Shown here in pieces: positions 1-64,000 of a stretch of 64,000 nt of DNA. The position numbers and the translations under genes were made by a program. The notes beneath the pieces were generated by a model. The model was given only the letters and a program-made list of their open reading frames with translations, was not told the origin of the DNA and made no database searches. The first letter of the stretch is position 1. Each line of letters begins with the position of its first letter. Origin of the DNA: Pseudomonas sp. BN411 (GTDB lineage Bacteria > Pseudomonadota > Gammaproteobacteria > Pseudomonadales > Pseudomonadaceae); assembly GCF_029871235.1 (NCBI RefSeq), contig NZ_SSOM01000073.1, forward strand, positions 368,011 through 432,010, read 5' to 3'.

Positions 1-1
1 A

Positions 2-243
2 GGTTGGTTGGGGCTGCTGCGCAGCCCTTTGCGATTGAAATCGCCCCCACAGGGAAAGCGCAGTGGCTAGATTCCTCGCGGACTGCTCCCTCTCTCTTCG
101 GGAGAGGGTTGGGGTGAGGGCGAGTCGCCGCTCGGGGGTTGGTTGGTGCTGCTGCGCAGCCCTTTGCGATTGAAATCGCCCCCACAGGGAAAGCGCAGCG
201 GCTAGATTCCGTGCGGACTGCTCCCTCTCCCTTCGGGAGAGGG
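2..243. repeat. Direct repeat, two copies of about 107 bp
   Basis: Positions 2-108 and 137-243 are nearly identical copies offset by 135 bases, with only a few substitutions. Each copy ends in a CCCTCTC/GAGAGGG hairpin (about 91-108 and 226-243). The first copy is followed by a short GTTGGGGTGAGGG tail. No credible ORF lies in this stretch. It looks like a duplicated non-coding intergenic repeat of the dispersed kind found in Pseudomonas. Confidence 0.8.
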
Positions 244-247
244 GGCG

Positions 248-643
248 TCAGTCTTTGGGCTTGAACGCGCAGTAGCCTGGGCGCGGACCGATGCGCGGGT
301 GGTTGCGGCAGGTTTCCGGGCGCTTGTCGTAGACGGTGCACAGACGGCTCTTGCGGTCGAGGAAGTAGCAGTCGTTGTTGCCCATGCGCGTGAGGGTGAA
401 GATGCCGGACTTCTGGTTGAAGCGCTCTACCACGCCTTCCTTCATCAGCCGTTTGGCGATGTTCTTCGGCGGCTCGCCACGCTCGAACTCGGCCACCAGT
501 TCCAGGCGGATCAGGTCACTCAGGCGCGTTTCGACCGGCATGGTGCAGCAACTGGAAACGCAGGCGTGGCACATGGTTTTTTCGTATTTGATCCAGGTGT
601 CCGTCCGGTCGAGGTCGGCACCGACGATCATCATGGTCTTCAT
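248..643 (-). CDS. YkgJ family cysteine cluster protein
   Basis: This 131-residue cytosolic protein has the cysteine layout of the YkgJ (CxxCxxxCC) family: CHACVSSCC near residues 25-33, then further cysteines in CYFLDRKSRLC and the TCRNHP segment, and one near the C-terminus. Family members are thought to bind a metal (zinc or an iron-sulphur cluster); their biochemical role is not settled. The gene is monocistronic as far as can be seen, with the repeat block just beyond its stop and about 270 bases separating it from the divergent DUF2339 gene. The ATG chosen gives the usual family length. Confidence 0.85.
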   Translation of the reverse strand: MKTMMIVGADLDRTDTWIKYEKTMCHACVSSCCTMPVETRLSDLIRLELVAEFERGEPPKNIAKRLMKEGVVERFNQKSGIFTLTRMGNNDCYFLDRKSRLCTVYDKRPETCRNHPRIGPRPGYCAFKPKD

Positions 644-909
644 GGTCGGCGAGCAGGCTAGGGGAGAAGGGCGGGCATCATAGCGATGTTGGTGAAAAAG
701 TGAACAGTTTCCCGTCGGGGAACATGAAATTTCCCTTTGTCTCTGCGGATTTGTGCCGGTGTTGTGCTGAGCTGTAGGAATCTTCTGTGTCTGTGAGTCA
801 GAACTGAGACGTCTCTTATTGGGGACGATGCCGGTTCTCTTGTAGCTTCTAGCTGATACCGGTCGCGAGGAATGCGGCCAACCTGCCCAACCATCTGAGT
901 AATCGCTGC

Positions 910-3900
910 ATGCAATGGATTTTCATGCTGATTGGCCTGGCCTTCGGGGCCGGGATAGATGAAAGCGTCACGGGTGCCCTGCTCGGCGGCTTGATGGGCC
1001 TGGGGCTGGGGCAGGCCATTCGCCTCCAGTGGCTGATGCGGGAGAACGCCGAGCTGCGCAAGTCGCTGGCCAGCTTCGCCGCCCGCTTCGACAAAGGCAC
1101 CCAGGCCATTCATGAGCGTCTGCTCAAGGTGGAGCAGGGCGGGGCGCAGCCAGCTGAGGCGGCGCCTCCCGTTGCCGAGCCGGTGGCGCCAGCGGCGCAG
1201 GCCGCGCCTGAACGGGTGCCTGACGACAGCGATCTGGTCTGGGAGCTGCCGGCTGACGTGCTGGAACAACCCACCGCTGCGGCCGAACCGGCCCCCGAGC
1301 CTGCTCCTGCCGCCGCTGCTGCTGACGCCTGGGGCCAGGAAGCGCGCCCCGGGGCACCACGCCGGACGCCACCGATTCCCCCCAAGCCTCGCGAGCCCTC
1401 CCTGCTCGAACGGGGCTTTGCCGCCGCCCGCAACTGGCTGTTCGGTGGCAATACCGTGCTGCGCATCGGCGTTGTGCTGCTGTTCCTCGGCTTGGCCTTC
1501 CTGCTGCGCTACGCCACCGAAGGCATGGTGGTGCCGGTGGAGCTGCGTTACGCCGGGGTGGCGCTGGCCGCCATCGCGTTGCTGGGGCTCGGCTGGTGGC
1601 TACGCCGGCGTAATCCCAATTACGGCCTGATGCTTCAGGGTGCCGGGATCGCCGTGCTCTACCTGACGGTATTCGCGGCCATGCGCCTACACCCGTTGCT
1701 GGACCCGAAGATGGCCTTCGGCCTGCTGGTGGCGGTCACCCTGTTTTCCGCGATCCTCGCGGTGGCGCAGGACGCCCTGGGGCTTGCCGCCGCTGCGGCG
1801 CTGGGTGGCTTTGCCGCGCCCATCCTCACCTCCAGCGGCAGCGGCGACCATGTGGCGCTGTTCAGCTACTTCGCGCTACTCAATGCGGGCATCTTTGCCA
1901 TCGCCTGGTTCAAGGCCTGGCGCCTGCTCAACCTGATCGGCTTCGTCGGCACCTTCGGCATTGGCTTCGCCTGGGGCCTGCGTTCCTACCGGCCGGAGCT
2001 CTTTGCCAGCACCGAGCCCTTCCTGGTGCTGTTCTTCCTGATGTACGTGGGTATCGGCCTGCTCTTTGCCCGGCGCAAGCTGGCCGAGGCGGCGGATGCG
2101 CCAGAGGAGCGTGGCGAGCTGCTGCGCTGGTCGGCGCGCCAGGCTGACACGGTGGACGGCACCGTGCTGTTCGGTCCGCCGATCATCGGTTTCGGCCTGC
2201 AGGTGGCGCTGATCCGCCATATCGAGTTCGGCACCGCCTTCAGTGCCCTCGCCCTCGGCCTGTTCTACATCGTCCTGGCGCGCATTCTGGCGGGCCGCAC
2301 CGCTGGCCGCGCATTGCTGCTGGTGGAAACCTGCCTGGCGCTGGGCGTGGTGTTCGGCAGTCTGGCGATTCCCCTGGGGTTGGACGCCCGCTGGACTTCC
2401 GCCGCCTGGGCGGTGGAAGGCGCCGGCATCTACTGGCTCGGCTTGCGCCAGGGCCGGCCGCTGGCGCGGGCGTTCGCCTTGCTGCTGCAGTTTGGCGCGG
2501 CGGTGGCCTTCCTCGGTGGGCTGCGTGCGGGCAGCTACACGCTGCTGGATGGCTCACCCCTGGGCGCGTTGATGCTGGGTGCGGCGCTGCTGTTCGTGTT
2601 CTGGCAACTGCGCCGGGCGCCTGTCGACGCGGCTACGGGGCTGGAGCAGCGCAGTGCGCCGGTGTTCGCCTGTGCGGGGCTGGCGTTCCTCTACCTGATG
2701 GCGCCGCTTTGCTTTGCAGCCGAAGGCACGGCCATCGCCTGGGCGCTGGCGGGGCTGGCGACGATCTTCGTCGGGCTTCGCCTGCTCTCCCGCGCTTTCC
2801 TGTTCAGCGCCTTCGCGGTGCAACTGCTTGGCGGCGCCATCTTCCTGCTTGATCTGGACGGTTCCGGCCTTGGCAGCGGTGCCGTGCCGGGGTGGCGCGG
2901 ATTGATGGTGGCTTCGCTCATCGGCCTGGCGCTGATCGCCGGGATGCTGTTGGCCGCCCGTCACCCGCTGGCGCGTGCGGATGTGCGGCTGCTGCGGAGC
3001 CTGTCGCTGGTACTGCTGGCGGGGCTGGCCTTCGTCAACCTGGCGGTGCTGTTCGTGCTGCCCTGGCGTACCGCTGGCGCGGTGTGGGCGGGTAGCGGTC
3101 TGTTGATCCTCTGGCTCAGCCTGTATCTGCAACAGCGCGCGGCGTTCTGGTTTGGCCTGTTCCTGCAGCTATTGGCCGGTTTCAGCTTCCTCGCGGTGAG
3201 TCCGCTGTTGCTGGGTGAGCTGAGTGGTGAAGGCCTGCGCCCGCTGGCCCATGCCGGTTTCTGGACGCCGGCGGTGCTGGCGCTGGCAGCCTTCGTTGGT
3301 GCCTGGCGCCTGCAACGGGCGGCTCGGGCGGAGGCGGCCATGGGTGGCCTCAGCCTCGCGCACCTGGCGCAGCTGCTGCTGGCCTGGAGCGCCGGCTGGT
3401 GGGCCCTGGCCTGGCTGGCGGAGATCGGCCGCTTCGCCGCGCCCGAACTGCAGGTGCCGCTGGCCCTGTTGCTGGCGTCCGCGAGCGCCTTCTTCACGAC
3501 TTGGCTGGCCGGCCGCGAGCAATGGCGTGCCCTGGCGCTGCTGTGCCTGGTGGTGGCGCCGGCGGGTGTGGCGGCGCTGGCGGTGGCCTGGGAACCGCAG
3601 TACCACCCGGCGGCGAGCTTTGGCTGGGCGGGCTGGGGCGCGCTGTTCGTCGTGCACCTGCTGGCGCTGCGCAGGCTGGATGGACTCCTGCCCAGCGGGG
3701 CGCGCAGCGCTTCCCATGTGCTGGGGTGCTGGTTGCTGCTCGGCGTGCTGGCGCTGGAACTCCGCTACCTGCTGATGCTGTTGTCCGAGCAGTACAACGC
3801 CTGGCGGTGGCTGGGCTGGGCGCTGCTGCCGAGTGCCTGGCTGCTGCTGGTGGCCTTGCGTCCGCGCCTGCCCTGGCCGGTGGCGGCCTATCCACGGGAG

Positions 3901-4503
3901 TACCGCCTGTGGGCCTCGCTACCGCTGGCACTGCTGATGCTGGCCTGGTTCTGGATCGCCAACGCCTGGAGCGATGGCGCTGCAGAGCCGCTGCCCTATT
4001 TGCCGCTGCTCAATCCGCTGGAATTGGGCCTGCTGTTCGCGCTGCTGGGCGCCTACCTCTGGGTGCGTGACTGCCTGCCCCGGTTCGGCTTGCCTGACTT
4101 GCCGGCCTGGCTGATCCAGGGCGTGGCGGGCGTGTCGCTGTTCGCCCTGGCCACGGCGGCGGTATTCCGTTGCGCGCATCACTGGGGCGGTGTGCCTTAC
4201 CAACTGGAGGCGCAGCTGGACTCCATGCTGGTGCAGGCCGGGCTGTCCATCGTCTGGACCAGCATCGCCCTCGGCCTGATGGTGGTCGGTCATCTGCGCG
4301 CCTGGCGCCAGCTCTGGCTGGTGGGTGCGGTGCTGATCGCGCTGGTGGTGGCCAAGCTGTTCTTCGTCGAACTGGGCAACCGCGGTGGCCTGGAGCGCAT
4401 CGTGTCTTTCATCGGCGTCGGCGTCCTGCTGCTGGTCGTCGGCTACTTCGCGCCCCTGCCGCCCAGGCGCGCGGAACCTGAACAGGAGCGGGTCAACGCA
4501 TGA
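910..4503 (+). CDS. DUF2339 large polytopic membrane protein
   Basis: A 1197-residue protein. It begins with a short hydrophobic segment, then a predicted coiled-coil (residues about 35-75), then an Ala/Pro/Glu-rich linker to about residue 165. After this come some 25-30 hydrophobic segments almost to the C-terminus, with charged WxLRRR-type loops. This is the layout of DUF2339 proteins, whose function is unknown. The stop overlaps the start of the DUF3999 gene by four bases (ATGA), so the two are translationally coupled. No strong Shine-Dalgarno precedes the ATG at 910, but no ATG occurs upstream in the same frame nearby. Family assignment is by pattern recognition; role is not inferred beyond an envelope complex. 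Confidence 0.85.
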   Translation: MQWIFMLIGLAFGAGIDESVTGALLGGLMGLGLGQAIRLQWLMRENAELRKSLASFAARFDKGTQAIHERLLKVEQGGAQPAEAAPPVAEPVAPAAQAAPERVPDDSDLVWELPADVLEQPTAAAEPAPEPAPAAAAADAWGQEARPGAPRRTPPIPPKPREPSLLERGFAAARNWLFGGNTVLRIGVVLLFLGLAFLLRYATEGMVVPVELRYAGVALAAIALLGLGWWLRRRNPNYGLMLQGAGIAVLYLTVFAAMRLHPLLDPKMAFGLLVAVTLFSAILAVAQDALGLAAAAALGGFAAPILTSSGSGDHVALFSYFALLNAGIFAIAWFKAWRLLNLIGFVGTFGIGFAWGLRSYRPELFASTEPFLVLFFLMYVGIGLLFARRKLAEAADAPEERGELLRWSARQADTVDGTVLFGPPIIGFGLQVALIRHIEFGTAFSALALGLFYIVLARILAGRTAGRALLLVETCLALGVVFGSLAIPLGLDARWTSAAWAVEGAGIYWLGLRQGRPLARAFALLLQFGAAVAFLGGLRAGSYTLLDGSPLGALMLGAALLFVFWQLRRAPVDAATGLEQRSAPVFACAGLAFLYLMAPLCFAAEGTAIAWALAGLATIFVGLRLLSRAFLFSAFAVQLLGGAIFLLDLDGSGLGSGAVPGWRGLMVASLIGLALIAGMLLAARHPLARADVRLLRSLSLVLLAGLAFVNLAVLFVLPWRTAGAVWAGSGLLILWLSLYLQQRAAFWFGLFLQLLAGFSFLAVSPLLLGELSGEGLRPLAHAGFWTPAVLALAAFVGAWRLQRAARAEAAMGGLSLAHLAQLLLAWSAGWWALAWLAEIGRFAAPELQVPLALLLASASAFFTTWLAGREQWRALALLCLVVAPAGVAALAVAWEPQYHPAASFGWAGWGALFVVHLLALRRLDGLLPSGARSASHVLGCWLLLGVLALELRYLLMLLSEQYNAWRWLGWALLPSAWLLLVALRPRLPWPVAAYPREYRLWASLPLALLMLAWFWIANAWSDGAAEPLPYLPLLNPLELGLLFALLGAYLWVRDCLPRFGLPDLPAWLIQGVAGVSLFALATAAVFRCAHHWGGVPYQLEAQLDSMLVQAGLSIVWTSIALGLMVVGHLRAWRQLWLVGAVLIALVVAKLFFVELGNRGGLERIVSFIGVGVLLLVVGYFAPLPPRRAEPEQERVNA

Positions 4504-5885
4504 TCGATTTGTCTTCCCTGCGCCGCCCCGGACTGGCCCTGTTGGCTGGCCTGGGGTTGCTTTGCCAGCCGCTGCTCGCCGCCGAGCAACCCGAGGATTT
4601 CACCACCCGCGTCGAACTGCGCGTGGAAGGCCAGGGGCCCTGGTATCGCTTGGAGATGCCCATGGCCCTGCATTTCGCCGCGCGCCATGCCGACCTGCGC
4701 GACCTGCGGGTGTTCAACGCCGAGGGTGAGGCCCTGGCCTACGCCCTGACCCGCAGCAGCGCCAGTGAACGTCGCGCCCGTCATGAGCATCCATTGCGCT
4801 GGTTCCCCCTGCACGGCTCCACCGAGAGTGCGGCGGGGTTGCCCAGTGTGCGAATTGAGCGCAGCACCACGGGGACGGTGGTGCAGGTGGTGCCGGAGAG
4901 CCCGGCTTCGGCTGGCGAGCAATTGCGCGGCTGGCTGTTGGACGCCAGCGGCGTACAGGCGCCCCTGGAGAAGCTCAGCCTGGACTGGAACGGTGGTGGC
5001 GAAGGCTTCCAGCGTTTCAGCATCGAGGCCAGCGATGACCTGCAGCATTGGGAGTCCTGGGGCGATGGCCAGGTGGCCCGGCTGTCCTTTGCCGATCAAC
5101 GCATCGACCAGCGCGAAGTGACCCTGCCGGGACGCCCGGCGCGCTATCTGCGCCTGCTCTGGCAGAGCCCGCGGCAAGCCCCAGAACTGACCGCCGTGAA
5201 GGTGGTGAGCGCCAGTCGCGAGAGCCTGCCGGCGTCGATGGCCTGGTCGGCACCGCTGGAGCCGGTCAGCAGCAAGGATGGCCAGTACCTCTGGGACCTG
5301 CCCCTGGGGCTGCCCATCGAGCGTCTGCGCATTGCCGTGGAGCGGCCAGGAAGCCTGCTGCCGATACAGGTGGAGGCGCGTCGTGACGGCGCGCCGCAAT
5401 GGCAGCCGCTGGCGTCGGGCCTGCTCTACCGCCTGCCCCAGGACGGCAAGGAAGTGGCCCAGGAGGAACTGGACCTGCCGGGCTGGATGGCGGTCAAGCA
5501 GCTGCGCCTGACGGTGGACCAGCGTGCCGGCGGCTTCGGCCAGCAGGTGCCGCGCCTGGAGGTGGGTATGCATGCCACCCAGGTGGTGTTCCTCGCCCGT
5601 GGCAACCCGCCGTTCACCCTGGCGCTGGGCAATGCCGAAGCCAGCCGCACGGAGCTGCCCCTGGCCACGCTGGTGCCGGGCTTCGACGCTTCCAGCCTGG
5701 AGAAGATGGGCCGCGCCGAGGCGGTGGCGATACCGGCGCAGGTCGGCGAACACCCGGCGGAACGGCAGACTGCCGAGCAGATCGTCTGGAAGCGCGTCGG
5801 CCTCTGGGCCGTGCTGCTGTTGGGCGTCGGCCTGCTGGGCGTCATGGCGTTCAGCCTGCTGCGCCGGCCAGCCACCCGTTCCTGA
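4500..5885 (+). CDS. DUF3999 exported, C-terminally anchored protein
   Basis: A 461-residue protein with an N-terminal signal peptide (residues 1-27, cleavage after LLAAEQ-like sequence), a long beta-rich periplasmic region and one hydrophobic segment close to the C-terminus (about residues 430-452) followed by RRPATRS. This matches DUF3999, which commonly sits beside DUF2339; the topology predicts a periplasmic domain tethered to the inner membrane. It overlaps the DUF2339 stop (ATGA at 4500-4503), supporting co-expression and probably a physical complex (inference). A terminator-like hairpin lies at 5950-5973. Confidence 0.85.
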   Translation: MIDLSSLRRPGLALLAGLGLLCQPLLAAEQPEDFTTRVELRVEGQGPWYRLEMPMALHFAARHADLRDLRVFNAEGEALAYALTRSSASERRARHEHPLRWFPLHGSTESAAGLPSVRIERSTTGTVVQVVPESPASAGEQLRGWLLDASGVQAPLEKLSLDWNGGGEGFQRFSIEASDDLQHWESWGDGQVARLSFADQRIDQREVTLPGRPARYLRLLWQSPRQAPELTAVKVVSASRESLPASMAWSAPLEPVSSKDGQYLWDLPLGLPIERLRIAVERPGSLLPIQVEARRDGAPQWQPLASGLLYRLPQDGKEVAQEELDLPGWMAVKQLRLTVDQRAGGFGQQVPRLEVGMHATQVVFLARGNPPFTLALGNAEASRTELPLATLVPGFDASSLEKMGRAEAVAIPAQVGEHPAERQTAEQIVWKRVGLWAVLLLGVGLLGVMAFSLLRRPATRS

Positions 5886-5949
5886 TGAGTGACGCGGCTT
5901 GCAGGCGGCAGTGCTGGCGTTTTGATGTATCTTTGTCCTGTCATTCCAC

Positions 5950-5973
5950 GGGCCGCAGCAGACGGCCCTTTTT
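5950..5973 (+). terminator. Probable intrinsic terminator after DUF2339/DUF3999
   Basis: GGGCCG (5950-5955) pairs with CGGCCC (5963-5968) around a seven-base loop and is followed by a run of five T. It closes the two-gene operon. Confidence 0.7.
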
Positions 5974-6057
5974 CAGGTCAGGACGGCCAGTGACCAGCCT
6001 CAAGCAGTCCCATTCGCACCCCGTATTGTCGCTTGCCAAGCTCCCCGGAGCCCGGCG

Positions 6058-7707
6058 ATGAACGCCTGCCTGTCCGGTGGCTGGAGCTTCAGCTGGCCGG
6101 TGGCGCTGACCCTCGCGGTCGGCATCGGGGTGATCCTGATGGCGCGTTGGGTGAGCCGCCAGCGCCACTTTCCTGGCCGAGAGAGCTTCATCGTCCTGCA
6201 TGCCGGCATCTGCTGGTGGCTCGCCGCAGCGGGGCTGGAGCTTGCCGCACAAGGGCCGCAGTGCAAGGTGTTCTGGGCCAGCATGGCCTGGCCGGGGATC
6301 ATCGGCGTGCCGACCTTCTGGGCGGTGTTCCTCTGGCAGTTCGTCAACAGCATCCGTGAGCCCCTGACGCTGCGCGGCTTCCTGCTGCTGGGCATCGGCC
6401 CGCTGGTCGCCTCGGCCATGGCCCTGAGCAACCCCTGGCACCAGCTGTTCTACGGCCCCGGTACCCTGCCGATGGACGACAGTCCGGGCGCGGCCATTCG
6501 TTATGACCACGGCCCGCTGTTCGATGCTGTGGCCATCTATGTCTACGTCTTCATGATCTTCTGCCTGGCCGTGGTGACCCGCGCCGCCCTGGCCAGCCAC
6601 GGCCTGCACCGGCGGCACTACCTGGCGTTCGTGCTGGTCACCTGCGTGCCCTGGGGCGCCAACCTGAGCTATGTAGTCTTCGGCTGGACCCTGTTCGGCT
6701 TCGATCCCACGCCATTCAGCTTCGCCTTCACCCTGGTGGCCTTTGCCTGCCTGATCCTCGGTGTGCGCCTGTTCGACCTGCTGCCGGTCGCGCGCCACCT
6801 GCTGCTGGAGGAACTGCCCGATCCGGTGCTGGTGGTCGACCCGCAGCGCCGGGTGATCGACGCCAACCCCGCCGCCCTGGAACTCGCCGGGCAGTCTGCG
6901 TCCTGGCAGGGCACGGTCCTGTCCAAGTGGCCGGTCTACGGCCTGGAACTGGAGGCGATGCTGGCGGCGGGGGAGCGGGAGATGCTGCTGATCCCGGCCA
7001 GCTCCTCGCGCTATTTCGAGGTGCGCTCCCGCGATATCGAGCGGGTGACCCGGAGCGGTACCTTCATCCTCGGACAGATGCTCTACCTGCGTGACATCAC
7101 CGAGCGCCATTGCAGCGAACTCAAGCTGGCCGAGGCGCTGGCCACCAGCGAGGAGCGCCTGCGCACCATCACCCGCCTGCACGAACAGTTGCAGGAGCAG
7201 GCCCTGCGCGACCCGCTGACCGGCCTCTACAACCGCCGCCACCTGGGCGAATTGTTCGCCCGCGAACTGACCCGCAGCCAGCGCGAGCGCACACCTATTT
7301 CCCTGGCGCTGATCGATCTCGACCACTTCAAGCAGCTCAATGACCGCCACGGCCACCTGGTGGGCGACGACGTGCTGCGCGCCGTGGCCATCCACCTGAC
7401 CAGCAACCTGCGTGGCAGTGATGCGGTGTTCCGTATCGGCGGCGAAGAATTCCTCCTGTTGCTGCCCGGTGCCGCCGGCGATGAGGCATTCGTCCGTCTG
7501 CAGGCGCTTTGCCAGGCGCTGGCTGGCCAGCCGCTGCCCACCCGCGAGGGGCTGCTGTCGGTGACCCTCTCCGCCGGTCTGGCCGTCTGGCCGGCCCAGG
7601 GGCAGACGCTGGAGGAGCTGATGCAGGTCGCAGACGCCGCGCTGTACGACGCCAAGCGCAACGGCCGGAACCAGGTGCAGCGACTGGCTGCATCGGGTGC
7701 CGACTGA
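6058..7707 (+). CDS. Membrane diguanylate cyclase (7TM-PAS-GGDEF)
   Basis: A 549-residue protein likely making cyclic di-GMP from GTP. The N-terminal 240 residues hold about seven hydrophobic segments, resembling the 7TM region seen at the N-terminus of some histidine kinases. A PAS-like region follows (roughly 250-350), then a short coiled-coil linker and a GGDEF domain starting at RDPLTGLYNRRHL (about 384). The active-site loop is GGEEF at residues 461-465. An RGSD inhibitory I-site is at 452-455, exactly five residues upstream, so product feedback is expected. ATG at 6058 has GGAG eight bases upstream. It is a single gene between two intergenic gaps. The input signal is unknown. Confidence 0.9.
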   Translation: MNACLSGGWSFSWPVALTLAVGIGVILMARWVSRQRHFPGRESFIVLHAGICWWLAAAGLELAAQGPQCKVFWASMAWPGIIGVPTFWAVFLWQFVNSIREPLTLRGFLLLGIGPLVASAMALSNPWHQLFYGPGTLPMDDSPGAAIRYDHGPLFDAVAIYVYVFMIFCLAVVTRAALASHGLHRRHYLAFVLVTCVPWGANLSYVVFGWTLFGFDPTPFSFAFTLVAFACLILGVRLFDLLPVARHLLLEELPDPVLVVDPQRRVIDANPAALELAGQSASWQGTVLSKWPVYGLELEAMLAAGEREMLLIPASSSRYFEVRSRDIERVTRSGTFILGQMLYLRDITERHCSELKLAEALATSEERLRTITRLHEQLQEQALRDPLTGLYNRRHLGELFARELTRSQRERTPISLALIDLDHFKQLNDRHGHLVGDDVLRAVAIHLTSNLRGSDAVFRIGGEEFLLLLPGAAGDEAFVRLQALCQALAGQPLPTREGLLSVTLSAGLAVWPAQGQTLEELMQVADAALYDAKRNGRNQVQRLAASGAD

Positions 7708-7862
7708 CGGATGAACCAGTGGCCGACACCAGCGTCAGATAAATTCGCAGCCCCTGTCAGGCTGACATTACCGCCATTTCAGCGCCTTCTATCCCGCTGA
7801 GAGGCATTGAGAAACGACTCGCGCTAAACTGCGCGCATTTTTCCACCCTCCGGAGCCATTTC

Positions 7863-8873
7863 ATGTCCCGCGTTACCCTGAGTCGCTACCTGATCGAGCA
7901 GACCCGAAGCCACAACACTCCTGCCGATCTGCGCTTCCTCATCGAGGTCGTCGCGCGCGCCTGCAAGGAAATCAGCCATGCGGTGTCCAAGGGCGCGCTG
8001 GGCGGCGTGCTCGGCAGCATGGGCACCGAAAACGTGCAGGGCGAAGTGCAGAAGAAGCTGGACGTGATGTCCAACGAGATCCTGCTGGAAGCCAACGAGT
8101 GGGGCGGCCACCTGGCCGGCATGGCGTCCGAGGAAATGGACAACGCCTACCAGATCCCCGGCAAGTACCCCAAGGGTGCCTACCTGCTGGTATTCGACCC
8201 GCTGGACGGATCCTCCAACATCGACGTCAACGTGTCGGTGGGCACCATCTTCTCGGTACTGCGTTGCCCTGAGCAGCACCTCTCGCAGAACGATGCGCTC
8301 AACGAGCAGGCCTTCCTGCAGCCGGGCACCAAGCAGGTTGCCGCCGGCTACGCCATCTATGGTCCGCAGACCATGCTGCTGCTGACCCTGGGCGACGGCG
8401 TGAAGGGCTTCACCCTGGATCGCGAGCTGGGTTCCTTCGTGCTCACCCACGACAACATCCGTGTGCCGGAAACCACCGCCGAGTTCGCCATCAACATGTC
8501 CAACCAGCGTCATTGGGAAGCCCCGGTGAAGCGCTACGTCAGCGAAATGCTGGCCGGCAAGGAAGGCGCCCTGGGCAAGAACTACAACATGCGCTGGATC
8601 GCCTCCATGGTGGCCGACGTGCACCGCATCCTGACCCGCGGCGGCATCTTCATGTACCCCTGGGATGCCCGTGAGCCGGAGAAGCCCGGCAAGCTGCGCC
8701 TGATGTACGAAGCCAACCCGATGTCCTTCATCATCGAGCAGGCCGGCGGCGCCTCCACCGATGGCCGTCAGCGCATCCTCGACATTCAGCCCAACTCCCT
8801 GCACCAGCGCGTGCCGGTCTTCCTGGGTTCCAAGGAAGAAGTCGCCCGCGTCACCGGTTACCACCAGGAGTAA
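7863..8873 (+). CDS. fbp: Fructose-1,6-bisphosphatase class I
   Basis: This 336-residue enzyme hydrolyses fructose 1,6-bisphosphate to fructose 6-phosphate in gluconeogenesis. The class I metal/phosphate motif [11 protein letters not shown] is at about residues 112-122 and the sugar-phosphate motif [14 protein letters not shown] is near 243. Length is normal for proteobacterial FBPase. CGGAG lies a few bases before the ATG at 7863. It is followed after three bases by the DUF924 gene, so the two are probably co-transcribed. Pseudomonads use this enzyme when growing on organic and amino acids, which fits the catabolic neighbours. Confidence 0.97.
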
Positions 8874-8876
8874 CCC

Positions 8877-9476
8877 ATGCAGCCCTGGCAGCCGCTGCTC
8901 GACTGGTGGTTCGGACCTGAGGCCTCCGCCAGTCAGACCGCCGCGGCGCGCCACGGGCTGTGGTTCGGCAAGAAGGACCATCAGGATGCCGAAGCCCGCG
9001 AGTGCTTTGGCGGCCTGGTGGAACAGGCCCTGGAAGGCGGTCTCGCCGACTGGGCCGAACAGCCGGATGGCTGGCTGGCGCTGGTCGTGCTGCTGGACCA
9101 GCTGCCCCGCATGATCTTCCGCAACGACCCCCGCGGCTTCGCCGGCGACGCCCGCGCCCAGGCGCTGGTGGCTGACGGCCTGGCTCGCGGCCTGGACCGG
9201 CATCTCAGCCCGATTCGCCAGGTGTTCATCTACCTGGTGCTGGAACACGCCGAAAACCTGGCCAGCCAGGAGCGCGCGCTCTACCGCTACCGCCTGTTGC
9301 TGGACAGCGCAGACGCCGTCGAGCGATCGCTGTTCGAGAACTTCCTCGATTTCTCCGAGCGCCATCGGGTGGTCATTGCCCGCTTCGGTCGCTTTCCCCA
9401 TCGCAACGCCGTTCTCGGCCGTCCTTCCAGCGACGAAGAAAGCACTTTCCTGCGGGAACCCGGTTCGCGCTTCTAG
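8877..9476 (+). CDS. DUF924 family protein
   Basis: A 199-residue, helix-rich soluble protein starting three bases after the fbp stop. Recognisable DUF924 features are the LLDQLPRMIFRND segment (about residues 71-83) and FVYLVLEHAE-like helix (VFIYLVLEHAEN, around 117-128), followed by the HRVVIARFGRFPHRN block. The family is related in fold to TPR-like proteins and has no established enzyme activity. Co-transcription with fbp is likely from spacing. A nine-base-pair hairpin follows at 9496-9521. Confidence 0.88.
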   Translation: MQPWQPLLDWWFGPEASASQTAAARHGLWFGKKDHQDAEARECFGGLVEQALEGGLADWAEQPDGWLALVVLLDQLPRMIFRNDPRGFAGDARAQALVADGLARGLDRHLSPIRQVFIYLVLEHAENLASQERALYRYRLLLDSADAVERSLFENFLDFSERHRVVIARFGRFPHRNAVLGRPSSDEESTFLREPGSRF

Positions 9477-9495
9477 AATCGAATGGAACAATCTT

Positions 9496-9521
9496 GCGAC
9501 CGGCTCAGACAGGCCGGTCGC
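9496..9521 (+). terminator. Stem-loop after DUF924 gene
   Basis: GCGACCGGC (9496-9504) is the exact complement of GCCGGTCGC (9513-9521) with an eight-base loop. It is followed by GTTCT, not a clear T-run, so it may be a weak terminator or a processing hairpin. Confidence 0.5.
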
Positions 9522-9545
9522 GTTCTATCCGCCAAGGAGTGCTTC

Positions 9546-9800
9546 ATGTCCCTTCGTACCCTCGCTGTCCTGTCCTGCTGCCTGGTGCTGGCCGCCTGTA
9601 ACAAGCTCAACCAGGAGAACTATTCCAAGCTCAAGTCCGGCATGACCAAGGCCGAGGTGGAGCAACTGCTCGGCAGCCCGACCGAGTGCTCCGGCGCCGT
9701 CGGCTTCACCAGCTGTACCTGGGGCGACGAGAAGGCCTTCGTCAGCGTGCAGTACGCCGGCGAGAAGGTGCTGATGTTCTCTGGAAAGGGGCTCAAGTGA
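9546..9800 (+). CDS. Small BamE/SmpA-like lipoprotein
   Basis: An 84-residue lipoprotein precursor. The signal peptide ends in the lipobox LAAC (lipidated Cys near residue 18). The mature part begins KLNQENYSKLKSGMTKAEVE, the typical opening of the SmpA/OmlA (BamE-like) fold, followed by LLGSP and a TSCTWGD strand. ATG 9546 is chosen over an upstream in-frame ATG (9483) because AAGGAG is at 9534-9539 and the signal peptide starts here. It overlaps the lipocalin gene by GTGA. It is too short and different to be BamE itself; role unknown. Confidence 0.85.
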   Translation: MSLRTLAVLSCCLVLAACNKLNQENYSKLKSGMTKAEVEQLLGSPTECSGAVGFTSCTWGDEKAFVSVQYAGEKVLMFSGKGLK

Positions 9801-10369
9801 AGCGTGCAGCCGCGCTGTTGGCGGCCCTGCTGCTGGCCGGCTGCGCCAGCCATGGCGAGGGCCCGGTTCCGCCGCGCACGGTGGAGACGGTGGACCTCAT
9901 GCGCTACCAGGGCACCTGGTACGAACTGGCGCGGCTGCCGATGTTCTTCCAGCGCGGCTGCGCCCAGTCCGAAGCCCATTACAACCTGCGGGACGACGGC
10001 AGCCTGGGCGTGCTGAACCGTTGCCGCACGCTGGATGGCGAGTGGAAGGAAGTCAGTGGCAACGCCGTGCCCCAGGTGGCCGGCCACACCGACAAGCTCT
10101 GGGTGCGCTTCGACAACTGGTTCTCCCGGCTCCTGCCGGGCGTCGCCAAAGGCGAGTACTGGGTGCTCTACGTGGACGACGACTACCGCACCGCCGTGGT
10201 GGGCAATCCGGATCGCAAGTATCTCTGGCTGCTGTCGCGCACGCCGGTGGTGTCGGAGAAGACCCGCGAGCAACTGCTGGAAGTGGCGGAAGAGCAGGGG
10301 TATGACACCGACCTGCTGATCTGGCGCACGCCGGACAGCGCCCTCAACGATTCGGCGCATCACCCGTAG
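9797..10369 (+). CDS. blc: Outer-membrane lipocalin
   Basis: A 190-residue lipoprotein lipocalin. GTG at 9797 overlaps the preceding stop (GTGA) and has GGAAAGGGG upstream. The signal sequence KRAAALLAALLLAGC ends in an LAGC lipobox. The lipocalin first motif GTWYELARLP is at about residues 36-45, and later strands include YWVLYVDDDYRTAVVG and YLWLLSRTP. Blc-type proteins bind fatty acids or lysophospholipids at the outer membrane. The TAG stop codon lies inside a palindromic repeat (10365-10448). Confidence 0.92.
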   Translation: MKRAAALLAALLLAGCASHGEGPVPPRTVETVDLMRYQGTWYELARLPMFFQRGCAQSEAHYNLRDDGSLGVLNRCRTLDGEWKEVSGNAVPQVAGHTDKLWVRFDNWFSRLLPGVAKGEYWVLYVDDDYRTAVVGNPDRKYLWLLSRTPVVSEKTREQLLEVAEEQGYDTDLLIWRTPDSALNDSAHHP

Positions 10370-10448
10370 GTTGGTGCCAAGCGCAGCGCGGCCCAACATC
10401 GTTTCGCACGATGGTGTTGGGCTTCGCGTAGCTCAGCCGCAACCTACG
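10365..10448. repeat. Palindromic intergenic element, copy 1
   Basis: Terminal arms CGTAGGTT (10365-10372) and AACCTACG (10441-10448) enclose an inner inverted repeat built on GCCCAACA...TGTTGGGC. It could fold into a long hairpin and act as a bidirectional terminator between the convergent lipocalin and hutF genes. Related copies are at 13419-13498 and 34013-34099. Confidence 0.75.
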
Positions 10449-10465
10449 GAAGTTGGCGCCCGGCG

Positions 10466-11830
10466 TTAGCGCAGGACTTCTCGCAACACTCCGGCAAAGG
10501 CCTTCGCAGTCTCCGCTTCGGCCGCATGCCGGCCATCGCGCACCACCCACTTCCCGCCGACCATCACGTCGCGTACCTGACGGTCGCCGCCGGCGAACAG
10601 CCAGCGGTTGAGCAGGGCATCGCCCTCTGCCGTGGCGAGGTAGGGGTCGTTGCCATCCAGCACCAGCCAGTCGGCGCGCTTGCCGACTTCCAGGGCGCCC
10701 ACGGGCTGACCGAGGGCCTGGGCGCCGCCGGCCAGGGCCGCATCGAACAGGGTACGGCCGACCTGCGGCTGGTCGGCGCGATAGAGGCGGTTGCGGCGCT
10801 GGTCGCGCAGGCGCTGGCCGTATTCCAGCCAGCGCAGTTCTTCCACCACGCTCACCGAGACATGGCTGTCGGAGCCGATGCCCAGGCGGCCGCCCCGGGC
10901 GAGGAAGTCCACCGCCGGGAAGATACCGTCGCCGAGGTTGGCTTCGGTGGTCAGGCACAGCCCGGCCACGGCACCGCTGGACGCCATGGCGACCACTTCG
11001 TCCTGCTCGGCGTGGGTGGCGTGGACCAGGCACCAGCGCTCATCCACCGGGGCATTCTCGTAAAGCCACTGCAACGGCCGGCGGCCGCTCCAGGCGAGGC
11101 AGTCGTCCACTTCCTTCTGTTGTTCGGCGATGTGGATATGAATGGGACGCGAGCCCTGTTCCGCCGCCAGAACCGCATTGATCTGTTCAGGCGTCACCGC
11201 GCGCAGCGAGTGGAAGCACAGGCCCAGTTGCTGGTTCGGCCGGCGGGCAATTTCCGCGTGCAGGCGTTCCTGCAGGGCCAGGTAGCTTTCGGTGCTGTTG
11301 ATGAAGCGGCGCTGCCCATCATTCGGTGACTGTCCGCCAAAGCCGGCGTGGCTATAGAGCACAGGCAGTAGGGTCAGGCCGATGCCGGCGTCGCGGGCGG
11401 CCTGGCTGACTCGCAGGGAGAGTTCGGCCGGGTCGGCGTAACGGCGACCGTCGGCATCGTGGTGCACGTAGTGGAATTCGGCGACGCTGGTGTAGCCCGC
11501 CTTGAGCATCTCGATATAGAGCTGCCGGGCGATGACTTCCACCTGTTCCGGATCGAGCCGGCCCACCAGCCGGTACATCAGGTCGCGCCAGGTCCAGAAG
11601 CTGTCATTGGGGTTGCCCGCAACCTCGGCCAGCCCGGCCATGGCGCGCTGGAAGGCGTGGGAGTGCAGGTTCGGCATGCCCGCCAAAACCGGGCCTTGCA
11701 GACGTTCGGCACCTGCCGCATCGGCATCGGCCAGCACCTTTTCGATCAGGCCGTCGGAAGAAACTTCGAAGCGGACATTGCGAGCCCAGCCTTGCGGCAG
11801 CAGGGCGCGTTCTGCGAAGAAAGCGGACAT
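10466..11830 (-). CDS. hutF: Formiminoglutamate deiminase HutF
   Basis: This 454-residue amidohydrolase converts N-formimino-L-glutamate to N-formyl-L-glutamate and ammonia, the first half of the two-step route completed by HutG. It has the metal-dependent hydrolase signatures NLHSHAFQRAMAG (about residues 53-65), a middle CFHSLRAV and HIHIAEQ, ATHAEQDE, and GIGSDSHVSVSVVEELR carrying the late Asp. The start ATG at 11830 (MSAFFAERAL) is preferred to an upstream in-frame codon, since the upstream segment runs into the operator. It is transcribed divergently from hutC, with a HutC operator at 11862-11871 in the shared region. Confidence 0.96.
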   Translation of the reverse strand: MSAFFAERALLPQGWARNVRFEVSSDGLIEKVLADADAAGAERLQGPVLAGMPNLHSHAFQRAMAGLAEVAGNPNDSFWTWRDLMYRLVGRLDPEQVEVIARQLYIEMLKAGYTSVAEFHYVHHDADGRRYADPAELSLRVSQAARDAGIGLTLLPVLYSHAGFGGQSPNDGQRRFINSTESYLALQERLHAEIARRPNQQLGLCFHSLRAVTPEQINAVLAAEQGSRPIHIHIAEQQKEVDDCLAWSGRRPLQWLYENAPVDERWCLVHATHAEQDEVVAMASSGAVAGLCLTTEANLGDGIFPAVDFLARGGRLGIGSDSHVSVSVVEELRWLEYGQRLRDQRRNRLYRADQPQVGRTLFDAALAGGAQALGQPVGALEVGKRADWLVLDGNDPYLATAEGDALLNRWLFAGGDRQVRDVMVGGKWVVRDGRHAAEAETAKAFAGVLREVLR

Positions 11831-11861
11831 GGTGAGGCACCGAGGGGTGGGTTGTTTTATT

Positions 11862-11871
11862 TGTATATACA
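11862..11871. promoter_or_regulatory. HutC operator in the hutF/hutC intergenic region
   Basis: TGTATATACA is a perfect match to the TGTA-N2-TACA palindrome known for HutC of Pseudomonas. A further TATACA half-site overlaps it on the downstream side. It lies about 32 bases before the hutF start and about 150 bases before hutC, well placed to repress hutF and possibly autoregulate hutCD. Confidence 0.8.
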
Positions 11872-11889
11872 TATACAGACGTTTGTGGG

Positions 11890-11907
11890 TGACGTAAACT
11901 CACGTCA
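11890..11907. promoter_or_regulatory. Inverted repeat of unknown regulator
   Basis: TGACGT-AAACTC-ACGTCA: six-base perfect arms with a six-base spacer, beside but distinct from the HutC site. It is in the divergent hutF/hutC control region, so may bind a second regulator. No assignment is made. Confidence 0.4.
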
Positions 11908-12023
11908 GTCGCGCACTTGTCTGGAATTGTCGAATCCGGTACATGCCGGAGGCGGGCAGCCGGTTCGGGGCTACGCCTGTTTGCCATCCAGGGTCTTGCC
12001 TCTTCGCCGACAAGGAGTTTCCC

Positions 12024-12776
12024 GTGCCCAGTTCGCCCAATGCACCGTCTTCGCTGGCCGCCCAGATAGGGGAGGCACCTGCGCCCCTGTATGCGCGCGT
12101 CAAACAGATGATCAGCCAGCAGATCCAGAGCGGCGCATGGCCGCCGCATTATCGGGTGCCTTCCGAGAGCGAGCTGGTCAACGAGCTGGGGTTCAGCCGC
12201 ATGACCATCAATCGCGCCCTGCGCGAGCTGACCGCCGAAGGCTTCCTGGTGCGCATGCAGGGCGTCGGCACCTTCGTCGCCGAACCCAAGGGCCAGTCGG
12301 CCCTGTTCGAAGTGCACAACATCGCCGAAGAGATCGCAGCCCGTGGTCATCGCCATCACTGCGTGGTGGTCAGCCTGGTCGACGAAGTGGCGGGCCCGGA
12401 GCGGGCGCTGGCGCTCGACCTGCGCGAAGGACAACGCGTATTCCACTCGCGCATCGTGCACTTCGAGAACGATGTGCCGGTGCAGATCGAAGATCGCTTC
12501 GTGAATCCAGCGGTCGCCCCCGATTACCTGAAGCAGGACTTCACTAGCCAGACGCCGTACGCCTACCTGTCCAGCGTAGCGCCGCTGACCGAGGGGGAGC
12601 ATGTGGTCGAGGCCATCCTGGCCGACGTTGAGGAGTGCAAGCTGCTGCAGATCGAGCGCGGTGAGCCCTGCCTGCTGATTCGCCGTCGCACCTGGTCCGG
12701 GCGCAATACCGTGACCAGCGCGCGCCTGCTCTACCCCGGTTCCCGCTACCGCCTCGAAGGACGTTTCGGTTCATGA
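12024..12776 (+). CDS. hutC: Histidine utilisation repressor HutC (GntR/UTRA)
   Basis: A 250-residue GntR-family regulator. Residues about 25-90 form the winged helix-turn-helix (YARVKQMISQQIQSGAW, then SESELVNELGFSRMTINRAL), and residues about 105-240 form the UTRA effector domain. In Pseudomonas HutC represses hut genes and is released by urocanate. GTG at 12024 is chosen because AAGGAG is at 12012-12017; an in-frame ATG at 11943 has no ribosome binding site and would add a non-homologous tail. The stop overlaps the hutD start (ATGA). Confidence 0.95.
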   Translation: MPSSPNAPSSLAAQIGEAPAPLYARVKQMISQQIQSGAWPPHYRVPSESELVNELGFSRMTINRALRELTAEGFLVRMQGVGTFVAEPKGQSALFEVHNIAEEIAARGHRHHCVVVSLVDEVAGPERALALDLREGQRVFHSRIVHFENDVPVQIEDRFVNPAVAPDYLKQDFTSQTPYAYLSSVAPLTEGEHVVEAILADVEECKLLQIERGEPCLLIRRRTWSGRNTVTSARLLYPGSRYRLEGRFGS

Positions 12777-13357
12777 CCCAATCCCGCCTGCTGCGTGCCG
12801 CCGACTACCCTCGTATGCCGTGGAAGAACGGCGCGGGTTCCACCCTGGAAATCGCCCGCGACGCGGGTGATGGACTCGACGGCTTCGGCTGGCGGTTGTC
12901 CATCGCCGATGTCGGCGAGTCCGGCGGCTTCTCCGCTTTCACTGGCTATCAGCGGGTGATCACCGTTCTGGAAGGCGCCGGTATGCGCCTGGAAGTGGAT
13001 GGCCAACGCTCCCGCGACCTCACCAGCCTGGACGCCTTCGCCTTCGATGGCGGCAGCACGGTGCAGTGCGAGCTGATCGACGGGCCGATCCGCGATTTCA
13101 ACCTCATCTACTCGCCCAAGCGTTACTCCGCTCGTCTGCAGTGGCTGCGGGCGGACGGCGGGATAAAGCTGTTTTCTTCTGCCAGCACCGTGCTGCTGTT
13201 CGCCGCCGAAGCAGGAACGAGCCTGGCGATCGATGGCCAGGCATCCGAGGTGCTCGGCCGCCATGACTGCCTGCATATCGAAGCATCCGGCGCGCTGGCC
13301 GAGCTGAAGCTGGATGGCAAGGGCGCCTGCTGCCTGATCGAGCTGACGCCGCGCTAA
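12773..13357 (+). CDS. hutD: HutD family protein
   Basis: A 194-residue cupin-like protein typical of HutD, translationally coupled to hutC. The family hallmark is MPWKNGAGSTLEIARD at about residues 12-27, followed by GFGWRLSIADV and FSAFTGYQRVITVLEG. HutD has been proposed to bind a pathway intermediate and to limit the maximum rate of histidine catabolism; no catalytic activity is established. It is the last gene of the hutCD pair; a palindromic element follows at 13419. Confidence 0.93.
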   Translation: MTQSRLLRAADYPRMPWKNGAGSTLEIARDAGDGLDGFGWRLSIADVGESGGFSAFTGYQRVITVLEGAGMRLEVDGQRSRDLTSLDAFAFDGGSTVQCELIDGPIRDFNLIYSPKRYSARLQWLRADGGIKLFSSASTVLLFAAEAGTSLAIDGQASEVLGRHDCLHIEASGALAELKLDGKGACCLIELTPR

Positions 13358-13418
13358 GGCACACGGCCGATTCATTTGTAGGGGCGAATTCATTCGCCAA
13401 GCAGGCCGCAGGCCTGCC

Positions 13419-13498
13419 GTAGGTTGGGCAGAGGAACGAAGCCCAACGTGCGGGGTGACCGTGAGCGTTGGGCTTCGCATAGCTCAGCCGCAACCTAC
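13419..13498. repeat. Palindromic intergenic element, copy 2
   Basis: Outer arms CGTAGGTTG (from 13419) and CAACCTAC (to 13498) flank an exact 12-base inner pair, CGAAGCCCAACG (13437-13448) with CGTTGGGCTTCG (13466-13477). It lies between hutD and the following binding-protein gene. A separate GGCGAATTCATTCGCC palindrome sits just upstream near 13383. Confidence 0.75.
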
Positions 13499-13600
13499 AA
13501 AAGCCAGGTAGGGACCTGAGTTTGTTGTAGGGTCCGGGCACGACCGCGCCACAGGGTCTAAACCTAATCCTGTCGCCCGTCACGCCTACCGGAGCCTTCC

Positions 13601-14608
13601 ATGCCCCGCCACAGCGTTCTCGCTGCCATCGTCCTGTCCCTGGTCCTGCCGGCTTCGCTGGAAGCCGAAGCCGCCGAATGCCCTTATCCCAAGCCCGTGG
13701 TGCTGGCCGGGCTGAACTGGGAAAGCGGCATGTTCGCCACCGAAGTACTGCGGGTGCTGCTGGAGAAGGGTTACGGCTGCAAGACCGACGTGCTGCCCGG
13801 TAACACCCTGACCATGGAAAACGCGCTGCGGCAGAACGATATCCAGGTAATCGCCGAGCAGTGGGCCGGGCGCAGCGAGCTGTGGCGCAAGGCCGAAGCG
13901 GCCGGTGAAGTCTTCGCCGTCGGCGAGCCGGTGAAGGGCGCCACCGAGGGCTGGTGGGTGCCGGAATACCTGGTGAAAGGGGAGGGCGCGCCCGCTGCCG
14001 GACTGCGCTCGGTCAGCGACCTGCCGCGCTTCAAGGCGCTGTTCAAGGACCCTGAATCCCCCGGCAAGGGCCGTTTCTACAATTGCCCCACCGGCTGGAC
14101 CTGCGAAGGGGTCAACAGCCAGAAGCTCAAGGCCTATGGCCTGGAAGACAGCTACGTGAACTTCCGCACCGGCACCGGCCCGGCGCTGGATGCGGCCATC
14201 AGCTCGGCGATCCGCCAGCAGCAGCCGATTCTCTTCTACTACTGGTCGCCGACCCCGCTGATGGGGCGTTACAAGCTGGTGCAGCTGGAGGAGCCTCCCT
14301 TCGACCAGAAGGCCTGGGAAACCCTGATCGACCCCAACAACCCGAAGCCCATCGGTACCCGTTCGTTGCCGGCGAAGATTTCCATCGGTGTTTCCCGCGA
14401 CCTGCGCGAGAAGGCGCCGGCGTTGGTTCAGGCGTTCTCGAAGGTGGAAATCCCGCTGCCGCTGTTCAACGGCATCCTCGCGCGGATGTCCGAGGAGCAC
14501 GCTGATGCGGGTCCCGTGGCAGATGCCTTCTTCCGTGAGCACCGGGAAATCTGGTCGACCTGGGTGCCTGCGGATGTCGCCCAGCATCTCGATGCTTCCC
14601 TGAAGTGA
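13601..14608 (+). CDS. Orphan ABC substrate-binding protein, HutX paralogue
   Basis: A 335-residue periplasmic protein (signal peptide about residues 1-25) of the OpuAC/ProX quaternary-amine type. It is clearly paralogous to HutX at 19742: both carry AGLNWESGM, NGYGC/KGYGC, GTGPALDAA and PILFYYWSPTPLMG. It has roughly 25-30 extra residues after the LVQLEE segment (EPPFDQKAWETLIDPNNPKP and beyond) that HutX lacks. No permease or ATPase is adjacent; it may share HutWV. It lies between hutD and hutU and ends at its own hairpin (14634-14663). The ligand is not determinable, though histidine, urocanate or a betaine are likely candidates. Confidence 0.85.
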   Translation: MPRHSVLAAIVLSLVLPASLEAEAAECPYPKPVVLAGLNWESGMFATEVLRVLLEKGYGCKTDVLPGNTLTMENALRQNDIQVIAEQWAGRSELWRKAEAAGEVFAVGEPVKGATEGWWVPEYLVKGEGAPAAGLRSVSDLPRFKALFKDPESPGKGRFYNCPTGWTCEGVNSQKLKAYGLEDSYVNFRTGTGPALDAAISSAIRQQQPILFYYWSPTPLMGRYKLVQLEEPPFDQKAWETLIDPNNPKPIGTRSLPAKISIGVSRDLREKAPALVQAFSKVEIPLPLFNGILARMSEEHADAGPVADAFFREHREIWSTWVPADVAQHLDASLK

Positions 14609-14633
14609 CTGTTACCTAAGGCCCCACTTCGGC

Positions 14634-14663
14634 GCACGCCCGCTTCGAAAGCGGGCATTTCTC
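14634..14663 (+). terminator. Hairpin terminator after orphan binding protein
   Basis: GCCCGCTT (14638-14645) pairs with AAGCGGGC (14649-14656) over a three-base loop, followed by ATTTCTCG. A weaker outer pairing CGCACG/CGTGTGCG extends it. The T-run is short. Confidence 0.6.
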
Positions 14664-14703
14664 GTGTGCGGTAACAGCGTTCGTCTCTCCCCTCTGCTTT
14701 ACT

Positions 14704-14713
14704 TGTCTATACA
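14704..14713. promoter_or_regulatory. Near-match HutC-like site upstream of hutU
   Basis: TGTCTATACA differs by one base from TGTA-N2-TACA. It is about 70 bases upstream of the -24 element of the hutU promoter, a position suitable for an auxiliary operator or an activator site (inference). Confidence 0.4.
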
Positions 14714-14779
14714 TCTTCATGGTGGAAGCCCTTGTTCCACGGGGCTTTTCCCTGCCTTTGCCAATTACCCATGAGGATT

Positions 14780-14795
14780 TGGCCTCTTGCTTGCA
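14780..14795 (+). promoter_or_regulatory. Sigma54-type -24/-12 promoter of hutU
   Basis: TGGCCTCTTGCTTGCA fits TGGC-N7-TTGCA with the invariant GG (14781-14782) and GC (14793-14794) correctly spaced. Transcription would start near 14806, about 95 bases before hutU. A sigma54 promoter for hutU under CbrB/NtrC control is known in other pseudomonads. Confidence 0.72.
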
Positions 14796-14799
14796 TATG

Positions 14800-14813
14800 C
14801 TTGTATGTACAAG
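14800..14813. promoter_or_regulatory. HutC operator overlapping hutU transcription start
   Basis: CTTGTATGTACAAG is a 14-base palindrome whose core matches TGTA-N2-TACA. It starts five bases after the -12 element and covers the predicted start site, an arrangement that would block initiation until urocanate releases HutC. Confidence 0.85.
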
Positions 14814-14899
14814 TTTATATGTGTGCAGATGTGCGCTGCTTTTCCCGCGCAGTCAGGCAGTAACGCTGCCCGCCGCTACCACCCTACGAGGAGCCAGGC

Positions 14900-16570
14900 A
14901 TGACCAAATTCCGTGACACCGAAATCCGCGCCCCGCGTGGCAACAAGCTGAACGCCAAGAGCTGGCTGACCGAAGCGCCGCTGCGCATGCTGATGAACAA
15001 CCTCGACCCCGAGGTGGCGGAGAATCCGAAGGAACTGGTGGTCTACGGCGGCATCGGTCGCGCGGCGCGCAACTGGGAGTGCTACGACAAGATCGTCGAG
15101 ACCCTGAAAGAGCTGAACGAAGACGAAACCCTGCTGGTGCAGTCCGGCAAGCCGGTCGGCGTGTTCAAGACCCACGCCAACGCCCCGCGCGTGCTGATCG
15201 CCAACTCCAACCTGGTGCCGCATTGGGCCACCTGGGAACACTTCAACGAGCTGGACGCCAAGGGCCTGGCCATGTACGGCCAGATGACCGCCGGCAGCTG
15301 GATCTACATCGGCAGCCAGGGCATCGTCCAGGGCACCTATGAAACCTTCGTCGAGGCAGGCCGCCAGCACTACAACGGCAACCTGACCGGCAAGTGGGTC
15401 CTGACCGCGGGCCTCGGCGGCATGGGCGGCGCCCAGCCCCTGGCCGCGACCCTGGCCGGCGCCTGCTCGCTGAACATCGAATGCCAGCAGACCAGCATCG
15501 ACTTCCGTCTGCGCAGCCGCTATGTCGACGAGCAGGCCACCGACCTGGACGACGCCCTGGCGCGCATTGCCAAGTACACCCGCGAGGGCAAGGCGATCTC
15601 CATCGCCCTGCTGGGCAACGCTGCTGAAATCCTGCCGGAGCTGGTGCGCCGTGGCGTACGCCCGGACATGGTCACTGACCAGACCAGCGCCCACGACCCG
15701 CTGAACGGTTACCTGCCGATCGGCTGGACCTGGGAGCAGTACCGCGACCGCGCTCAGACCGAACCGGCTGCAGTGGTCAAGGCCGCGAAGCAGTCCATGG
15801 CTGTGCATGTACAGGCCATGCTGGACTTCCAGAAGGCCGGCGTCCCGACCTTCGACTACGGCAACAACATCCGCCAGATGGCCAAGGAAGAGGGCGTGGC
15901 CAACGCTTTCGACTTCCCCGGCTTCGTTCCGGCCTACATCCGCCCGCTGTTCTGTCGCGGCATCGGCCCGTTCCGTTGGGCTGCCCTGTCCGGTGATCCG
16001 CAGGACATCTACAAGACCGACGCCAAGGTCAAGGAACTGATCCCGGACGACGCCCACCTGCACCGCTGGCTGGACATGGCCCGCGAGCGCATCAGCTTCC
16101 AGGGCCTGCCGGCACGTATCTGCTGGGTTGGTCTGGGCCTGCGCGCCAAGCTCGGCCTGGCTTTCAACGAAATGGTCCGCAGCGGCGAACTGTCCGCCCC
16201 GATCGTCATCGGTCGCGACCACCTGGACTCCGGCTCGGTATCCAGCCCGAACCGCGAAACCGAAGCCATGCAGGACGGTTCCGATGCCGTTTCCGACTGG
16301 CCGCTGCTCAACGCCCTGCTGAACACCGCCAGCGGTGCCACCTGGGTGTCGCTGCACCACGGCGGCGGTGTGGGCATGGGCTTCTCCCAGCACTCGGGCA
16401 TGGTGATCGTCTGCGACGGCACCGACGAAGCCGCCGCGCGCATCGCCCGCGTGCTGACCAACGACCCTGGCACCGGCGTGATGCGTCATGCCGATGCCGG
16501 TTACCAGATCGCCATAGACTGCGCTCGTGAGCAGGGCCTGAACCTGCCGATGATTGGCAAAGGAGCCTGA
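14900..16570 (+). CDS. hutU: Urocanate hydratase
   Basis: This 556-residue NAD-dependent enzyme converts urocanate to 4-imidazolone-5-propanoate, the second step of histidine breakdown. Recognisable family segments include [40 protein letters not shown] (dinucleotide-binding, about 169-181), the catalytic-Cys region [20 protein letters not shown] near 350, and [15 protein letters not shown] near the C-terminus. Length is standard. ATG at 14900 has GAGGAG eight bases upstream. It is the first gene of the main hut operon and ends two bases before hutH. Confidence 0.98.
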
Positions 16571-16572
16571 GT

Positions 16573-18105
16573 GTGAATTCGCTGAACCTCAAACCCGGAA
16601 CCCTGACCCTGGCGCAACTGCGCCAGGCCTTCCACGCCCCCGTGCGCGTGGCCCTGGATGCCAGCGCCGGTGCGGCCATCGATGCCAGCGTCGCCTGCGT
16701 CGAGAACATCATTGCCGAAGGCCGCACCGCTTACGGCATCAACACCGGTTTCGGCCTGCTGGCTTCGACCCGCATCGCCCCGGCCGACCTGGAAAAGCTG
16801 CAGCGTTCGCTGGTGCTGTCCCACGCCGCCGGTGTCGGCGAAGCGCTGGATGACGCCATGGTGCGTCTGATCATGCTGCTGAAGGTGAACAGCCTGGCCC
16901 GCGGCTTCTCCGGCATTCGCCGCAAGGTGATCGACGCCCTGGTGGCGCTGATCAACGCCGAGGTCTATCCGCACATCCCGCTGAAGGGCTCGGTGGGCGC
17001 CTCCGGCGACCTGGCACCGCTCGCGCACATGTCCCTGCTGCTGCTGGGCGAGAGCAAGGCCCGTCACAAGGGCCAGTGGCTGCCGGCCACCGAGGCCCTG
17101 GCGATTGCCGGCCTGGAGCCGCTGACCCTGGCCGCGAAGGAGGGCCTGGCCCTGCTCAACGGCACCCAGGTTTCCACCGCCTACGCCCTGCGCGGCCTGT
17201 TCGAGGCCGAGGACCTGTTCGCCGGCGCCACCGTCTGCGGCGGCCTCAGCGTCGAAGCCATGCTCGGCTCCCGCTCGCCCTTCGACGCGCGCATCCATCT
17301 GGCCCGTGGCCAGCGCGGCCAGATCGATGTCGCCGCTGCCTACCGCGACCTGCTCACCGCCAGCAGCGAGATCGCCCGTTCCCACGAGAAGTGCGACAAG
17401 GTGCAGGACCCGTACTCCCTGCGCTGCCAGCCGCAAGTCATGGGTGCCTGCCTGACCCAGTTGCGCCAGGCTGCCGAGGTGCTGGAGATCGAATCCAACG
17501 CGGTATCCGACAACCCGCTGGTGTTCGCCGAAGAGGGCGATGTGATCTCCGGCGGCAACTTCCACGCCGAGCCGGTGGCCATGGCTGCTGACAACCTGGC
17601 GCTGGCCATCGCGGAGATCGGCTCGCTGTCCGAGCGCCGTATCTCGCTGATGATGGACATGCACATGTCCCAGCTGCCGCCCTTCCTGGTGGAGAACGGC
17701 GGGGTCAACTCCGGCTTCATGATCGCCCAGGTCACCGCCGCCGCCCTGGCCAGCGACAACAAGGCCCTGGCCCATCCGGCCAGCGTCGACAGCCTGCCCA
17801 CCTCGGCCAACCAGGAAGACCACGTGTCCATGGCGCCGAACGCCGGCAAGCGCCTCTGGGCCATGGCAGACAACGTGCGCGGCATCCTCGCCATCGAATG
17901 GCTGGGCGCCTGCCAGGGCCTGGACTTCCGTGAGGGCCTGAAGAGCTCGCCGAAGCTGGAAGAAGCCCGTGGCCTGCTGCGCGCCAAGGTTCCCTACTAC
18001 CAGGAAGACCGCTTCTTCGCGCCGGACATCGAGACCGCCAGCGACCTGCTCGCCAGCGGCTGCCTGAACGCACTCGTACCGGTGGGCCTGCTGCCCAGCT
18101 TCTGA
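16573..18105 (+). CDS. hutH: Histidine ammonia-lyase
   Basis: A 510-residue enzyme that deaminates L-histidine to urocanate. The MIO-forming triad Ala143-Ser144-Gly145 is intact in [15 protein letters not shown]. Other active-site residues are present: Tyr54 ([10 protein letters not shown]), Asn of LLNGTQ, Gln and Tyr in VQDPYSLRC, and Glu in [11 protein letters not shown] at 16573 follows hutU by two bases; GGAGCCTGAGT upstream supplies the ribosome binding site. This is the functional histidase of the locus, unlike the MIO-less paralogue at 22475. A strong hairpin (18113-18138) follows. Confidence 0.98.
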
Positions 18106-18112
18106 CGCAATC

Positions 18113-18138
18113 CGGCCGCCCCTGGGGAGGGGCGGCCG
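18113..18138 (+). other. Strong hairpin between hutH and hutT
   Basis: CGGCCGCCCC (18113-18122) and GGGGCGGCCG (18129-18138) form a perfect ten-base-pair stem with a six-base loop. No T-run follows, so mRNA stabilisation or partial attenuation is more likely than full termination. Confidence 0.7.
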
Positions 18139-18154
18139 TCACCCAGTGCACGAC

Positions 18155-18162
18155 AAGAACAA
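18155..18162 (+). promoter_or_regulatory. Hfq/Crc catabolite-activity motif before hutT
   Basis: AAGAACAA matches AANAANAA and lies directly before the GAGGAG ribosome binding site (18164-18169) of hutT. Such motifs are the known binding sites for Hfq/Crc, which block translation of catabolic and uptake genes when preferred carbon is present. Confidence 0.6.
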
Positions 18163-18178
18163 TGAGGAGTGCAGAGGA

Positions 18179-19585
18179 ATGACGACACAACCCGGACTGC
18201 AGCGCGGACTCAGTGCGCGGCACATCCGTTTCATGGCCCTCGGGTCGGCTATCGGCACCGGTCTGTTCTACGGTTCCGCATCGGCCATCAAGATGGCCGG
18301 GCCGGCGGTTCTGCTGGCCTACCTGATCGCCGGTGCGGCGGTCTACATGGTGATGCGCGCGCTGGGCGAGATGGCCGTGCACAACCCGGTGGCCGGGTCC
18401 TTCGGCCAGTACTCAAGCAGCTACATCGGCCCGCTGGCTGGCTTCATCACTGGCTGGACCTACGCGTTCGAGATGATCATCGTCTGCCTCGCGGACGTGA
18501 CGGCGTTCGGCATCTACATGGGCTTCTGGTTCCCTGACGTGCCGCGCTGGATCTGGGTCCTGTCCATCATCTTCTTCATCGGCGCGCTGAACCTGTGCAG
18601 CGTGAAGGTGTTCGGCGAACTGGAATTCTGGCTGTCCCTGCTCAAGGTCAGCGCCATCGTGGCGATGATCCTGGCTGGCCTCGGCATCATGTTCTTCGGC
18701 TTCGGCCTGGCAGAGGGAGCCGCCGCTACCGGCGTGCACAACCTGTGGGAACACGGTGGCTTCATGCCCAACGGCATCAGCGGCCTGATCGCCTCTTTCG
18801 CCGTGGTGGTGTTCGCCTTCGGCGGCATCGAGATCATCGGCGTCACCGCCGGCGAGGCCAAGGACCCGCAGCGCGTGCTGCCCCGCGCGATCAACGCCGT
18901 GCCCATGCGCATCCTGCTGTTCTACGTGCTGACCCTGTTCGTGCTGATGTCGATCTTCCCCTGGCCGCAGATTGGCAGCCAGGGCAGCCCCTTCGTGCAG
19001 ATCTTCGACAGCCTGGGCATCAGCTCCGCGGCCGCCATCCTCAACGTCGTGGTCATTTCCGCAGCCGTTTCCGCCATCAACAGCGACGTGTTCGGTGCCG
19101 GCCGCATGCTCTACGGCATGGCCCGCCAGGGTCAGGCGCCGGCGGGTTTCGCGAAGGTCTCCCGCCATGGCGTGCCCTGGTTGACCGTGGTGGTGATGGG
19201 CGCCTCGCTGCTGATTGGCGTGGTGCTGAACTACCTGATCCCGGAGAACGTGTTCCTGCTGATCGCCTCCATCGCCACCTTCGCCACTGTCTGGGTCTGG
19301 CTGATGATCCTGCTGGCCCAGGTCGGCATGCGTCGCGGCATGAGCGCGAAGGAAGTGGCCGAACTGAAATTCCCGGTGCCCCTGTGGCCCGCCGCTCCGG
19401 CCGCAGCCATCGGCTTCATGCTGTTCGTTTTCGCGGTGCTCGGTTATTTCCCGGACACCCAGGCGGCCCTCTGGGTCGGTATGGTCTGGATTGCTCTGCT
19501 GGTGATCGCCTACTGGTTGTGGGTACGGCCGAGACACATGGAAGGGCGGGTTTCTGCTGTGCCCGCGGCAGGTCTGGATGACTGA
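18179..19585 (+). CDS. hutT: Histidine permease HutT (APC family)
   Basis: A 468-residue inner-membrane amino-acid permease with about 12 hydrophobic segments. It opens with the amino-acid permease signature region [20 protein letters not shown], followed by [30 protein letters not shown]-type sequence split over TM2 and TM3. In Pseudomonas this gene position is the high-affinity histidine/proton symporter of the hut locus. ATG 18179 is used; an in-frame ATG at 18146 lies upstream of the ribosome binding site. A Crc motif overlaps the translation-initiation region, so carbon catabolite repression of uptake is predicted. Confidence 0.93.
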
Positions 19586-19608
19586 TGTGCGTTGCGTGTA
19601 ACACCCCA

Positions 19609-19630
19609 CGGCGGCCGGTAGAGGCCGCCG
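19609..19630 (+). other. Hairpin after hutT
   Basis: CGGCGGCC (19609-19616) pairs exactly with GGCCGCCG (19623-19630), loop of six. It lies 24 bases after the hutT stop and lacks a T-run. Confidence 0.6.
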
Positions 19631-19636
19631 GTGGAG

Positions 19637-19644
19637 AACAAGAA
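19637..19644 (+). promoter_or_regulatory. Possible Crc motif upstream of hutX
   Basis: AACAAGAA matches AANAANAA but lies about 98 bases before the hutX start, separated by a hairpin, so it is a weaker candidate than the hutT site. Confidence 0.25.
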
Positions 19645-19662
19645 AAGCGCCAGTCACTGGCA

Positions 19663-19690
19663 GCGACCGCCGGCCAGTGCCGGTGGTCGC
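19663..19690 (+). other. Second hairpin upstream of hutX
   Basis: GCGACCGCCGGC (19663-19674) pairs with GCCGGTGGTCGC (19679-19690) with one G-T wobble and a four-base loop. With the 19609 hairpin it forms a structured leader before hutX that may stabilise the binding-protein message. Confidence 0.6.
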
Positions 19691-19741
19691 CCCCGATTGA
19701 ACTGCCCTAATCCTCTTACCAAGTTTCAGGAGCGTCGGAAC

Positions 19742-20710
19742 ATGCAATTCAAGAAGCGAGTGTTGAGCCTCATGTGTGCGGCGGGTCTGCTGGCTGGAGC
19801 GGCTTCCGCCCAGGCGGCGGGCTGGTGCGAATCCGGCAAGCCGGTGAAGTTCGCCGGACTCAACTGGGAAAGCGGCATGCTGCTCACCGACGTGCTGCAA
19901 CTGGTGCTGAAGAACGGTTACGGCTGCGAGACCGACAGCCTGCCGGGCAACTCCATCACCATGGAACAAGCCCTTGGCAATAACGATATCCAGATATTCG
20001 CCGAGGAATGGATCGGCCGTAGCGACGCCTGGAACAAGGCCGCCACCGCCGGCAAGGTGGTGGGCGTGGGCGCACCGATCGTCGGCGCCACCGAAGGCTG
20101 GTACGTGCCGCGTTATGTGATCGAGGGCGACGCCAAGCGTGGCATCGAGGCCAAGGCGCCGCAGCTCAAGGCCATCGCCGACCTCGGCCAGTACGCCGAA
20201 CTGTTCCGCGATCCGGAGGAGCCGGGCAAGGGCCGCTTCTACAACTGCCCGGCTGGCTGGACCTGCGAGCTGGACAACTCCGAAATGCTGAAGAGCTACG
20301 GCCTGGAAGAGAAGTTCACCAACTTCCGCCCGGGCACCGGCCCGGCCCTGGATGCGGCCGTGTTGTCGAGCTATCGCCGTGGCGAGCCTATCCTTTTCTA
20401 TTACTGGTCGCCGACGCCGCTGATGGGTCAGGCGGACCTGGTCAAGCTGGAGGAGAAGCCCGGCGTGGACAAGAGCGTGACCATCCAGGTCGGCCTGTCC
20501 AAGACCTTCCATGACGAGGCCCCGGAACTGGTGGCCGTGCTGGAGAAGGTCAACCTGCCGATCGACCTGCTGAACCAGAACCTGGCGAAGATGGCCAAAG
20601 AGAAGATGGATTCGGCGGACCTGGCCAAGGTCTTCCTCAAGGAACACCCGGAAGTGTGGCGCGCCTGGGTTAGCGAAGACGCGGCGAAGAAGATCGAAGC
20701 CGCCCTCTGA
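19742..20710 (+). CDS. hutX: Histidine ABC transporter substrate-binding protein HutX
   Basis: A 322-residue periplasmic binding protein with a clear signal peptide (LMCAAGLLAGAASAQAAG, mature from about residue 24). It belongs to the glycine-betaine/quaternary-amine binding family that in the hut locus takes up histidine. Motifs shared with the orphan at 13601 include LNWESGM, PGNSITME, WYVPRYVIEGD, FYNCPAGWTCE and FYYWSPTPLMG. ATG 19742 is preferred to an in-frame ATG at 19631, since the latter would put the signal peptide inside the protein. hutW and hutV follow, completing the transporter. Confidence 0.92.
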   Translation: MQFKKRVLSLMCAAGLLAGAASAQAAGWCESGKPVKFAGLNWESGMLLTDVLQLVLKNGYGCETDSLPGNSITMEQALGNNDIQIFAEEWIGRSDAWNKAATAGKVVGVGAPIVGATEGWYVPRYVIEGDAKRGIEAKAPQLKAIADLGQYAELFRDPEEPGKGRFYNCPAGWTCELDNSEMLKSYGLEEKFTNFRPGTGPALDAAVLSSYRRGEPILFYYWSPTPLMGQADLVKLEEKPGVDKSVTIQVGLSKTFHDEAPELVAVLEKVNLPIDLLNQNLAKMAKEKMDSADLAKVFLKEHPEVWRAWVSEDAAKKIEAAL

Positions 20711-20736
20711 GGCCGGGGCCTTCCCCCATTCCTGGC

Positions 20737-20760
20737 CCCTCCTCCTCGGGGAGGAGAGGG
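20737..20760 (+). other. Hairpin between hutX and hutW
   Basis: CTCCTC (20742-20747) and GAGGAG (20751-20756) form the core of a hairpin extended by imperfect CCC/GGG pairs. Its position after a binding-protein gene fits differential stability of binding-protein and permease messages. Confidence 0.4.
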
Positions 20761-20784
20761 CCCACCACCTGACCGGAGCGAGCC

Positions 20785-21632
20785 ATGTTCCCTGAACGCT
20801 TCACCTTTTCCATCGCCGACTGGGTCAACGGCTGGGTCGACAGCCTGGTGACCAACTACGGCGACGTGTTCCGCCACATCTCCGACACCCTGCTCTACGC
20901 CATCGTCTACCTCGAAGGCCTGCTGCGTGCCACGCCCTGGTGGCTGGTGCTGATCGTGGTCGCCGGGATTGCCTGGCATGCCACCCGGCGCATCCTGCCG
21001 ACGGTGGTGATCACCGGCCTGTTGTTCCTGGTGGGCGCCGTCGGCCTCTGGGACAAGCTGATGCAGACCGTCGCGCTGATGCTGGTGGCCACCTTCATCT
21101 CGGTGCTGATCGGCATTCCGCTGGGCATTCTCGCGGCCCGCAGCAATCGTCTGCGCGCGGTGCTGATGCCGCTGCTGGACATCATGCAGACCATGCCCAG
21201 CTTCGTGTACCTGATCCCGGTGCTGATGCTCTTCGGCCTGGGCAAGGTGCCGGCCATCTTCGCCACCGTGATCTACGCCGCGCCGCCGCTGATCCGCCTG
21301 ACCGACCTCGGCATCCGCCAGGTTGACGGCGAGGTGATGGAAGCCATCAACGCCTTCGGCGCCAACCGCTGGCAGCAGCTGTTCGGCGTGCAGTTGCCGC
21401 TGGCCATGCCGAGCATCATGGCCGGCATCAACCAGACCACCATGATGGCCCTGTCGATGGTGGTGATCGCGTCCATGATCGGCGCCCGTGGCCTCGGTGA
21501 GGACGTCCTGGTGGGCATCCAGACTCTCAACGTCGGCAAGGGCCTCGAAGCGGGCCTGGCCATCGTCATCCTGGCCGTGGTCTTCGACCGCATCACCCAG
21601 GCTTACGGCCGTTCGCGGCACGCAGCCAGCAA

Positions 21633-21636
<4 letters not shown>
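20785..21636 (+). CDS. hutW: Histidine ABC transporter permease HutW
   Basis: A 283-residue inner-membrane permease of the ProW/OpuAB type. Several transmembrane segments surround the binding-protein-dependent transport motif EAINAFGANRWQQLFGVQLPLA (EAA-x3-G-like, about residues 188-209), which contacts the HutV ATPase. The sequence LMPLLDIMQTMPSFVYLIPV is typical of quaternary-amine permeases. Its stop overlaps the hutV start (ATGA at 21633). ATG at 20785 has GGAGCG upstream. Confidence 0.93.
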
Positions 21637-22463
<827 letters not shown>

Positions 22464-22474
22464 GGAACAGCTGA

Positions 22475-24007
22475 ATGTCGTTACCTGAGAAAGTCCTGCT
22501 GGGCGATTCGCCGTTGAACTGGCGCCAGGTGGTGGCCGTGGCTCGCCACGGCGCGCGCCTGGAGCTGACGCCGTCGGCCTGGGCGCGCATCGACAACGCC
22601 CGGGGCATCGTCGAGCGGATCGTCGAGCGGGGCGAGCGCGCCTACGGGATCAGCACCGGTCTTGGCGCACTCAGTGAAGTCGTGCTGACCGCTGAGCAGT
22701 TCGCCACGCTGTCGCGCAACACCCTGCTCAGCCATGCCTGCGGCGTTGGTCCGGTGCTGGCCGACGAGCAGACCCGCGCCATCATCTGCTGTGCTATCGC
22801 CAATTACAGCCACGGCCGCTCCGGCGTGCAGCGGCAGGTGGTGGAAGCACTGCTGGCGCTGCTGGAGCGCGGCATCACCCCACAGGTGCCGTCCCAAGGG
22901 TCGGTGGGCTACCTCACTCACATGGCCCACGTCGGCATCGCCCTGCTCGGCGTTGGCGAAGTGAGCTATCGCGGTCGGGTGGTATCCGCCGCCGAAGCGC
23001 TGGCCGCCGAAGGCCTCCAGCCAGTGAAACTGGGCGCTAAGGACGGGCTCTGCCTGGTCAACGGCCTGCCCTGCATGACCGGCCTGACTTGCCTGGCCCT
23101 GGACGACGCGGAACGCCTGATGCGCTGGGCCGACGTGATCGGCGCCATGAGTTTCGAAGCCCTGCGCGGACAGATCGCCGCCTTCGATCCGGACATCATC
23201 GCCCTCAAGCCGTACCCCGGCGTGCAGGCGGTGGGCGCCAACCTGCTGGCCCTGCTGGCCGGTAGTGAAGTGGTCGCCGAAAGTCGCGGCATCCGCACGC
23301 AGGACGCGCTCAGCATTCGCTCCATTCCCCAGGTGCACGGTGCCTGCCGTGATCAGCTGGCCCATGCCGCGAAGCAGGTGGATACCGAACTGGCGTCGGC
23401 CAACGACAACCCCCTGCTGCTGGGGACCCCGGACAGTTACAAGGTCGTCTCCCAGGCCAACCCCCACGGCGAATCGGTCGCCATGGCGGCGGACCTGCTG
23501 GCGATTGCGGTGGCCGAGCTTGGCGGCATTGCCGAACGCCGCCTGGATCGCCTCGTCAACCCGCTGGTCAGTGGCCTGCCGGCGTTCCTGGTAGGCCAGC
23601 CCGGGGTCAATTCGGGGATGATGATCGCCCAGTACGTCGCCGCTGCCCTGGTCGGGGAAAACCGTCAGCTGGCGCAGCCGGCCGTTGTGGATAACTTCGT
23701 CACCTCCGGATTGCAGGAAGACCACCTGAGTCTCGGCACCAATGCCGCCCTCAAGCTGGGCAAGGCGGTGGAGAACTGCCGCCGAATCCTTGCCATCGAA
23801 TATCTGTTTGCCGCCCAGGCTTTCGAGTTCCACAAGCCGAGGGGCTTCGGTGCTGGCACAACGGCTGCGTGGGAAACCCTGCGCGAGCACGTGCCGGCTT
23901 ATGACCAGGACCGCTGGCTGGCACCGGATATCGCCCGTGCCGCCGACCTGCTGCGTGACGGTGCTGCGCTGGAAGGGATTTCCGTTCGCACCGGAGGCCT
24001 GCAATGA
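22475..24007 (+). CDS. HutH-like aromatic amino-acid lyase paralogue lacking the MIO triad
   Basis: A 510-residue protein homologous along its whole length to HutH at 16573, but the segment that should read [15 protein letters not shown] reads GSVG-YLTHM (residues 142-150). The Ala-Ser-Gly that cyclises to the MIO electrophile is therefore gone, and the loop is six residues shorter with the frame intact. The QDPYSLR motif has become QDALSIR (276-282), losing the active-site Tyr. Tyr57, Asn196, Arg282 and Glu415 equivalents remain. A normal lyase reaction is not expected. It could be a non-catalytic partner, regulator or an enzyme with other chemistry. It is flanked tightly by hutV (11 bases) and hutI (ATGA overlap), so it is expressed with the pathway. 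A HAL-like gene is, from memory, also at this position in P. aeruginosa. Confidence 0.88.
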
Positions 24008-25212
24008 AACACCTCTGGCACAACTGCCACGCCGCTACGATGCAAGGCGGCAAGTACTCGATCATCGAAGACGCGGTGCTGCTGACCTACGCCGGGCGCA
24101 TCGAGTGGATCGGCCCACGTGCCGAACTGCCGTCGATCCCCTATGACGTGGAAGTCGACCTCAATGGCGCCTGGGTCACTCCGGGGCTGATCGACTGCCA
24201 TACCCACCTGGTGTTCGGTGGCGACCGCAGCCGCGAGTTCGAGCAGCGCCTGGAAGGCGTCAGCTACGCCGAGATCGCTGCCCAGGGCGGCGGTATCGCC
24301 AGCACCGTCCGCGCTACCCGTGAAGCCAGTGAGGACGAGCTGCTGGAGAGCGCCACCCGCCGCGCCCGCCAGTTGCTGCGTGACGGCGTGACCACCCTGG
24401 AGGTGAAATCCGGCTACGGCCTGGACCTGGCCAGCGAGCGCAAGATGTTGCGGGTCGCGCGGCGCCTGGGCGAGACCCTGCCGATCACCGTACGCGCCAC
24501 CTGCCTGGCGGCTCACGCCCTGCCGCCGGAGTACGCCGGCCGCGCCGATGATTACATCGACCACATCTGCCGCGAGATGCTGCCGGCCCTGGCCAATGAG
24601 GGCCTGGTGGACGCGGTGGACGCCTTCTGCGAGCACCTGGCGTTTTCCCCGGCCCAGGTGGAGCGGGTGTTCAAGGCGGCCCGCGAACTGGCCCTGCCGG
24701 TGAAGCTGCATGCCGAGCAGCTGTCTTCCCTGCATGGCTCCAGCCTGGCAGCACGCTATCAGGCGCTGTCGGCGGACCACCTGGAATACATGACCGAGGA
24801 CGATGCCATCGCCATGGCCGCCTCGGGCACCGTCGCCGTGCTGCTGCCCGGCGCCTTCTTCCTGCTGCGGGAAACCCAGCTGCCGCCCATCGATGCCCTG
24901 CGCAAGCACGGCGTGGCAATGGCGGTGTCGACCGATCTCAACCCTGGCACTTCGCCCGCGCTTTCCTTGCGGATGATGCTGAACATGGCCTGCACCTCCT
25001 TCCGCCTGACCCCGGAAGAAGCGCTGGCCGGCGCCACCCTGCATGCTGCCAAGGCCCTCGGCCTGGCCGGCAGCCACGGCAGCCTGGAGGCGGGCAAGGT
25101 GGCCGACTTCATCGCCTGGGACATCCAGCGCCCGGCAGAACTCGCATACTGGCTGGGTGGCGACCTGCCCAAGCGGGTGATTCGACACGGACAGGAGATC
25201 GACTGTGGATAA
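24004..25212 (+). CDS. hutI: Imidazolonepropionase
   Basis: A 402-residue metal-dependent amidohydrolase that opens imidazolone-5-propanoate to N-formimino-L-glutamate. Key segments are [17 protein letters not shown] with the HTH metal ligands (about residues 66-68), [33 protein letters not shown] (third His), and [10 protein letters not shown] with the Asp ligand (about 311). It overlaps the upstream HutH-like gene (ATGA) and downstream hutG (eight bases), placing it firmly in the operon. Length is standard. Confidence 0.97.
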
Positions 25213-26008
25213 CGTTCTCTCATTCAGCCGCGGCAACGTGCCGCTGCTGATCAGCATGCCGCATCCCGGCACCCTGCTGACCCCGGCGGTGGAAGCCGGA
25301 ATGGTGGAAGCCGGCTGGGACCTCACCGATACCGACTGGCACATCCCGCGCCTTTACGATTTCGCCGGCGAACTGGGGGCGAGCACCCTGGCGGCGCAGT
25401 ACTCGCGCTATGTCATCGACCTCAACCGCCCGGCCGACGACAAGCCGCTCTATGCCACCGCCACCACCGGCCTGTACCCGTCGACCCTGTTCGATGGCGA
25501 CCCCCTCTACCACGAAGGCGAGGAGCCCTCGTCGGCGGAGCGGGCGCGCTACCTGGCGGACATCTGGACGCCCTATCACCAGACCATCAGCGATGAGCTG
25601 GCGCGGATGAAGGCCGAGTTCGGCTACGCCATGCTGTTCGACGCCCACTCCATCCGTTCCTTCGTCCCGCGTCTGTTCGATGGCCGCTTGCCGGACTTCA
25701 ACCTCGGCACCAACGCCGGCGCCAGTTGCGATCCGGGCCTGGCCGATGCCCTGGTGGCAGTTTGCGCCGAGGCGGAGGACTACAGCCACGTGCTCAATGG
25801 CCGCTTCAAGGGCGGCCACATCACCCGTCACTACGGCCAGCCGGACCAGCACATCCATGCCGTCCAGCTGGAGCTGGCGCAATGCACCTACATGGATGAG
25901 CAGGTGCCCTTCGACTATCGCGAAGACCTCGCGGTGCCGACCCAGGCCGTGCTGAATCGCTTGCTGCAGGCGATGTTGGAGTGGGGTCAGCAGCGCTACG
26001 GCCGCTGA
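25205..26008 (+). CDS. hutG: N-formylglutamate deformylase
   Basis: A 267-residue zinc amidohydrolase that converts N-formyl-L-glutamate to glutamate and formate, the last step of the HutF-dependent route. Typical segments are [21 protein letters not shown] (metal-binding DAHS), [11 protein letters not shown] and [14 protein letters not shown] at 25205 overlaps the hutI stop by eight bases and has GGAGATCG upstream. It ends the hut operon and is convergent with the hydrolase at 26045. Confidence 0.96.
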
Positions 26009-26044
26009 TCACCCTGACAGGCAACAGCGAGTGCCGCCGTTGCT

Positions 26045-27004
26045 TCAAAGGGCGCGGAGGAAGTCCAGCATCAGCGCGCTGACCTCCTCCGGCCGCTCCT
26101 GTTGAAGCCAGTGCCCGGCGCCATTGAGCAGGTGGCACTCCCGCAGTCCGGGCAGCGTTTTCGGAAACGCGGCGATCAACTGGGGAATCACCGGGAAACC
26201 GAGCACCGAGTCCCGGCTTCCGGCCATGAACATCGACGGCTGGCGGATGATGCTGCCGCGCCACGGCGCCATGAGTTCGCTGGAGAGGCGCATGGTCCGG
26301 TACCAGTTCAGCCCGCCGCGAAAACCGCTGCGCCGGAATGCCTGCACGTAGTAGTCGAGGTCGTCCTCCGTGAGCCAGGCCGGTAGCACGTCGGGCTCTT
26401 TCATGTGCCCGAGGAAGCCCTGGCCGGGCTGCAGGCGACCGAATGCCGGCAGGCCCTGCCAATCACCGGAACCGCAGTAGAGCAATCGGCGGAAGGTTGC
26501 GCTGATATCCCGCTCCAGTTCGGCTTCCGCCACGCCGGGGGCCTGAAAGTACTGCATGTAGTAATCCTGGATGCCCCGGCCTTCCAGCACCTTGAGGATG
26601 TCCGTCGGGTCGGGCGGCGCGAAGGGCACGCTCATGCCGATCACCGCGCGAAACAGGTCCGGCCGCAGCAGGGCGGCGGCCCAGGCCACCATGGCCCCCC
26701 AGTCGTGCCCCACGATGACCGCCTGGCGCTCTCCCAGCACCCGTATGAGGTCCACCATGTCCCCGACCACGTGCAGCCTGGAATAGGCCTCCACGGCTTG
26801 CGGGGCGTCAGTTTCGCCGTAGCCGCGCATGTCCGGGGCGACCGCCCTGAAGCCGGCCGCCGCAAGGGAGTCGAGCTGGTGCCGCCAGGCGTACCACAGC
26901 TCCGGAAACCCGTGGCAGAGCAGCACCACTGGCCCATCGCCCTGTATCGCGACGCGCATGCGGATGCCGTTGACGGTAAGGGTTTCCAGCGTCGGGGCGC
27001 CCAT
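26045..27004 (-). CDS. Alpha/beta hydrolase, epoxide-hydrolase-like
   Basis: A 319-residue alpha/beta hydrolase. It has the oxyanion motif HGFPELWYAW (about 31-40), PDMRGYGETDAP, and nucleophile elbow VGHDWGA with Asp101 in place of Ser, as in epoxide hydrolases and haloalkane dehalogenases. The C-terminal catalytic His is in NGAGHWLQQERP. Asp nucleophile plus cap-domain tyrosines favour epoxide hydrolysis; substrate unknown. It starts 15 bases after the stop of the FAD oxidoreductase, suggesting a two-gene unit in which an oxygenated product is hydrolysed (inference). Confidence 0.85.
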   Translation of the reverse strand: MGAPTLETLTVNGIRMRVAIQGDGPVVLLCHGFPELWYAWRHQLDSLAAAGFRAVAPDMRGYGETDAPQAVEAYSRLHVVGDMVDLIRVLGERQAVIVGHDWGAMVAWAAALLRPDLFRAVIGMSVPFAPPDPTDILKVLEGRGIQDYYMQYFQAPGVAEAELERDISATFRRLLYCGSGDWQGLPAFGRLQPGQGFLGHMKEPDVLPAWLTEDDLDYYVQAFRRSGFRGGLNWYRTMRLSSELMAPWRGSIIRQPSMFMAGSRDSVLGFPVIPQLIAAFPKTLPGLRECHLLNGAGHWLQQERPEEVSALMLDFLRAL

Positions 27005-27019
27005 GTCCAGGTCTTCTGC

Positions 27020-28432
27020 TCAGGCGAGCAGCGCCATCAGCCGGGGCAGGTTCACCGCTGCCTGCTGCCTGGCGAGGGTCAGTTCGTGGAGCAGGGCATG
27101 GCGCTCGCTGTCGTCGGGCCGGACATCGCGTACCACCGTGGTCATCAGGAACAGGCGGGAGCTGAACAACCACTGGGTCAGGGCCTGGTCTTCGCGCCAG
27201 CGCTGGAAGTTGCCCAGGTAGACGTCCCAGATCCTGAGCCAGTCCTCTGGAACCCGTGGCACCGGGACCGGCTGGCAGCAGGCGTTCTTCGCCGCGTCGT
27301 CGGCCAGGTGGCATTCGACGTAGGCGATCAGGGCGGCTGAAAACACCGGCTGGTTGTTGCTGACGAAGGTCAGGTTGATCCTGTTTCCGTCGAACACCTG
27401 TGCCACCTTCCATCCGGCCAGGGCGCTGGCGCTACAGTCGATGAACAGGGCTCCCATGGGCACCTCCACGCTGCCGCCCTCCAGCATGACCTTACCCGGC
27501 TCGATCGCCTCGACATGGCCCATCCGTACCTTGTGTTCGATACCGCGCAGGGCGCTTAGCTCGCTTCGGGTGACTGTGGCGCCGCGATAGGCCCGCGGCG
27601 TGACGGAGAGGTCGATACGCAGCAGCTGGCCCGACTGTTCAAGCCGGTCGAACAGGTCTGCGAGCGAGGTGGCGGCGCCAAGGGCCGAGTACTGCGCGGT
27701 GACACCGTGGACGCTCTGCTCGAAGTACTCGAGGCCGGGTTGCAGGGTGGCGCGATCCACCAGCCAGGGATCGCTGGGCATGATCCAGTGGATCGAACCC
27801 GGCGACACGCCGTTCTGCAGCAGCCACAGGCAGGTATCGATGCCGGTCTTGCCGGAGCCGACCACCACATAGGCGGGATGTGGCTGGCGGATCTGGGGCA
27901 GCTCGTTGGGCGGTACGCAGGTTACCCCGGTGGCCACCCGGTATTTCGGTGGATGTGTGGAGGGCACCTGGGTCTGGGCGTGTGTGGCGTCGACCAGTTT
28001 CCGCCGTACCTGCACCCGGTACTCCGTGCCGCCAAGCAGGGAAACGAAACGATGATCCGCTGCGCGATCCCCGACGTAGTCGCACATGGGGAAGTAGCGC
28101 ACGCGCCCCGACGGCAGGAACCGCTGATTCATCACCTGCTCGTAGTAGCTGAGGATTTCCGTACCAGAGGCCAGTTCGTAGAGGTTCTCCCCCAGCGCGG
28201 AGCTGTCTTTCTTGCCACTGCCCAACTCACGGGAATTCACGCCGTAGCAGGCCGAGGGCTGGTGAAGCCGGACGAAGGGGTAGGCGTCGTTCCAGTGGCC
28301 GCCGGGCTGGGCGTGGCGGTCCACCATCAGCACGGTGGCGTCGGATTCGCTGAGCAGCGTGTCGACGAAGGCCATCGCCGCAGCGCCGGCGCCGATCACC
28401 AGATAGTCGGTTTCCAACAGGTCCGGGTGCAT
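27020..28432 (-). CDS. FAD-dependent oxidoreductase / putative monooxygenase
   Basis: A 470-residue flavoprotein. The N-terminal dinucleotide-binding motif is VIGAGAAAMAF (about residues 11-21), followed by acidic VDRHAQPGGHWNDAYPF, resembling the GGxW region of flavin monooxygenases. A second nucleotide-binding motif, VVVGSGKTGIDT, is near 193 and fits NADPH. ATG at 28432 has GAGGA eight bases upstream; a GTG at 28465 is an alternative. It precedes the epoxide-hydrolase-like gene by 15 bases. No exact family could be named; a role in oxidising a hydrophobic or aromatic compound is inference. Confidence 0.75.
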   Translation of the reverse strand: MHPDLLETDYLVIGAGAAAMAFVDTLLSESDATVLMVDRHAQPGGHWNDAYPFVRLHQPSACYGVNSRELGSGKKDSSALGENLYELASGTEILSYYEQVMNQRFLPSGRVRYFPMCDYVGDRAADHRFVSLLGGTEYRVQVRRKLVDATHAQTQVPSTHPPKYRVATGVTCVPPNELPQIRQPHPAYVVVGSGKTGIDTCLWLLQNGVSPGSIHWIMPSDPWLVDRATLQPGLEYFEQSVHGVTAQYSALGAATSLADLFDRLEQSGQLLRIDLSVTPRAYRGATVTRSELSALRGIEHKVRMGHVEAIEPGKVMLEGGSVEVPMGALFIDCSASALAGWKVAQVFDGNRINLTFVSNNQPVFSAALIAYVECHLADDAAKNACCQPVPVPRVPEDWLRIWDVYLGNFQRWREDQALTQWLFSSRLFLMTTVVRDVRPDDSERHALLHELTLARQQAAVNLPRLMALLA

Positions 28433-28534
28433 GGCGACTGTCCTCGCGAATGTGGAAGCCCCCACCCCCCCAAGGCTAGTCCCGTGAGCCCGGAACTCCA
28501 GATCAAGAGCTGATTGCGACGATAGCCAAGGGCT

Positions 28535-29008
28535 CTAGCGCTGCAGGCCGAGATGGCGGATCACCACGACCTCGGCGGCGACCCGCTCCCAGACATCATC
28601 CAGCAGCTCGGCCGGGTAGAAGGGCAGGGCGGCCAGCTCGTCGCGGCTGATCCAGGCCAGTTCCTTGATGTCGAACTCGTCGCCTCCCAGGCCGCTCAGA
28701 TTGGCCAGGCTGAGTTCGCCGCGCCAGGCGTCGATCCGGTAGAACAGCTCCATGTGGAAGCGGCCCATGGCCGGCTCGGCGAATTCGCGGACGTAGACCA
28801 ACGGGCCGACGTCCACCTCCAGCCCCGTCTCCTCCATGAACTCGCGGCGCACGGTGTCACGGGTGCATTCGTCCTTGACCGATTCGAAGCCGCCGCCCGG
28901 CGGTATCCAGTAGGTGTCGTCGCCCACTTCGTGCCTGACCAGCAGGATGCGGCCATCACGCACCAGCAGGCCGGCGGCGCGGATGCGGTGGGTAAGTGGC
29001 GCGCTCAT
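28535..29008 (-). CDS. Nudix hydrolase
   Basis: A 157-residue Nudix protein. The box reads GGGFESVKDE then CTRDTVRREFMEETGLEV (about residues 35-62); REFMEETG is canonical, but the first Gly-to-Glu spacing is one residue longer than the usual GX5E. Substrates of such proteins are nucleoside diphosphate derivatives; this one cannot be specified. ATG 29008 overlaps the stop of the lipoprotein gene (ATGA on the minus strand), preferred over a longer in-frame start at 29056 that lies within that gene. Confidence 0.88.
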   Translation of the reverse strand: MSAPLTHRIRAAGLLVRDGRILLVRHEVGDDTYWIPPGGGFESVKDECTRDTVRREFMEETGLEVDVGPLVYVREFAEPAMGRFHMELFYRIDAWRGELSLANLSGLGGDEFDIKELAWISRDELAALPFYPAELLDDVWERVAAEVVVIRHLGLQR

Positions 29009-29436
29009 TGCCAGTCCAGCCGGGCGAGTTTCCACTCGCCGTCGTCGAGCCACCATTCCAGCTTCACCCCATAGTGCCGGGCGCTGTCGGGAATCAGCCC
29101 CTCGGCGCCAGTGAGGGCGACCTGGGCGTCGGTATAGCCTTTTTCGCGGTAGGTCGGGTCCAGGCTGTTGGCCTTGCCGAGGGCGATCACGCTGACATTC
29201 TTGTGGCGCATGAACAGCAGGGTCATGGTGCGTTTGGCCCAGTCACGGTCGTTCTGCTGCTGGGCGATGAACTGCGGGTGCAACTGCTCCAGCACCGCGG
29301 CGGTTTTCTTCGATTCGAGGTTGTCCTGCAGTTGTTGCACTGCTGCATCCAGCTCCGCGGCCGGGTCGCTCCGGCCACAACCGGCTAGGATTGCCAGTAC
29401 GCAGAGCGTCGGCAGAGCGATCTTCCTGAGTAGCAT
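29005..29436 (-). CDS. Hypothetical lipoprotein
   Basis: A 143-residue lipoprotein precursor: MLLRKIALPTLCVLAILAGC has a lipobox LAGC with Cys20. The mature part starts with a helical segment (AAELDAAVQQLQDNLESKKT) followed by alpha/beta sequence containing WAKRTMTLLFMRHKNVSVIA and YGVKLEWWLDDGEWKLARL, reminiscent of NTF2-like or DUF4878-type folds, though not assignable with confidence. GGAG precedes the ATG. Translation is coupled to the Nudix gene. It diverges from pip across about 93 bases. Confidence 0.8.
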   Translation of the reverse strand: MLLRKIALPTLCVLAILAGCGRSDPAAELDAAVQQLQDNLESKKTAAVLEQLHPQFIAQQQNDRDWAKRTMTLLFMRHKNVSVIALGKANSLDPTYREKGYTDAQVALTGAEGLIPDSARHYGVKLEWWLDDGEWKLARLDWQ

Positions 29437-29529
29437 GCTGAACTCCTTTTTCCTCGTTATGATGCCCGGCAGATTAGAAGGCCGGACTCGTCCAGGGGTC
29501 GACCTTACGCACAGTTTCGGGAGCCCAGA

Positions 29530-30504
29530 ATGCAGACTTTGTATCCGGAGATAAAACCCTACGCCCGGCACGAGCTGGCGGTGGATGCGCCGCACGTGCT
29601 CTATGTGGATGAAAGTGGTACGCCGGAAGGCTTGCCGGTGGTGTTCATCCACGGTGGCCCGGGGGCCGGCTGCGACGCCATGAGCCGGCGCTTCTTCGAT
29701 CCGAACCTGTATCGCATCGTCACCTTCGACCAGCGTGGCTGTGGCCGCTCCACACCCCACGCGAGCCTGGAAAAGAACACCACCTGGGACCTGGTGGCCG
29801 ACCTTGAGCGCATCCGCCAGCACCTGGGGATCGACAAGTGGGTGCTGTTTGGCGGTTCCTGGGGCTCCACCCTGTCCCTGGCGTATGCCCAGGCGCATCC
29901 GGAACGCGTGCACGGCCTGATCCTGCGCGGCATCTTCCTGTGCCGGCCGGAGGACTTCCACTGGTTCTACCAGGAAGGCTGCAGCCGGATGTTCCCGGAC
30001 TACTGGGAAGACTACCTGGCACCGATTCCGGCCGAGGAACACGGCGACCTGATGCAGGCCTTCTACAAGCGTCTGACCGGCCCTGACCAGATCGCCCAGA
30101 TGCACGCGGCCAAGGCCTGGTCTACCTGGGAAGGCCGCACCGCCACCCTGCGTCCGAGCGCGCCCGTGGTGGAGCGCTTCAGCGAGCCGATGCGCGCCCT
30201 GTCCATCGCCCGCATCGAGTGCCACTACTTCGTCAACAACGCCTTCCTCGAGCCTAACCAACTGCTCCGCGACATGCCGCGCATCGCCCACCTGCCGGGT
30301 GTGATCGTGCATGGCCGCTATGACGCCATCTGCCCCTTGGACAACGCCTGGGCCCTGCATAAGACCTGGCCGAACAGCGAACTGCAGATCGTCCGCGATG
30401 CTGGCCACGCGGCCGCCGAGGCCGGCATCACCGACGCCCTGGTGCGCGCGACCAACCAGATGGCCCGCCGCCTGCTGGAGCTGCCGCCCGAGGAAGACGC
30501 CTGA
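29530..30504 (+). CDS. pip: Proline iminopeptidase
   Basis: A 324-residue S33 family alpha/beta hydrolase that removes N-terminal proline from peptides. HGGPGAGC (about 38-45) forms the oxyanion region; [11 protein letters not shown] follows; the nucleophile elbow is GGSWGSTL with Ser near 113; Asp and His lie in HGRYDAICP and [18 protein letters not shown] is seven bases upstream of the ATG. The stop overlaps the dtd start (TGATG). Confidence 0.95.
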
Positions 30505-30941
30505 TGAAGGCACTGCTGCAACGGGTCAGTGCCGCCCGCGTTGAAGTGGAAAGTGAGGTGGTTGGCGCCATTGACCAGGGCCTGCTGGTGCTGGTGGGCG
30601 TCGAGCCCCAGGACACCGAGGCCAGCGCCGACAAACTGCTGCACAAACTGGTCAACTACCGCGTATTCGCCGATGCCGAGGGCAAGATGAACCTGTCCCT
30701 CGGCGCCGTTGGCGGCGGCCTGTTGCTGGTCTCCCAGTTCACGCTGGCCGCCGATACCAAGAGCGGCCTGCGCCCGAGTTTCTCTACCGCAGCATCTCCG
30801 GCGCGCGGTGAGGAGCTGTTCGACTACCTCGTGGCACAGGCCCGCCTCAAGCATCCGCAGGTGGCCACCGGCCGCTTCGGCGCCAACATGCAGGTGCACC
30901 TGATCAACGACGGTCCGGTCACTTTCCTGCTCGAAAGCTGA
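30504..30941 (+). CDS. dtd: D-aminoacyl-tRNA deacylase
   Basis: A 145-residue homodimeric editing enzyme that hydrolyses D-amino acids from mischarged tRNA. It starts [16 protein letters not shown] and carries [19 protein letters not shown] (the SQxT catalytic motif, about 76-94) and the C-terminal Gly-Pro motif in [10 protein letters not shown]. Both motifs are intact. One-base overlap with pip (TGATG) indicates coupling. Confidence 0.97.
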
Positions 30942-30943
30942 GC

Positions 30944-30959
30944 TGGCCCGATATCTGCT
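30944..30959 (+). promoter_or_regulatory. Candidate sigma54 promoter of amino-acid ABC operon
   Basis: TGGCCCGATATCTGCT matches the -24/-12 consensus at the invariant GG and GC with correct spacing, with two mismatches elsewhere. It lies just after the dtd stop; transcription would give a leader of about 175 bases. Confidence 0.4.
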
Positions 30960-31029
30960 TCTTGCGACTCGCCATCCACGGAGATGCGGTTTAGCATGCG
31001 CGCCATGCCCCGTCGTTCGTGGGCTGGAC

Positions 31030-31037
31030 AACAACAA
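31030..31037 (+). promoter_or_regulatory. Possible Crc motif in the leader
   Basis: AACAACAA is a perfect AANAANAA motif, but about 107 bases before the start codon at 31144, so its effect on translation is uncertain. Confidence 0.3.
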
Positions 31038-31060
31038 CGATCTGCCCCGTTGGCAGGCTC

Positions 31061-31124
31061 TTGAAACGCTACCTGCGTTGCCGAGGCGTCGCCTTGACTG
31101 CGTCGTTAACGTTTTTCAACGAGC
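31061..31124. repeat. Internally deleted copy of the 52640 palindromic element
   Basis: The segment begins TTGAAACGCTACCTGCG and ends GTTTTTCAACGAG, matching both ends of the element at 52640-52774 but missing its central 70 or so bases. It lies in the leader of the amino-acid binding-protein gene, ending about 20 bases before its start. Confidence 0.7.
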
Positions 31125-31143
31125 CGCCCCATTAGGAGAAGGA

Positions 31144-31935
31144 ATGAAAAAGTTTCTCGCGTCTTTGCTGTTCGCCGCCAGCGCCCTGACCGGTCTGGCC
31201 CACGCTGGCATGGTCGATGATGCAGTCAAGCGCGGCACCCTGCGCGTCGGCATGGACCCGACCTACATGCCCTTCGAAATGACCAACAAGCGTGGTGAGA
31301 TCATCGGCTTCGAAGTCGACCTGCTCAAGGCCATGGCCAAGGCCATGGGCGTCAAGCTGGAACTGGTATCCACGAGCTACGACGGCATCATCCCGGCCCT
31401 GCTGACCGACAAGTTCGACATGATCGGCTCCGGCATGACCCTGACCCAGGAGCGCAACCTGCGCATCAACTTCTCCGAGCCCTTCATCGTGGTCGGCCAG
31501 ACCCTGCTGATCCGCAAGGAGCTGCAAGGTGAGATCAAGTCCTACAAGGACCTGAACGATGGCAAATTCCGCATCACCTCCAAGATCGGCACCACCGGCG
31601 AAATGGTCGCCAAGAAGCTGATCTCCAAGGCCCAGTACCACGGCTTCGACAACGAGCAGGAAGCGGTGATGGACGTGGTCAACGGCAAGGCCGACGCCTT
31701 CATCTACGACGCCCCGTACAACGTGGTGGCCGTGAACAAGGCCGGTGCCGGCAAGCTGGTGTTCCTGGAAGAGCCCTTCACCTTCGAACCCCTGGCCTTC
31801 GGCCTGAAGAAGGGCGACTACGACAGCCTGAACTGGGTCAACAACTGGATGCATCAGGTCCGCAACGACGGCACCTACGAGCGTATCCACGCCAAGTGGT
31901 TCAAGAAGACCGACTGGCTTAAAGAGATGGAATAA
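31144..31935 (+). CDS. Polar amino-acid ABC transporter substrate-binding protein
   Basis: A 263-residue periplasmic binding protein of the SBP_bac_3 family. Signal peptide about residues 1-22 (LFAASALTGLAHAG). It contains GTLRVGMDPTYMPFEM and GEIIGFEVDLLKAMAKAMGV, the N-terminal signature region of the family, then DMIGSGMTLTQERN. The ATG at 31144 has AGGAGAAGG upstream; an earlier in-frame ATG is in the repeat. Permease and ATPase genes follow. Ligand class polar amino acids by family; exact ligand not inferred. Confidence 0.93.
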   Translation: MKKFLASLLFAASALTGLAHAGMVDDAVKRGTLRVGMDPTYMPFEMTNKRGEIIGFEVDLLKAMAKAMGVKLELVSTSYDGIIPALLTDKFDMIGSGMTLTQERNLRINFSEPFIVVGQTLLIRKELQGEIKSYKDLNDGKFRITSKIGTTGEMVAKKLISKAQYHGFDNEQEAVMDVVNGKADAFIYDAPYNVVAVNKAGAGKLVFLEEPFTFEPLAFGLKKGDYDSLNWVNNWMHQVRNDGTYERIHAKWFKKTDWLKEME

Positions 31936-31970
31936 GCCCGCACCGGCCTCAGGGCCAGTGTTGGTTGCGA

Positions 31971-32004
31971 CAGGCCCGGCCCACAAGGCCGGGCCTGCCT
32001 TTTG
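31971..32004 (+). terminator. Terminator between binding protein and permease
   Basis: CAGGCCCGGC (31971-31980) and GCCGGGCCTG (31988-31997) form a ten-base-pair stem with a seven-base loop, followed by CCTTTTGTT. Partial termination here would give more binding protein than permease. Confidence 0.8.
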
Positions 32005-32029
32005 TTCCCCGCCATGAGCGAGATTTACC

Positions 32030-32992
32030 TTGACTAGAAAACATCGCCGTAACTGGCCCTGGCACATCCTGACCGGTCTGATCCTGGTCGTGATTGGCTG
32101 GGGACTCTGGTACTCCACCTCACTGATTTCCTACGAATGGCGCTGGAATCGCGTGCCTCAGTACTTCGCCTACCAGGCGGAGGAAAGCCAGCGCGCTGCC
32201 GATTACAGCACCGTCAGCGCCATCGCCGACGCCGGCGACAACGCCCGCGTGACCCTGACCGCCGAGGGCGGTGAGGAGCAGGTGCTGGAAGTGGCCCGTG
32301 ACAGCCTGCAGGTGAGCCAGGGCGATGACGTTTCCGAAGGCGACCAGATCGGCGTGACCCGCCATTGGACCGCCGGCCCGCTGCTCTGGGGCCTCTGGAC
32401 CACCCTGTGGATATCCGTGGTGTCCGGCGCTTTCGGCCTGCTGATCGGCCTGTTTACCGGCCTCTGCCGCCTGTCGGACAACCCCACGCTGCGCGACCTG
32501 TCCACCGTTTACGTCGAACTGGTGCGCGGTACTCCGCTGCTGGTGCAGATCTTCATCTTCTACTTCTTCATCGGCACCGTGCTGAACCTTTCCCGCGAGT
32601 TCGCCGGGGTGGCGGCGCTGGCGTTGTTCACCGGCGCCTACGTCGGCGAAATCGTCCGTGCCGGCGTGCAGTCCATCGCCCGTGGCCAGAACGAGGCGGC
32701 GCGCTCGCTGGGCCTGAACGCGGGCCAGTCCATGCGCCACGTGATCCTGCCGCAGGCGTTCAAGCGCGTGCTGCCGCCGCTGGCCGGGCAGTTCATCAGC
32801 CTGGTCAAGGACACCTCGCTGGTGTCGGTCATCGCCATCACCGAACTGACCAAGAGCGGCCGCGAGGCGATCACGACCTCCTTCTCCACCTTCGAGATCT
32901 GGTTCTGCGTCGCTGCGCTGTACCTCGTCATCAACCTGCCGCTGTCGCAAATCGCCAGCCGTCTGGAGCGGAGGCTCGGGAAAAGTGATTGA
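32030..32992 (+). CDS. Polar amino-acid ABC transporter permease with periplasmic insert
   Basis: A 320-residue HisM/GlnP-type permease. After TM1 (about residues 10-32) there is a hydrophilic, probably periplasmic stretch of about 75 residues (about 35-112) before the usual permease core, which starts [16 protein letters not shown]. The conserved loop [22 protein letters not shown] is near 223-244. TTG at 32030 is chosen: an in-frame stop lies at 32015-32017 and no ATG follows before TM1. The end overlaps the ATPase gene by eight bases. Confidence 0.9.
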
Positions 32993-33719
32993 AGTCCGAA
33001 ACCTGGTGAAAGTCTTCGATGCTCGCGGCCAAGAGGTGCGGGCTGTGGATAACGTCACCACGCAGGTGAAGCGTGGCGAAGTAGTGGTGGTGATTGGCCC
33101 GTCGGGCTCCGGCAAGTCCACCTTCCTGCGCTGCCTCAACGGCTTGGAGGAGCTGGATTCCGGTTCGGTGAGCATCGACGGCGTCGACCTCGCCAATCCG
33201 AAGACCGACGTGAACGCCTACCGCCGCGAAGTGGGCATGGTGTTCCAGCACTTCAACCTGTTCCCGCACATGACCGTGCTGGAGAACCTCTGCCTGGCGC
33301 AGAAGGTCGTCCGCAAGCGCGGCAAGGCCGAGCGCGAGGCCAAGGCCCAGGCGCTGCTGGCCAAGGTCGGCATCGCGCAGAAGGCCAACGAGTACCCCTC
33401 GCGCCTGTCCGGCGGCCAGCAGCAACGCGTGGCCATCGCCCGCGCCCTATGCATGGAGCCCAAGGTGATGCTGTTCGACGAGCCGACTTCGGCGCTGGAC
33501 CCGGAGATGGTCGGCGAAGTGCTGGACGTGATGAAGCAGCTCGCCCAGGAAGGCATGACCATGGTCTGCGTGACCCACGAAATGGGCTTCGCCCGCGAAG
33601 TAGCCGACCGGGTGCTGTTCTTCGACCACGGCAAGCTACTGGAAGACGCACCACCCGCGCAGTTCTTCGACAAGCCCCAGGACCCGCGCGCGCAGAGCTT
33701 CCTGCGGCAGGTGCTGTAA
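32985..33719 (+). CDS. Polar amino-acid ABC transporter ATP-binding protein
   Basis: A 244-residue GlnQ/HisP-type ATPase. Walker [10 protein letters not shown] is near residues 36-44, Q-loop [14 protein letters not shown], signature [15 protein letters not shown] near 138-152, Walker [15 protein letters not shown] and switch His in [11 protein letters not shown] at 32985 overlaps the permease end by eight bases. It completes the three-gene transporter. Confidence 0.95.
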
Positions 33720-33915
33720 AGCTCGGAGTAGGGTGGATCACGCTTCACCGATCCACCAACGGCGCCCCACCCTGGCGCGCAATTCTGCGGATTGGCACGG
33801 ACATGCGCCCCTCTCCCTTCAGGGAGAGGGGCCGGGGAGAGGGAGGCGGTGCAATCGTCCCTGCAGGCACGTGACGAAGGTGGGGTTTGAGTTACCCCTC
33901 CGGGAAGAGAAAATG

Positions 33916-33949
33916 AAGGCCGGTTCGGACTATCCGACCGGCCTTTTTT
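33916..33949 (+). terminator. Intrinsic terminator downstream of the ABC operon
   Basis: AAGGCCGGT (33916-33924) pairs with ACCGGCCTT (33937-33945), extended by a CGG/CCG inner pair with one bulge, and followed by TTTT. Confidence 0.85.
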
Positions 33950-34012
33950 GATGGGTATCGCTTCGCTCCACCCATCCTACGGATCTGATCAGGCAGGCGG
34001 AGCTGGCCTTTT

Positions 34013-34099
34013 GTAGGTTGTGGCTGAGCGGAGCGAAGCCCAACAAAGCCAAGCTCGGCGTCCGCAATGTTGGGCTTCGTGACCTCAGCCACAACCTAC
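34013..34099. repeat. Palindromic intergenic element, copy 3
   Basis: Perfect 16-base outer arms GTAGGTTGTGGCTGAG (34013-34028) and CTCAGCCACAACCTAC (34084-34099), with an inner 11-base pair CGAAGCCCAAC (34034-34044) / GTTGGGCTTCG (34069-34079). Same family as 10365 and 13419. It lies between convergent genes. Confidence 0.8.
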
Positions 34100-34124
34100 G
34101 GCCTTCCCGAGCCCCATAACGGGC

Positions 34125-34547
34125 TCAGTGCAGCGGCTTCGCCGGCTGCAGTTCGTTCTCTTCCAGCCAGTCCTGGGCCAGTTCGCGCAGCCGGGCGGCT
34201 TCGAACTGGTGCCAGGCCTCCAGCAGTACCGGGTACTCCATCAGCACATGGCGGAAGCTGCGGGCGGGTTTGCGGCCCGTCAGGGCCTGTTCCAGGGCGG
34301 AATAGGCGTGGGGGTGGACCACTTCATGGAGGAACTCCTGCATCAGCCGCAGCTCGTCGCCCTGGCCCAGCGGCTCCACCAGCAGGAAGCGCTCCGGCTC
34401 TTCCCGCAGCAGGGTTTCCAGTTCGGGGTCGGCGTCTTCTTCGGGAATCAGCAGGACCTTGCCGCTAAGCAGGTCGAGGTAGTGATCGAGACCCTCGGTA
34501 TTGAGGGCGAAGGCGATTTGGTCGAGGTCGATGGTCAACGGGCGCAT
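34125..34547 (-). CDS. UPF0158 family protein
   Basis: A 140-residue acidic cytosolic protein opening MRPLTIDLDQIAFALNTE, a hallmark of UPF0158. It has LIPEEDADPELETLL and ends in a helical segment ending LEENELQPAKPLH. Function of the family is unknown. ATG 34547 is chosen over a far upstream in-frame ATG (34754) that lies in the chemoreceptor gene. It is 58 bases downstream of the chemoreceptor on the same strand. Confidence 0.85.
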   Translation of the reverse strand: MRPLTIDLDQIAFALNTEGLDHYLDLLSGKVLLIPEEDADPELETLLREEPERFLLVEPLGQGDELRLMQEFLHEVVHPHAYSALEQALTGRKPARSFRHVLMEYPVLLEAWHQFEAARLRELAQDWLEENELQPAKPLH

Positions 34548-34605
34548 GGCGGACACTCGAAGGCAGGAAACATGACCGGATCCTACCTCCAAGCCCGGGG
34601 AATTG

Positions 34606-36525
34606 TCAGATACGGAAGCGGCTGACGGTCGCCTGCAGTTCGTTGCCCAGGCGCGCCAGTTCGCTACTGGAAGCGGCCGTCTCCTCGCTGGCGGACGCGG
34701 TCTGCTCGGAAATATCGCGCACGTTGACCACGCTGCGGTTGATTTCGTCGGCAACGGCGCCCTGCTGCTCTGCGGCCGCCGCGATCTGCTGGTTCATCGC
34801 CTGGATGGTGGAAACCGCCTGGGCGATTGCGCTGAGCCGCCTTCCGGCGCGGCGGGTCAGTTCGACGGTGCTGTCGGTCAGGCTGCGGCTGGTGTCCATC
34901 AGACTCGCGGCGTGCTGGGTGCCGCTCTGCAGGCCGTCGATCAGCTCCTCGATTTCCTTGGTGGACTGCTGCGTGCGCTGCGCCAGGCCGCGCACTTCGT
35001 CGGCCACCACGGCAAAGCCGCGTCCGGCTTCGCCCGCGCGGGCGGCCTCGATGGCGGCGTTAAGGGCCAGCAGGTTGGTCTGCTCGGCCACCGACTTGAT
35101 CACATCGAGCACGCTGCCGATCTTCTCGCTCTCCTGCTTGAGGCGGTCGACGGCGTCGTTGGAACGGCCTACCTCGGCCGCCAGTTTATCCATCTGGGCG
35201 ACGGCATCGTTGACCGCGGTCTCGCCTTCCTTCGCCTGGCGATCGGCCGCGCTGGCCGCTTCGGAGGCCTGTTCGGCATTACGCGCGACTTCCTGCACGG
35301 TGGCAGCCATCTCATTCATGGCGGTGGCAACCTGGTCGGTTTCCACCTTCTGGTTGTTGACCCCGGCGCTGGTCTGCCCGGTGACTGCCGAGAGCTGTTC
35401 GGCCGCGCTGGCGATCTGGACGACGCCGTCGCGGATCTGGCCGATCAGCTGGCGCAGGTTCAGGGTCATGCGCTGCATGCTGCCCTGCAATTGGCCGAGT
35501 TCGTCGTTGCGGTCCGCGTGCAGGTCTTCGCTGAGGTCGCCGGCGGCAATGCGTTCTGCGGCGCCCAGGGTGCGCTGCAGGGGACGGACGATCTGCCGGG
35601 TGATGACCAGGGCAGCGCCGATGCCGATGAGCAGCGCCAGGAGCAGGGCCGTCAGCAGCAGGCTGCGGGTGGTGCCGGTTTCGTGATTGCGCTTGTCGGT
35701 TTGCCGTTCGACCAGCGAGCTGCTGACCTGCATGAGCTTTTCGCCCAGGCCACGCATGGTTTCCAGGTGGGCGCCAGTGCTGTCGGTGGCGCTGCGGAAT
35801 TCGACTATCGCTGCCCGGTAGGCCTTCAGGGAAACGCTGACCTTGCCCAGGTCTGCGTCGTCGCTGCCAATGGTTTCGCCGAGCTTGGCCACCGCCGAGA
35901 GCGCGCCGTCCACCGCCGTCAGGGCGGCTTCTTCGAGGTTCGGGTCGCTGCTGAAGGTATAACCGCGCACCTGGAAACGGGCCTGCTGCACGGACAGACG
36001 AAGCTGGACGAGGGTGCGGTACTGCGCGAGGCGGCCGCTGTCGTCGAGGGTGATGTCGTCGAGGATGCGTCGCTCGATCTGGTCGATCACCGCCACCGCC
36101 TGGTCAGCGCTCGTGCCCAGCTTGGCGCGGGCCGCTTCACGGGCCTGATAGGCCTGTACGAGCTGCGCAAAGGCGTTCTGGTAGTTGCGGGTGGCGCTGC
36201 CCTGCTCGGCGACGAGAGCGCGGTCCTGGGGGTCTAGAAGGACGCTGGAGAGGTGACTGCCAAGGTCTTCCAGTGCCTTGAGGCTGTCGTTCACCGCCGC
36301 GGCGACGGCCGGGTCCTGCTTGATCTGGAACTGCATGCGATTGATGCGCAGGTCCTTGGTCAGTTCGCTCAAGCTCGCGCTCTCGCTCAACTTTTCACCG
36401 CGTTCGATGGTGCTGCTGAGGGCGAGCCAGCCGGTAAGGGTGATCAGGACGGTCAGCAGTAGGACCAGGCCGAAGCCTGTGGCGAGCTTGAGGTTGACGC
36501 TGATGTTGCTGAACCAGCGGAACAT
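34606..36525 (-). CDS. Methyl-accepting chemotaxis protein with HBM-type sensor
   Basis: A 639-residue chemoreceptor: TM1 at about 7-31, a roughly 245-residue all-helical periplasmic domain whose length fits a helical bimodular (HBM) sensor, TM2 near 285-305, HAMP (about 306-360) and a signalling domain with tip [20 protein letters not shown] and [12 protein letters not shown]. No CheR/CheB pentapeptide at the C-terminus (ends SRFRI). ATG 36525 has AAGGAG eight bases upstream; the GTG at 36534 would sit in that site. From memory, the same position in P. aeruginosa holds McpK, an alpha-ketoglutarate receptor, so a TCA-intermediate ligand is plausible. Confidence 0.92.
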
Positions 36526-36621
36526 GCGGAGCACTCCTTTGCGAGCATGGCGGGCGAGAGGCCGCCTGGAATACTCCTGCTATCGGCAGGGAAACCGCGC
36601 GCTTGAAGTCGCTTCGTCGTC

Positions 36622-37329
36622 TCAGAAAAGCCGGGCGAGCAGGGCGGTGACCGCCGTTTCCACACGCAGGATGCGTTCGCCGAGTTGCACGGGCTGCAGG
36701 CCGGCTTCGTGCAGCTTCTCCACTTCGTAGGGAATCCAGCCGCCTTCCGGGCCGATGGCCAGGGTGATGGGCTCGTTCACTGCGCGTGGGCAGGGCGGGT
36801 AGTTGCCGGGGTGGCCCACCAGCCCCAGGGTGCCCGCGGCGAGCTGCGGCAGGCGGTCCTCGACGAAAGGCTTGAAGCGCTTTTCGATGACCACTTCGGG
36901 CAGGACGGTATCCCGCGCCTGTTCAAGGCCCAGGATCAGTTGCTCGCGAATGGCCGCAGGTTCGAGGAAGGGGGTCTGCCAGAAGCTCTTCTCCACGCGG
37001 TAGCTGTTCAACAGCACCAGGCGCGGCACGCCCATGGCGGCGACCGTCTGGAACACGCGGCGGAGCATTTTCGGCCGTGGCAGGGCCAGCAGCAGGGTGA
37101 GGGGCAGCTTGGCTGGCGGTGGCTGGTCGAAGCTCACTTCCAGCTCGGCGCAGGCAGTTTCGAGGCTGAGCAGGCGTCCCTGGCCCATCTGGCCGCCGAG
37201 GCGGCCGACCCGCAGGCTGTCGCCTTCCTCGGCACGATGGACTTCATGCAGGTGCTTGAGGCGCCGGCCTTCCAGGCGCACGCGGTCCGCCGCGACGAAG
37301 TCGCCGTCTTCGAGAAGGAGCAGGTTCAC
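36622..37329 (-). CDS. rsmE: 16S rRNA (uracil-1498-N3) methyltransferase
   Basis: A 235-residue SPOUT-fold methyltransferase acting on U1498 of 16S rRNA. Recognisable motifs are [15 protein letters not shown] near the N-terminal PUA-like domain and the C-terminal knot sequences [15 protein letters not shown] (about 186-200) and [20 protein letters not shown] at 37329 overlaps the tatC stop (GTGA). An in-frame ATG far upstream lies inside tatC and is rejected. Confidence 0.95.
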
Positions 37330-38120
37330 GGGCGGGTGGCGGGCGGTTGGTCGCCGGGCTCTTCGGTGTCGTCTTCCGGATGGTCGCCGCGCTTGCGGAT
37401 CAGGCCGCCGAAGAACACGCCGACCTCGAACAGCAGCCACATGGGCACGGCCAGCAGAGTCTGGGAGAAGATGTCCGGCGGAGTCAGGACCATGCCCACC
37501 ACGAAGCAACCGATGACCACGTAGGGACGGATGCGCTTGAGGTAGGCAACGTCGACCACGCCGATCCAGATCAGCAGCACCACTGCCACGGGGATTTCGA
37601 AGGCGACGCCGAAGGCGAAGAACAGCGTCATCACGAAATCGAGGTAGCTGGTGATGTCGGTCATCATCGACACACCTTCAGGCGTCACGCTGGCGAAGAA
37701 GTGGAAGATCAGCGGGAACACCAGGAAGTAGGCGAAGGCCATGCCGCCGTAGAACAGCACGATGCTCGACACCAGCAGCGGCAGGGCGATGCGTTTTTCG
37801 TGCTTGTACAGGCCGGGGGCGATGAAGCCCCAGACCTGGTGCAGGATCACCGGCATGGCGAGGAACAGCGCCACCACCATGGTCAGCTTGAACGGGGTGA
37901 GGAAGGGCGAGGCCACGTCGGTGGCGATCATGGTCGCGCCTTCCGGCAGGTACTGGCGCAGGGGCGCCGAGACCAGGGTGTAGATCTTCTGCGCGAAGTA
38001 GAACAGGCCGGCGAAGATCAGGAAGATCGCCGCTACGCAGCGCAACAGGCGTGTACGCAGTTCGGTGAGGTGCGAGACCAGGGGCATTTCCTGGTCTTGT
38101 TCCGGCTTCTGGTCGCTCAT
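37326..38120 (-). CDS. tatC: Twin-arginine translocase subunit TatC
   Basis: A 264-residue inner-membrane protein with six transmembrane segments, the receptor for twin-arginine signal peptides. Typical features are the N-terminal [14 protein letters not shown] (about 13-26) with the conserved Glu and [19 protein letters not shown], and TP-E in the [10 protein letters not shown] loop. The C-terminal cytosolic tail is longer than in E. coli and charged ([16 protein letters not shown]). It overlaps tatB (ATGA) and rsmE (GTGA). Confidence 0.97.
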
Positions 38121-38623
38121 GGGGTGCGGGACGGCTGTTGCGGTTCGACGGGGGCCTGGGGCGCAGCCGGCGCTGTCGGGGTGGTCGCCGTGGAGGCGGA
38201 CGACTGGGCGGGCGCGGGTTGGGCGGTTGGGTTCTGAGTGGGCGCGCTGGTCGCGGGAGCTTGTGCCGGCGCTACGGGAGCAGCGGGAGCCGCCGGACTG
38301 GCGGGTGTCTGGCTCGCGGGCGCGGCGGCCGGTGCAGCGCTTTCAGATTCGGAATCGGACAGCAGGGATTCGACCGTCGGAGGCACGATGCTCTCCTTGA
38401 TCTGCTTCTCCAGCGCCATGATGTGTTCGTTATGCAGCTGGCGACGGATTTCGTCGGCGCCGATCTCGCGCTCGACCTCGGTCTTGATCGCATTGAAGCT
38501 GCGCTTGAGACGGCCGATCCAGAGGCCGGCGGTGCGCGCCGCGCCAGGCAGCCGTTCAGGCCCGAGCACCAGGAGGGCGATCAGGCCGATCAGCAGCAGT
38601 TCACCGAAGCTGATACCGAACAT
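38117..38623 (-). CDS. tatB: Twin-arginine translocase subunit TatB
   Basis: A 168-residue single-span protein. N-terminal [20 protein letters not shown], then [10 protein letters not shown], is the TatB signature, followed by an amphipathic helix to about residue 70. The C-terminal 85 residues are a low-complexity Ala/Pro/Gln tail ([18 protein letters not shown]), typical of Pseudomonas TatB. Forms the substrate receptor with TatC. It overlaps tatC by ATGA and starts six bases after tatA. Confidence 0.95.
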
Positions 38624-38629
38624 GGGGCA

Positions 38630-38887
38630 TCAGTCCTTGCGGGTCACCGGGTCCTGCACTTGCTGCGCCTGGCCGTCGATGGTGTGCGGCTGGTTCAGCG
38701 GGGTGCCGGATTGCTGGGCGGTGGTCTGCTCGGGGGCCTTGTCGGCTTCCTCGGTGTTCATGGCCTTGCGGAAGCCCTTGATGGCTTCGCCAACGTCGGA
38801 GCCGAGGTTCTTCAGGCGCTTGGTGCCGAAGACCAGCACGACGACGATGAGAATGACCAGCCAGTGTTTCCAGTCGAAGATGCCCAT
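38630..38887 (-). CDS. tatA: Twin-arginine translocase subunit TatA
   Basis: An 85-residue pore-forming subunit: [20 protein letters not shown], then the FGTKRL hinge, then amphipathic helix [20 protein letters not shown] 38887 has GAGGAACAC upstream; the longer in-frame start at 38980 lies in hisE. It is first of tatABC and 25 bases after hisE. Confidence 0.96.
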
Positions 38888-38912
38888 GGTGTGTTCCTCT
38901 TGATTGTCTTTG

Positions 38913-39248
38913 TCAGGCGGATGGCTGGCGGGCGGCCTTTTCGGCGTGCCCGGACAGGCCAAAGCGACGGTCCAGTTCATCGAGTACGGCCTGGGGGTGC
39001 TGGCCGAGGGCGGCGAGCATGACCAGGCTGTGGAACCAGAGGTCGGCGGTTTCGTAGATCAGGTCGCTGGCATCGCCGCTGGTGGCGGCATCCTTGGCGG
39101 CGAGTATGGTTTCCACCGCCTCTTCCCCGACCTTCTCCAGAATCTTGTTCAGGCCCTTGTGGTACAGGCTGGCGACGTAGGAGCTGTCGGGCGCGGAGTT
39201 CTTGCGCTCTTCGAGTACCTCGGCCAGGCGGGCGAGAGTATCACTCAT
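38913..39248 (-). CDS. hisE: Phosphoribosyl-ATP pyrophosphohydrolase
   Basis: A 111-residue MazG-like helical enzyme performing the second step of histidine biosynthesis (PR-ATP to PR-AMP). Motifs [20 protein letters not shown] and [12 protein letters not shown], and ETADLWFH with metal-binding acidic residues. ATG 39248 overlaps hisI by eight bases. Separate hisI and hisE genes are usual for Pseudomonas. Confidence 0.96.
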
Positions 39249-39642
39249 GGCTGTGTCCTGCGGCGTAGATGGCATGCGGGTCCTTGAGCACGGGGTCGAC
39301 GGTCTTCCAGCCGCCATCCTCGTAGACGCGGTAGAAGCAGCTTTCGCGCCCAGTATGGCAGGCGATGCCGCCCAGCTGTTCGACCAGCAGGATGACGACG
39401 TCGGCGTCACAGTCCAGGCGCAGCTCGTGGAGTTGCTGTACATGGCCGGATTCCTCGCCCTTGCGCCAGAGCTTGGCACGGGAGCGTGACCAGTAGATGG
39501 CGCGGTTTTCGGCGACGGTAAGGGCAAGGGCTTCGCGGTTCATCCAGGCCATCATCAGTACGCGGCCTGTCTTGTGGTCCTGGGCGATCGCCGGCACCAG
39601 GCCTTCGGCGTTCCAGTGAATCTCTTCCAGCCAGTCTTTCAT
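39241..39642 (-). CDS. hisI: Phosphoribosyl-AMP cyclohydrolase
   Basis: A 133-residue zinc enzyme catalysing the third step of histidine biosynthesis. Contains [39 protein letters not shown] with metal ligands and [17 protein letters not shown] at 39642 (MKDWLEE) matches the family start; a GTG four codons earlier is possible. It heads the hisI-hisE-tatABC-rsmE run, about 78 bases after ubiB. Confidence 0.96.
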
Positions 39643-39720
39643 CGTGTCATCCACAACTGGGCCGGCCCCACAGGACCGGCGCTCGAATCGAAATAGTGTG
39701 CCAGTGCCGCTCCGGGCTGG

Positions 39721-41313
39721 CTATCGGCGCAGCACCAGATATAGACCGCCGGCCAGCATCAGCCAGCTCGGCCAGGTTTCGGCGGTGGGCGCCAGGCCCT
39801 GGGTTGCGGCGCCGGCGACCAGCAGCGCGCCGAGCAGGCGTGCCGGCCACTGGACGCTTACCGGCTGCTCGGTCTTCTGCGGTGCGCTGGTGGGCTTGGC
39901 CAGACGCTCCAGGGTGTCACGGGCGATCTGCGACAGGTGTGGCACCTGCTCGGCCTGTTGCTGCAGGTTACGCAGCAGTTGCAGGGGGCTGACGCGCTCG
40001 CGCATCCAGCGTTCGAGGAACGGCTGGGCAGTGGTCCAGAGGTCCAGGTCCGGGTAGAGCTGGCGGCCCAGGCCTTCGATGTTCAGCAGGGTCTTTTGCA
40101 ACAGCACGAGCTGCGGCTGGACTTCCATGTTGAAGCGGCGGGCGGTCTGGAACAGGCGCAGCAGCAACTGGCCGAAGGAGATGTCTTTCAGCGGCTTCTC
40201 GAAGATGGGTTCGCAGACGGTACGAATGGCCGCTTCGAAGTCGTTGACCCTGGTTTCTGCCGGCACCCAGCCGGAGTCGATGTGCAGCTGGGCCACGCGG
40301 CGGTAGTCGCGCTTGAAGAAGGCGATCAGGTTGCGGGCGAGGTAATCCTGGTCCTCGGGGGTGAGGCTGCCGATGATCCCGCAGTCGATGGCAATGTACT
40401 GCGGGTTCCAGGGCTGGCGGGTGGCCACGAAGATGTTGCCGGGGTGCATGTCGGCGTGGAAGAAGCTGTCGCGGAACACCTGGGTGAAGAAGATTTCCAC
40501 GCCGCGCTCGGCCAGCAGCTTCATGTCGGTACGCTGGTCGGCAAGGGTGGTCATGTCAGTCACCGGGATGCCGTAGATACGTTCCATCACCAGTACCTTG
40601 GGGCGGCACCAGTCCCAGTAGACCTGGGGCACGTAGAGCAGTGGCGAGTCGTCGAAGTTGCGTCGCAACTGGCTGGAGTTGGCCGCCTCGCGCAGCAGGT
40701 CGAGCTCGTCGTAGATGGTCTTCTCGTAGTCGTCCACCACCTCCACCGGGCGCAAGCGGCGGGCGTCGGCGGACACGCGTTCGGCCAGGCGGGCGAGGAG
40801 GAACAGCCAGGCGAGGTCCTGGCGGATGATCGGCCGCAGGTTCGGGCGGATCACTTTCACCACCACTTCTTCGCCGCTTTTCAGCTGGGCGGCGTGGACC
40901 TGGGCCACCGAGGCCGAGGCCAGTGGCTCGACGTCGAAGCGGGCGAACACCTCGCTGACCTTGGCCCCCAGTTGTTCCTCGATACGCGCGACGGCCTTTT
41001 CCGGCGCGAACGGCGGTACCTGGTCTTGCAGGCGGGCCAGTTCGTCGGCGATGTCGGGCGGCATCAGGTCGCGGCGAGTGGACAGCAACTGGCCGAACTT
41101 GATGAAGATCGGACCGAGGTCTTCCAACGCCAGGCGCAGGCGCGCACCACGGGATAGCGGCAGTTCCTTGCGTGGCAGCCAGCGCCAGGGCAGGGCGTAG
41201 CTCAGCGTGCGCAGCCACCAGGGCAGCGGCAGTTCGAGCAGCAGGTCATCGAGTCGGTAGCGGATGACGACCTGCTGGATGCGCAGCAGGCGGCGGGCGG
41301 CGAGCAGCTTCAT
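39721..41313 (-). CDS. ubiB: Ubiquinone biosynthesis ATPase/kinase-like UbiB
   Basis: A 530-residue ADCK/ABC1 protein needed for ubiquinone synthesis. It has the KxGQ motif in [16 protein letters not shown] (about 80-95), an Ala-rich loop [22 protein letters not shown] with the ATP-binding Lys, [10 protein letters not shown] catalytic loop and AIDCGIIG in place of DFG. Two C-terminal hydrophobic segments anchor it to the membrane. ATG 41313 overlaps ubiJ (ATGA). A much longer in-frame start is antisense to nothing but covers ubiJ and is rejected. Confidence 0.96.
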
Positions 41314-41927
41314 GCGTTGGGCTTGGTTCTCTGGTTCAGGCGCTCGACGCGGGCATCGAGGCGGTCGAGGGCGAGCTTGAGGCGGTCCAGTTCGGCGAAG
41401 CGTGCGTCGGCTTCGCGGCGGCCCACCAGTGTGCGCGACTCTTCGGCCAGGTAGTCGGCGAGGTTCTGCCGCAGGTTGTCCAGCCCCTGTCCGGCCCAGC
41501 TGGCGCGGCTCCTCAGGTGGCCGGCGAGCAATTGCGTGCCGACCGGGCCGAGCCAGCGAGACAGCTCGTATTCCCAGTCCAGTTCGAGGTCCTGGAGGAT
41601 GGCTGCCAGTTCGAGCAGCACGGCGCTGTCGCCTTCCAGGGTGACTTCGGGGCTGTGCAGGACGGCGGTCTTTTCCCGCGTGGTGGCCAGCTTCAGCAGG
41701 CTGCTGGCGGGCGCCCGCAGGCGGCAATCGGCGGGAGCGGACCAATGGGCGGAGAGCTTCAGGCCATCGCCGCCGGGGAGCAGGAAGAGGGTCAGCGCCG
41801 GGCTCTGGCAATCGACCTCGATGACGCTGCCTTCCAGTGCGGACATGCGCGGCAACGCGGTGCTGTCCAGGGCGAGCACCCTGTTCAGGCCGAGCTCGAT
41901 ACCGGCCAGCAGCGCCTGGGTCAGCAT
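41310..41927 (-). CDS. ubiJ: Ubiquinone biosynthesis accessory factor UbiJ
   Basis: A 205-residue protein with an N-terminal SCP2 lipid-binding domain (about residues 15-115; [20 protein letters not shown]) and a C-terminal coiled coil ([20 protein letters not shown]). It scaffolds the ubiquinone biosynthetic complex and binds lipid intermediates. One-base overlap with the ubiE stop (41927) and ATGA overlap with ubiB fix its place in ubiE-ubiJ-ubiB. Confidence 0.94.
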
Positions 41928-42697
41928 CAGGGCTTGATGCCGCGATGCAGGGCGACGATGCCGCCGGTCATGTTGTGGTAGGTGACGCGTTCGAAGCCGG
42001 CTTCGGACATCATCGCCTTGAGGGTCTCCTGGTCCGGGTGCATGCGGATCGACTCGGCCAGGTAGCGGTAGCTTTCGGCGTCGTTGGTGATCAGCTTGCC
42101 CATCAGCGGCAGGAGGCTGAAGGAGTAGGCGTCATAAGCCTTGGACAGCAGGCCGCTGGTGGGTTTGGAGAACTCCAGCACCAGCAGGCGACCGCCCGGC
42201 TTGAGCACCCGCAGCATGGAACGAATGGCTTCGTCCTTGTGGGTGACGTTGCGCAGGCCGAAGGCGATGGTGACCACGTCGAAGTGATTGTCGGGGAAGG
42301 GCAGCTTCTCGGCATTGGCCTGGACGAAGCTGACGTTTCCGGCCACGCCACTGTCCAGCAGCTTGTCGCGGCCCACCTTGAGCATCGAGGCGTTGATGTC
42401 GGCCAGCACCACTTCGCCGGTCACGCCCACCAGGCGCGAGAACTGACGGGTGAGGTCGCCGGTACCGCCAGCGATGTCCAGCACACGGTTGCCCGGACGC
42501 ACGCCGGACAGCTCGATGGTGAAGCGCTTCCACAGGCGGTGGACGCCACCGGACATCAGGTCGTTCATCAGGTCGTACTTGGCCGCAACCGAGTGGAATA
42601 CCTCGGCGACCTTGTCTGCCTTCTGGCTTTCGGGGACCTGCTGGTAACCGAAGTGAGTCGTGGGTTCGGCGTCGTTGCCTTTGCGCGGGTCGTTCAT
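41927..42697 (-). CDS. ubiE: Ubiquinone/menaquinone C-methyltransferase UbiE
   Basis: A 256-residue SAM-dependent methyltransferase. Motif [16 protein letters not shown] (about 72-86), family signatures [18 protein letters not shown] and [14 protein letters not shown]. Methylates the demethoxy/demethyl quinone ring in ubiquinone synthesis. ATG 42697 is chosen; the upstream in-frame ATG at 42850 overlaps the divergent PHA-associated gene. First gene of the ubi operon. Confidence 0.96.
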
Positions 42698-42797
42698 GTC
42701 AATGCCACCGGAATTGAATGGCGGCCATTCTAATGCCGGCGCCCGGCTTTGTCTTGGCGACCGGGTGTTGCAGGGGCGGCCAGGGCGCGTGGTGGCT

Positions 42798-42823
42798 GGT
42801 ATAGTCGCGCGACCAAAGGTCGC
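42798..42823 (+). promoter_or_regulatory. Putative extended -10 promoter and inverted repeat
   Basis: TGGTATAGT (42797-42805) resembles an extended -10 element. Just downstream GCGACC-AAA-GGTCGC (42809-42823) forms an inverted repeat at the likely start of transcription, so could be an operator or leader hairpin of the PHA-system gene. Confidence 0.35.
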
Positions 42824-42839
42824 AGTACAGGAAACCCCA

Positions 42840-43115
42840 ATGTCCCGCATCCATGTCGAACGTCCCCATGCCCTCGGTCTTGAGGCCGTCCGGGAGAAAG
42901 CCGAGAAGCTGGCACAGCGCCTGGCGCGTGAGTACGACGTGCGTTACCAGTGGCGCGGCGACACCCTGGAATTCAAGCGCAGCGGTGCCGACGGTTCGAT
43001 CGAGGTGAGTGACGCCAGGGTGCGTGTCGAGGTCAAGCTGGGCCTGCTGCTCTCGACCATGAGCGGCAGTATCAAGCGCGAAATCGAGAGGGCGCTGGAC
43101 GAGTACCTGGCCTGA
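42840..43115 (+). CDS. Polyhydroxyalkanoic acid system family protein
   Basis: A 91-residue basic protein opening [20 protein letters not shown] and containing [19 protein letters not shown] and [18 protein letters not shown], recognised as the PHA-granule-region family of small proteins. It is divergent from ubiE and upstream of phaI, with its own hairpin (43131-43149). Exact role in PHA metabolism is not established. Confidence 0.85.
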
Positions 43116-43130
43116 GCCAGCCTGCTCCAG

Positions 43131-43149
43131 AGGGCCGCTTCGCGGCCCT
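43131..43149 (+). terminator. Hairpin after PHA-system gene
   Basis: AGGGCCGC (43131-43138) pairs with GCGGCCCT (43142-43149) with a TTC loop; followed by TCGC, so a weak terminator. Confidence 0.5.
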
Positions 43150-43245
43150 TCGCAAATGAATTCGTTCCCACGGGTACCGTGCCCGAAACAGTCCGCGGCG
43201 CGGCTAGTATGCGGTTTCTAATTTTCCTCGCTACCTTGCGCATAA

Positions 43246-43260
43246 GTCCTCAAAAAGGAC
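43246..43260. promoter_or_regulatory. Inverted repeat in the phaI upstream region
   Basis: GTCCT-CAAAA-AGGAC lies about 32 bases before the phaI start. It is a candidate for a regulator such as PhaD, but no consensus could be checked. Confidence 0.25.
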
Positions 43261-43291
43261 GAGTCATCTACCTTTCAGCGTGAGGTGCACC

Positions 43292-43723
43292 ATGGCCAAA
43301 GTAGCCGTCAAAAAGAAAGTCGAGAAAGCCGAAAGCAAGTCCACCGTCATTGCCGACGTGAAGCTCTATGCCCGCAAGATCTGGCTGGCTGGCCTGGGTG
43401 CCTACGCCAAGGCTGGCGCCGAGGGCGTCGATTACTTCAAGGAGCTGGTGAAGGCCGGCGAAGGCGTCGAGAAGCAGGGCAAGAAGCTGGTGGACGAGCA
43501 GGTCGAAGCCGCCAACAGCCAGTTCGACAGCGTCAAGAACCGCGTTACCGGCGTGAAGGAAAAGGTCGAGGTTCAGTTCGACAAGATCGAGACGGCTTTC
43601 GACAACCGTGTAGCCAGCGCTCTCAATCGCATCGGTATTCCCTCGCGGCAGGACGTTGAGGCACTCTCTGCTAAGCTTGATGAGCTGAGCGCGTTGCTCG
43701 AGCACGTCGCGCGAACCAAATAA
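43292..43723 (+). CDS. phaI: PHA granule phasin PhaI
   Basis: A 143-residue phasin. The phasin core starts at about residue 20 (DVKLYARKIWLAGLGAYAKA) and continues as amphipathic helix ending in a leucine-heptad-like segment LSAKLDELSALLEHVA. It is homologous to the N-terminal domain of PhaF. Coats medium-chain PHA granules. ATG 43292 (MAKVAVKKK) is preferred to the in-frame ATG four codons upstream. phaF starts 10 bases after its stop. Confidence 0.95.
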   Translation: MAKVAVKKKVEKAESKSTVIADVKLYARKIWLAGLGAYAKAGAEGVDYFKELVKAGEGVEKQGKKLVDEQVEAANSQFDSVKNRVTGVKEKVEVQFDKIETAFDNRVASALNRIGIPSRQDVEALSAKLDELSALLEHVARTK

Positions 43724-43733
43724 GGAGAGCAGG

Positions 43734-44654
43734 ATGGCTGGCAAGAAGAAAACCGATAAAGACACCAACTCCTGGATCGGCGAGATCGAGAAATACTCGC
43801 GCCAGATCTGGCTGGCTGGCTTGGGGGCCTACTCGAAGATCAGCAACGACGGCTCCAAGCTGTTCGATACGCTGGTCAAGGATGGAGAGAAGGCCGAGAA
43901 GCAGGCCAAGACCGAGGTGGACAAGCAGGTAGACGCGGTCAAGTCGACTGTTGGCTCCCGCGTGGGCACGGCCAAGTCCAAGGTCGAAGAGGTCAAGGGC
44001 AAGGCGATCGGTAAGTGGAGCGAGCTGGAAGAGGCTTTCGACAAGCGTCTGAACAGCGCCATTTCCCGTCTCGGCGTGCCCAGCCGCACTGAAGTGAAAG
44101 ACCTGCAAGGCAAGGTGGATTCCCTGACCAAGCAGCTCGAGAAACTCACCGGTGTGTCGGCCAAGTCGGTCAAACCTGCAGCCAAGCCTGCCGCAAAACC
44201 GGCAGCCAAGGCCGCCGCTAAGCCCGCTGCCAAGCCTGCTGCCAAGGTCGCCGCCGCCAAGCCGGCTGCCAAAGCTGCTGCTGCGAAGCCGGCGGCCAAG
44301 GCTGCTGCGAAACCGGCTGCCAAACCGGCCGCCGCTGCTGCCAAACCTGCAGCCAAAGCCGCCGCCAAACCGGCTGCCAAGCCTGCAGCCGCGAAACCGG
44401 CCGCAGCCGCCAAGCCCGCCGCAGCGAAGCCCGCTACCAAGCCGGCCGCCGCGGCCAAGCCTGCTGCAGCCAAGCCCGCCGCCGCGAAGAAGCCGGCAGT
44501 GAAGAAGCCCGCCGCGCCCAAGGCTGCCAAGCCAGCAGCACCGGCTCCGGTCGCCCCGGCAGCGCCTGCAGCATCGGCCGCTCCGGCACCCAGCGTGGCA
44601 CCGGCTCCGGCAGCACCGGCTACTCCGGCAAGCCCGCCGGCCAGCCAGTCCTGA
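43734..44654 (+). CDS. phaF: PHA granule phasin/histone-like PhaF
   Basis: A 306-residue two-domain protein. Residues about 1-140 form a phasin domain (EKYSRQIWLAGLGAYSKI) paralogous to PhaI. From about 145 to 265 it is an array of AAKPA repeats, like the C-terminal tail of histone H1, that binds DNA; a Pro/Ala-rich tail ends it. In P. putida PhaF ties granules to the nucleoid for segregation. AGGAG precedes ATG 43734. It is coupled with phaI and ends at a strong terminator. Confidence 0.96.
   Translation: MAGKKKTDKDTNSWIGEIEKYSRQIWLAGLGAYSKISNDGSKLFDTLVKDGEKAEKQAKTEVDKQVDAVKSTVGSRVGTAKSKVEEVKGKAIGKWSELEEAFDKRLNSAISRLGVPSRTEVKDLQGKVDSLTKQLEKLTGVSAKSVKPAAKPAAKPAAKAAAKPAAKPAAKVAAAKPAAKAAAAKPAAKAAAKPAAKPAAAAAKPAAKAAAKPAAKPAAAKPAAAAKPAAAKPATKPAAAAKPAAAKPAAAKKPAVKKPAAPKAAKPAAPAPVAPAAPAASAAPAPSVAPAPAAPATPASPPASQS
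44165..44530 (+). repeat. AAKPA-coding degenerate repeat in phaF
   Basis: Many imperfect repeats of GCC-GCC-AAG-CCG type codons encode the Ala-Ala-Lys-Pro tail. The complementary strand is open over the same length and gives a spurious Ala/Gly-rich ORF. Confidence 0.85.
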
Positions 44655-44669
44655 TTGGTATCGGTATGA

Positions 44670-44700
44670 CGAAAACGCCCGGCTTGTCCGGGCGTTTTCG
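44670..44700. terminator. Bidirectional terminator between phaF and phaD
   Basis: CGAAAACGCCCGG (44670-44682) pairs with CCGGGCGTTTTCG (44688-44700), 13 base pairs with a five-base loop, A/T-rich at the outer ends so it works in both directions. It separates convergent phaIF and phaC1ZC2D. Confidence 0.9.
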
Positions 44701-44702
44701 TT

Positions 44703-45317
44703 TCAGGCGTCCAGATAACGTCTGGCGAGGCTTTCGGCGGCGTGTCGGGAGCCGGGTCGAAGGTGCGGGGCCACCAGCATCATCACCTGGTAGACCACGA
44801 GGCGAATCTCGCCGCCGCTTCCCAGTACCCGCTGGTAGTCGAGGGAGAACAGCAGGGTCAGGGTGATCTGCTCCACCAGCTGGCCGAGGGACTCGGTATC
44901 GCTGACCAGTTGCTCTTCGGCTTTCAGCCGGGCCAGCAGGGCAGCCAGGGTCCGCTTGAGGTGGTTCAGCCAGTTGCGCATTCCCTTCGCCAGCTTCGGC
45001 AGGCGGCCAGCCAGGTTGGAGAGGTCCTGGAAGAGGAAGCGGTAACGCGACAGCCGCTCGACGATCAGGTGCAGGAACAGCCAGTAATCCTCGGCATCCA
45101 GTTGCGCGTCGGCCGGTGGGTCGAGCAGCGGCGCCAGTTCCTCCTGGAAACGCTCGAACAGCGCCATCACCAGGGGTTCCTTGCCGTGGAAGTGGTAGTA
45201 GAGGTTGCCGGGGCTGATGCCCAGCTCGGTGGCGATTTCCAGAGTGGTGACGTTGGGTTCGCCGTTGCGATTGAACAGCTCAAGGGCGCATTCGAGGATG
45301 CGGTCGCGGGTCTTCAT
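44703..45317 (-). CDS. phaD: TetR-type regulator PhaD
   Basis: A 204-residue TetR-family protein. N-terminal helix-turn-helix: RDRILECALELFNRNG and TTLEIATELGISPGNLYYHF (about 24-43). C-terminal ligand domain is unlike other TetR proteins but typical of PhaD, an activator of pha genes responding to a fatty-acid-derived CoA intermediate. It is last in the phaC1-phaZ-phaC2-phaD order, 73 bases after phaC2 with a GC-rich hairpin between. Confidence 0.94.
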   Translation of the reverse strand: MKTRDRILECALELFNRNGEPNVTTLEIATELGISPGNLYYHFHGKEPLVMALFERFQEELAPLLDPPADAQLDAEDYWLFLHLIVERLSRYRFLFQDLSNLAGRLPKLAKGMRNWLNHLKRTLAALLARLKAEEQLVSDTESLGQLVEQITLTLLFSLDYQRVLGSGGEIRLVVYQVMMLVAPHLRPGSRHAAESLARRYLDA

Positions 45318-45352
45318 CCAGGGTACTGCCAGCCTTTCCGTAAAGAGGTGAA

Positions 45353-45380
45353 GGGCCGGCCGGGCGATCGCCGGGCCGGC
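45353..45380 (-). other. GC-rich palindrome between phaC2 and phaD
   Basis: Fourteen-base arms built on GGCCGGCC with one mismatch, centred on CGATCG. No T-run on either side; may attenuate or process the phaC2-phaD transcript. Confidence 0.5.
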
Positions 45381-45390
45381 CGCCGGGGTG

Positions 45391-47073
45391 TCAGCGCACG
45401 TGCACGTAGGTGCCGGGAGCGGCTTCCATCGCGGGGTAATCCTGGTTGCCCAGGGCCGTGATGGTTTCCCGCTGCTCGCCGGAGCGCTCTTGGATCCAGC
45501 CCAGCCATTGCGCCCACCAGCTGCCCTGTACGTGCCTGGCGTCGTAGTACCAGGCGCGTGGGTCGGAGGTGAGCTTGCCGTTCTCGTAGTAGTTCGCCTT
45601 GGGATTGCCCGGCGGATTGAGAATGCTCTGGATATGGCCGCTGTTGGACAGCACGAAACGGCTGTCGCCGCCCAGCAGCAGGGCGGAGCGGTAGACGGCG
45701 TCCCAGGGGGTGATGTGGTCGTTGATGCCGGCCACGCTGAAGCTGTCCACCGTGACCTTCTGCAGGTCGATGGGCGTACCGCAGATTTCCAGGGCGCCGC
45801 CGCGGGTCAGCGGGTTGTGCTTGAAGAAGTCCAGCATGTCGCCGTGCAGCGCGGCGGGCAGGCGGGTGTTGTCGTTGTTCCAGTAGAGGATGTCGAAGGC
45901 CGGGGGTTCTCGGCCCAGCAGGTAGTTGTTGACGAAGTAGTTCCACACCAGGTCGTTCGGGCGCATCCAGGCGAAGACCTTGGCCATGTCCTTGCCGTCG
46001 AGCACGCCGGCCTGGTACGAGCGGCGCTTGGCGGCTTCGAGGGTCTGCTCATCGGCAAAGAGCGCGGCCGGGCTGTCCACCTGGCTGTCCAGCAGACTGA
46101 CCAGGTAGGTGGCGCTGGTGACCTTGCGCAGCTGCCGACGCGACTGCAGGTGGCCCTGCAGGGCGGCGATGGTGAGGCCGCCGGCGCAGGCTCCAACCAG
46201 GTTGACCTCCTTGCTGCCGGTGATGGCGCGGCAGGCTTCGAAGGCTTCTTCCAGGGCCTGTACATAGGTGGAGAGGCCCCATTCGCGATGACGCGCATCG
46301 GGGTTGCGCCAGCTCACCATGAACACCTGCAGGCCGTTCTTCAGGGCGTACTGGACAAAGCTCTTATCCGGCGCGAGGTCGAAGATGTAGTACTTGTTGA
46401 TCTGCGGCGGCACCACCAGCAATGGGCGCAGGTACTGCTTCTCGCTCATCGGCTTGTACTGGATCAGCTCCAGCAGCTCGTTGCGGAAGACCACGGCGCC
46501 GGGGGTGTTGGCGAGGTTACGGCCGATCTCGAAGGCGTGCTTGCTGACCTGGCTGGGCATGCCGTCGTTGTGCAGCAGGTCATCCACCAGATTGCCGAGG
46601 CCTTTCACCAGGCTGAGGCCGCCGGTGTTGAACAGCTCCTTCACCGCCTGTGGGTTGAGCAGGCTGTTGGTGGGGGAGAGGGCGTCGCTCAACTGGGCCA
46701 GGACGAAGCGGGCCCGGGCGCGGTCGTCGTCGCTGAGATCGCTTTCGTCGATCCAGGTGCTGAGCTGTTTCTGCCAGGCCAGATAGACCTGCAGGCCGCG
46801 GCGGTAGAAGGGGTTGTGCTGCCAGGACGGGTCGGCGAAACGGCTGTCCTGTGGGTTGGGCTGGTGCAGGGTATCGCCGAGCAGCGCGCGGCCGACCTGG
46901 CCGCCGAAGGCGAGCATGTGTCGCGCACTGTGCACCGGATGCCGCAGTCCTTGCAGCGCCAGGTTGCGTACCGTGGAAAACAGATCTTTGCCGCGAAGCC
47001 CCACGATGGCGTTCTGCGCATTCATGAAGGCGGCGGGTACCGGCAAGGTGCCCGGGATTTGTTTTTCTCGCAT
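45391..47073 (-). CDS. phaC2: Class II PHA synthase 2
   Basis: A 560-residue PHA polymerase joining (R)-3-hydroxyacyl-CoA units of medium chain length. The lipase-like box GACAGG carries the nucleophile Cys296; later Asp and His are in DHITPWD and NSGHIQSILNPPGNPKA. ATG 47073 (MREKQIPG) gives the family length; the in-frame ATG at 47169 is rejected. It is a close paralogue of phaC1, the pair flanking phaZ as in other pseudomonads. Confidence 0.97.
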   Translation of the reverse strand: MREKQIPGTLPVPAAFMNAQNAIVGLRGKDLFSTVRNLALQGLRHPVHSARHMLAFGGQVGRALLGDTLHQPNPQDSRFADPSWQHNPFYRRGLQVYLAWQKQLSTWIDESDLSDDDRARARFVLAQLSDALSPTNSLLNPQAVKELFNTGGLSLVKGLGNLVDDLLHNDGMPSQVSKHAFEIGRNLANTPGAVVFRNELLELIQYKPMSEKQYLRPLLVVPPQINKYYIFDLAPDKSFVQYALKNGLQVFMVSWRNPDARHREWGLSTYVQALEEAFEACRAITGSKEVNLVGACAGGLTIAALQGHLQSRRQLRKVTSATYLVSLLDSQVDSPAALFADEQTLEAAKRRSYQAGVLDGKDMAKVFAWMRPNDLVWNYFVNNYLLGREPPAFDILYWNNDNTRLPAALHGDMLDFFKHNPLTRGGALEICGTPIDLQKVTVDSFSVAGINDHITPWDAVYRSALLLGGDSRFVLSNSGHIQSILNPPGNPKANYYENGKLTSDPRAWYYDARHVQGSWWAQWLGWIQERSGEQRETITALGNQDYPAMEAAPGTYVHVR

Positions 47074-47244
47074 GGGGCAACGCTCCGTATTCGGTCCGTG
47101 GTTCAGGAGGACTACAGCAAGGCTTGTACCACCAGGAGCCCGAAGGGCATTCCAGACTATCTCCAGCAAAATTCAAGTTGATGACAGCGCGCACCGGTCT
47201 GGTTCGCGTGTCATGCGGCCGCCCCACAAAGGAGCGGCAGGTTC

Positions 47245-48102
47245 TCAGCTACTGCGCAGCGGCACGGCCTGGGGGTGGATCACCGCGCGCTGACGCTCCT
47301 CGGCGAGGAACTTCATGATGATCGGCGCCACCGTTTCGGCACGGGTCACGAGGAACAGGTGACCGTCGTCGATCACGTGGAGTTCCGCATTGGGGATGCG
47401 CCAGGCGAGCAGGCGCATGTTCACCAGCGGGATGATCGGATCGTCGTCGCCGGCCAGCACCAGGGTCGGCTGGCGGATGCGATGCAGCCAGTGGATGCTG
47501 GTCCAGCCGAGCCCCGCGAACAGTTGCCAGTAGTAGCCCATCTTGCCGGAGGAACGCACCTTGCTGGCGTGGGCCATGGCCAGGCCCGGATCGCGACGGA
47601 AGGCGCCGCCGTAGATGTCCGGGGCGATATGCACGCCGTAGGACGGCTGGATGTAGCGCCGCGGACTGGCCATGCGCCAGAGCACCTTGGGCTTGCCAGG
47701 CACCATGACGGCACCGGCCGAGGTGGCGGCGAGGATCAGTTTCTTGCAGCGCTCCGGGTAGTCATGGGCGAACTGCTGGGCCAGGGCGCCGCCCCAGGAC
47801 ACGCCAATGGCGCTGACCTGGCCGTAGTCCAGGTAATCCAGCATGCGCGCGGCGAGCTTGGCCAGGCCGGAGAAGCGGTAAGGCACGTTGGGGGTGGACG
47901 AGCCGCCGACGCCGGGCACGTCGAAGGCGATCACTTCCAGGTCCGGGTCCAGGGCCTGGACGAAGGGGAATACCAGTTCGAGGTTGGCGCCGATGCCGTT
48001 GAAGATCAGCAGCGGCGTCATGTGCGACTGACCGGGGCGGACGGCGGTCCGGATGGTCTGGCCATCCAGCTCGATGGTTCGGAATACGAAAGGTAGCGGC
48101 AT
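47245..48102 (-). CDS. phaZ: Intracellular medium-chain PHA depolymerase
   Basis: A 285-residue alpha/beta hydrolase that releases hydroxyalkanoate monomers from granules. Nucleophile elbow GVSWGGA with Ser102, then Asp and His in GDDDPIIP and DDGHLFLVTRAE. ATG 48102 (MPLPFVFRTIEL) is used; an upstream in-frame ATG (48228) would start inside the terminator hairpin. It lies between the two synthase genes. Confidence 0.96.
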   Translation of the reverse strand: MPLPFVFRTIELDGQTIRTAVRPGQSHMTPLLIFNGIGANLELVFPFVQALDPDLEVIAFDVPGVGGSSTPNVPYRFSGLAKLAARMLDYLDYGQVSAIGVSWGGALAQQFAHDYPERCKKLILAATSAGAVMVPGKPKVLWRMASPRRYIQPSYGVHIAPDIYGGAFRRDPGLAMAHASKVRSSGKMGYYWQLFAGLGWTSIHWLHRIRQPTLVLAGDDDPIIPLVNMRLLAWRIPNAELHVIDDGHLFLVTRAETVAPIIMKFLAEERQRAVIHPQAVPLRSS

Positions 48103-48129
48103 GCGCGGAGCCCTATTGAAGATAAAACC

Positions 48130-48155
48130 GGGAGCAGCCGCCAGCGGCTGCTCCC
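48130..48155 (-). terminator. Terminator between phaC1 and phaZ
   Basis: GGGAGCAGCCG (48130-48140) pairs with CGGCTGCTCCC (48145-48155), 11 base pairs, loop of four. On the minus strand it is followed by GGTTTTATC, an adequate T-run. Separates phaC1 from phaZ-phaC2-phaD. Confidence 0.8.
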
Positions 48156-48183
48156 GAAATCGCCAGGCAGTGCCTGGTTGGCA

Positions 48184-48203
48184 CCGCCGGCAATTGCCGG
48201 CGG
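48184..48203. repeat. Perfect 20-base palindrome
   Basis: CCGCCGGCAATTGCCGGCGG, adjacent to the phaC1 terminator. Its core GCCGGCAATTGCCGGC is repeated in the palindrome at 50603-50632. Confidence 0.75.
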
Positions 48204-48255
48204 CGCGCAGGGCACATCCCGGTGCCATGGGCAGTGGTGCGCAGGGCGCAGTCTT

Positions 48256-49935
48256 TCATCGCTCGTGCACGTAGGTGCCGGGCGAGGCTTCACCGGCCGG
48301 GAAGGCCTTGTTGCCCAGGGTGAAGTTGGCTTTCTTGGCCTTGCCAGAGCGATCGGCAATCCATTGCTGCCAGTGCAGCCACCAGGAGTCGGCGTGCTTG
48401 GTGGCGTTATCCAGCCAGGCTTTCGGATCCTCCGGCATTTCACTGCTGGTGGAGAATCGCGCCTTGGGGTTGCCCGGCGGGTTGAGGATGCTCTGGATGT
48501 GGCCGCTGTTGGACAGCACGAACTCGCACTTGCCGCCCAGCAGCCGCGCCGAGCGGTAGCAGGCTTCCCAGGGGGTGATGTGGTCGGTGGTGCCGGCCAC
48601 GCAGTAGAAGTCGCAGGTGACCTGCTTGAGGTCGATGGGGGTGCCGCAGACTTCCAGCGCGTTGGGGCGGGTCAGCGGGTTGGTCTTGAACATTTCCACC
48701 AGCTCGCCGTGCAGCGCGGCAGGTAGGCGTGTGGTGTCGTTGTTCCAGTAGAGGATGTCGAAGGCCGGCGGCTCATTGCCCAGCAGGTAGTTGTTGACCC
48801 AGTAGTTCCAGATCAGGTCGTTGGGGCGCATCCAGGCGAACACCTTGGCCATGTCCTTGCCCTCCAGCACACCGGCCTGGTACGAGCGGCGCTTGGCGGC
48901 TTCGAGGGTCTGCTCGTCGGCGAACAGGGCGACCTGGGTGTCGAGGTTGAAGTCCAGCACGCTGACCATCTGGGTGAAGGCGTTGACCTTGTTCTCGCCG
49001 ATCGCCTGGTAATGGCCGAGCAGGGCGACGGTGGTGATGCCGCCGGAGCACGCGCCGAGGATGTTGAGGTCCTTGGCGCCGGTGATCTTCAGGATGACGT
49101 CGATGGTTTCCTTGAGGGCATCGATGTAGGTGGACAGGCCCCACTCGCGTTGCGCCTTGGTCGGGTTGCGCCAGCTGACGATGAAGGTTTGCAGGCCGTT
49201 GCGCAGGCAGAAGCGCGCCAGGCTCTTTTCCGGCGACAGGTCGAATACGTAGAACTTGTTGATCTGCGGCGGCACCACCAGCAGCGGGCGCTCGTGCACG
49301 CTTTCGGTGATGGGCTTGAACTGGATCAGCTCCAGTACGTCATTGCGATAGACCACCGCGCCTTCGGTGGTGGCGAGGTTCTGGCCGACCTCGAAGGCGT
49401 CCATGTTCACCTGGCTCGGCATGCCGCCGTTGTTCACCAGGTCCTTGGCCAGATGAGAAAGGCCGTCCAGCAGGCTCTTGCCGCCGGTTTCGAAGAAGCG
49501 CTTCACCGCAGCCGGGTTGGCCATGCTGTTGGTGGGCGCCATGGCCTCGGTCATCAGGTTGATGACGAAATGACCGCGGCTGGTGTCCTGTTCGGAGAGA
49601 TTGCTGTGCGCGATCCACTGGTGCAGTTCCTTGCGCCAGGCGAGGTAGGTCTGCAGGTAACGCTTGTACAGCGGGTTCTGGCTCCAGGCCGGGTCACTGA
49701 AACGGCGGTCATCGGCTTCAGGTTGCAGGCCGGATTGGCCGAGCACCACGTTCTTCAGTTCCAGGCCGAAATGAGCGACGTGCTTTGCACTGTGGAAAGG
49801 TTGCTTGATGGCTTGCAACAGCACCATCCGCGCTGAAGACAGCAGATCCTTGCCACGGATACCTATCACCGGATTGAGGTTCAAGGTGTTGTCCGAGGCT
49901 TGGCGCTGCAGGTCTTCATTGTTCTTGTTGCTCAT
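48256..49935 (-). CDS. phaC1: Class II PHA synthase 1
   Basis: A 559-residue medium-chain PHA polymerase. Nucleophile Cys296 in GACSGG; Asp in DHITPWE and His in NSGHIQSILNPPGNPKA. The N-terminus MSNKNNEDLQ is normal for PhaC1. A sigma54-like element lies upstream (50056-50071), and the first codons hold overlapping AANAANAA Crc motifs. First gene of phaC1-phaZ-phaC2-phaD, with a terminator after it. Confidence 0.97.
   Translation of the reverse strand: MSNKNNEDLQRQASDNTLNLNPVIGIRGKDLLSSARMVLLQAIKQPFHSAKHVAHFGLELKNVVLGQSGLQPEADDRRFSDPAWSQNPLYKRYLQTYLAWRKELHQWIAHSNLSEQDTSRGHFVINLMTEAMAPTNSMANPAAVKRFFETGGKSLLDGLSHLAKDLVNNGGMPSQVNMDAFEVGQNLATTEGAVVYRNDVLELIQFKPITESVHERPLLVVPPQINKFYVFDLSPEKSLARFCLRNGLQTFIVSWRNPTKAQREWGLSTYIDALKETIDVILKITGAKDLNILGACSGGITTVALLGHYQAIGENKVNAFTQMVSVLDFNLDTQVALFADEQTLEAAKRRSYQAGVLEGKDMAKVFAWMRPNDLIWNYWVNNYLLGNEPPAFDILYWNNDTTRLPAALHGELVEMFKTNPLTRPNALEVCGTPIDLKQVTCDFYCVAGTTDHITPWEACYRSARLLGGKCEFVLSNSGHIQSILNPPGNPKARFSTSSEMPEDPKAWLDNATKHADSWWLHWQQWIADRSGKAKKANFTLGNKAFPAGEASPGTYVHER
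49919..49929 (-). promoter_or_regulatory. Crc/Hfq motif at phaC1 start codon
   Basis: AACAAGAACAA, immediately after the phaC1 ATG-AGC, contains two overlapping AANAANAA motifs. Crc-dependent repression of phaC1 translation is known in P. putida, with the target in this region. Confidence 0.65.
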
Positions 49936-50055
49936 CTACGACGCTCCATTGTCCTGAGTCGAACAGCGCCCTGGCGAAGCAGTGCGCTGACACGCTCGGG
50001 TTACCGGGAAGGCGAAGCGAACTTCGCGTATTTCTCTGTATCTGGCGATGCCAAA

Positions 50056-50071
50056 TGCATGGAACTTGCCA
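50056..50071 (-). promoter_or_regulatory. Sigma54-like promoter of phaC1
   Basis: On the minus strand TGGCAAGTTCCATGCA fits TGGCACG-N4-TTGCA with two mismatches and correct GG/GC spacing. It would give a leader of about 110 bases. A sigma54-type promoter before phaC1 has been proposed in P. aeruginosa. Confidence 0.5.
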
Positions 50072-50211
50072 GAAATTGGTTACCTGAGTTTGTCAGTTTG
50101 CGCAAGCTGACCACTGAGAGGGCGCTGCCCCGCGAGTATGTCGCGAGCCATTAGAAAATGCGCCCTAACCTTGGGCGGTATGCGCGGGGATGGAGCGCGG
50201 CCTGCACCGCG

Positions 50212-50586
50212 TCAGAGCATGATTTTCACCACCGATTCGTCGGGGTCGCGGGAACGGCCTGCGGCTGCGAGCTCCTGCAGGTAGTCGTTCCACAGCTCTT
50301 CCTGACGGGTGGCGAGTTGGTAGAGGTAGTCCCAGGTGAAGAGGCCGCTGTCGTGGCCGTCGTCGAAGGTCAGTTTCAGGGCGTAGTTGCCGGCCGGTTC
50401 CAGCCTGGTCAGGCCGACGTTCAGCTTGCCGTGCTGGAGGATGGGCTTGCCGTGGCCCTGCACCTCTGCTGAAGGCGAGTGCACGCGCAGGAACTCGGCG
50501 GAGAGGGTGTAGCTTTCCTGCGGGCCGTATTTCAGGGTCAGAGTCCTGGAGGCCTTGTGTAGTTCAATACCGCTGGGGATGCGCAT
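50212..50586 (-). CDS. DUF971 (gamma-butyrobetaine hydroxylase N-terminal-like) protein
   Basis: A 124-residue protein of the DUF971 fold found at the N-terminus of gamma-butyrobetaine hydroxylase. It has IELHKASRTLTLKYG, AEFLRVHSPSAEVQGHG, LTFDDGHDSGLFTWDYLYQL (typical DUF971 end) and a charged tail. No hydroxylase domain is attached. Stand-alone versions have been linked to iron-sulphur handling, but this is not certain. It starts 58 bases after hslU with a perfect palindrome between. Confidence 0.85.
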   Translation of the reverse strand: MRIPSGIELHKASRTLTLKYGPQESYTLSAEFLRVHSPSAEVQGHGKPILQHGKLNVGLTRLEPAGNYALKLTFDDGHDSGLFTWDYLYQLATRQEELWNDYLQELAAAGRSRDPDESVVKIML

Positions 50587-50602
50587 TTCGGGGTCTCCAA
50601 AC

Positions 50603-50632
50603 GGATACAGCCGGCAATTGCCGGCTGTATCC
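50603..50632 (-). terminator. Perfect 30-base palindrome between hslU and DUF971 gene
   Basis: Arms GGATACAGCCGGCAA and TTGCCGGCTGTATCC are exact complements with no spacer, 12 bases after the hslU stop. On the minus strand it is followed by GTTTGG. Likely a terminator; shares its core with 48184-48203. Confidence 0.65.
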
Positions 50633-50644
50633 AGTGTGCGCCTG

Positions 50645-51982
50645 TCAGAGGATGTAGCGCGACAGGTCTTCGTCCTGGGCCAGTTCACCGAGGTGGCCGT
50701 TCACGTACGCGGCATCGATGTGGATCGGTGTCTCGTCATGTTGCGCTGCGAGATCGCCGGCGCTGAAGGAAACCTCTTCCAGCAGGCGCTCGATCAGCGT
50801 GTGCAGGCGACGGGCACCGATGTTCTCGGTCTTCTCGTTGACCTGCCAGGCGATTTCGGCCAGGCGCTTGATGCCATCCTGGGCGAACTCGATGTTCAGG
50901 CCTTCGGTCTTCAGCAGTGCGCTGTACTGCTCGGTCAGCGAGGCGTGGGGCTCGGTCAGGATGCGCTCGAAGTCTTCCGGCGACAGGGCCTTCAGCTCGA
51001 CGCGGATCGGCAGGCGGCCCTGCAGTTCCGGCACCAGGTCGCTGGGCTTGGACAGGTGGAAGGCACCAGAGGCGATGAACAGGATGTGGTCGGTCTTGAC
51101 CATGCCCAGCTTGGTGTTCACGGTGCAGCCTTCGATCAGCGGCAGCAGGTCGCGCTGCACGCCTTCGCGGGAGACATCGGCGCCGCCGACGTTGCCGCGC
51201 TTGGCCACTTTGTCGATCTCGTCGATGAAGACGATGCCGTTCTGTTCCACAGCTTCCAGCGCAGCGGCTTTCAGGTCTTCCTCGTTGACCAGGCGCGCGG
51301 CTTCTTCGTCGCGTACCAGCTTCATGGCTTCCTTGACCTTCAGCTTGCGGGACTTGCGCTTGCCCTTGCCGAGGTTGGAGAAGAGGTTCTGCAGCTGGTT
51401 GGTCATCTCCTCCATGCCGGGCGGGGCCATGATTTCCACGCCAGCCGGGGATTCGGCTACTTCGATGTCGATTTCCTTGTCGTCCAGCTGGCCTTCGCGC
51501 AGGCGCTTGCGGAACAGCTGACGGGTATTGGAGTCCTCGCGCGGCGCCTCATCGCCGAAGCCGGTACGGGCTGGAGGCAGCAGAGCGTCAAGGATGCGCT
51601 CCTCGGCGGCGTCTTCGGCGCGGTAGCGCACGCGGTGCATTTCCTGCTCGCGCATCATCTTCACGGCGGCGTCGGCCAGGTCGCGGATGATGGATTCGAC
51701 GTCTCGGCCGACGTAGCCCACTTCAGTGAACTTGGTGGCTTCGACCTTGATGAAGGGCGCGTTGGCGAGCTTCGCCAGGCGACGGGCGATTTCGGTCTTG
51801 CCGACACCGGTCGGGCCGATCATCAGGATGTTCTTCGGCGTCACCTCGGCGCGCAGTTCGGCCGGCAGTTGCATGCGGCGCCAGCGGTTGCGCAGGGCGA
51901 TGGCGACGGCGCGCTTGGCGTCGTCCTGGCCAACGATGTGGCGGTTGAGTTCGTGGACGATTTCGCGGGGCGTCATGGACAT
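50645..51982 (-). CDS. hslU: ATP-dependent protease ATPase subunit HslU
   Basis: A 445-residue AAA+ unfoldase partnering HslV. Walker A GPTGVGKT is at residues 56-63, Walker [11 protein letters not shown] near 250, and the pore motif lies near 88-93 (EVGYVGRD). The C-terminal SRYIL tail docks on HslV. It follows hslV by 29 bases in the heat-shock operon. A second Met two codons in could also be the start. Confidence 0.98.
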
Positions 51983-52011
51983 GAATGTTGCTCCAATGCG
52001 GGACGGCGGCC

Positions 52012-52542
52012 TTACTCGGCGCTGTCCAGCTCCTCGATGGTCAGGTTCTGGTTGGTGAACACGCAGATGGAGCCGGCGATGTTCAGGGCGGTCTCGGCCA
52101 CTTCACGGGCGGACAGCTCGGTGTGTTGCAGCAGCGCCAGGGCGGCGGCCTGGGCAAAACCGCCGCCGGAGCCCATGGCGATCAGGCCGTGCTCGGGTTC
52201 GACCACGTCACCGTTGCCGGTGATGATCAGCGAGGCATCCTTGTTGGCCACGGCGAGCATGGCTTCCAGGCGGCTCAGGGAGCGGTCGGTACGCCAGTCC
52301 TTGGCCAGTTCGACGGCGGCGCGGACGAGATGGCCCTGGTGCTTTTCCAGCTGCCCTTCGAAGCGTTCGAACAGGGTGAAGGCGTCGGCGGTGGCACCGG
52401 CGAAGCCGGCCAGGACCTGGCCGTGGTAGAGGCGACGGACCTTGCGGGCGTTGCTCTTCATGACGGTGTTGCCGAGGGAAACCTGGCCGTCGCCGCCCAT
52501 GACGACTTTGCCGTTGCGGCGGACTGAAACGATGGTGGTCAA
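52012..52542 (-). CDS. hslV: ATP-dependent protease proteolytic subunit HslV
   Basis: A 176-residue threonine protease. TTG at 52542 is chosen because Thr must follow the initiator Met to become the N-terminal nucleophile ([19 protein letters not shown]), and GGAG lies nine bases upstream; a GTG five codons earlier would abolish activity. Other motifs are [21 protein letters not shown]. It is driven by a sigma32-type promoter at 52590-52618. Confidence 0.97.
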
Positions 52543-52589
52543 GGGGAGAGTCTCCACGCAGCGGGGCGGAAATGCCCGAATGGAAACTC

Positions 52590-52618
52590 AGATGGGGGGC
52601 CTTGCCCAGCTTTTCAAC
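52590..52618 (-). promoter_or_regulatory. Sigma32 (RpoH) heat-shock promoter of hslVU
   Basis: On the minus strand, GTTGAAA (52618-52612) and CCCCATCT (52597-52590) are separated by 14 bases, matching CTTGAAA-N11-16-CCCCATNT with one mismatch. Start would be near 52583, about 40 bases before hslV. Confidence 0.82.
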
Positions 52619-52639
52619 CGGGCAAGGACGATTGGCAGT

Positions 52640-52774
52640 CTGTTGAAAAAACTACCTGCGCTGTCGATGCGTCGTTAAAAACAGGCTCAAAATGCTCATT
52701 TACAGCTCGTAAACTCCGCTTTTTCGTCTGTTTTTGCCTCGCCTCGACTGCCTCGCCAACGTTTTTCAATCAGC
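52640..52774. repeat. Large palindromic intergenic element
   Basis: About 135 bases that can fold almost end to end. Outer arms are TTGAAAAA near 52643 and TTTTTCAAT near 52762. Inner parts pair AAAACAGGCTCAAAATG with a region ending CTGTTTTTG, and the centre is TTTAC-AGCTC-GTAAA. No coding potential. A copy missing its middle is at 31061-31124. Separates the SPOR gene from the hslV promoter. Confidence 0.8.
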
Positions 52775-52783
52775 TGCCTCAGC

Positions 52784-53503
52784 TCAACGGCTTTGGCGCT
52801 GCTGTAACAGCAGGTTGCTGAAGCCGCTACCGGCCAGTTGCTTCTGCGCCGAGGCGAGTTGCTCGCGGTTGGCGAAGGGGCCGACCAGCACGCGATACCA
52901 GGTTTCCTCGCGGACGGTGCCGGATTCCACCTGGACGTTCTGTCCGAGCAGGATGATCTGCGCACGCACCCGGTCGGCATCGTCGCGTTTGCGGAACGAA
53001 CCGGCCTGGAGGAAGAACTGATTGGTAACCGGCGCCTTGGCCACTACCGGCGGCGCGGGCGGCGGGGTTTCGCCGTTGAGGGCGGCCTGGGCGCGTGCAG
53101 CGTCGATCTTGGCGGCTTCTTCCGGGGTGACCGGTTTCTGCGCAGGCGGCGTGGCCGGCGTCTCCTTGGGCACCGCTTCCGGCGGCACTATCACTTCCGA
53201 TTCCGGCAGCAGGGTGTAGAAGTCGTACTTCGGCTTCGCCGGTTCCTGGGCTGGAGGTGTCGCCGGCTTGGCCTGGACCTTGCCGGCATCACCGCTGGCC
53301 TTGCCGCCGGCGGTACCGTTCGCGGCCTGCTCGGGCTTGGTCCGGCGCACTTCGTCGCGGCCGGGCTCGAGCTGGTTGAGGAACACCACGAAGCCACCGA
53401 TGACCAGTCCGATGGCCAACCAGACCCAGCCGGGCACCGGTTTCTTGGCCGGCGCCTGGTAGCGGCTGGCCCCGCGCTTGGGTGCAGGTTTTTTCTTCGC
53501 CAT
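52784..53503 (-). CDS. SPOR domain cell-division protein (FtsN-like)
   Basis: A 239-residue bitopic inner-membrane protein: basic cytosolic N-terminus (MAKKKPAPKRGASRYQAP), one transmembrane helix WVWLAIGLVIGGFVVFL (about 26-42), a long Pro/Ala/Lys linker, and a C-terminal SPOR domain (about 160-235; FFLQAGSFRKRDDADRVRAQ) that binds denuded glycan at septa. Topology matches FtsN. It starts six bases before argS ends the spacing, so probably one transcript. Confidence 0.9.
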   Translation of the reverse strand: MAKKKPAPKRGASRYQAPAKKPVPGWVWLAIGLVIGGFVVFLNQLEPGRDEVRRTKPEQAANGTAGGKASGDAGKVQAKPATPPAQEPAKPKYDFYTLLPESEVIVPPEAVPKETPATPPAQKPVTPEEAAKIDAARAQAALNGETPPPAPPVVAKAPVTNQFFLQAGSFRKRDDADRVRAQIILLGQNVQVESGTVREETWYRVLVGPFANREQLASAQKQLAGSGFSNLLLQQRQSR

Positions 53504-53509
53504 AGTCCG

Positions 53510-55303
<1,794 letters not shown>

Positions 55304-55387
55304 TTATCGGCGGGCTGCGGCTGCAGCTTCAAGTTTTAAGCGGCGAGCTGCAAGGGACTTTCTGTGATATCGGCTGGGCGGCTCTGG

Positions 55388-57610
<2,223 letters not shown>

Positions 57611-57678
57611 GCGCGGATCCTGTCGGAAAAGGCGCGATCTTAGCATGGCGCAGCGCGACAGCCGGCGCGGCCGGCAGG

Positions 57679-57706
57679 TTGCAACGCACACTCACTCTGG
57701 TATCAT
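57679..57706 (+). promoter_or_regulatory. Sigma70 promoter of rpmE
   Basis: TTGCAA (57679-57684) and TATCAT (57701-57706) with a 16-base spacer, about 70 bases before rpmE. Confidence 0.6.
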
Positions 57707-57776
57707 CCGCCGCCTGTTTCCGTGCGGTACTCGACATAGGGTCGGGTGGCGGCACGCCAGACCTGAGGATCAAGCA

Positions 57777-57989
57777 ATGAAACCGGAAATCCATCCCGAG
57801 TACGTAGCGATCGAAGCTACCTGCAGCTGCGGCAACGTCATCAAGACCCGCTCCACCCTCGGCAAGAACATCAGCCTCGACGTATGCTCCGAGTGCCACC
57901 CGTTCTACACCGGCAAGCAAAAGGTCCTGGACACCGGCGGCCGTATCGATCGCTTCAAGCAGCGTTTCGGCGTGTTCGGCGCCAAGTAA
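57777..57989 (+). CDS. rpmE: 50S ribosomal protein L31, zinc-binding type
   Basis: A 70-residue ribosomal protein beginning [20 protein letters not shown]. Cysteines in CSC and CSEC (about 16, 18, 37, 40) mark the zinc-containing C+ form. It is divergent from priA. ATG 57777 is used; the longer in-frame ATG runs into priA. A terminator follows at 58039-58070 inside the next gene. Confidence 0.97.
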
Positions 57990-58015
57990 GAGCCGACACA
58001 GCCCGGGAAGGCCTG

Positions 58016-58816
58016 ATGGCCAAGTCCCCGCTGACGAGAAAGGCGCCTCTGACAGGCGCCTTTTTCTTTTTCTGGCTTCTGAGTTTCTCTCTTCAAGCCG
58101 CCTGCCCGCTTCCGGGCAATCTTCCTACCTTCAAAGTCCGAAAAGTCGTCGATGGCGACACCTTGCGTCTGGTCGATGGGCGAAGCGTCCGTCTGATTGG
58201 TCTGAACGCGCCTGAGTTGGCTCGCAAGGGGCGGTCGGATGAACCCTACGCCGTAGCGGCGCACCGACGTCTTGCCGAGCTGGTGAAAGCCAGTGGCGGG
58301 CGCGTTGGGCTGCGTCTCGGTCGCGAGCCGAAAGACCGCTACGGCCGCACCCTGGCTCACCTTTACGACAGCCGCGGGCGCAACCTCGAAGAGCGCTTGC
58401 TCGCTGAAGGGCTGGCGTTTCACGTTGCCATTGCGCCCAACGCCGCGCTCAGCGGATGCCATGCTGCTGCGGAGCGGGAAGCGCGTCGCGCTGGGCGGGG
58501 GCTTTGGCGCCGGCCGCCATTGCAGTCGCCGTGGCAGCTGCGCCGGGGTGGCTTTGCCCTCGTACAGGGGCGTGTTGCCAGGGTCGAACGCAACCGTGGC
58601 GGGGTCTGGCTACAGTTGGACGGGCCCCTGGTTTTGCGTGTCGAGTTGAAGCAACTTCGCCAGTTCGATGCCGCCGGGTTGCAGCGTCTGGAGGGGCGAC
58701 GAATAGAAGCGCGAGGCTGGGTAATTGACCGTGCACGCAGGGGCGGCGTAAATACGAAGAATCCCCGCTGGATGCTCCCCCTTACCCACAATGGAATGCT
58801 TGAGGTGATTCGATGA
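58016..58816 (+). CDS. Secreted thermonuclease (SNase-like)
   Basis: A 266-residue protein with an N-terminal hydrophobic signal (AFFFFWLLSFSLQAAC, about 18-33) and a staphylococcal-nuclease domain (about 42-165): VRKVVDGDTLRLVDG, SVRLIGLNAPEL with catalytic Arg and Asp, and DRYGRTLAHLY. A C-terminal OB-like domain follows. ATG 58016 has GAAGG upstream, 26 bases after rpmE. Its first codons contain an intrinsic terminator (58039-58070). Overlaps the M48 gene by ATGA. Confidence 0.9.
   Translation: MAKSPLTRKAPLTGAFFFFWLLSFSLQAACPLPGNLPTFKVRKVVDGDTLRLVDGRSVRLIGLNAPELARKGRSDEPYAVAAHRRLAELVKASGGRVGLRLGREPKDRYGRTLAHLYDSRGRNLEERLLAEGLAFHVAIAPNAALSGCHAAAEREARRAGRGLWRRPPLQSPWQLRRGGFALVQGRVARVERNRGGVWLQLDGPLVLRVELKQLRQFDAAGLQRLEGRRIEARGWVIDRARRGGVNTKNPRWMLPLTHNGMLEVIR
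58039..58070 (+). terminator. Intrinsic terminator inside nuclease codons
   Basis: AAAGGCGCCT (58039-58048) and AGGCGCCTTT (58054-58063), ten base pairs with a CTGAC loop, followed by TTCTTTTTC. It is 49 bases after the rpmE stop but encodes the KAPLTGAFFFF part of the nuclease signal peptide. Confidence 0.85.
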
Positions 58817-60267
58817 GATCTCCTGCGCTCGTCTTGGCGCTGCTGTTCGGCTCTTCCCTGCTAGCCGGTTGCGCGGTGAACCCCGCGACCGGCAGGACCA
58901 ACTTCGTGATGATGAGCGAGCGGCAGGAGCTGGATCTGGGTCGCCAGTACAACCAGGAAATCGCCAAGCAGAACCCGCGCTATGCGGACGAGAAGCTGCA
59001 GGCCTATGTGCAGGAAGTCGGGCAGCGCGTCGCCAGCCACAGCCACCGCAGCAATATTGCCTACCACTTCACTGTGGTCGACTCGCCAGACATCAACGCC
59101 TTCGCCCTTCCGGGGGGCTACATCTATATCCATCGCGGCCTGCTGTCTTACCTGAATTCGGAAGCGGAACTCGCTGCGGTGCTGGGACACGAGGTGGGTC
59201 ACGTCACCGCACGGCACAGCGTGCAGCAGCAGAGTCAGTCCACTGCGTGGAACATCCTGGGGCAGGCGGTCGCCATCGGCACGGGCGTTGGCGCAGCAGG
59301 CGACCTGACCAACGTACTGGGCACTGCCTTCGTTCGTGGTTATGGGCGTGACATGGAGCTGGAGGCGGACGGTCTGGGTGCCCAGTACCTGGCGCGCAGC
59401 GGCTATGACCCGCAGGCCATGATCGAAGTCGTGAAAGTGCTGAAAAACCAGGAAGAATTCGCCCGCGACCAGGCTCGTCGCAAGGGGCAGACGGAGGCGC
59501 CGTCGGGCTACCACGGCGTCTTCGATACCCACCCGGATAACGACACGCGGCTGCAGCAGGTGGTCGGCCCGGCGAAGGCGCTGGCTGGCGGCAATCAGGT
59601 AGTGAACCGGGAAGTCTTCCTCAAGCATCTGGAAGGGCTGCCCTTCGGTGACTCGGCTGAAACCGGGGTGCGCCGGGGTCAGGACTTCTACCACGCTGGA
59701 CTGGATTTCACCCTGCACTTCCCCGATGGCTGGGGAATGGTCAATCGCCCTGATGCAGTGATTACCCACAGCGCCAACCAACAAGCCTTCATCGCCATGA
59801 CCCTGGATGGGCGCAAGCCGAGCGTGGCTCCGGCGGACTATCTGCGGCAGAAGGCGGGTGGCCAGAGGCTTTCCATGGAAGAGCCGCTGCAACTGGCCGG
59901 GCTGCAGGGCGCCACTGCGGTGCTGCCGGGCAAGCCGGCGCGCCGCGTGGCGGCCATCTACAAGGGCGACAAGGCTTATCTATTCGTCGGCGCGATTCGC
60001 AATGGGGCATCCCTGGAGAGCGAGGATGACAAGTTCCTCTCGGTGATCCGTAGCTTCCGTCCGATGAAGAAGGAGGAACTGGCCTTGGCCCAGCCGTTGC
60101 GTCTGCACCTGATCCAGGCGAAGCCCGGCCAGACGGCCGCCAGCCTGGCCCGGGAGAGCAAATTGCCGGGTACGCAAGCGGATCTGGAAAATCGTATCCG
60201 ATTGTTGAATAATTTGTATCCAATCGGCGAGCCAAAGCCCGGAGATTGGCTAAAAGTCGTACGTTAG
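58813..60267 (+). CDS. M48 family metalloprotease lipoprotein
   Basis: A 484-residue lipoprotein (lipobox LAGC, Cys20). The zinc motif HEVGH is at 126-130 in LAAVLGHEVGHVTARH, with the third ligand in ELEADGLGAQYL near 180. After residue about 280 there is a second region with VTHSANQQAFIAMTLDGRKP, and the C-terminus (about 425-484) is LysM-like (HLIQAKPGQTAASLARESKL; PGDWLKVV). Resembles BepA/LoiP-type envelope proteases. Overlaps the nuclease gene (ATGA). Confidence 0.9.
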   Translation: MRSPALVLALLFGSSLLAGCAVNPATGRTNFVMMSERQELDLGRQYNQEIAKQNPRYADEKLQAYVQEVGQRVASHSHRSNIAYHFTVVDSPDINAFALPGGYIYIHRGLLSYLNSEAELAAVLGHEVGHVTARHSVQQQSQSTAWNILGQAVAIGTGVGAAGDLTNVLGTAFVRGYGRDMELEADGLGAQYLARSGYDPQAMIEVVKVLKNQEEFARDQARRKGQTEAPSGYHGVFDTHPDNDTRLQQVVGPAKALAGGNQVVNREVFLKHLEGLPFGDSAETGVRRGQDFYHAGLDFTLHFPDGWGMVNRPDAVITHSANQQAFIAMTLDGRKPSVAPADYLRQKAGGQRLSMEEPLQLAGLQGATAVLPGKPARRVAAIYKGDKAYLFVGAIRNGASLESEDDKFLSVIRSFRPMKKEELALAQPLRLHLIQAKPGQTAASLARESKLPGTQADLENRIRLLNNLYPIGEPKPGDWLKVVR

Positions 60268-60296
60268 AGGGGTTGACGCCGGGTGACTGAACGGTC

Positions 60297-60325
60297 TTGT
60301 TAGCCCCATGTATCTTGCGTATGCT
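60297..60325 (+). promoter_or_regulatory. Putative promoter of maeB
   Basis: TTGTTA (60297-60302) and TATGCT (60320-60325) with a 17-base spacer, about 40 bases before the start codon. Confidence 0.35.
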
Positions 60326-60367
60326 CGCCCGTCACGTCTGTCACAAGCAAAAAGCGGAAATGCCAAA

Positions 60368-61636
60368 ATGTCTGATCTGAAAACGGCCGCTCTCGAATAC
60401 CATGCCCAGCCCCGCCCCGGGAAACTCAGCGTCGAGCTGACCAAGCCGACCGCCACCGCCCGCGACCTGTCGCTGGCCTACAGCCCGGGCGTCGCCGAGC
60501 CGGTGCGCGAAATCGCGCGTGATCCGGAACTGGCCTTCAAGTACACCGGCAAGGGCAACCTGGTAGCGGTTATTTCCGACGGCACCGCGATCCTCGGCCT
60601 GGGCAACCTCGGCCCGCTGGCTTCCAAGCCGGTAATGGAAGGCAAGGGCGTGCTGTTCAAGCGTTTCGCCGGCATCGACGTATTCGACATCGAAGTGGAC
60701 GCTGAAAGCCCGCAGGCCTTCATCGACACCGTCAAGCGCATTTCCATCACCTTCGGCGGTATCAACCTCGAAGACATCAAGGCACCCGAGTGCTTCGAGA
60801 TCGAGCGCACCCTGATCGAACAGTGCGACATCCCGGTCTTCCACGATGACCAGCATGGCACCGCTATCGTGACTGCCGCCGGCATGCTCAACGCCCTGGA
60901 AATCGCTGGCAAATCCCTGGCCGAAGCCAAGATCGTCTGCCTCGGCGCCGGCGCTGCTGCCATTTCCTGCATGAAGCTGCTGGTGAGCATGGGCGCCAAG
61001 GTCGAGAACATCTTCATGATCGACCGCAAGGGCGTGATCCATGCCGGTCGTGACGACTTGAACCAGTACAAGGCTGTGTTCGCGCACGAGACTGACAAGC
61101 GCACCCTGTCCGAGGCCCTCGACGGCGCGGACGTGTTCGTAGGCCTGTCCGGTGCCAACCTGCTGAGCCCGGAAGACCTCAATCGCATGGCGCCCAACCC
61201 GATTGTGTTCGCCTGCTCCAACCCGGATCCGGAAATCAAGCCGGAACTGGCGCACGAGACCCGCAGCGACGTGATCATGGCCACCGGTCGTTCCGACTAC
61301 CCGAACCAGGTCAACAACGTGCTCGGCTTCCCCTTCATCTTCCGCGGTGCCCTGGACGTACGCGCCACCCGCATCAACGAAGAAATGAAGATCGCCGCTG
61401 CCCTGGCCCTGCGCGACCTGGCTAAGCTGCCGGTACCGAAGGACGTCTGCGACGCCTACGGTGTGGCTTCCCTGGAATTCGGCCGTGAGTACATCATTCC
61501 GAAGCCCATGGACAAGCGCCTGATCACCGTCGTATCCGATGCCGTGGCCAAGGCCGCCATCGAATCCGGCGTGGCTACCCTGCCGTATCCGAAGCACTAT
61601 CCGCTGAAGTCGGTGGACGAAGTGTTCAACGGCTAA
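60368..61636 (+). CDS. maeB: Malic enzyme (short form, NADP-type)
   Basis: A 422-residue malic enzyme oxidatively decarboxylating malate to pyruvate. N-terminal [16 protein letters not shown] with the catalytic Tyr; the nucleotide-binding [15 protein letters not shown] (about 193-207); [15 protein letters not shown] with metal-binding Asp. It lacks the C-terminal phosphotransacetylase domain of long MaeB. ATG 60368 ([12 protein letters not shown]) is used; the in-frame ATG at 60308 lies in the promoter. A terminator follows. Confidence 0.94.
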
Positions 61637-61652
61637 GCCGAGACGCAATGAC

Positions 61653-61678
61653 AAAGCCCCGCAATCGCGGGGCTTTTT
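61653..61678. terminator. Terminator between maeB and mrcA
   Basis: AAAGCCCCGC (61653-61662) and GCGGGGCTTT (61667-61676) with an AATC loop, followed by TT. Works for convergent maeB and mrcA. Confidence 0.88.
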
Positions 61679-61697
61679 CATTTTGGGCGTCTGTTCC

Positions 61698-64000
61698 TCA
61701 GAACAGGTCGATGGGGGCGGCCTCGTCGGCCGGCAGCGGGCTGCCGGGAATGGCCAGGCCTGGCTCCAGCTCGCTCATGGGCGGAGGCGTGTCTTCGCTC
61801 TTGAACAGCTCGAAGAAGGCGTCTGGTGTTCCCGGGCTGGCGGCGCGGCCACTGAGCGGGTCGATACGCAGTGTCAGCAGTCCGGCAGGCTCCGGCTGGA
61901 CGTGAGCGGGCTTGTCCTTGAGCGCGGCGCCCATGTAGTTCATCCAGATGGGGAGCGCGACAGTGCCGCCGTACTCGTGGCGACCCAGGCTTTCCGGCTG
62001 GTCGAAGCCGACCCAGACAGTGGTGACGTAGTCGGCGTTGTAGCCGGAGAACCAGCTGTCCTTCGACTCGTTGGTGGTACCGGTCTTGCCGGCGATGTCG
62101 CTGCGTCCCATGGACAGTGCCCGGCGACCAGTGCCGCGCTTGATCACGTCCTGCAGCATGCTGTTGAGGATGTAGGTCGTGCGCGGATCGACGATGCGTT
62201 CGGCGACCGCTGGCGTCTGGCTCTGGGGTGCCGAGGCGTCGGTGGAGGCGAGCAGGGTGTCCGGTGCTCCACTGCTTTGCGCGACTTCGTTGGACTGCGC
62301 CTCGGTTGCCGGAACCCGTGGCGGATTGGCGACGAATAGGGTTTTTCCGTCGCGGCTTTCGATGCGCTCGATCAGGTAGGGCTGAACCTTGTAGCCGCCG
62401 TTGGCGAAGGTGCTCCAGCCGCCGGCGATTTCCAGCGGAGTGAGGTTGGCGGTGCCGAGTGCCAGGGACAAGTTGCGCGGCAGGTCGTCCTTGTTGAAGC
62501 CGAAGCGGCTGACGTAATTCAGTGCGTAGTCGATGCCGATGGCCTGCAGCACGCGAATCGACACCAGGTTGCGCGACTTGTACAGGGCTTCACGCAGGCG
62601 GATCGGGCCAAGGAAAGTGTTGTTGTCGTTCTTCGGGCGCCAGGCTTCTTCCATGCCGGCTTCCTGGAAGACGATTGGGGCGTCGTTCACCAGGCTGGCG
62701 GCGGTGAAGCCGTTATCCAGGGCGGCGGCATAGAGGAAGGGCTTGAAGCTGGACCCCGGTTGGCGCTTGGCCTGGGCCGCGCGGTTGTAATTGCTTTGCT
62801 CGAATGAGAAGCCGCCTACCAATGCGCGAATGGCGCCATCCTGCGGGTCCAGGGAGACCAGGGCGCTCTGGGCGGCCGGCAATTGGACGAAGCGCAGGCT
62901 GCCGTCGGCCTGGCGCTGCACGCGGACCAAGTCACCGACCTGACTCACGCCGGCTGGCTGCTGCGGGCGTGGGCCCAGGCTGTTGGTGTTCAGGAACGGG
63001 CGGGCCCATTTCATGCTGTCCCAGCTAACCGCCTCTTCCTGGCCGCTGCGGGTCAGGACCAGGATGCCGCTCTTTTCGACCTGGGTGACGATGGCCGGCT
63101 CCAGGCCGCCAAGGGATTTCTGCTTGGCCAGTTCCTGCAGCCAGGTTTCCTTCGTCATGCCGGGCAAGCGGGTTTCCGGGCCGCGATAGCCGTGGCGCTG
63201 GTCGTACTCGATCAGGCCCTCGCGCAGCGAGGTATTGGCTGCCTGCTGGAGATCGCTGGGTACTGTCGTGGTGACGCGGAAACCTTCGGTGTAGGCGTCG
63301 CTGCCATAGCGGCCGACCATTTCGGCGCGGGCCATCTCGGCGATGTAGGGGGCAGCCAGTTCCGGGGTGGGGACGTGGTAGCTGGCATCGATCGGTTCGT
63401 TGATCGCTTGCTGGTAGCGGGTCTGATCGATTCGGCCCAGCTTGAACATGCGGCCGAGAATCCAGTCGCGCCGCTCTTTGCTGCGAGTCGGGTTGACCAG
63501 CGGATTGAAGCGAGACGGAGCCTTGGGCAGGCCGGCAATCATGGCCATTTGGGCCAGACTGATTTCACGAATCGACTTGCCGTAATAGACCTGCGCGGCG
63601 GCCTCGATACCGTATGCGCGGTTACCGAGGTAGATCTTGTTCACATAAAGTTCAAGAATTTCGTCTTTGCTGAGTTCCCGCTCTATTTGCAGTGCCAGCA
63701 ATATTTCATTGATCTTGCGGGAGAAACTTCTTTCGCTGGTGAGGAAGTAGTTTTTCGCCACCTGCATGGTGATGGTGCTACCGCCTGTCTGGATGTGGCC
63801 GGTCTTCAATAATTGCGTGGCAGCGCGCATCAGGCTGGTGAGGTCGACGCCATAATGGTTGGCGAAATTGTCGTCCTCGGCGGCCAGTAGGGCCTGGATG
63901 AAATCCGGCGGAATGTCGGCGAAACGGACCGGAGAGCGGCGCATTTCGCCGAATTCTGCGATTAGTTTGCCATCGCTGCTGTAGACGCGCAGCGGGATCT
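61698..64000 (-). CDS. mrcA: Penicillin-binding protein 1A, partial at 5' end
   Basis: The last 766 residues of a bifunctional class A PBP; the N-terminus and transmembrane anchor are beyond the right edge. Visible reading begins IPLRVYSSDGKLIAEFGEM. Glycosyltransferase motifs LLAAEDDNFANHYGVD and GGSTITMQVAKNYFL come first, then the transpeptidase SxxK in QPGSSFKPFLY, SRN in YKSRNLVS, and KTGTTNESKD. Polymerises and cross-links peptidoglycan. Ends with an acidic tail after LDGS-free ELEPGLAIPGSP. Confidence 0.96.
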   Translation of the reverse strand, partial: IPLRVYSSDGKLIAEFGEMRRSPVRFADIPPDFIQALLAAEDDNFANHYGVDLTSLMRAATQLLKTGHIQTGGSTITMQVAKNYFLTSERSFSRKINEILLALQIERELSKDEILELYVNKIYLGNRAYGIEAAAQVYYGKSIREISLAQMAMIAGLPKAPSRFNPLVNPTRSKERRDWILGRMFKLGRIDQTRYQQAINEPIDASYHVPTPELAAPYIAEMARAEMVGRYGSDAYTEGFRVTTTVPSDLQQAANTSLREGLIEYDQRHGYRGPETRLPGMTKETWLQELAKQKSLGGLEPAIVTQVEKSGILVLTRSGQEEAVSWDSMKWARPFLNTNSLGPRPQQPAGVSQVGDLVRVQRQADGSLRFVQLPAAQSALVSLDPQDGAIRALVGGFSFEQSNYNRAAQAKRQPGSSFKPFLYAAALDNGFTAASLVNDAPIVFQEAGMEEAWRPKNDNNTFLGPIRLREALYKSRNLVSIRVLQAIGIDYALNYVSRFGFNKDDLPRNLSLALGTANLTPLEIAGGWSTFANGGYKVQPYLIERIESRDGKTLFVANPPRVPATEAQSNEVAQSSGAPDTLLASTDASAPQSQTPAVAERIVDPRTTYILNSMLQDVIKRGTGRRALSMGRSDIAGKTGTTNESKDSWFSGYNADYVTTVWVGFDQPESLGRHEYGGTVALPIWMNYMGAALKDKPAHVQPEPAGLLTLRIDPLSGRAASPGTPDAFFELFKSEDTPPPMSELEPGLAIPGSPLPADEAAPIDLF

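Follow-up and report, generated by a model that had tools for sequence, protein, structure and literature searches.

A HutH paralogue without the MIO triad in the hut operon of Pseudomonas sp. BN411, a proposed hercynine trimethylamine-lyase

The hut operon of the analysed window (a 64,000-nucleotide stretch of the Pseudomonas sp. BN411 genome) encodes, besides its canonical histidine ammonia-lyase (HutH), a paralogue of 510 amino acids (22475..24007, forward strand) that has lost the Ala-Ser-Gly (ASG) triad forming the MIO cofactor. Judged from its sequence and context, this protein, referred to here as the YLTH lyase, is probably a MIO-free lyase that converts hercynine (histidine betaine, N-alpha-trimethyl-L-histidine) to urocanate and trimethylamine, resembling ergothionase but belonging to a separate lineage. 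The latter enzyme is described, in the accessible part of its source, as a trimethylamine lyase of the HAL family that lacks MIO (PMC13405746). The loss of MIO, the retained pocket, the clade, the linkage to a transporter and to hutC and the Trp set of the binding protein HutX were observed directly, and the substrate, leaving group and catalysis of the YLTH lyase are inferred.

The open reading frame of the YLTH lyase is intact, with correct start and stop codons, and its product matches PF00221 across the whole profile (1-466, 548 bits). It aligns with the canonical HutH of the window (16573..18105, forward strand), which carries the ASG triad and Tyr280, at 41% identity. The NCBIfam hutH equivalog model barely accepts it (542.2 bits against a cut-off of 539.15), which would explain the annotation of its relatives as 'hutH'. 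Only 11 bases separate the gene from the end of hutV at 22463, and hutI, starting at 24004, overlaps its 3' end by four bases, in agreement with an earlier note on this DNA that placed it tightly packed between these two genes. Also encoded on the forward strand are the urocanase HutU (14900..16570), the imidazolonepropionase HutI (24004..25212) and the N-formylglutamate deformylase HutG (25205..26008), names that are backed by similarity to annotated hutU, hutI and hutG, together with HutX, a substrate-binding protein of the OpuAC (glycine-betaine) type (19631..20710, likely start 19739), the ABC permease HutW (20785..21636) and the ABC ATPase HutV (21633..22463). Urocanate arising from either lyase would be consumed by HutU.

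The central claim of the earlier note, a HutH paralogue devoid of the MIO triad, was borne out, the ASG motif being absent, the PF00221 match full-length and the coordinates, length, start and stop right. In place of the triad region ASGDLAP, codons 146-149 (22910..22921, forward strand) encode Tyr-Leu-Thr-His. The loop was said to have lost six residues, but it aligns as a stretch of 12 residues against 15 in HutH, a net loss of three; the total length nevertheless equals that of HutH (510) because of other indels. The replacement of QDPYSLR by QDALSIR (residues 276-282, 23300..23320, forward strand), with loss of the active-site Tyr, was confirmed: Gln and Arg are kept and HAL Tyr280 is replaced by Leu279.

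Equivalents of the histidine- and carboxylate-binding residues His83, Arg283, Met382 and Glu414 are present in the YLTH lyase, the roles of HAL residues being those described in published work on P. putida HAL. Twenty clade rows found by search, without selection on a motif, were aligned with the window HutH, and in this alignment HAL Tyr53, His83, Asn195, Gln277, Arg283, Met382, Gln413 and Glu414 all have invariant equivalents. A larger comparison drew on 144 clade and 64 HutH rows, all distinct (n = 145 and 65, as the window proteins were counted twice). These rows had been selected on the loop and on the YG and QD motifs, which fixes the loop, Tyr53, Gln277 and Tyr280 columns by construction and leaves the others free. 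In this set, His83, Asn195, Arg283, Gln413 and Glu414 are kept in 145/145 clade rows and Met382 in 144/145, the single exception being Gln in an Agrobacterium pAt protein. The Phe329 position holds Pro (49) or Ala (96) in the clade (n = 145) and the Asn412 position holds Leu in 144/145. Position 387 (Tyr387 of the window protein, 23633..23635, forward strand) is Tyr in 144/145 clade rows, Val in 64/65 HutH rows and Lys in the ergothionase of T. denticola. At position 280 an unfiltered alignment shows Leu in all clade rows, in ergothionase and in its two relatives, and Tyr in all HutH rows. By this column comparison of clade against HutH rows, the clade proteins retain the imidazole and carboxylate ends of a histidine pocket but have a remodelled amine end.

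The occurrence of the gene was assessed in 148 Pseudomonadaceae genomes, of which 108 have some match and 45 a match at 61% identity or more. None of the 42 orthologues read from these 45 (G128, G137 and G142 being left out) carries ASG. The 30 best, window included, all have GSVGYLTHM, and twelve further ones share the same deletion, with GSVGYLSHM as a variant in G098. One stop codon was counted inside the matched stretch in 2/45 orthologues (G083 and G005). Compared with ten related genomes, dN/dS is 0.052-0.127 for the YLTH lyase and 0.031-0.136 for HutH, and the YLTH lyase is thus under purifying selection, like HutH. The check proposed earlier, on whether the loop is conserved under such selection, gave a positive answer, and orthologues with a normal ASG triad, named there as contrary evidence, did not occur among 42 of the 45. 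The protein accordingly stands as a stable non-MIO member of the HutH family, with one conserved lineage and low dN/dS, as had been claimed. Decay and sequencing error were ruled out by the 42/45 orthologues without ASG and the dN/dS of 0.05-0.13. As a separate observation, dS between the window and G062 (L139) is 0.49 for the YLTH lyase against 0.11-0.23 for nine other genes of the hut region, which suggests local recombination at this gene in that pair.

Relatives were also found in Erwinia, Rhizobium, Sinorhizobium, Agrobacterium, Aminobacter, Burkholderia, Aureimonas, Roseateles, Paraburkholderia, Thalassospira and others. A phylum-wide sample contained 23 genomes out of 398 matching an Agrobacterium member at E <= 1e-100, ten of these 23 being Pseudomonadaceae. 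A class-wide search at E <= 1e-120 recovered the window genome as sole carrier among 274 genomes, which makes carriers rare in that sample beyond the Pseudomonadaceae; a different sample did contain further carriers of the same class.

In a tree built without the loop and position 280, 29 members of the YLTH clade, which extends to Erwinia, Rhizobiaceae and Burkholderiaceae, group together (SH-aLRT 100), and the T. denticola ergothionase forms a separate group with its two relatives (SH-aLRT 99). Plain orthology to ergothionase was rejected in view of this separation. Parsimony gives two changes of MIO state, a count that is provisional because the tree is a quick one of 53 rows chosen from 113 plus extras, in which the ergothionase branch is very long (2.79, with a long-branch warning). 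Two small groups whose loops show a comparable deletion (GSVGYLGPEGH in one, GSVGYLIATAH in the other) adjoin the clade with weaker support (86-91). The first motif occurs in a MIO-less HutH-like subfamily of Pseudomonadaceae (L050, L051, L052) that keeps Tyr280 and Phe329 and whose gene lies directly 3' of a polar-amino-acid ABC transporter. The second occurs, with Leu at 280, in a Klebsiella pneumoniae plasmid protein (L040:4989-6521) neighboured by an OpuAC-type ABC transporter, hutC, hutD, a formimidoylglutamate deiminase gene and hutU; Klebsiella makes up 226 of the 895 plasmid records with some HutH-family match, of which only L040 was read. Four further lyases (L131, L133, L134, L136) bear MIO together with QDRYSLR, and the three included in the tree (all save L136) lie on a long branch away from HutH.

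The HutX of the window belongs to Pfam OpuAC (212 bits), and in the PDB it is most similar to glycine betaine/proline binding proteins. The Trp residues of its AEEW, PAGW and YYW motifs correspond in alignment to the ligand-binding Trp65, Trp140 and Trp188 of ProX, and this set is kept in 23/23 of the partner binding proteins compared, those more than 50% identical to the reference. By its OpuAC assignment and Trp box, HutXWV is predicted to be an ABC transporter of the quaternary-ammonium type serving betaine uptake. Of the 148 genomes, 40 have both a HutX orthologue (at 80% or more) and the lyase, 5 the lyase only, 1 HutX only and 102 neither, a distribution whose Fisher value is overstated as the genomes are related. 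In 4/5 of the lyase-only genomes a polar-amino-acid transporter adjoins the lyase (L044, L045, L046, L049). Ten genomes carry a HutX of 69-73% without the lyase, which counts against a strict dependence between the two; in G091, the one genome of the ten that was inspected, hutI comes directly after hutXWV. A second OpuAC binding-protein gene with the same Trp motifs as HutX lies just upstream of hutU in the window (13601-14608), with no permease or ATPase gene between it and hutU.

At least 584 stretches of species genomes encode relatives, and the best 80 of these were considered as named loci, a set skewed towards the Agrobacterium query and retrieved in part by the loop pattern. Among these best 80 of at least 584, an ABC ATPase gene lies directly upstream of the lyase in 66, of the polar-amino-acid type in 43 and of the betaine type in 23; the other 14 lack it by the strict rule, although L201 and L217 among them do show one. 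In the same set hutC is nearby in 75/80, and 6/80 stretches contain a SolA-like oxidase gene (annotated N-methyl-L-tryptophan oxidase; Pfam DAO). Many Paraburkholderia stretches consist of transporter, lyase and hutC, with no other hut genes of the reference set. The Agrobacterium pAt lyase is neighboured by a second urocanase, a molybdopterin S/N-oxide reductase, an amidohydrolase and a betaine-type transporter, a gene set that looks like a pathway for a ring-modified trimethyl-histidine, in the manner of ergothioneine sulfonate catabolism. Comparison with Pfam of two of 13 recurrent unassigned neighbour families, and of the genes around two MAG loci, gave no hint of a pathway (FGGY kinase, mannitol dehydrogenase, TsaD, aminopeptidase and others). 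In three Rhizobium/Ciceribacter loci (L097, L100, L171) the neighbours are a fatty-acid-desaturase-like protein, a cytochrome c and 2Fe-2S and molybdenum hydroxylase subunits, joined in L100 and L171 by N-carbamoyl/Zn hydrolases; together these may serve to attack the imidazole ring oxidatively.

Some hut operons contain the lyase and no canonical HutH. That of G703 comprises hutC, hutF, hutU, a YLTH-clade lyase, hutI, hutG and an ergothionase-like gene. Its PF00221 proteins are three, namely this lyase, the ergothionase-like protein (GSLGAAD) and a distant protein with an intact ASG triad, 36% identical to HutH, whose group is connected to HutH by a branch of length 3.13 and which may make urocanate. 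As G703 carries both of the first two, these are probably not redundant. In G788 (Pseudogemmobacter humi, L198) the order is hutC, hutF, betaine permease and ATPase, lyase, hutI, hutG, hutU and hutD, and no ASG protein of the PF00221 family was found in this genome; its sole other PF00221 protein (L241) is divergent, with GSVGCGD replacing the MIO triad. Both are draft genomes, with a completeness of 100 for G703 and none given for G788. Four named loci, that of G788 among them, have hutU but no hutH in the stretch, and the other three genomes hold an ASG-bearing HutH elsewhere. An Aureimonas plasmid, searched alone, bears an operon similar to those of G703 and G788.

In the mechanism proposed here, HutXWV would import hercynine. 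Its imidazole would be held by His87, Met383 and Glu415 and its carboxylate by Arg282, as in HutH, Tyr57 (equivalent to HAL Tyr53) would take the beta-proton, and trimethylamine would depart directly from the room created by the absence of MIO and by the changes of Tyr280 to Leu and Phe329 to Pro/Ala. The amine of the substrate would already be primed to leave, and this HAL/PAL-fold enzyme could be MIO-independent because the substrate carries its own leaving group. Urocanate would then enter HutU, HutI and HutG, the operon being induced through HutC. Hercynine as substrate and urocanate as product are suggested by the kept imidazole pocket and the ordinary hut enzymes. Further support comes from the invariance of binding and acid-base equivalents while amine-end positions differ, from Leu at 280 in ergothionase, itself a MIO-less trimethylamine lyase of the family, and from the recurrence of the upstream ATPase (66/80) and hutC (75/80) among the best 80 of at least 584 stretches. 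The OpuAC-type HutX with its ProX-like Trp set, its co-occurrence with the lyase (40 genomes), the operons of G788 and G703, the SolA-like oxidase gene in 6 of those best 80 stretches and the purifying selection point the same way, two of the arguments being slightly weakened by the distant ASG protein of G703 and by the row filter of the larger comparison.

Several observations speak against the hercynine lyase, among them the ten genomes with a HutX of 69-73% and no lyase, the excess of polar-amino-acid (43) over betaine-type transporters (23) among the best 80 of at least 584 and the stop codon counted in G083 and G005. Growth of S. meliloti hutX and hutH2 mutants with histidine as nitrogen source is reportedly reduced by about 30%, which would be consistent with some activity on histidine. 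The P. aeruginosa counterpart of the YLTH lyase is presumably PA5093. A 'hutG' labelled PA5093 is impaired on histidine when deleted, according to the available part of the source, and if the label is right and PA5093 is the YLTH lyase, this contradicts dispensability; the label is either a slip or a contrary result (PMC12772324). Also, HutXWV of P. fluorescens is reported, in the part of that source at hand, to take part in histidine uptake (PMC8871633). No report of a hercynine lyase was found among the open-licence papers listed.

Other substrates were weighed against hercynine. The YLTH lyase may release trimethylamine from another histidine betaine, such as ergothioneine, its sulfonate or another ring-modified form, for which ergothionase is a precedent and the Agrobacterium pAt member, sole row with Gln at Met382 and set amid ring-modification-like genes, is suggestive. 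This is nevertheless unlikely, as Met382 and the imidazole pocket of HutH persist in the remaining rows, with Tyr387 (144/145) at the place of the ergothionase Lys, the window operon holds ordinary hut enzymes only, and G703 has both kinds of protein. An incompletely methylated substrate, N-alpha-methyl- or dimethyl-histidine, from which methylamine or dimethylamine would be released, would suit the SolA-like (Pfam DAO) oxidase in 6/80 and the polar-amino-acid transporters in 43/80 of the best 80 of at least 584 stretches. Primary to tertiary amines are, however, poorer leaving groups without MIO, and the Trp set of HutX is of the quaternary-ammonium type, making this the least probable of the readings.

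L-histidine itself could be the substrate of a second, MIO-independent histidase, given the kept histidine-binding residues, the presence of the gene in the hut operons of G703 and G788, which lack canonical HutH, and the reported growth effect of about 30% for S. meliloti hutH2 on histidine nitrogen; but ammonia is a poor leaving group without MIO. Deletion of P. aeruginosa hutH (PA5098) is reported to impair growth on histidine, which also speaks against a second histidase, and since the deletions are impaired on urocanate too, polar effects are possible (PMC12772324). On balance such an activity is quite unlikely. The earlier note had offered three roles, of which new chemistry fits best. 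The other two, a non-catalytic partner of HutH in mixed tetramers and a sensor of urocanate or histidine, accord with the loss of the defining cofactor and with co-location with HutH in the window and many relatives. The partner role is less favoured because of G788 and G703, which keep the lyase in a hut operon without canonical HutH (one distant ASG protein being present in G703), and of the Paraburkholderia stretches of transporter, lyase and hutC without HutH. The sensor role is less favoured because binding and acid-base residues are all kept, and HutC is reported to respond to urocanate already (PMC8871633). Together these two roles are considered very unlikely.

The preferred reading, a hercynine lyase, would form part of a broader picture to which slightly better than even chances are given: an overlooked, widespread histidine-betaine route, in which dedicated uptake and a MIO-free hercynine lyase annotated as a second histidase feed urocanate into the hut pathway, and in which the rise of trimethylamine-lyase chemistry went along with two or more losses of MIO within the family. 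If true, many proteins called 'histidine ammonia-lyase' would be misnamed, at least 584 stretches encoding relatives, some of which may be ordinary HutH. Hercynine is made by fungi and actinobacteria, and soil and plant-associated bacteria would be an unrecognised sink for it and a further source of trimethylamine. The route would also explain the presence in Pseudomonas hut operons of a hutXWV-hutH1 module that is dispensable for growth on histidine, and would show a family dropping its built-in cofactor when the substrate brings its own leaving group.

The same hutXWV-hutH1 module, in the same position, is present in P. fluorescens SBW25, whose hutH1 is a presumed orthologue by position; the available portion of its source mentions neither MIO loss nor a non-histidine substrate. 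EgtU, a quaternary-amine OpuC-like ABC transporter, is like HutX in having a binding protein of the quaternary-amine type, and its ligand ergothioneine, a trimethyl-histidine, is bound by cation-pi contacts, as described in the part of the source available (PMC9732360). The same partial source presents a Tyr/Phe cage that is specific for ergothioneine and hardly stabilised by hercynine, unlike HutX with its ProX-like Trp set and putative hercynine ligand, and EgtU is thus a loose precedent only for hercynine binding (PMC9732360). Compared with HutH (EC 4.3.1.3; P. putida 1b8f), the YLTH lyase shares family, length, the eight HAL residue equivalents and the operon, and differs in the absence of ASG and MIO, in the changes of Tyr280 to Leu, Phe329 to Pro/Ala and Asn412 to Leu, and in its separate clade. 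Ergothionase (T. denticola, PDB 6s7j/6s7q) differs from the YLTH clade in its loop (SSIGEGD), in having Gly at Met382, Ile at Gln413 and Ser at Asn195, and in its own clade, with Lys at 6s7j chain position 383, presumably catalytic, where 144/145 YLTH rows have Tyr387. Both nevertheless are HAL-family proteins without MIO and with Leu at 280, and trimethylamine is proposed as the leaving group of the YLTH lyase, the same as in ergothionase.
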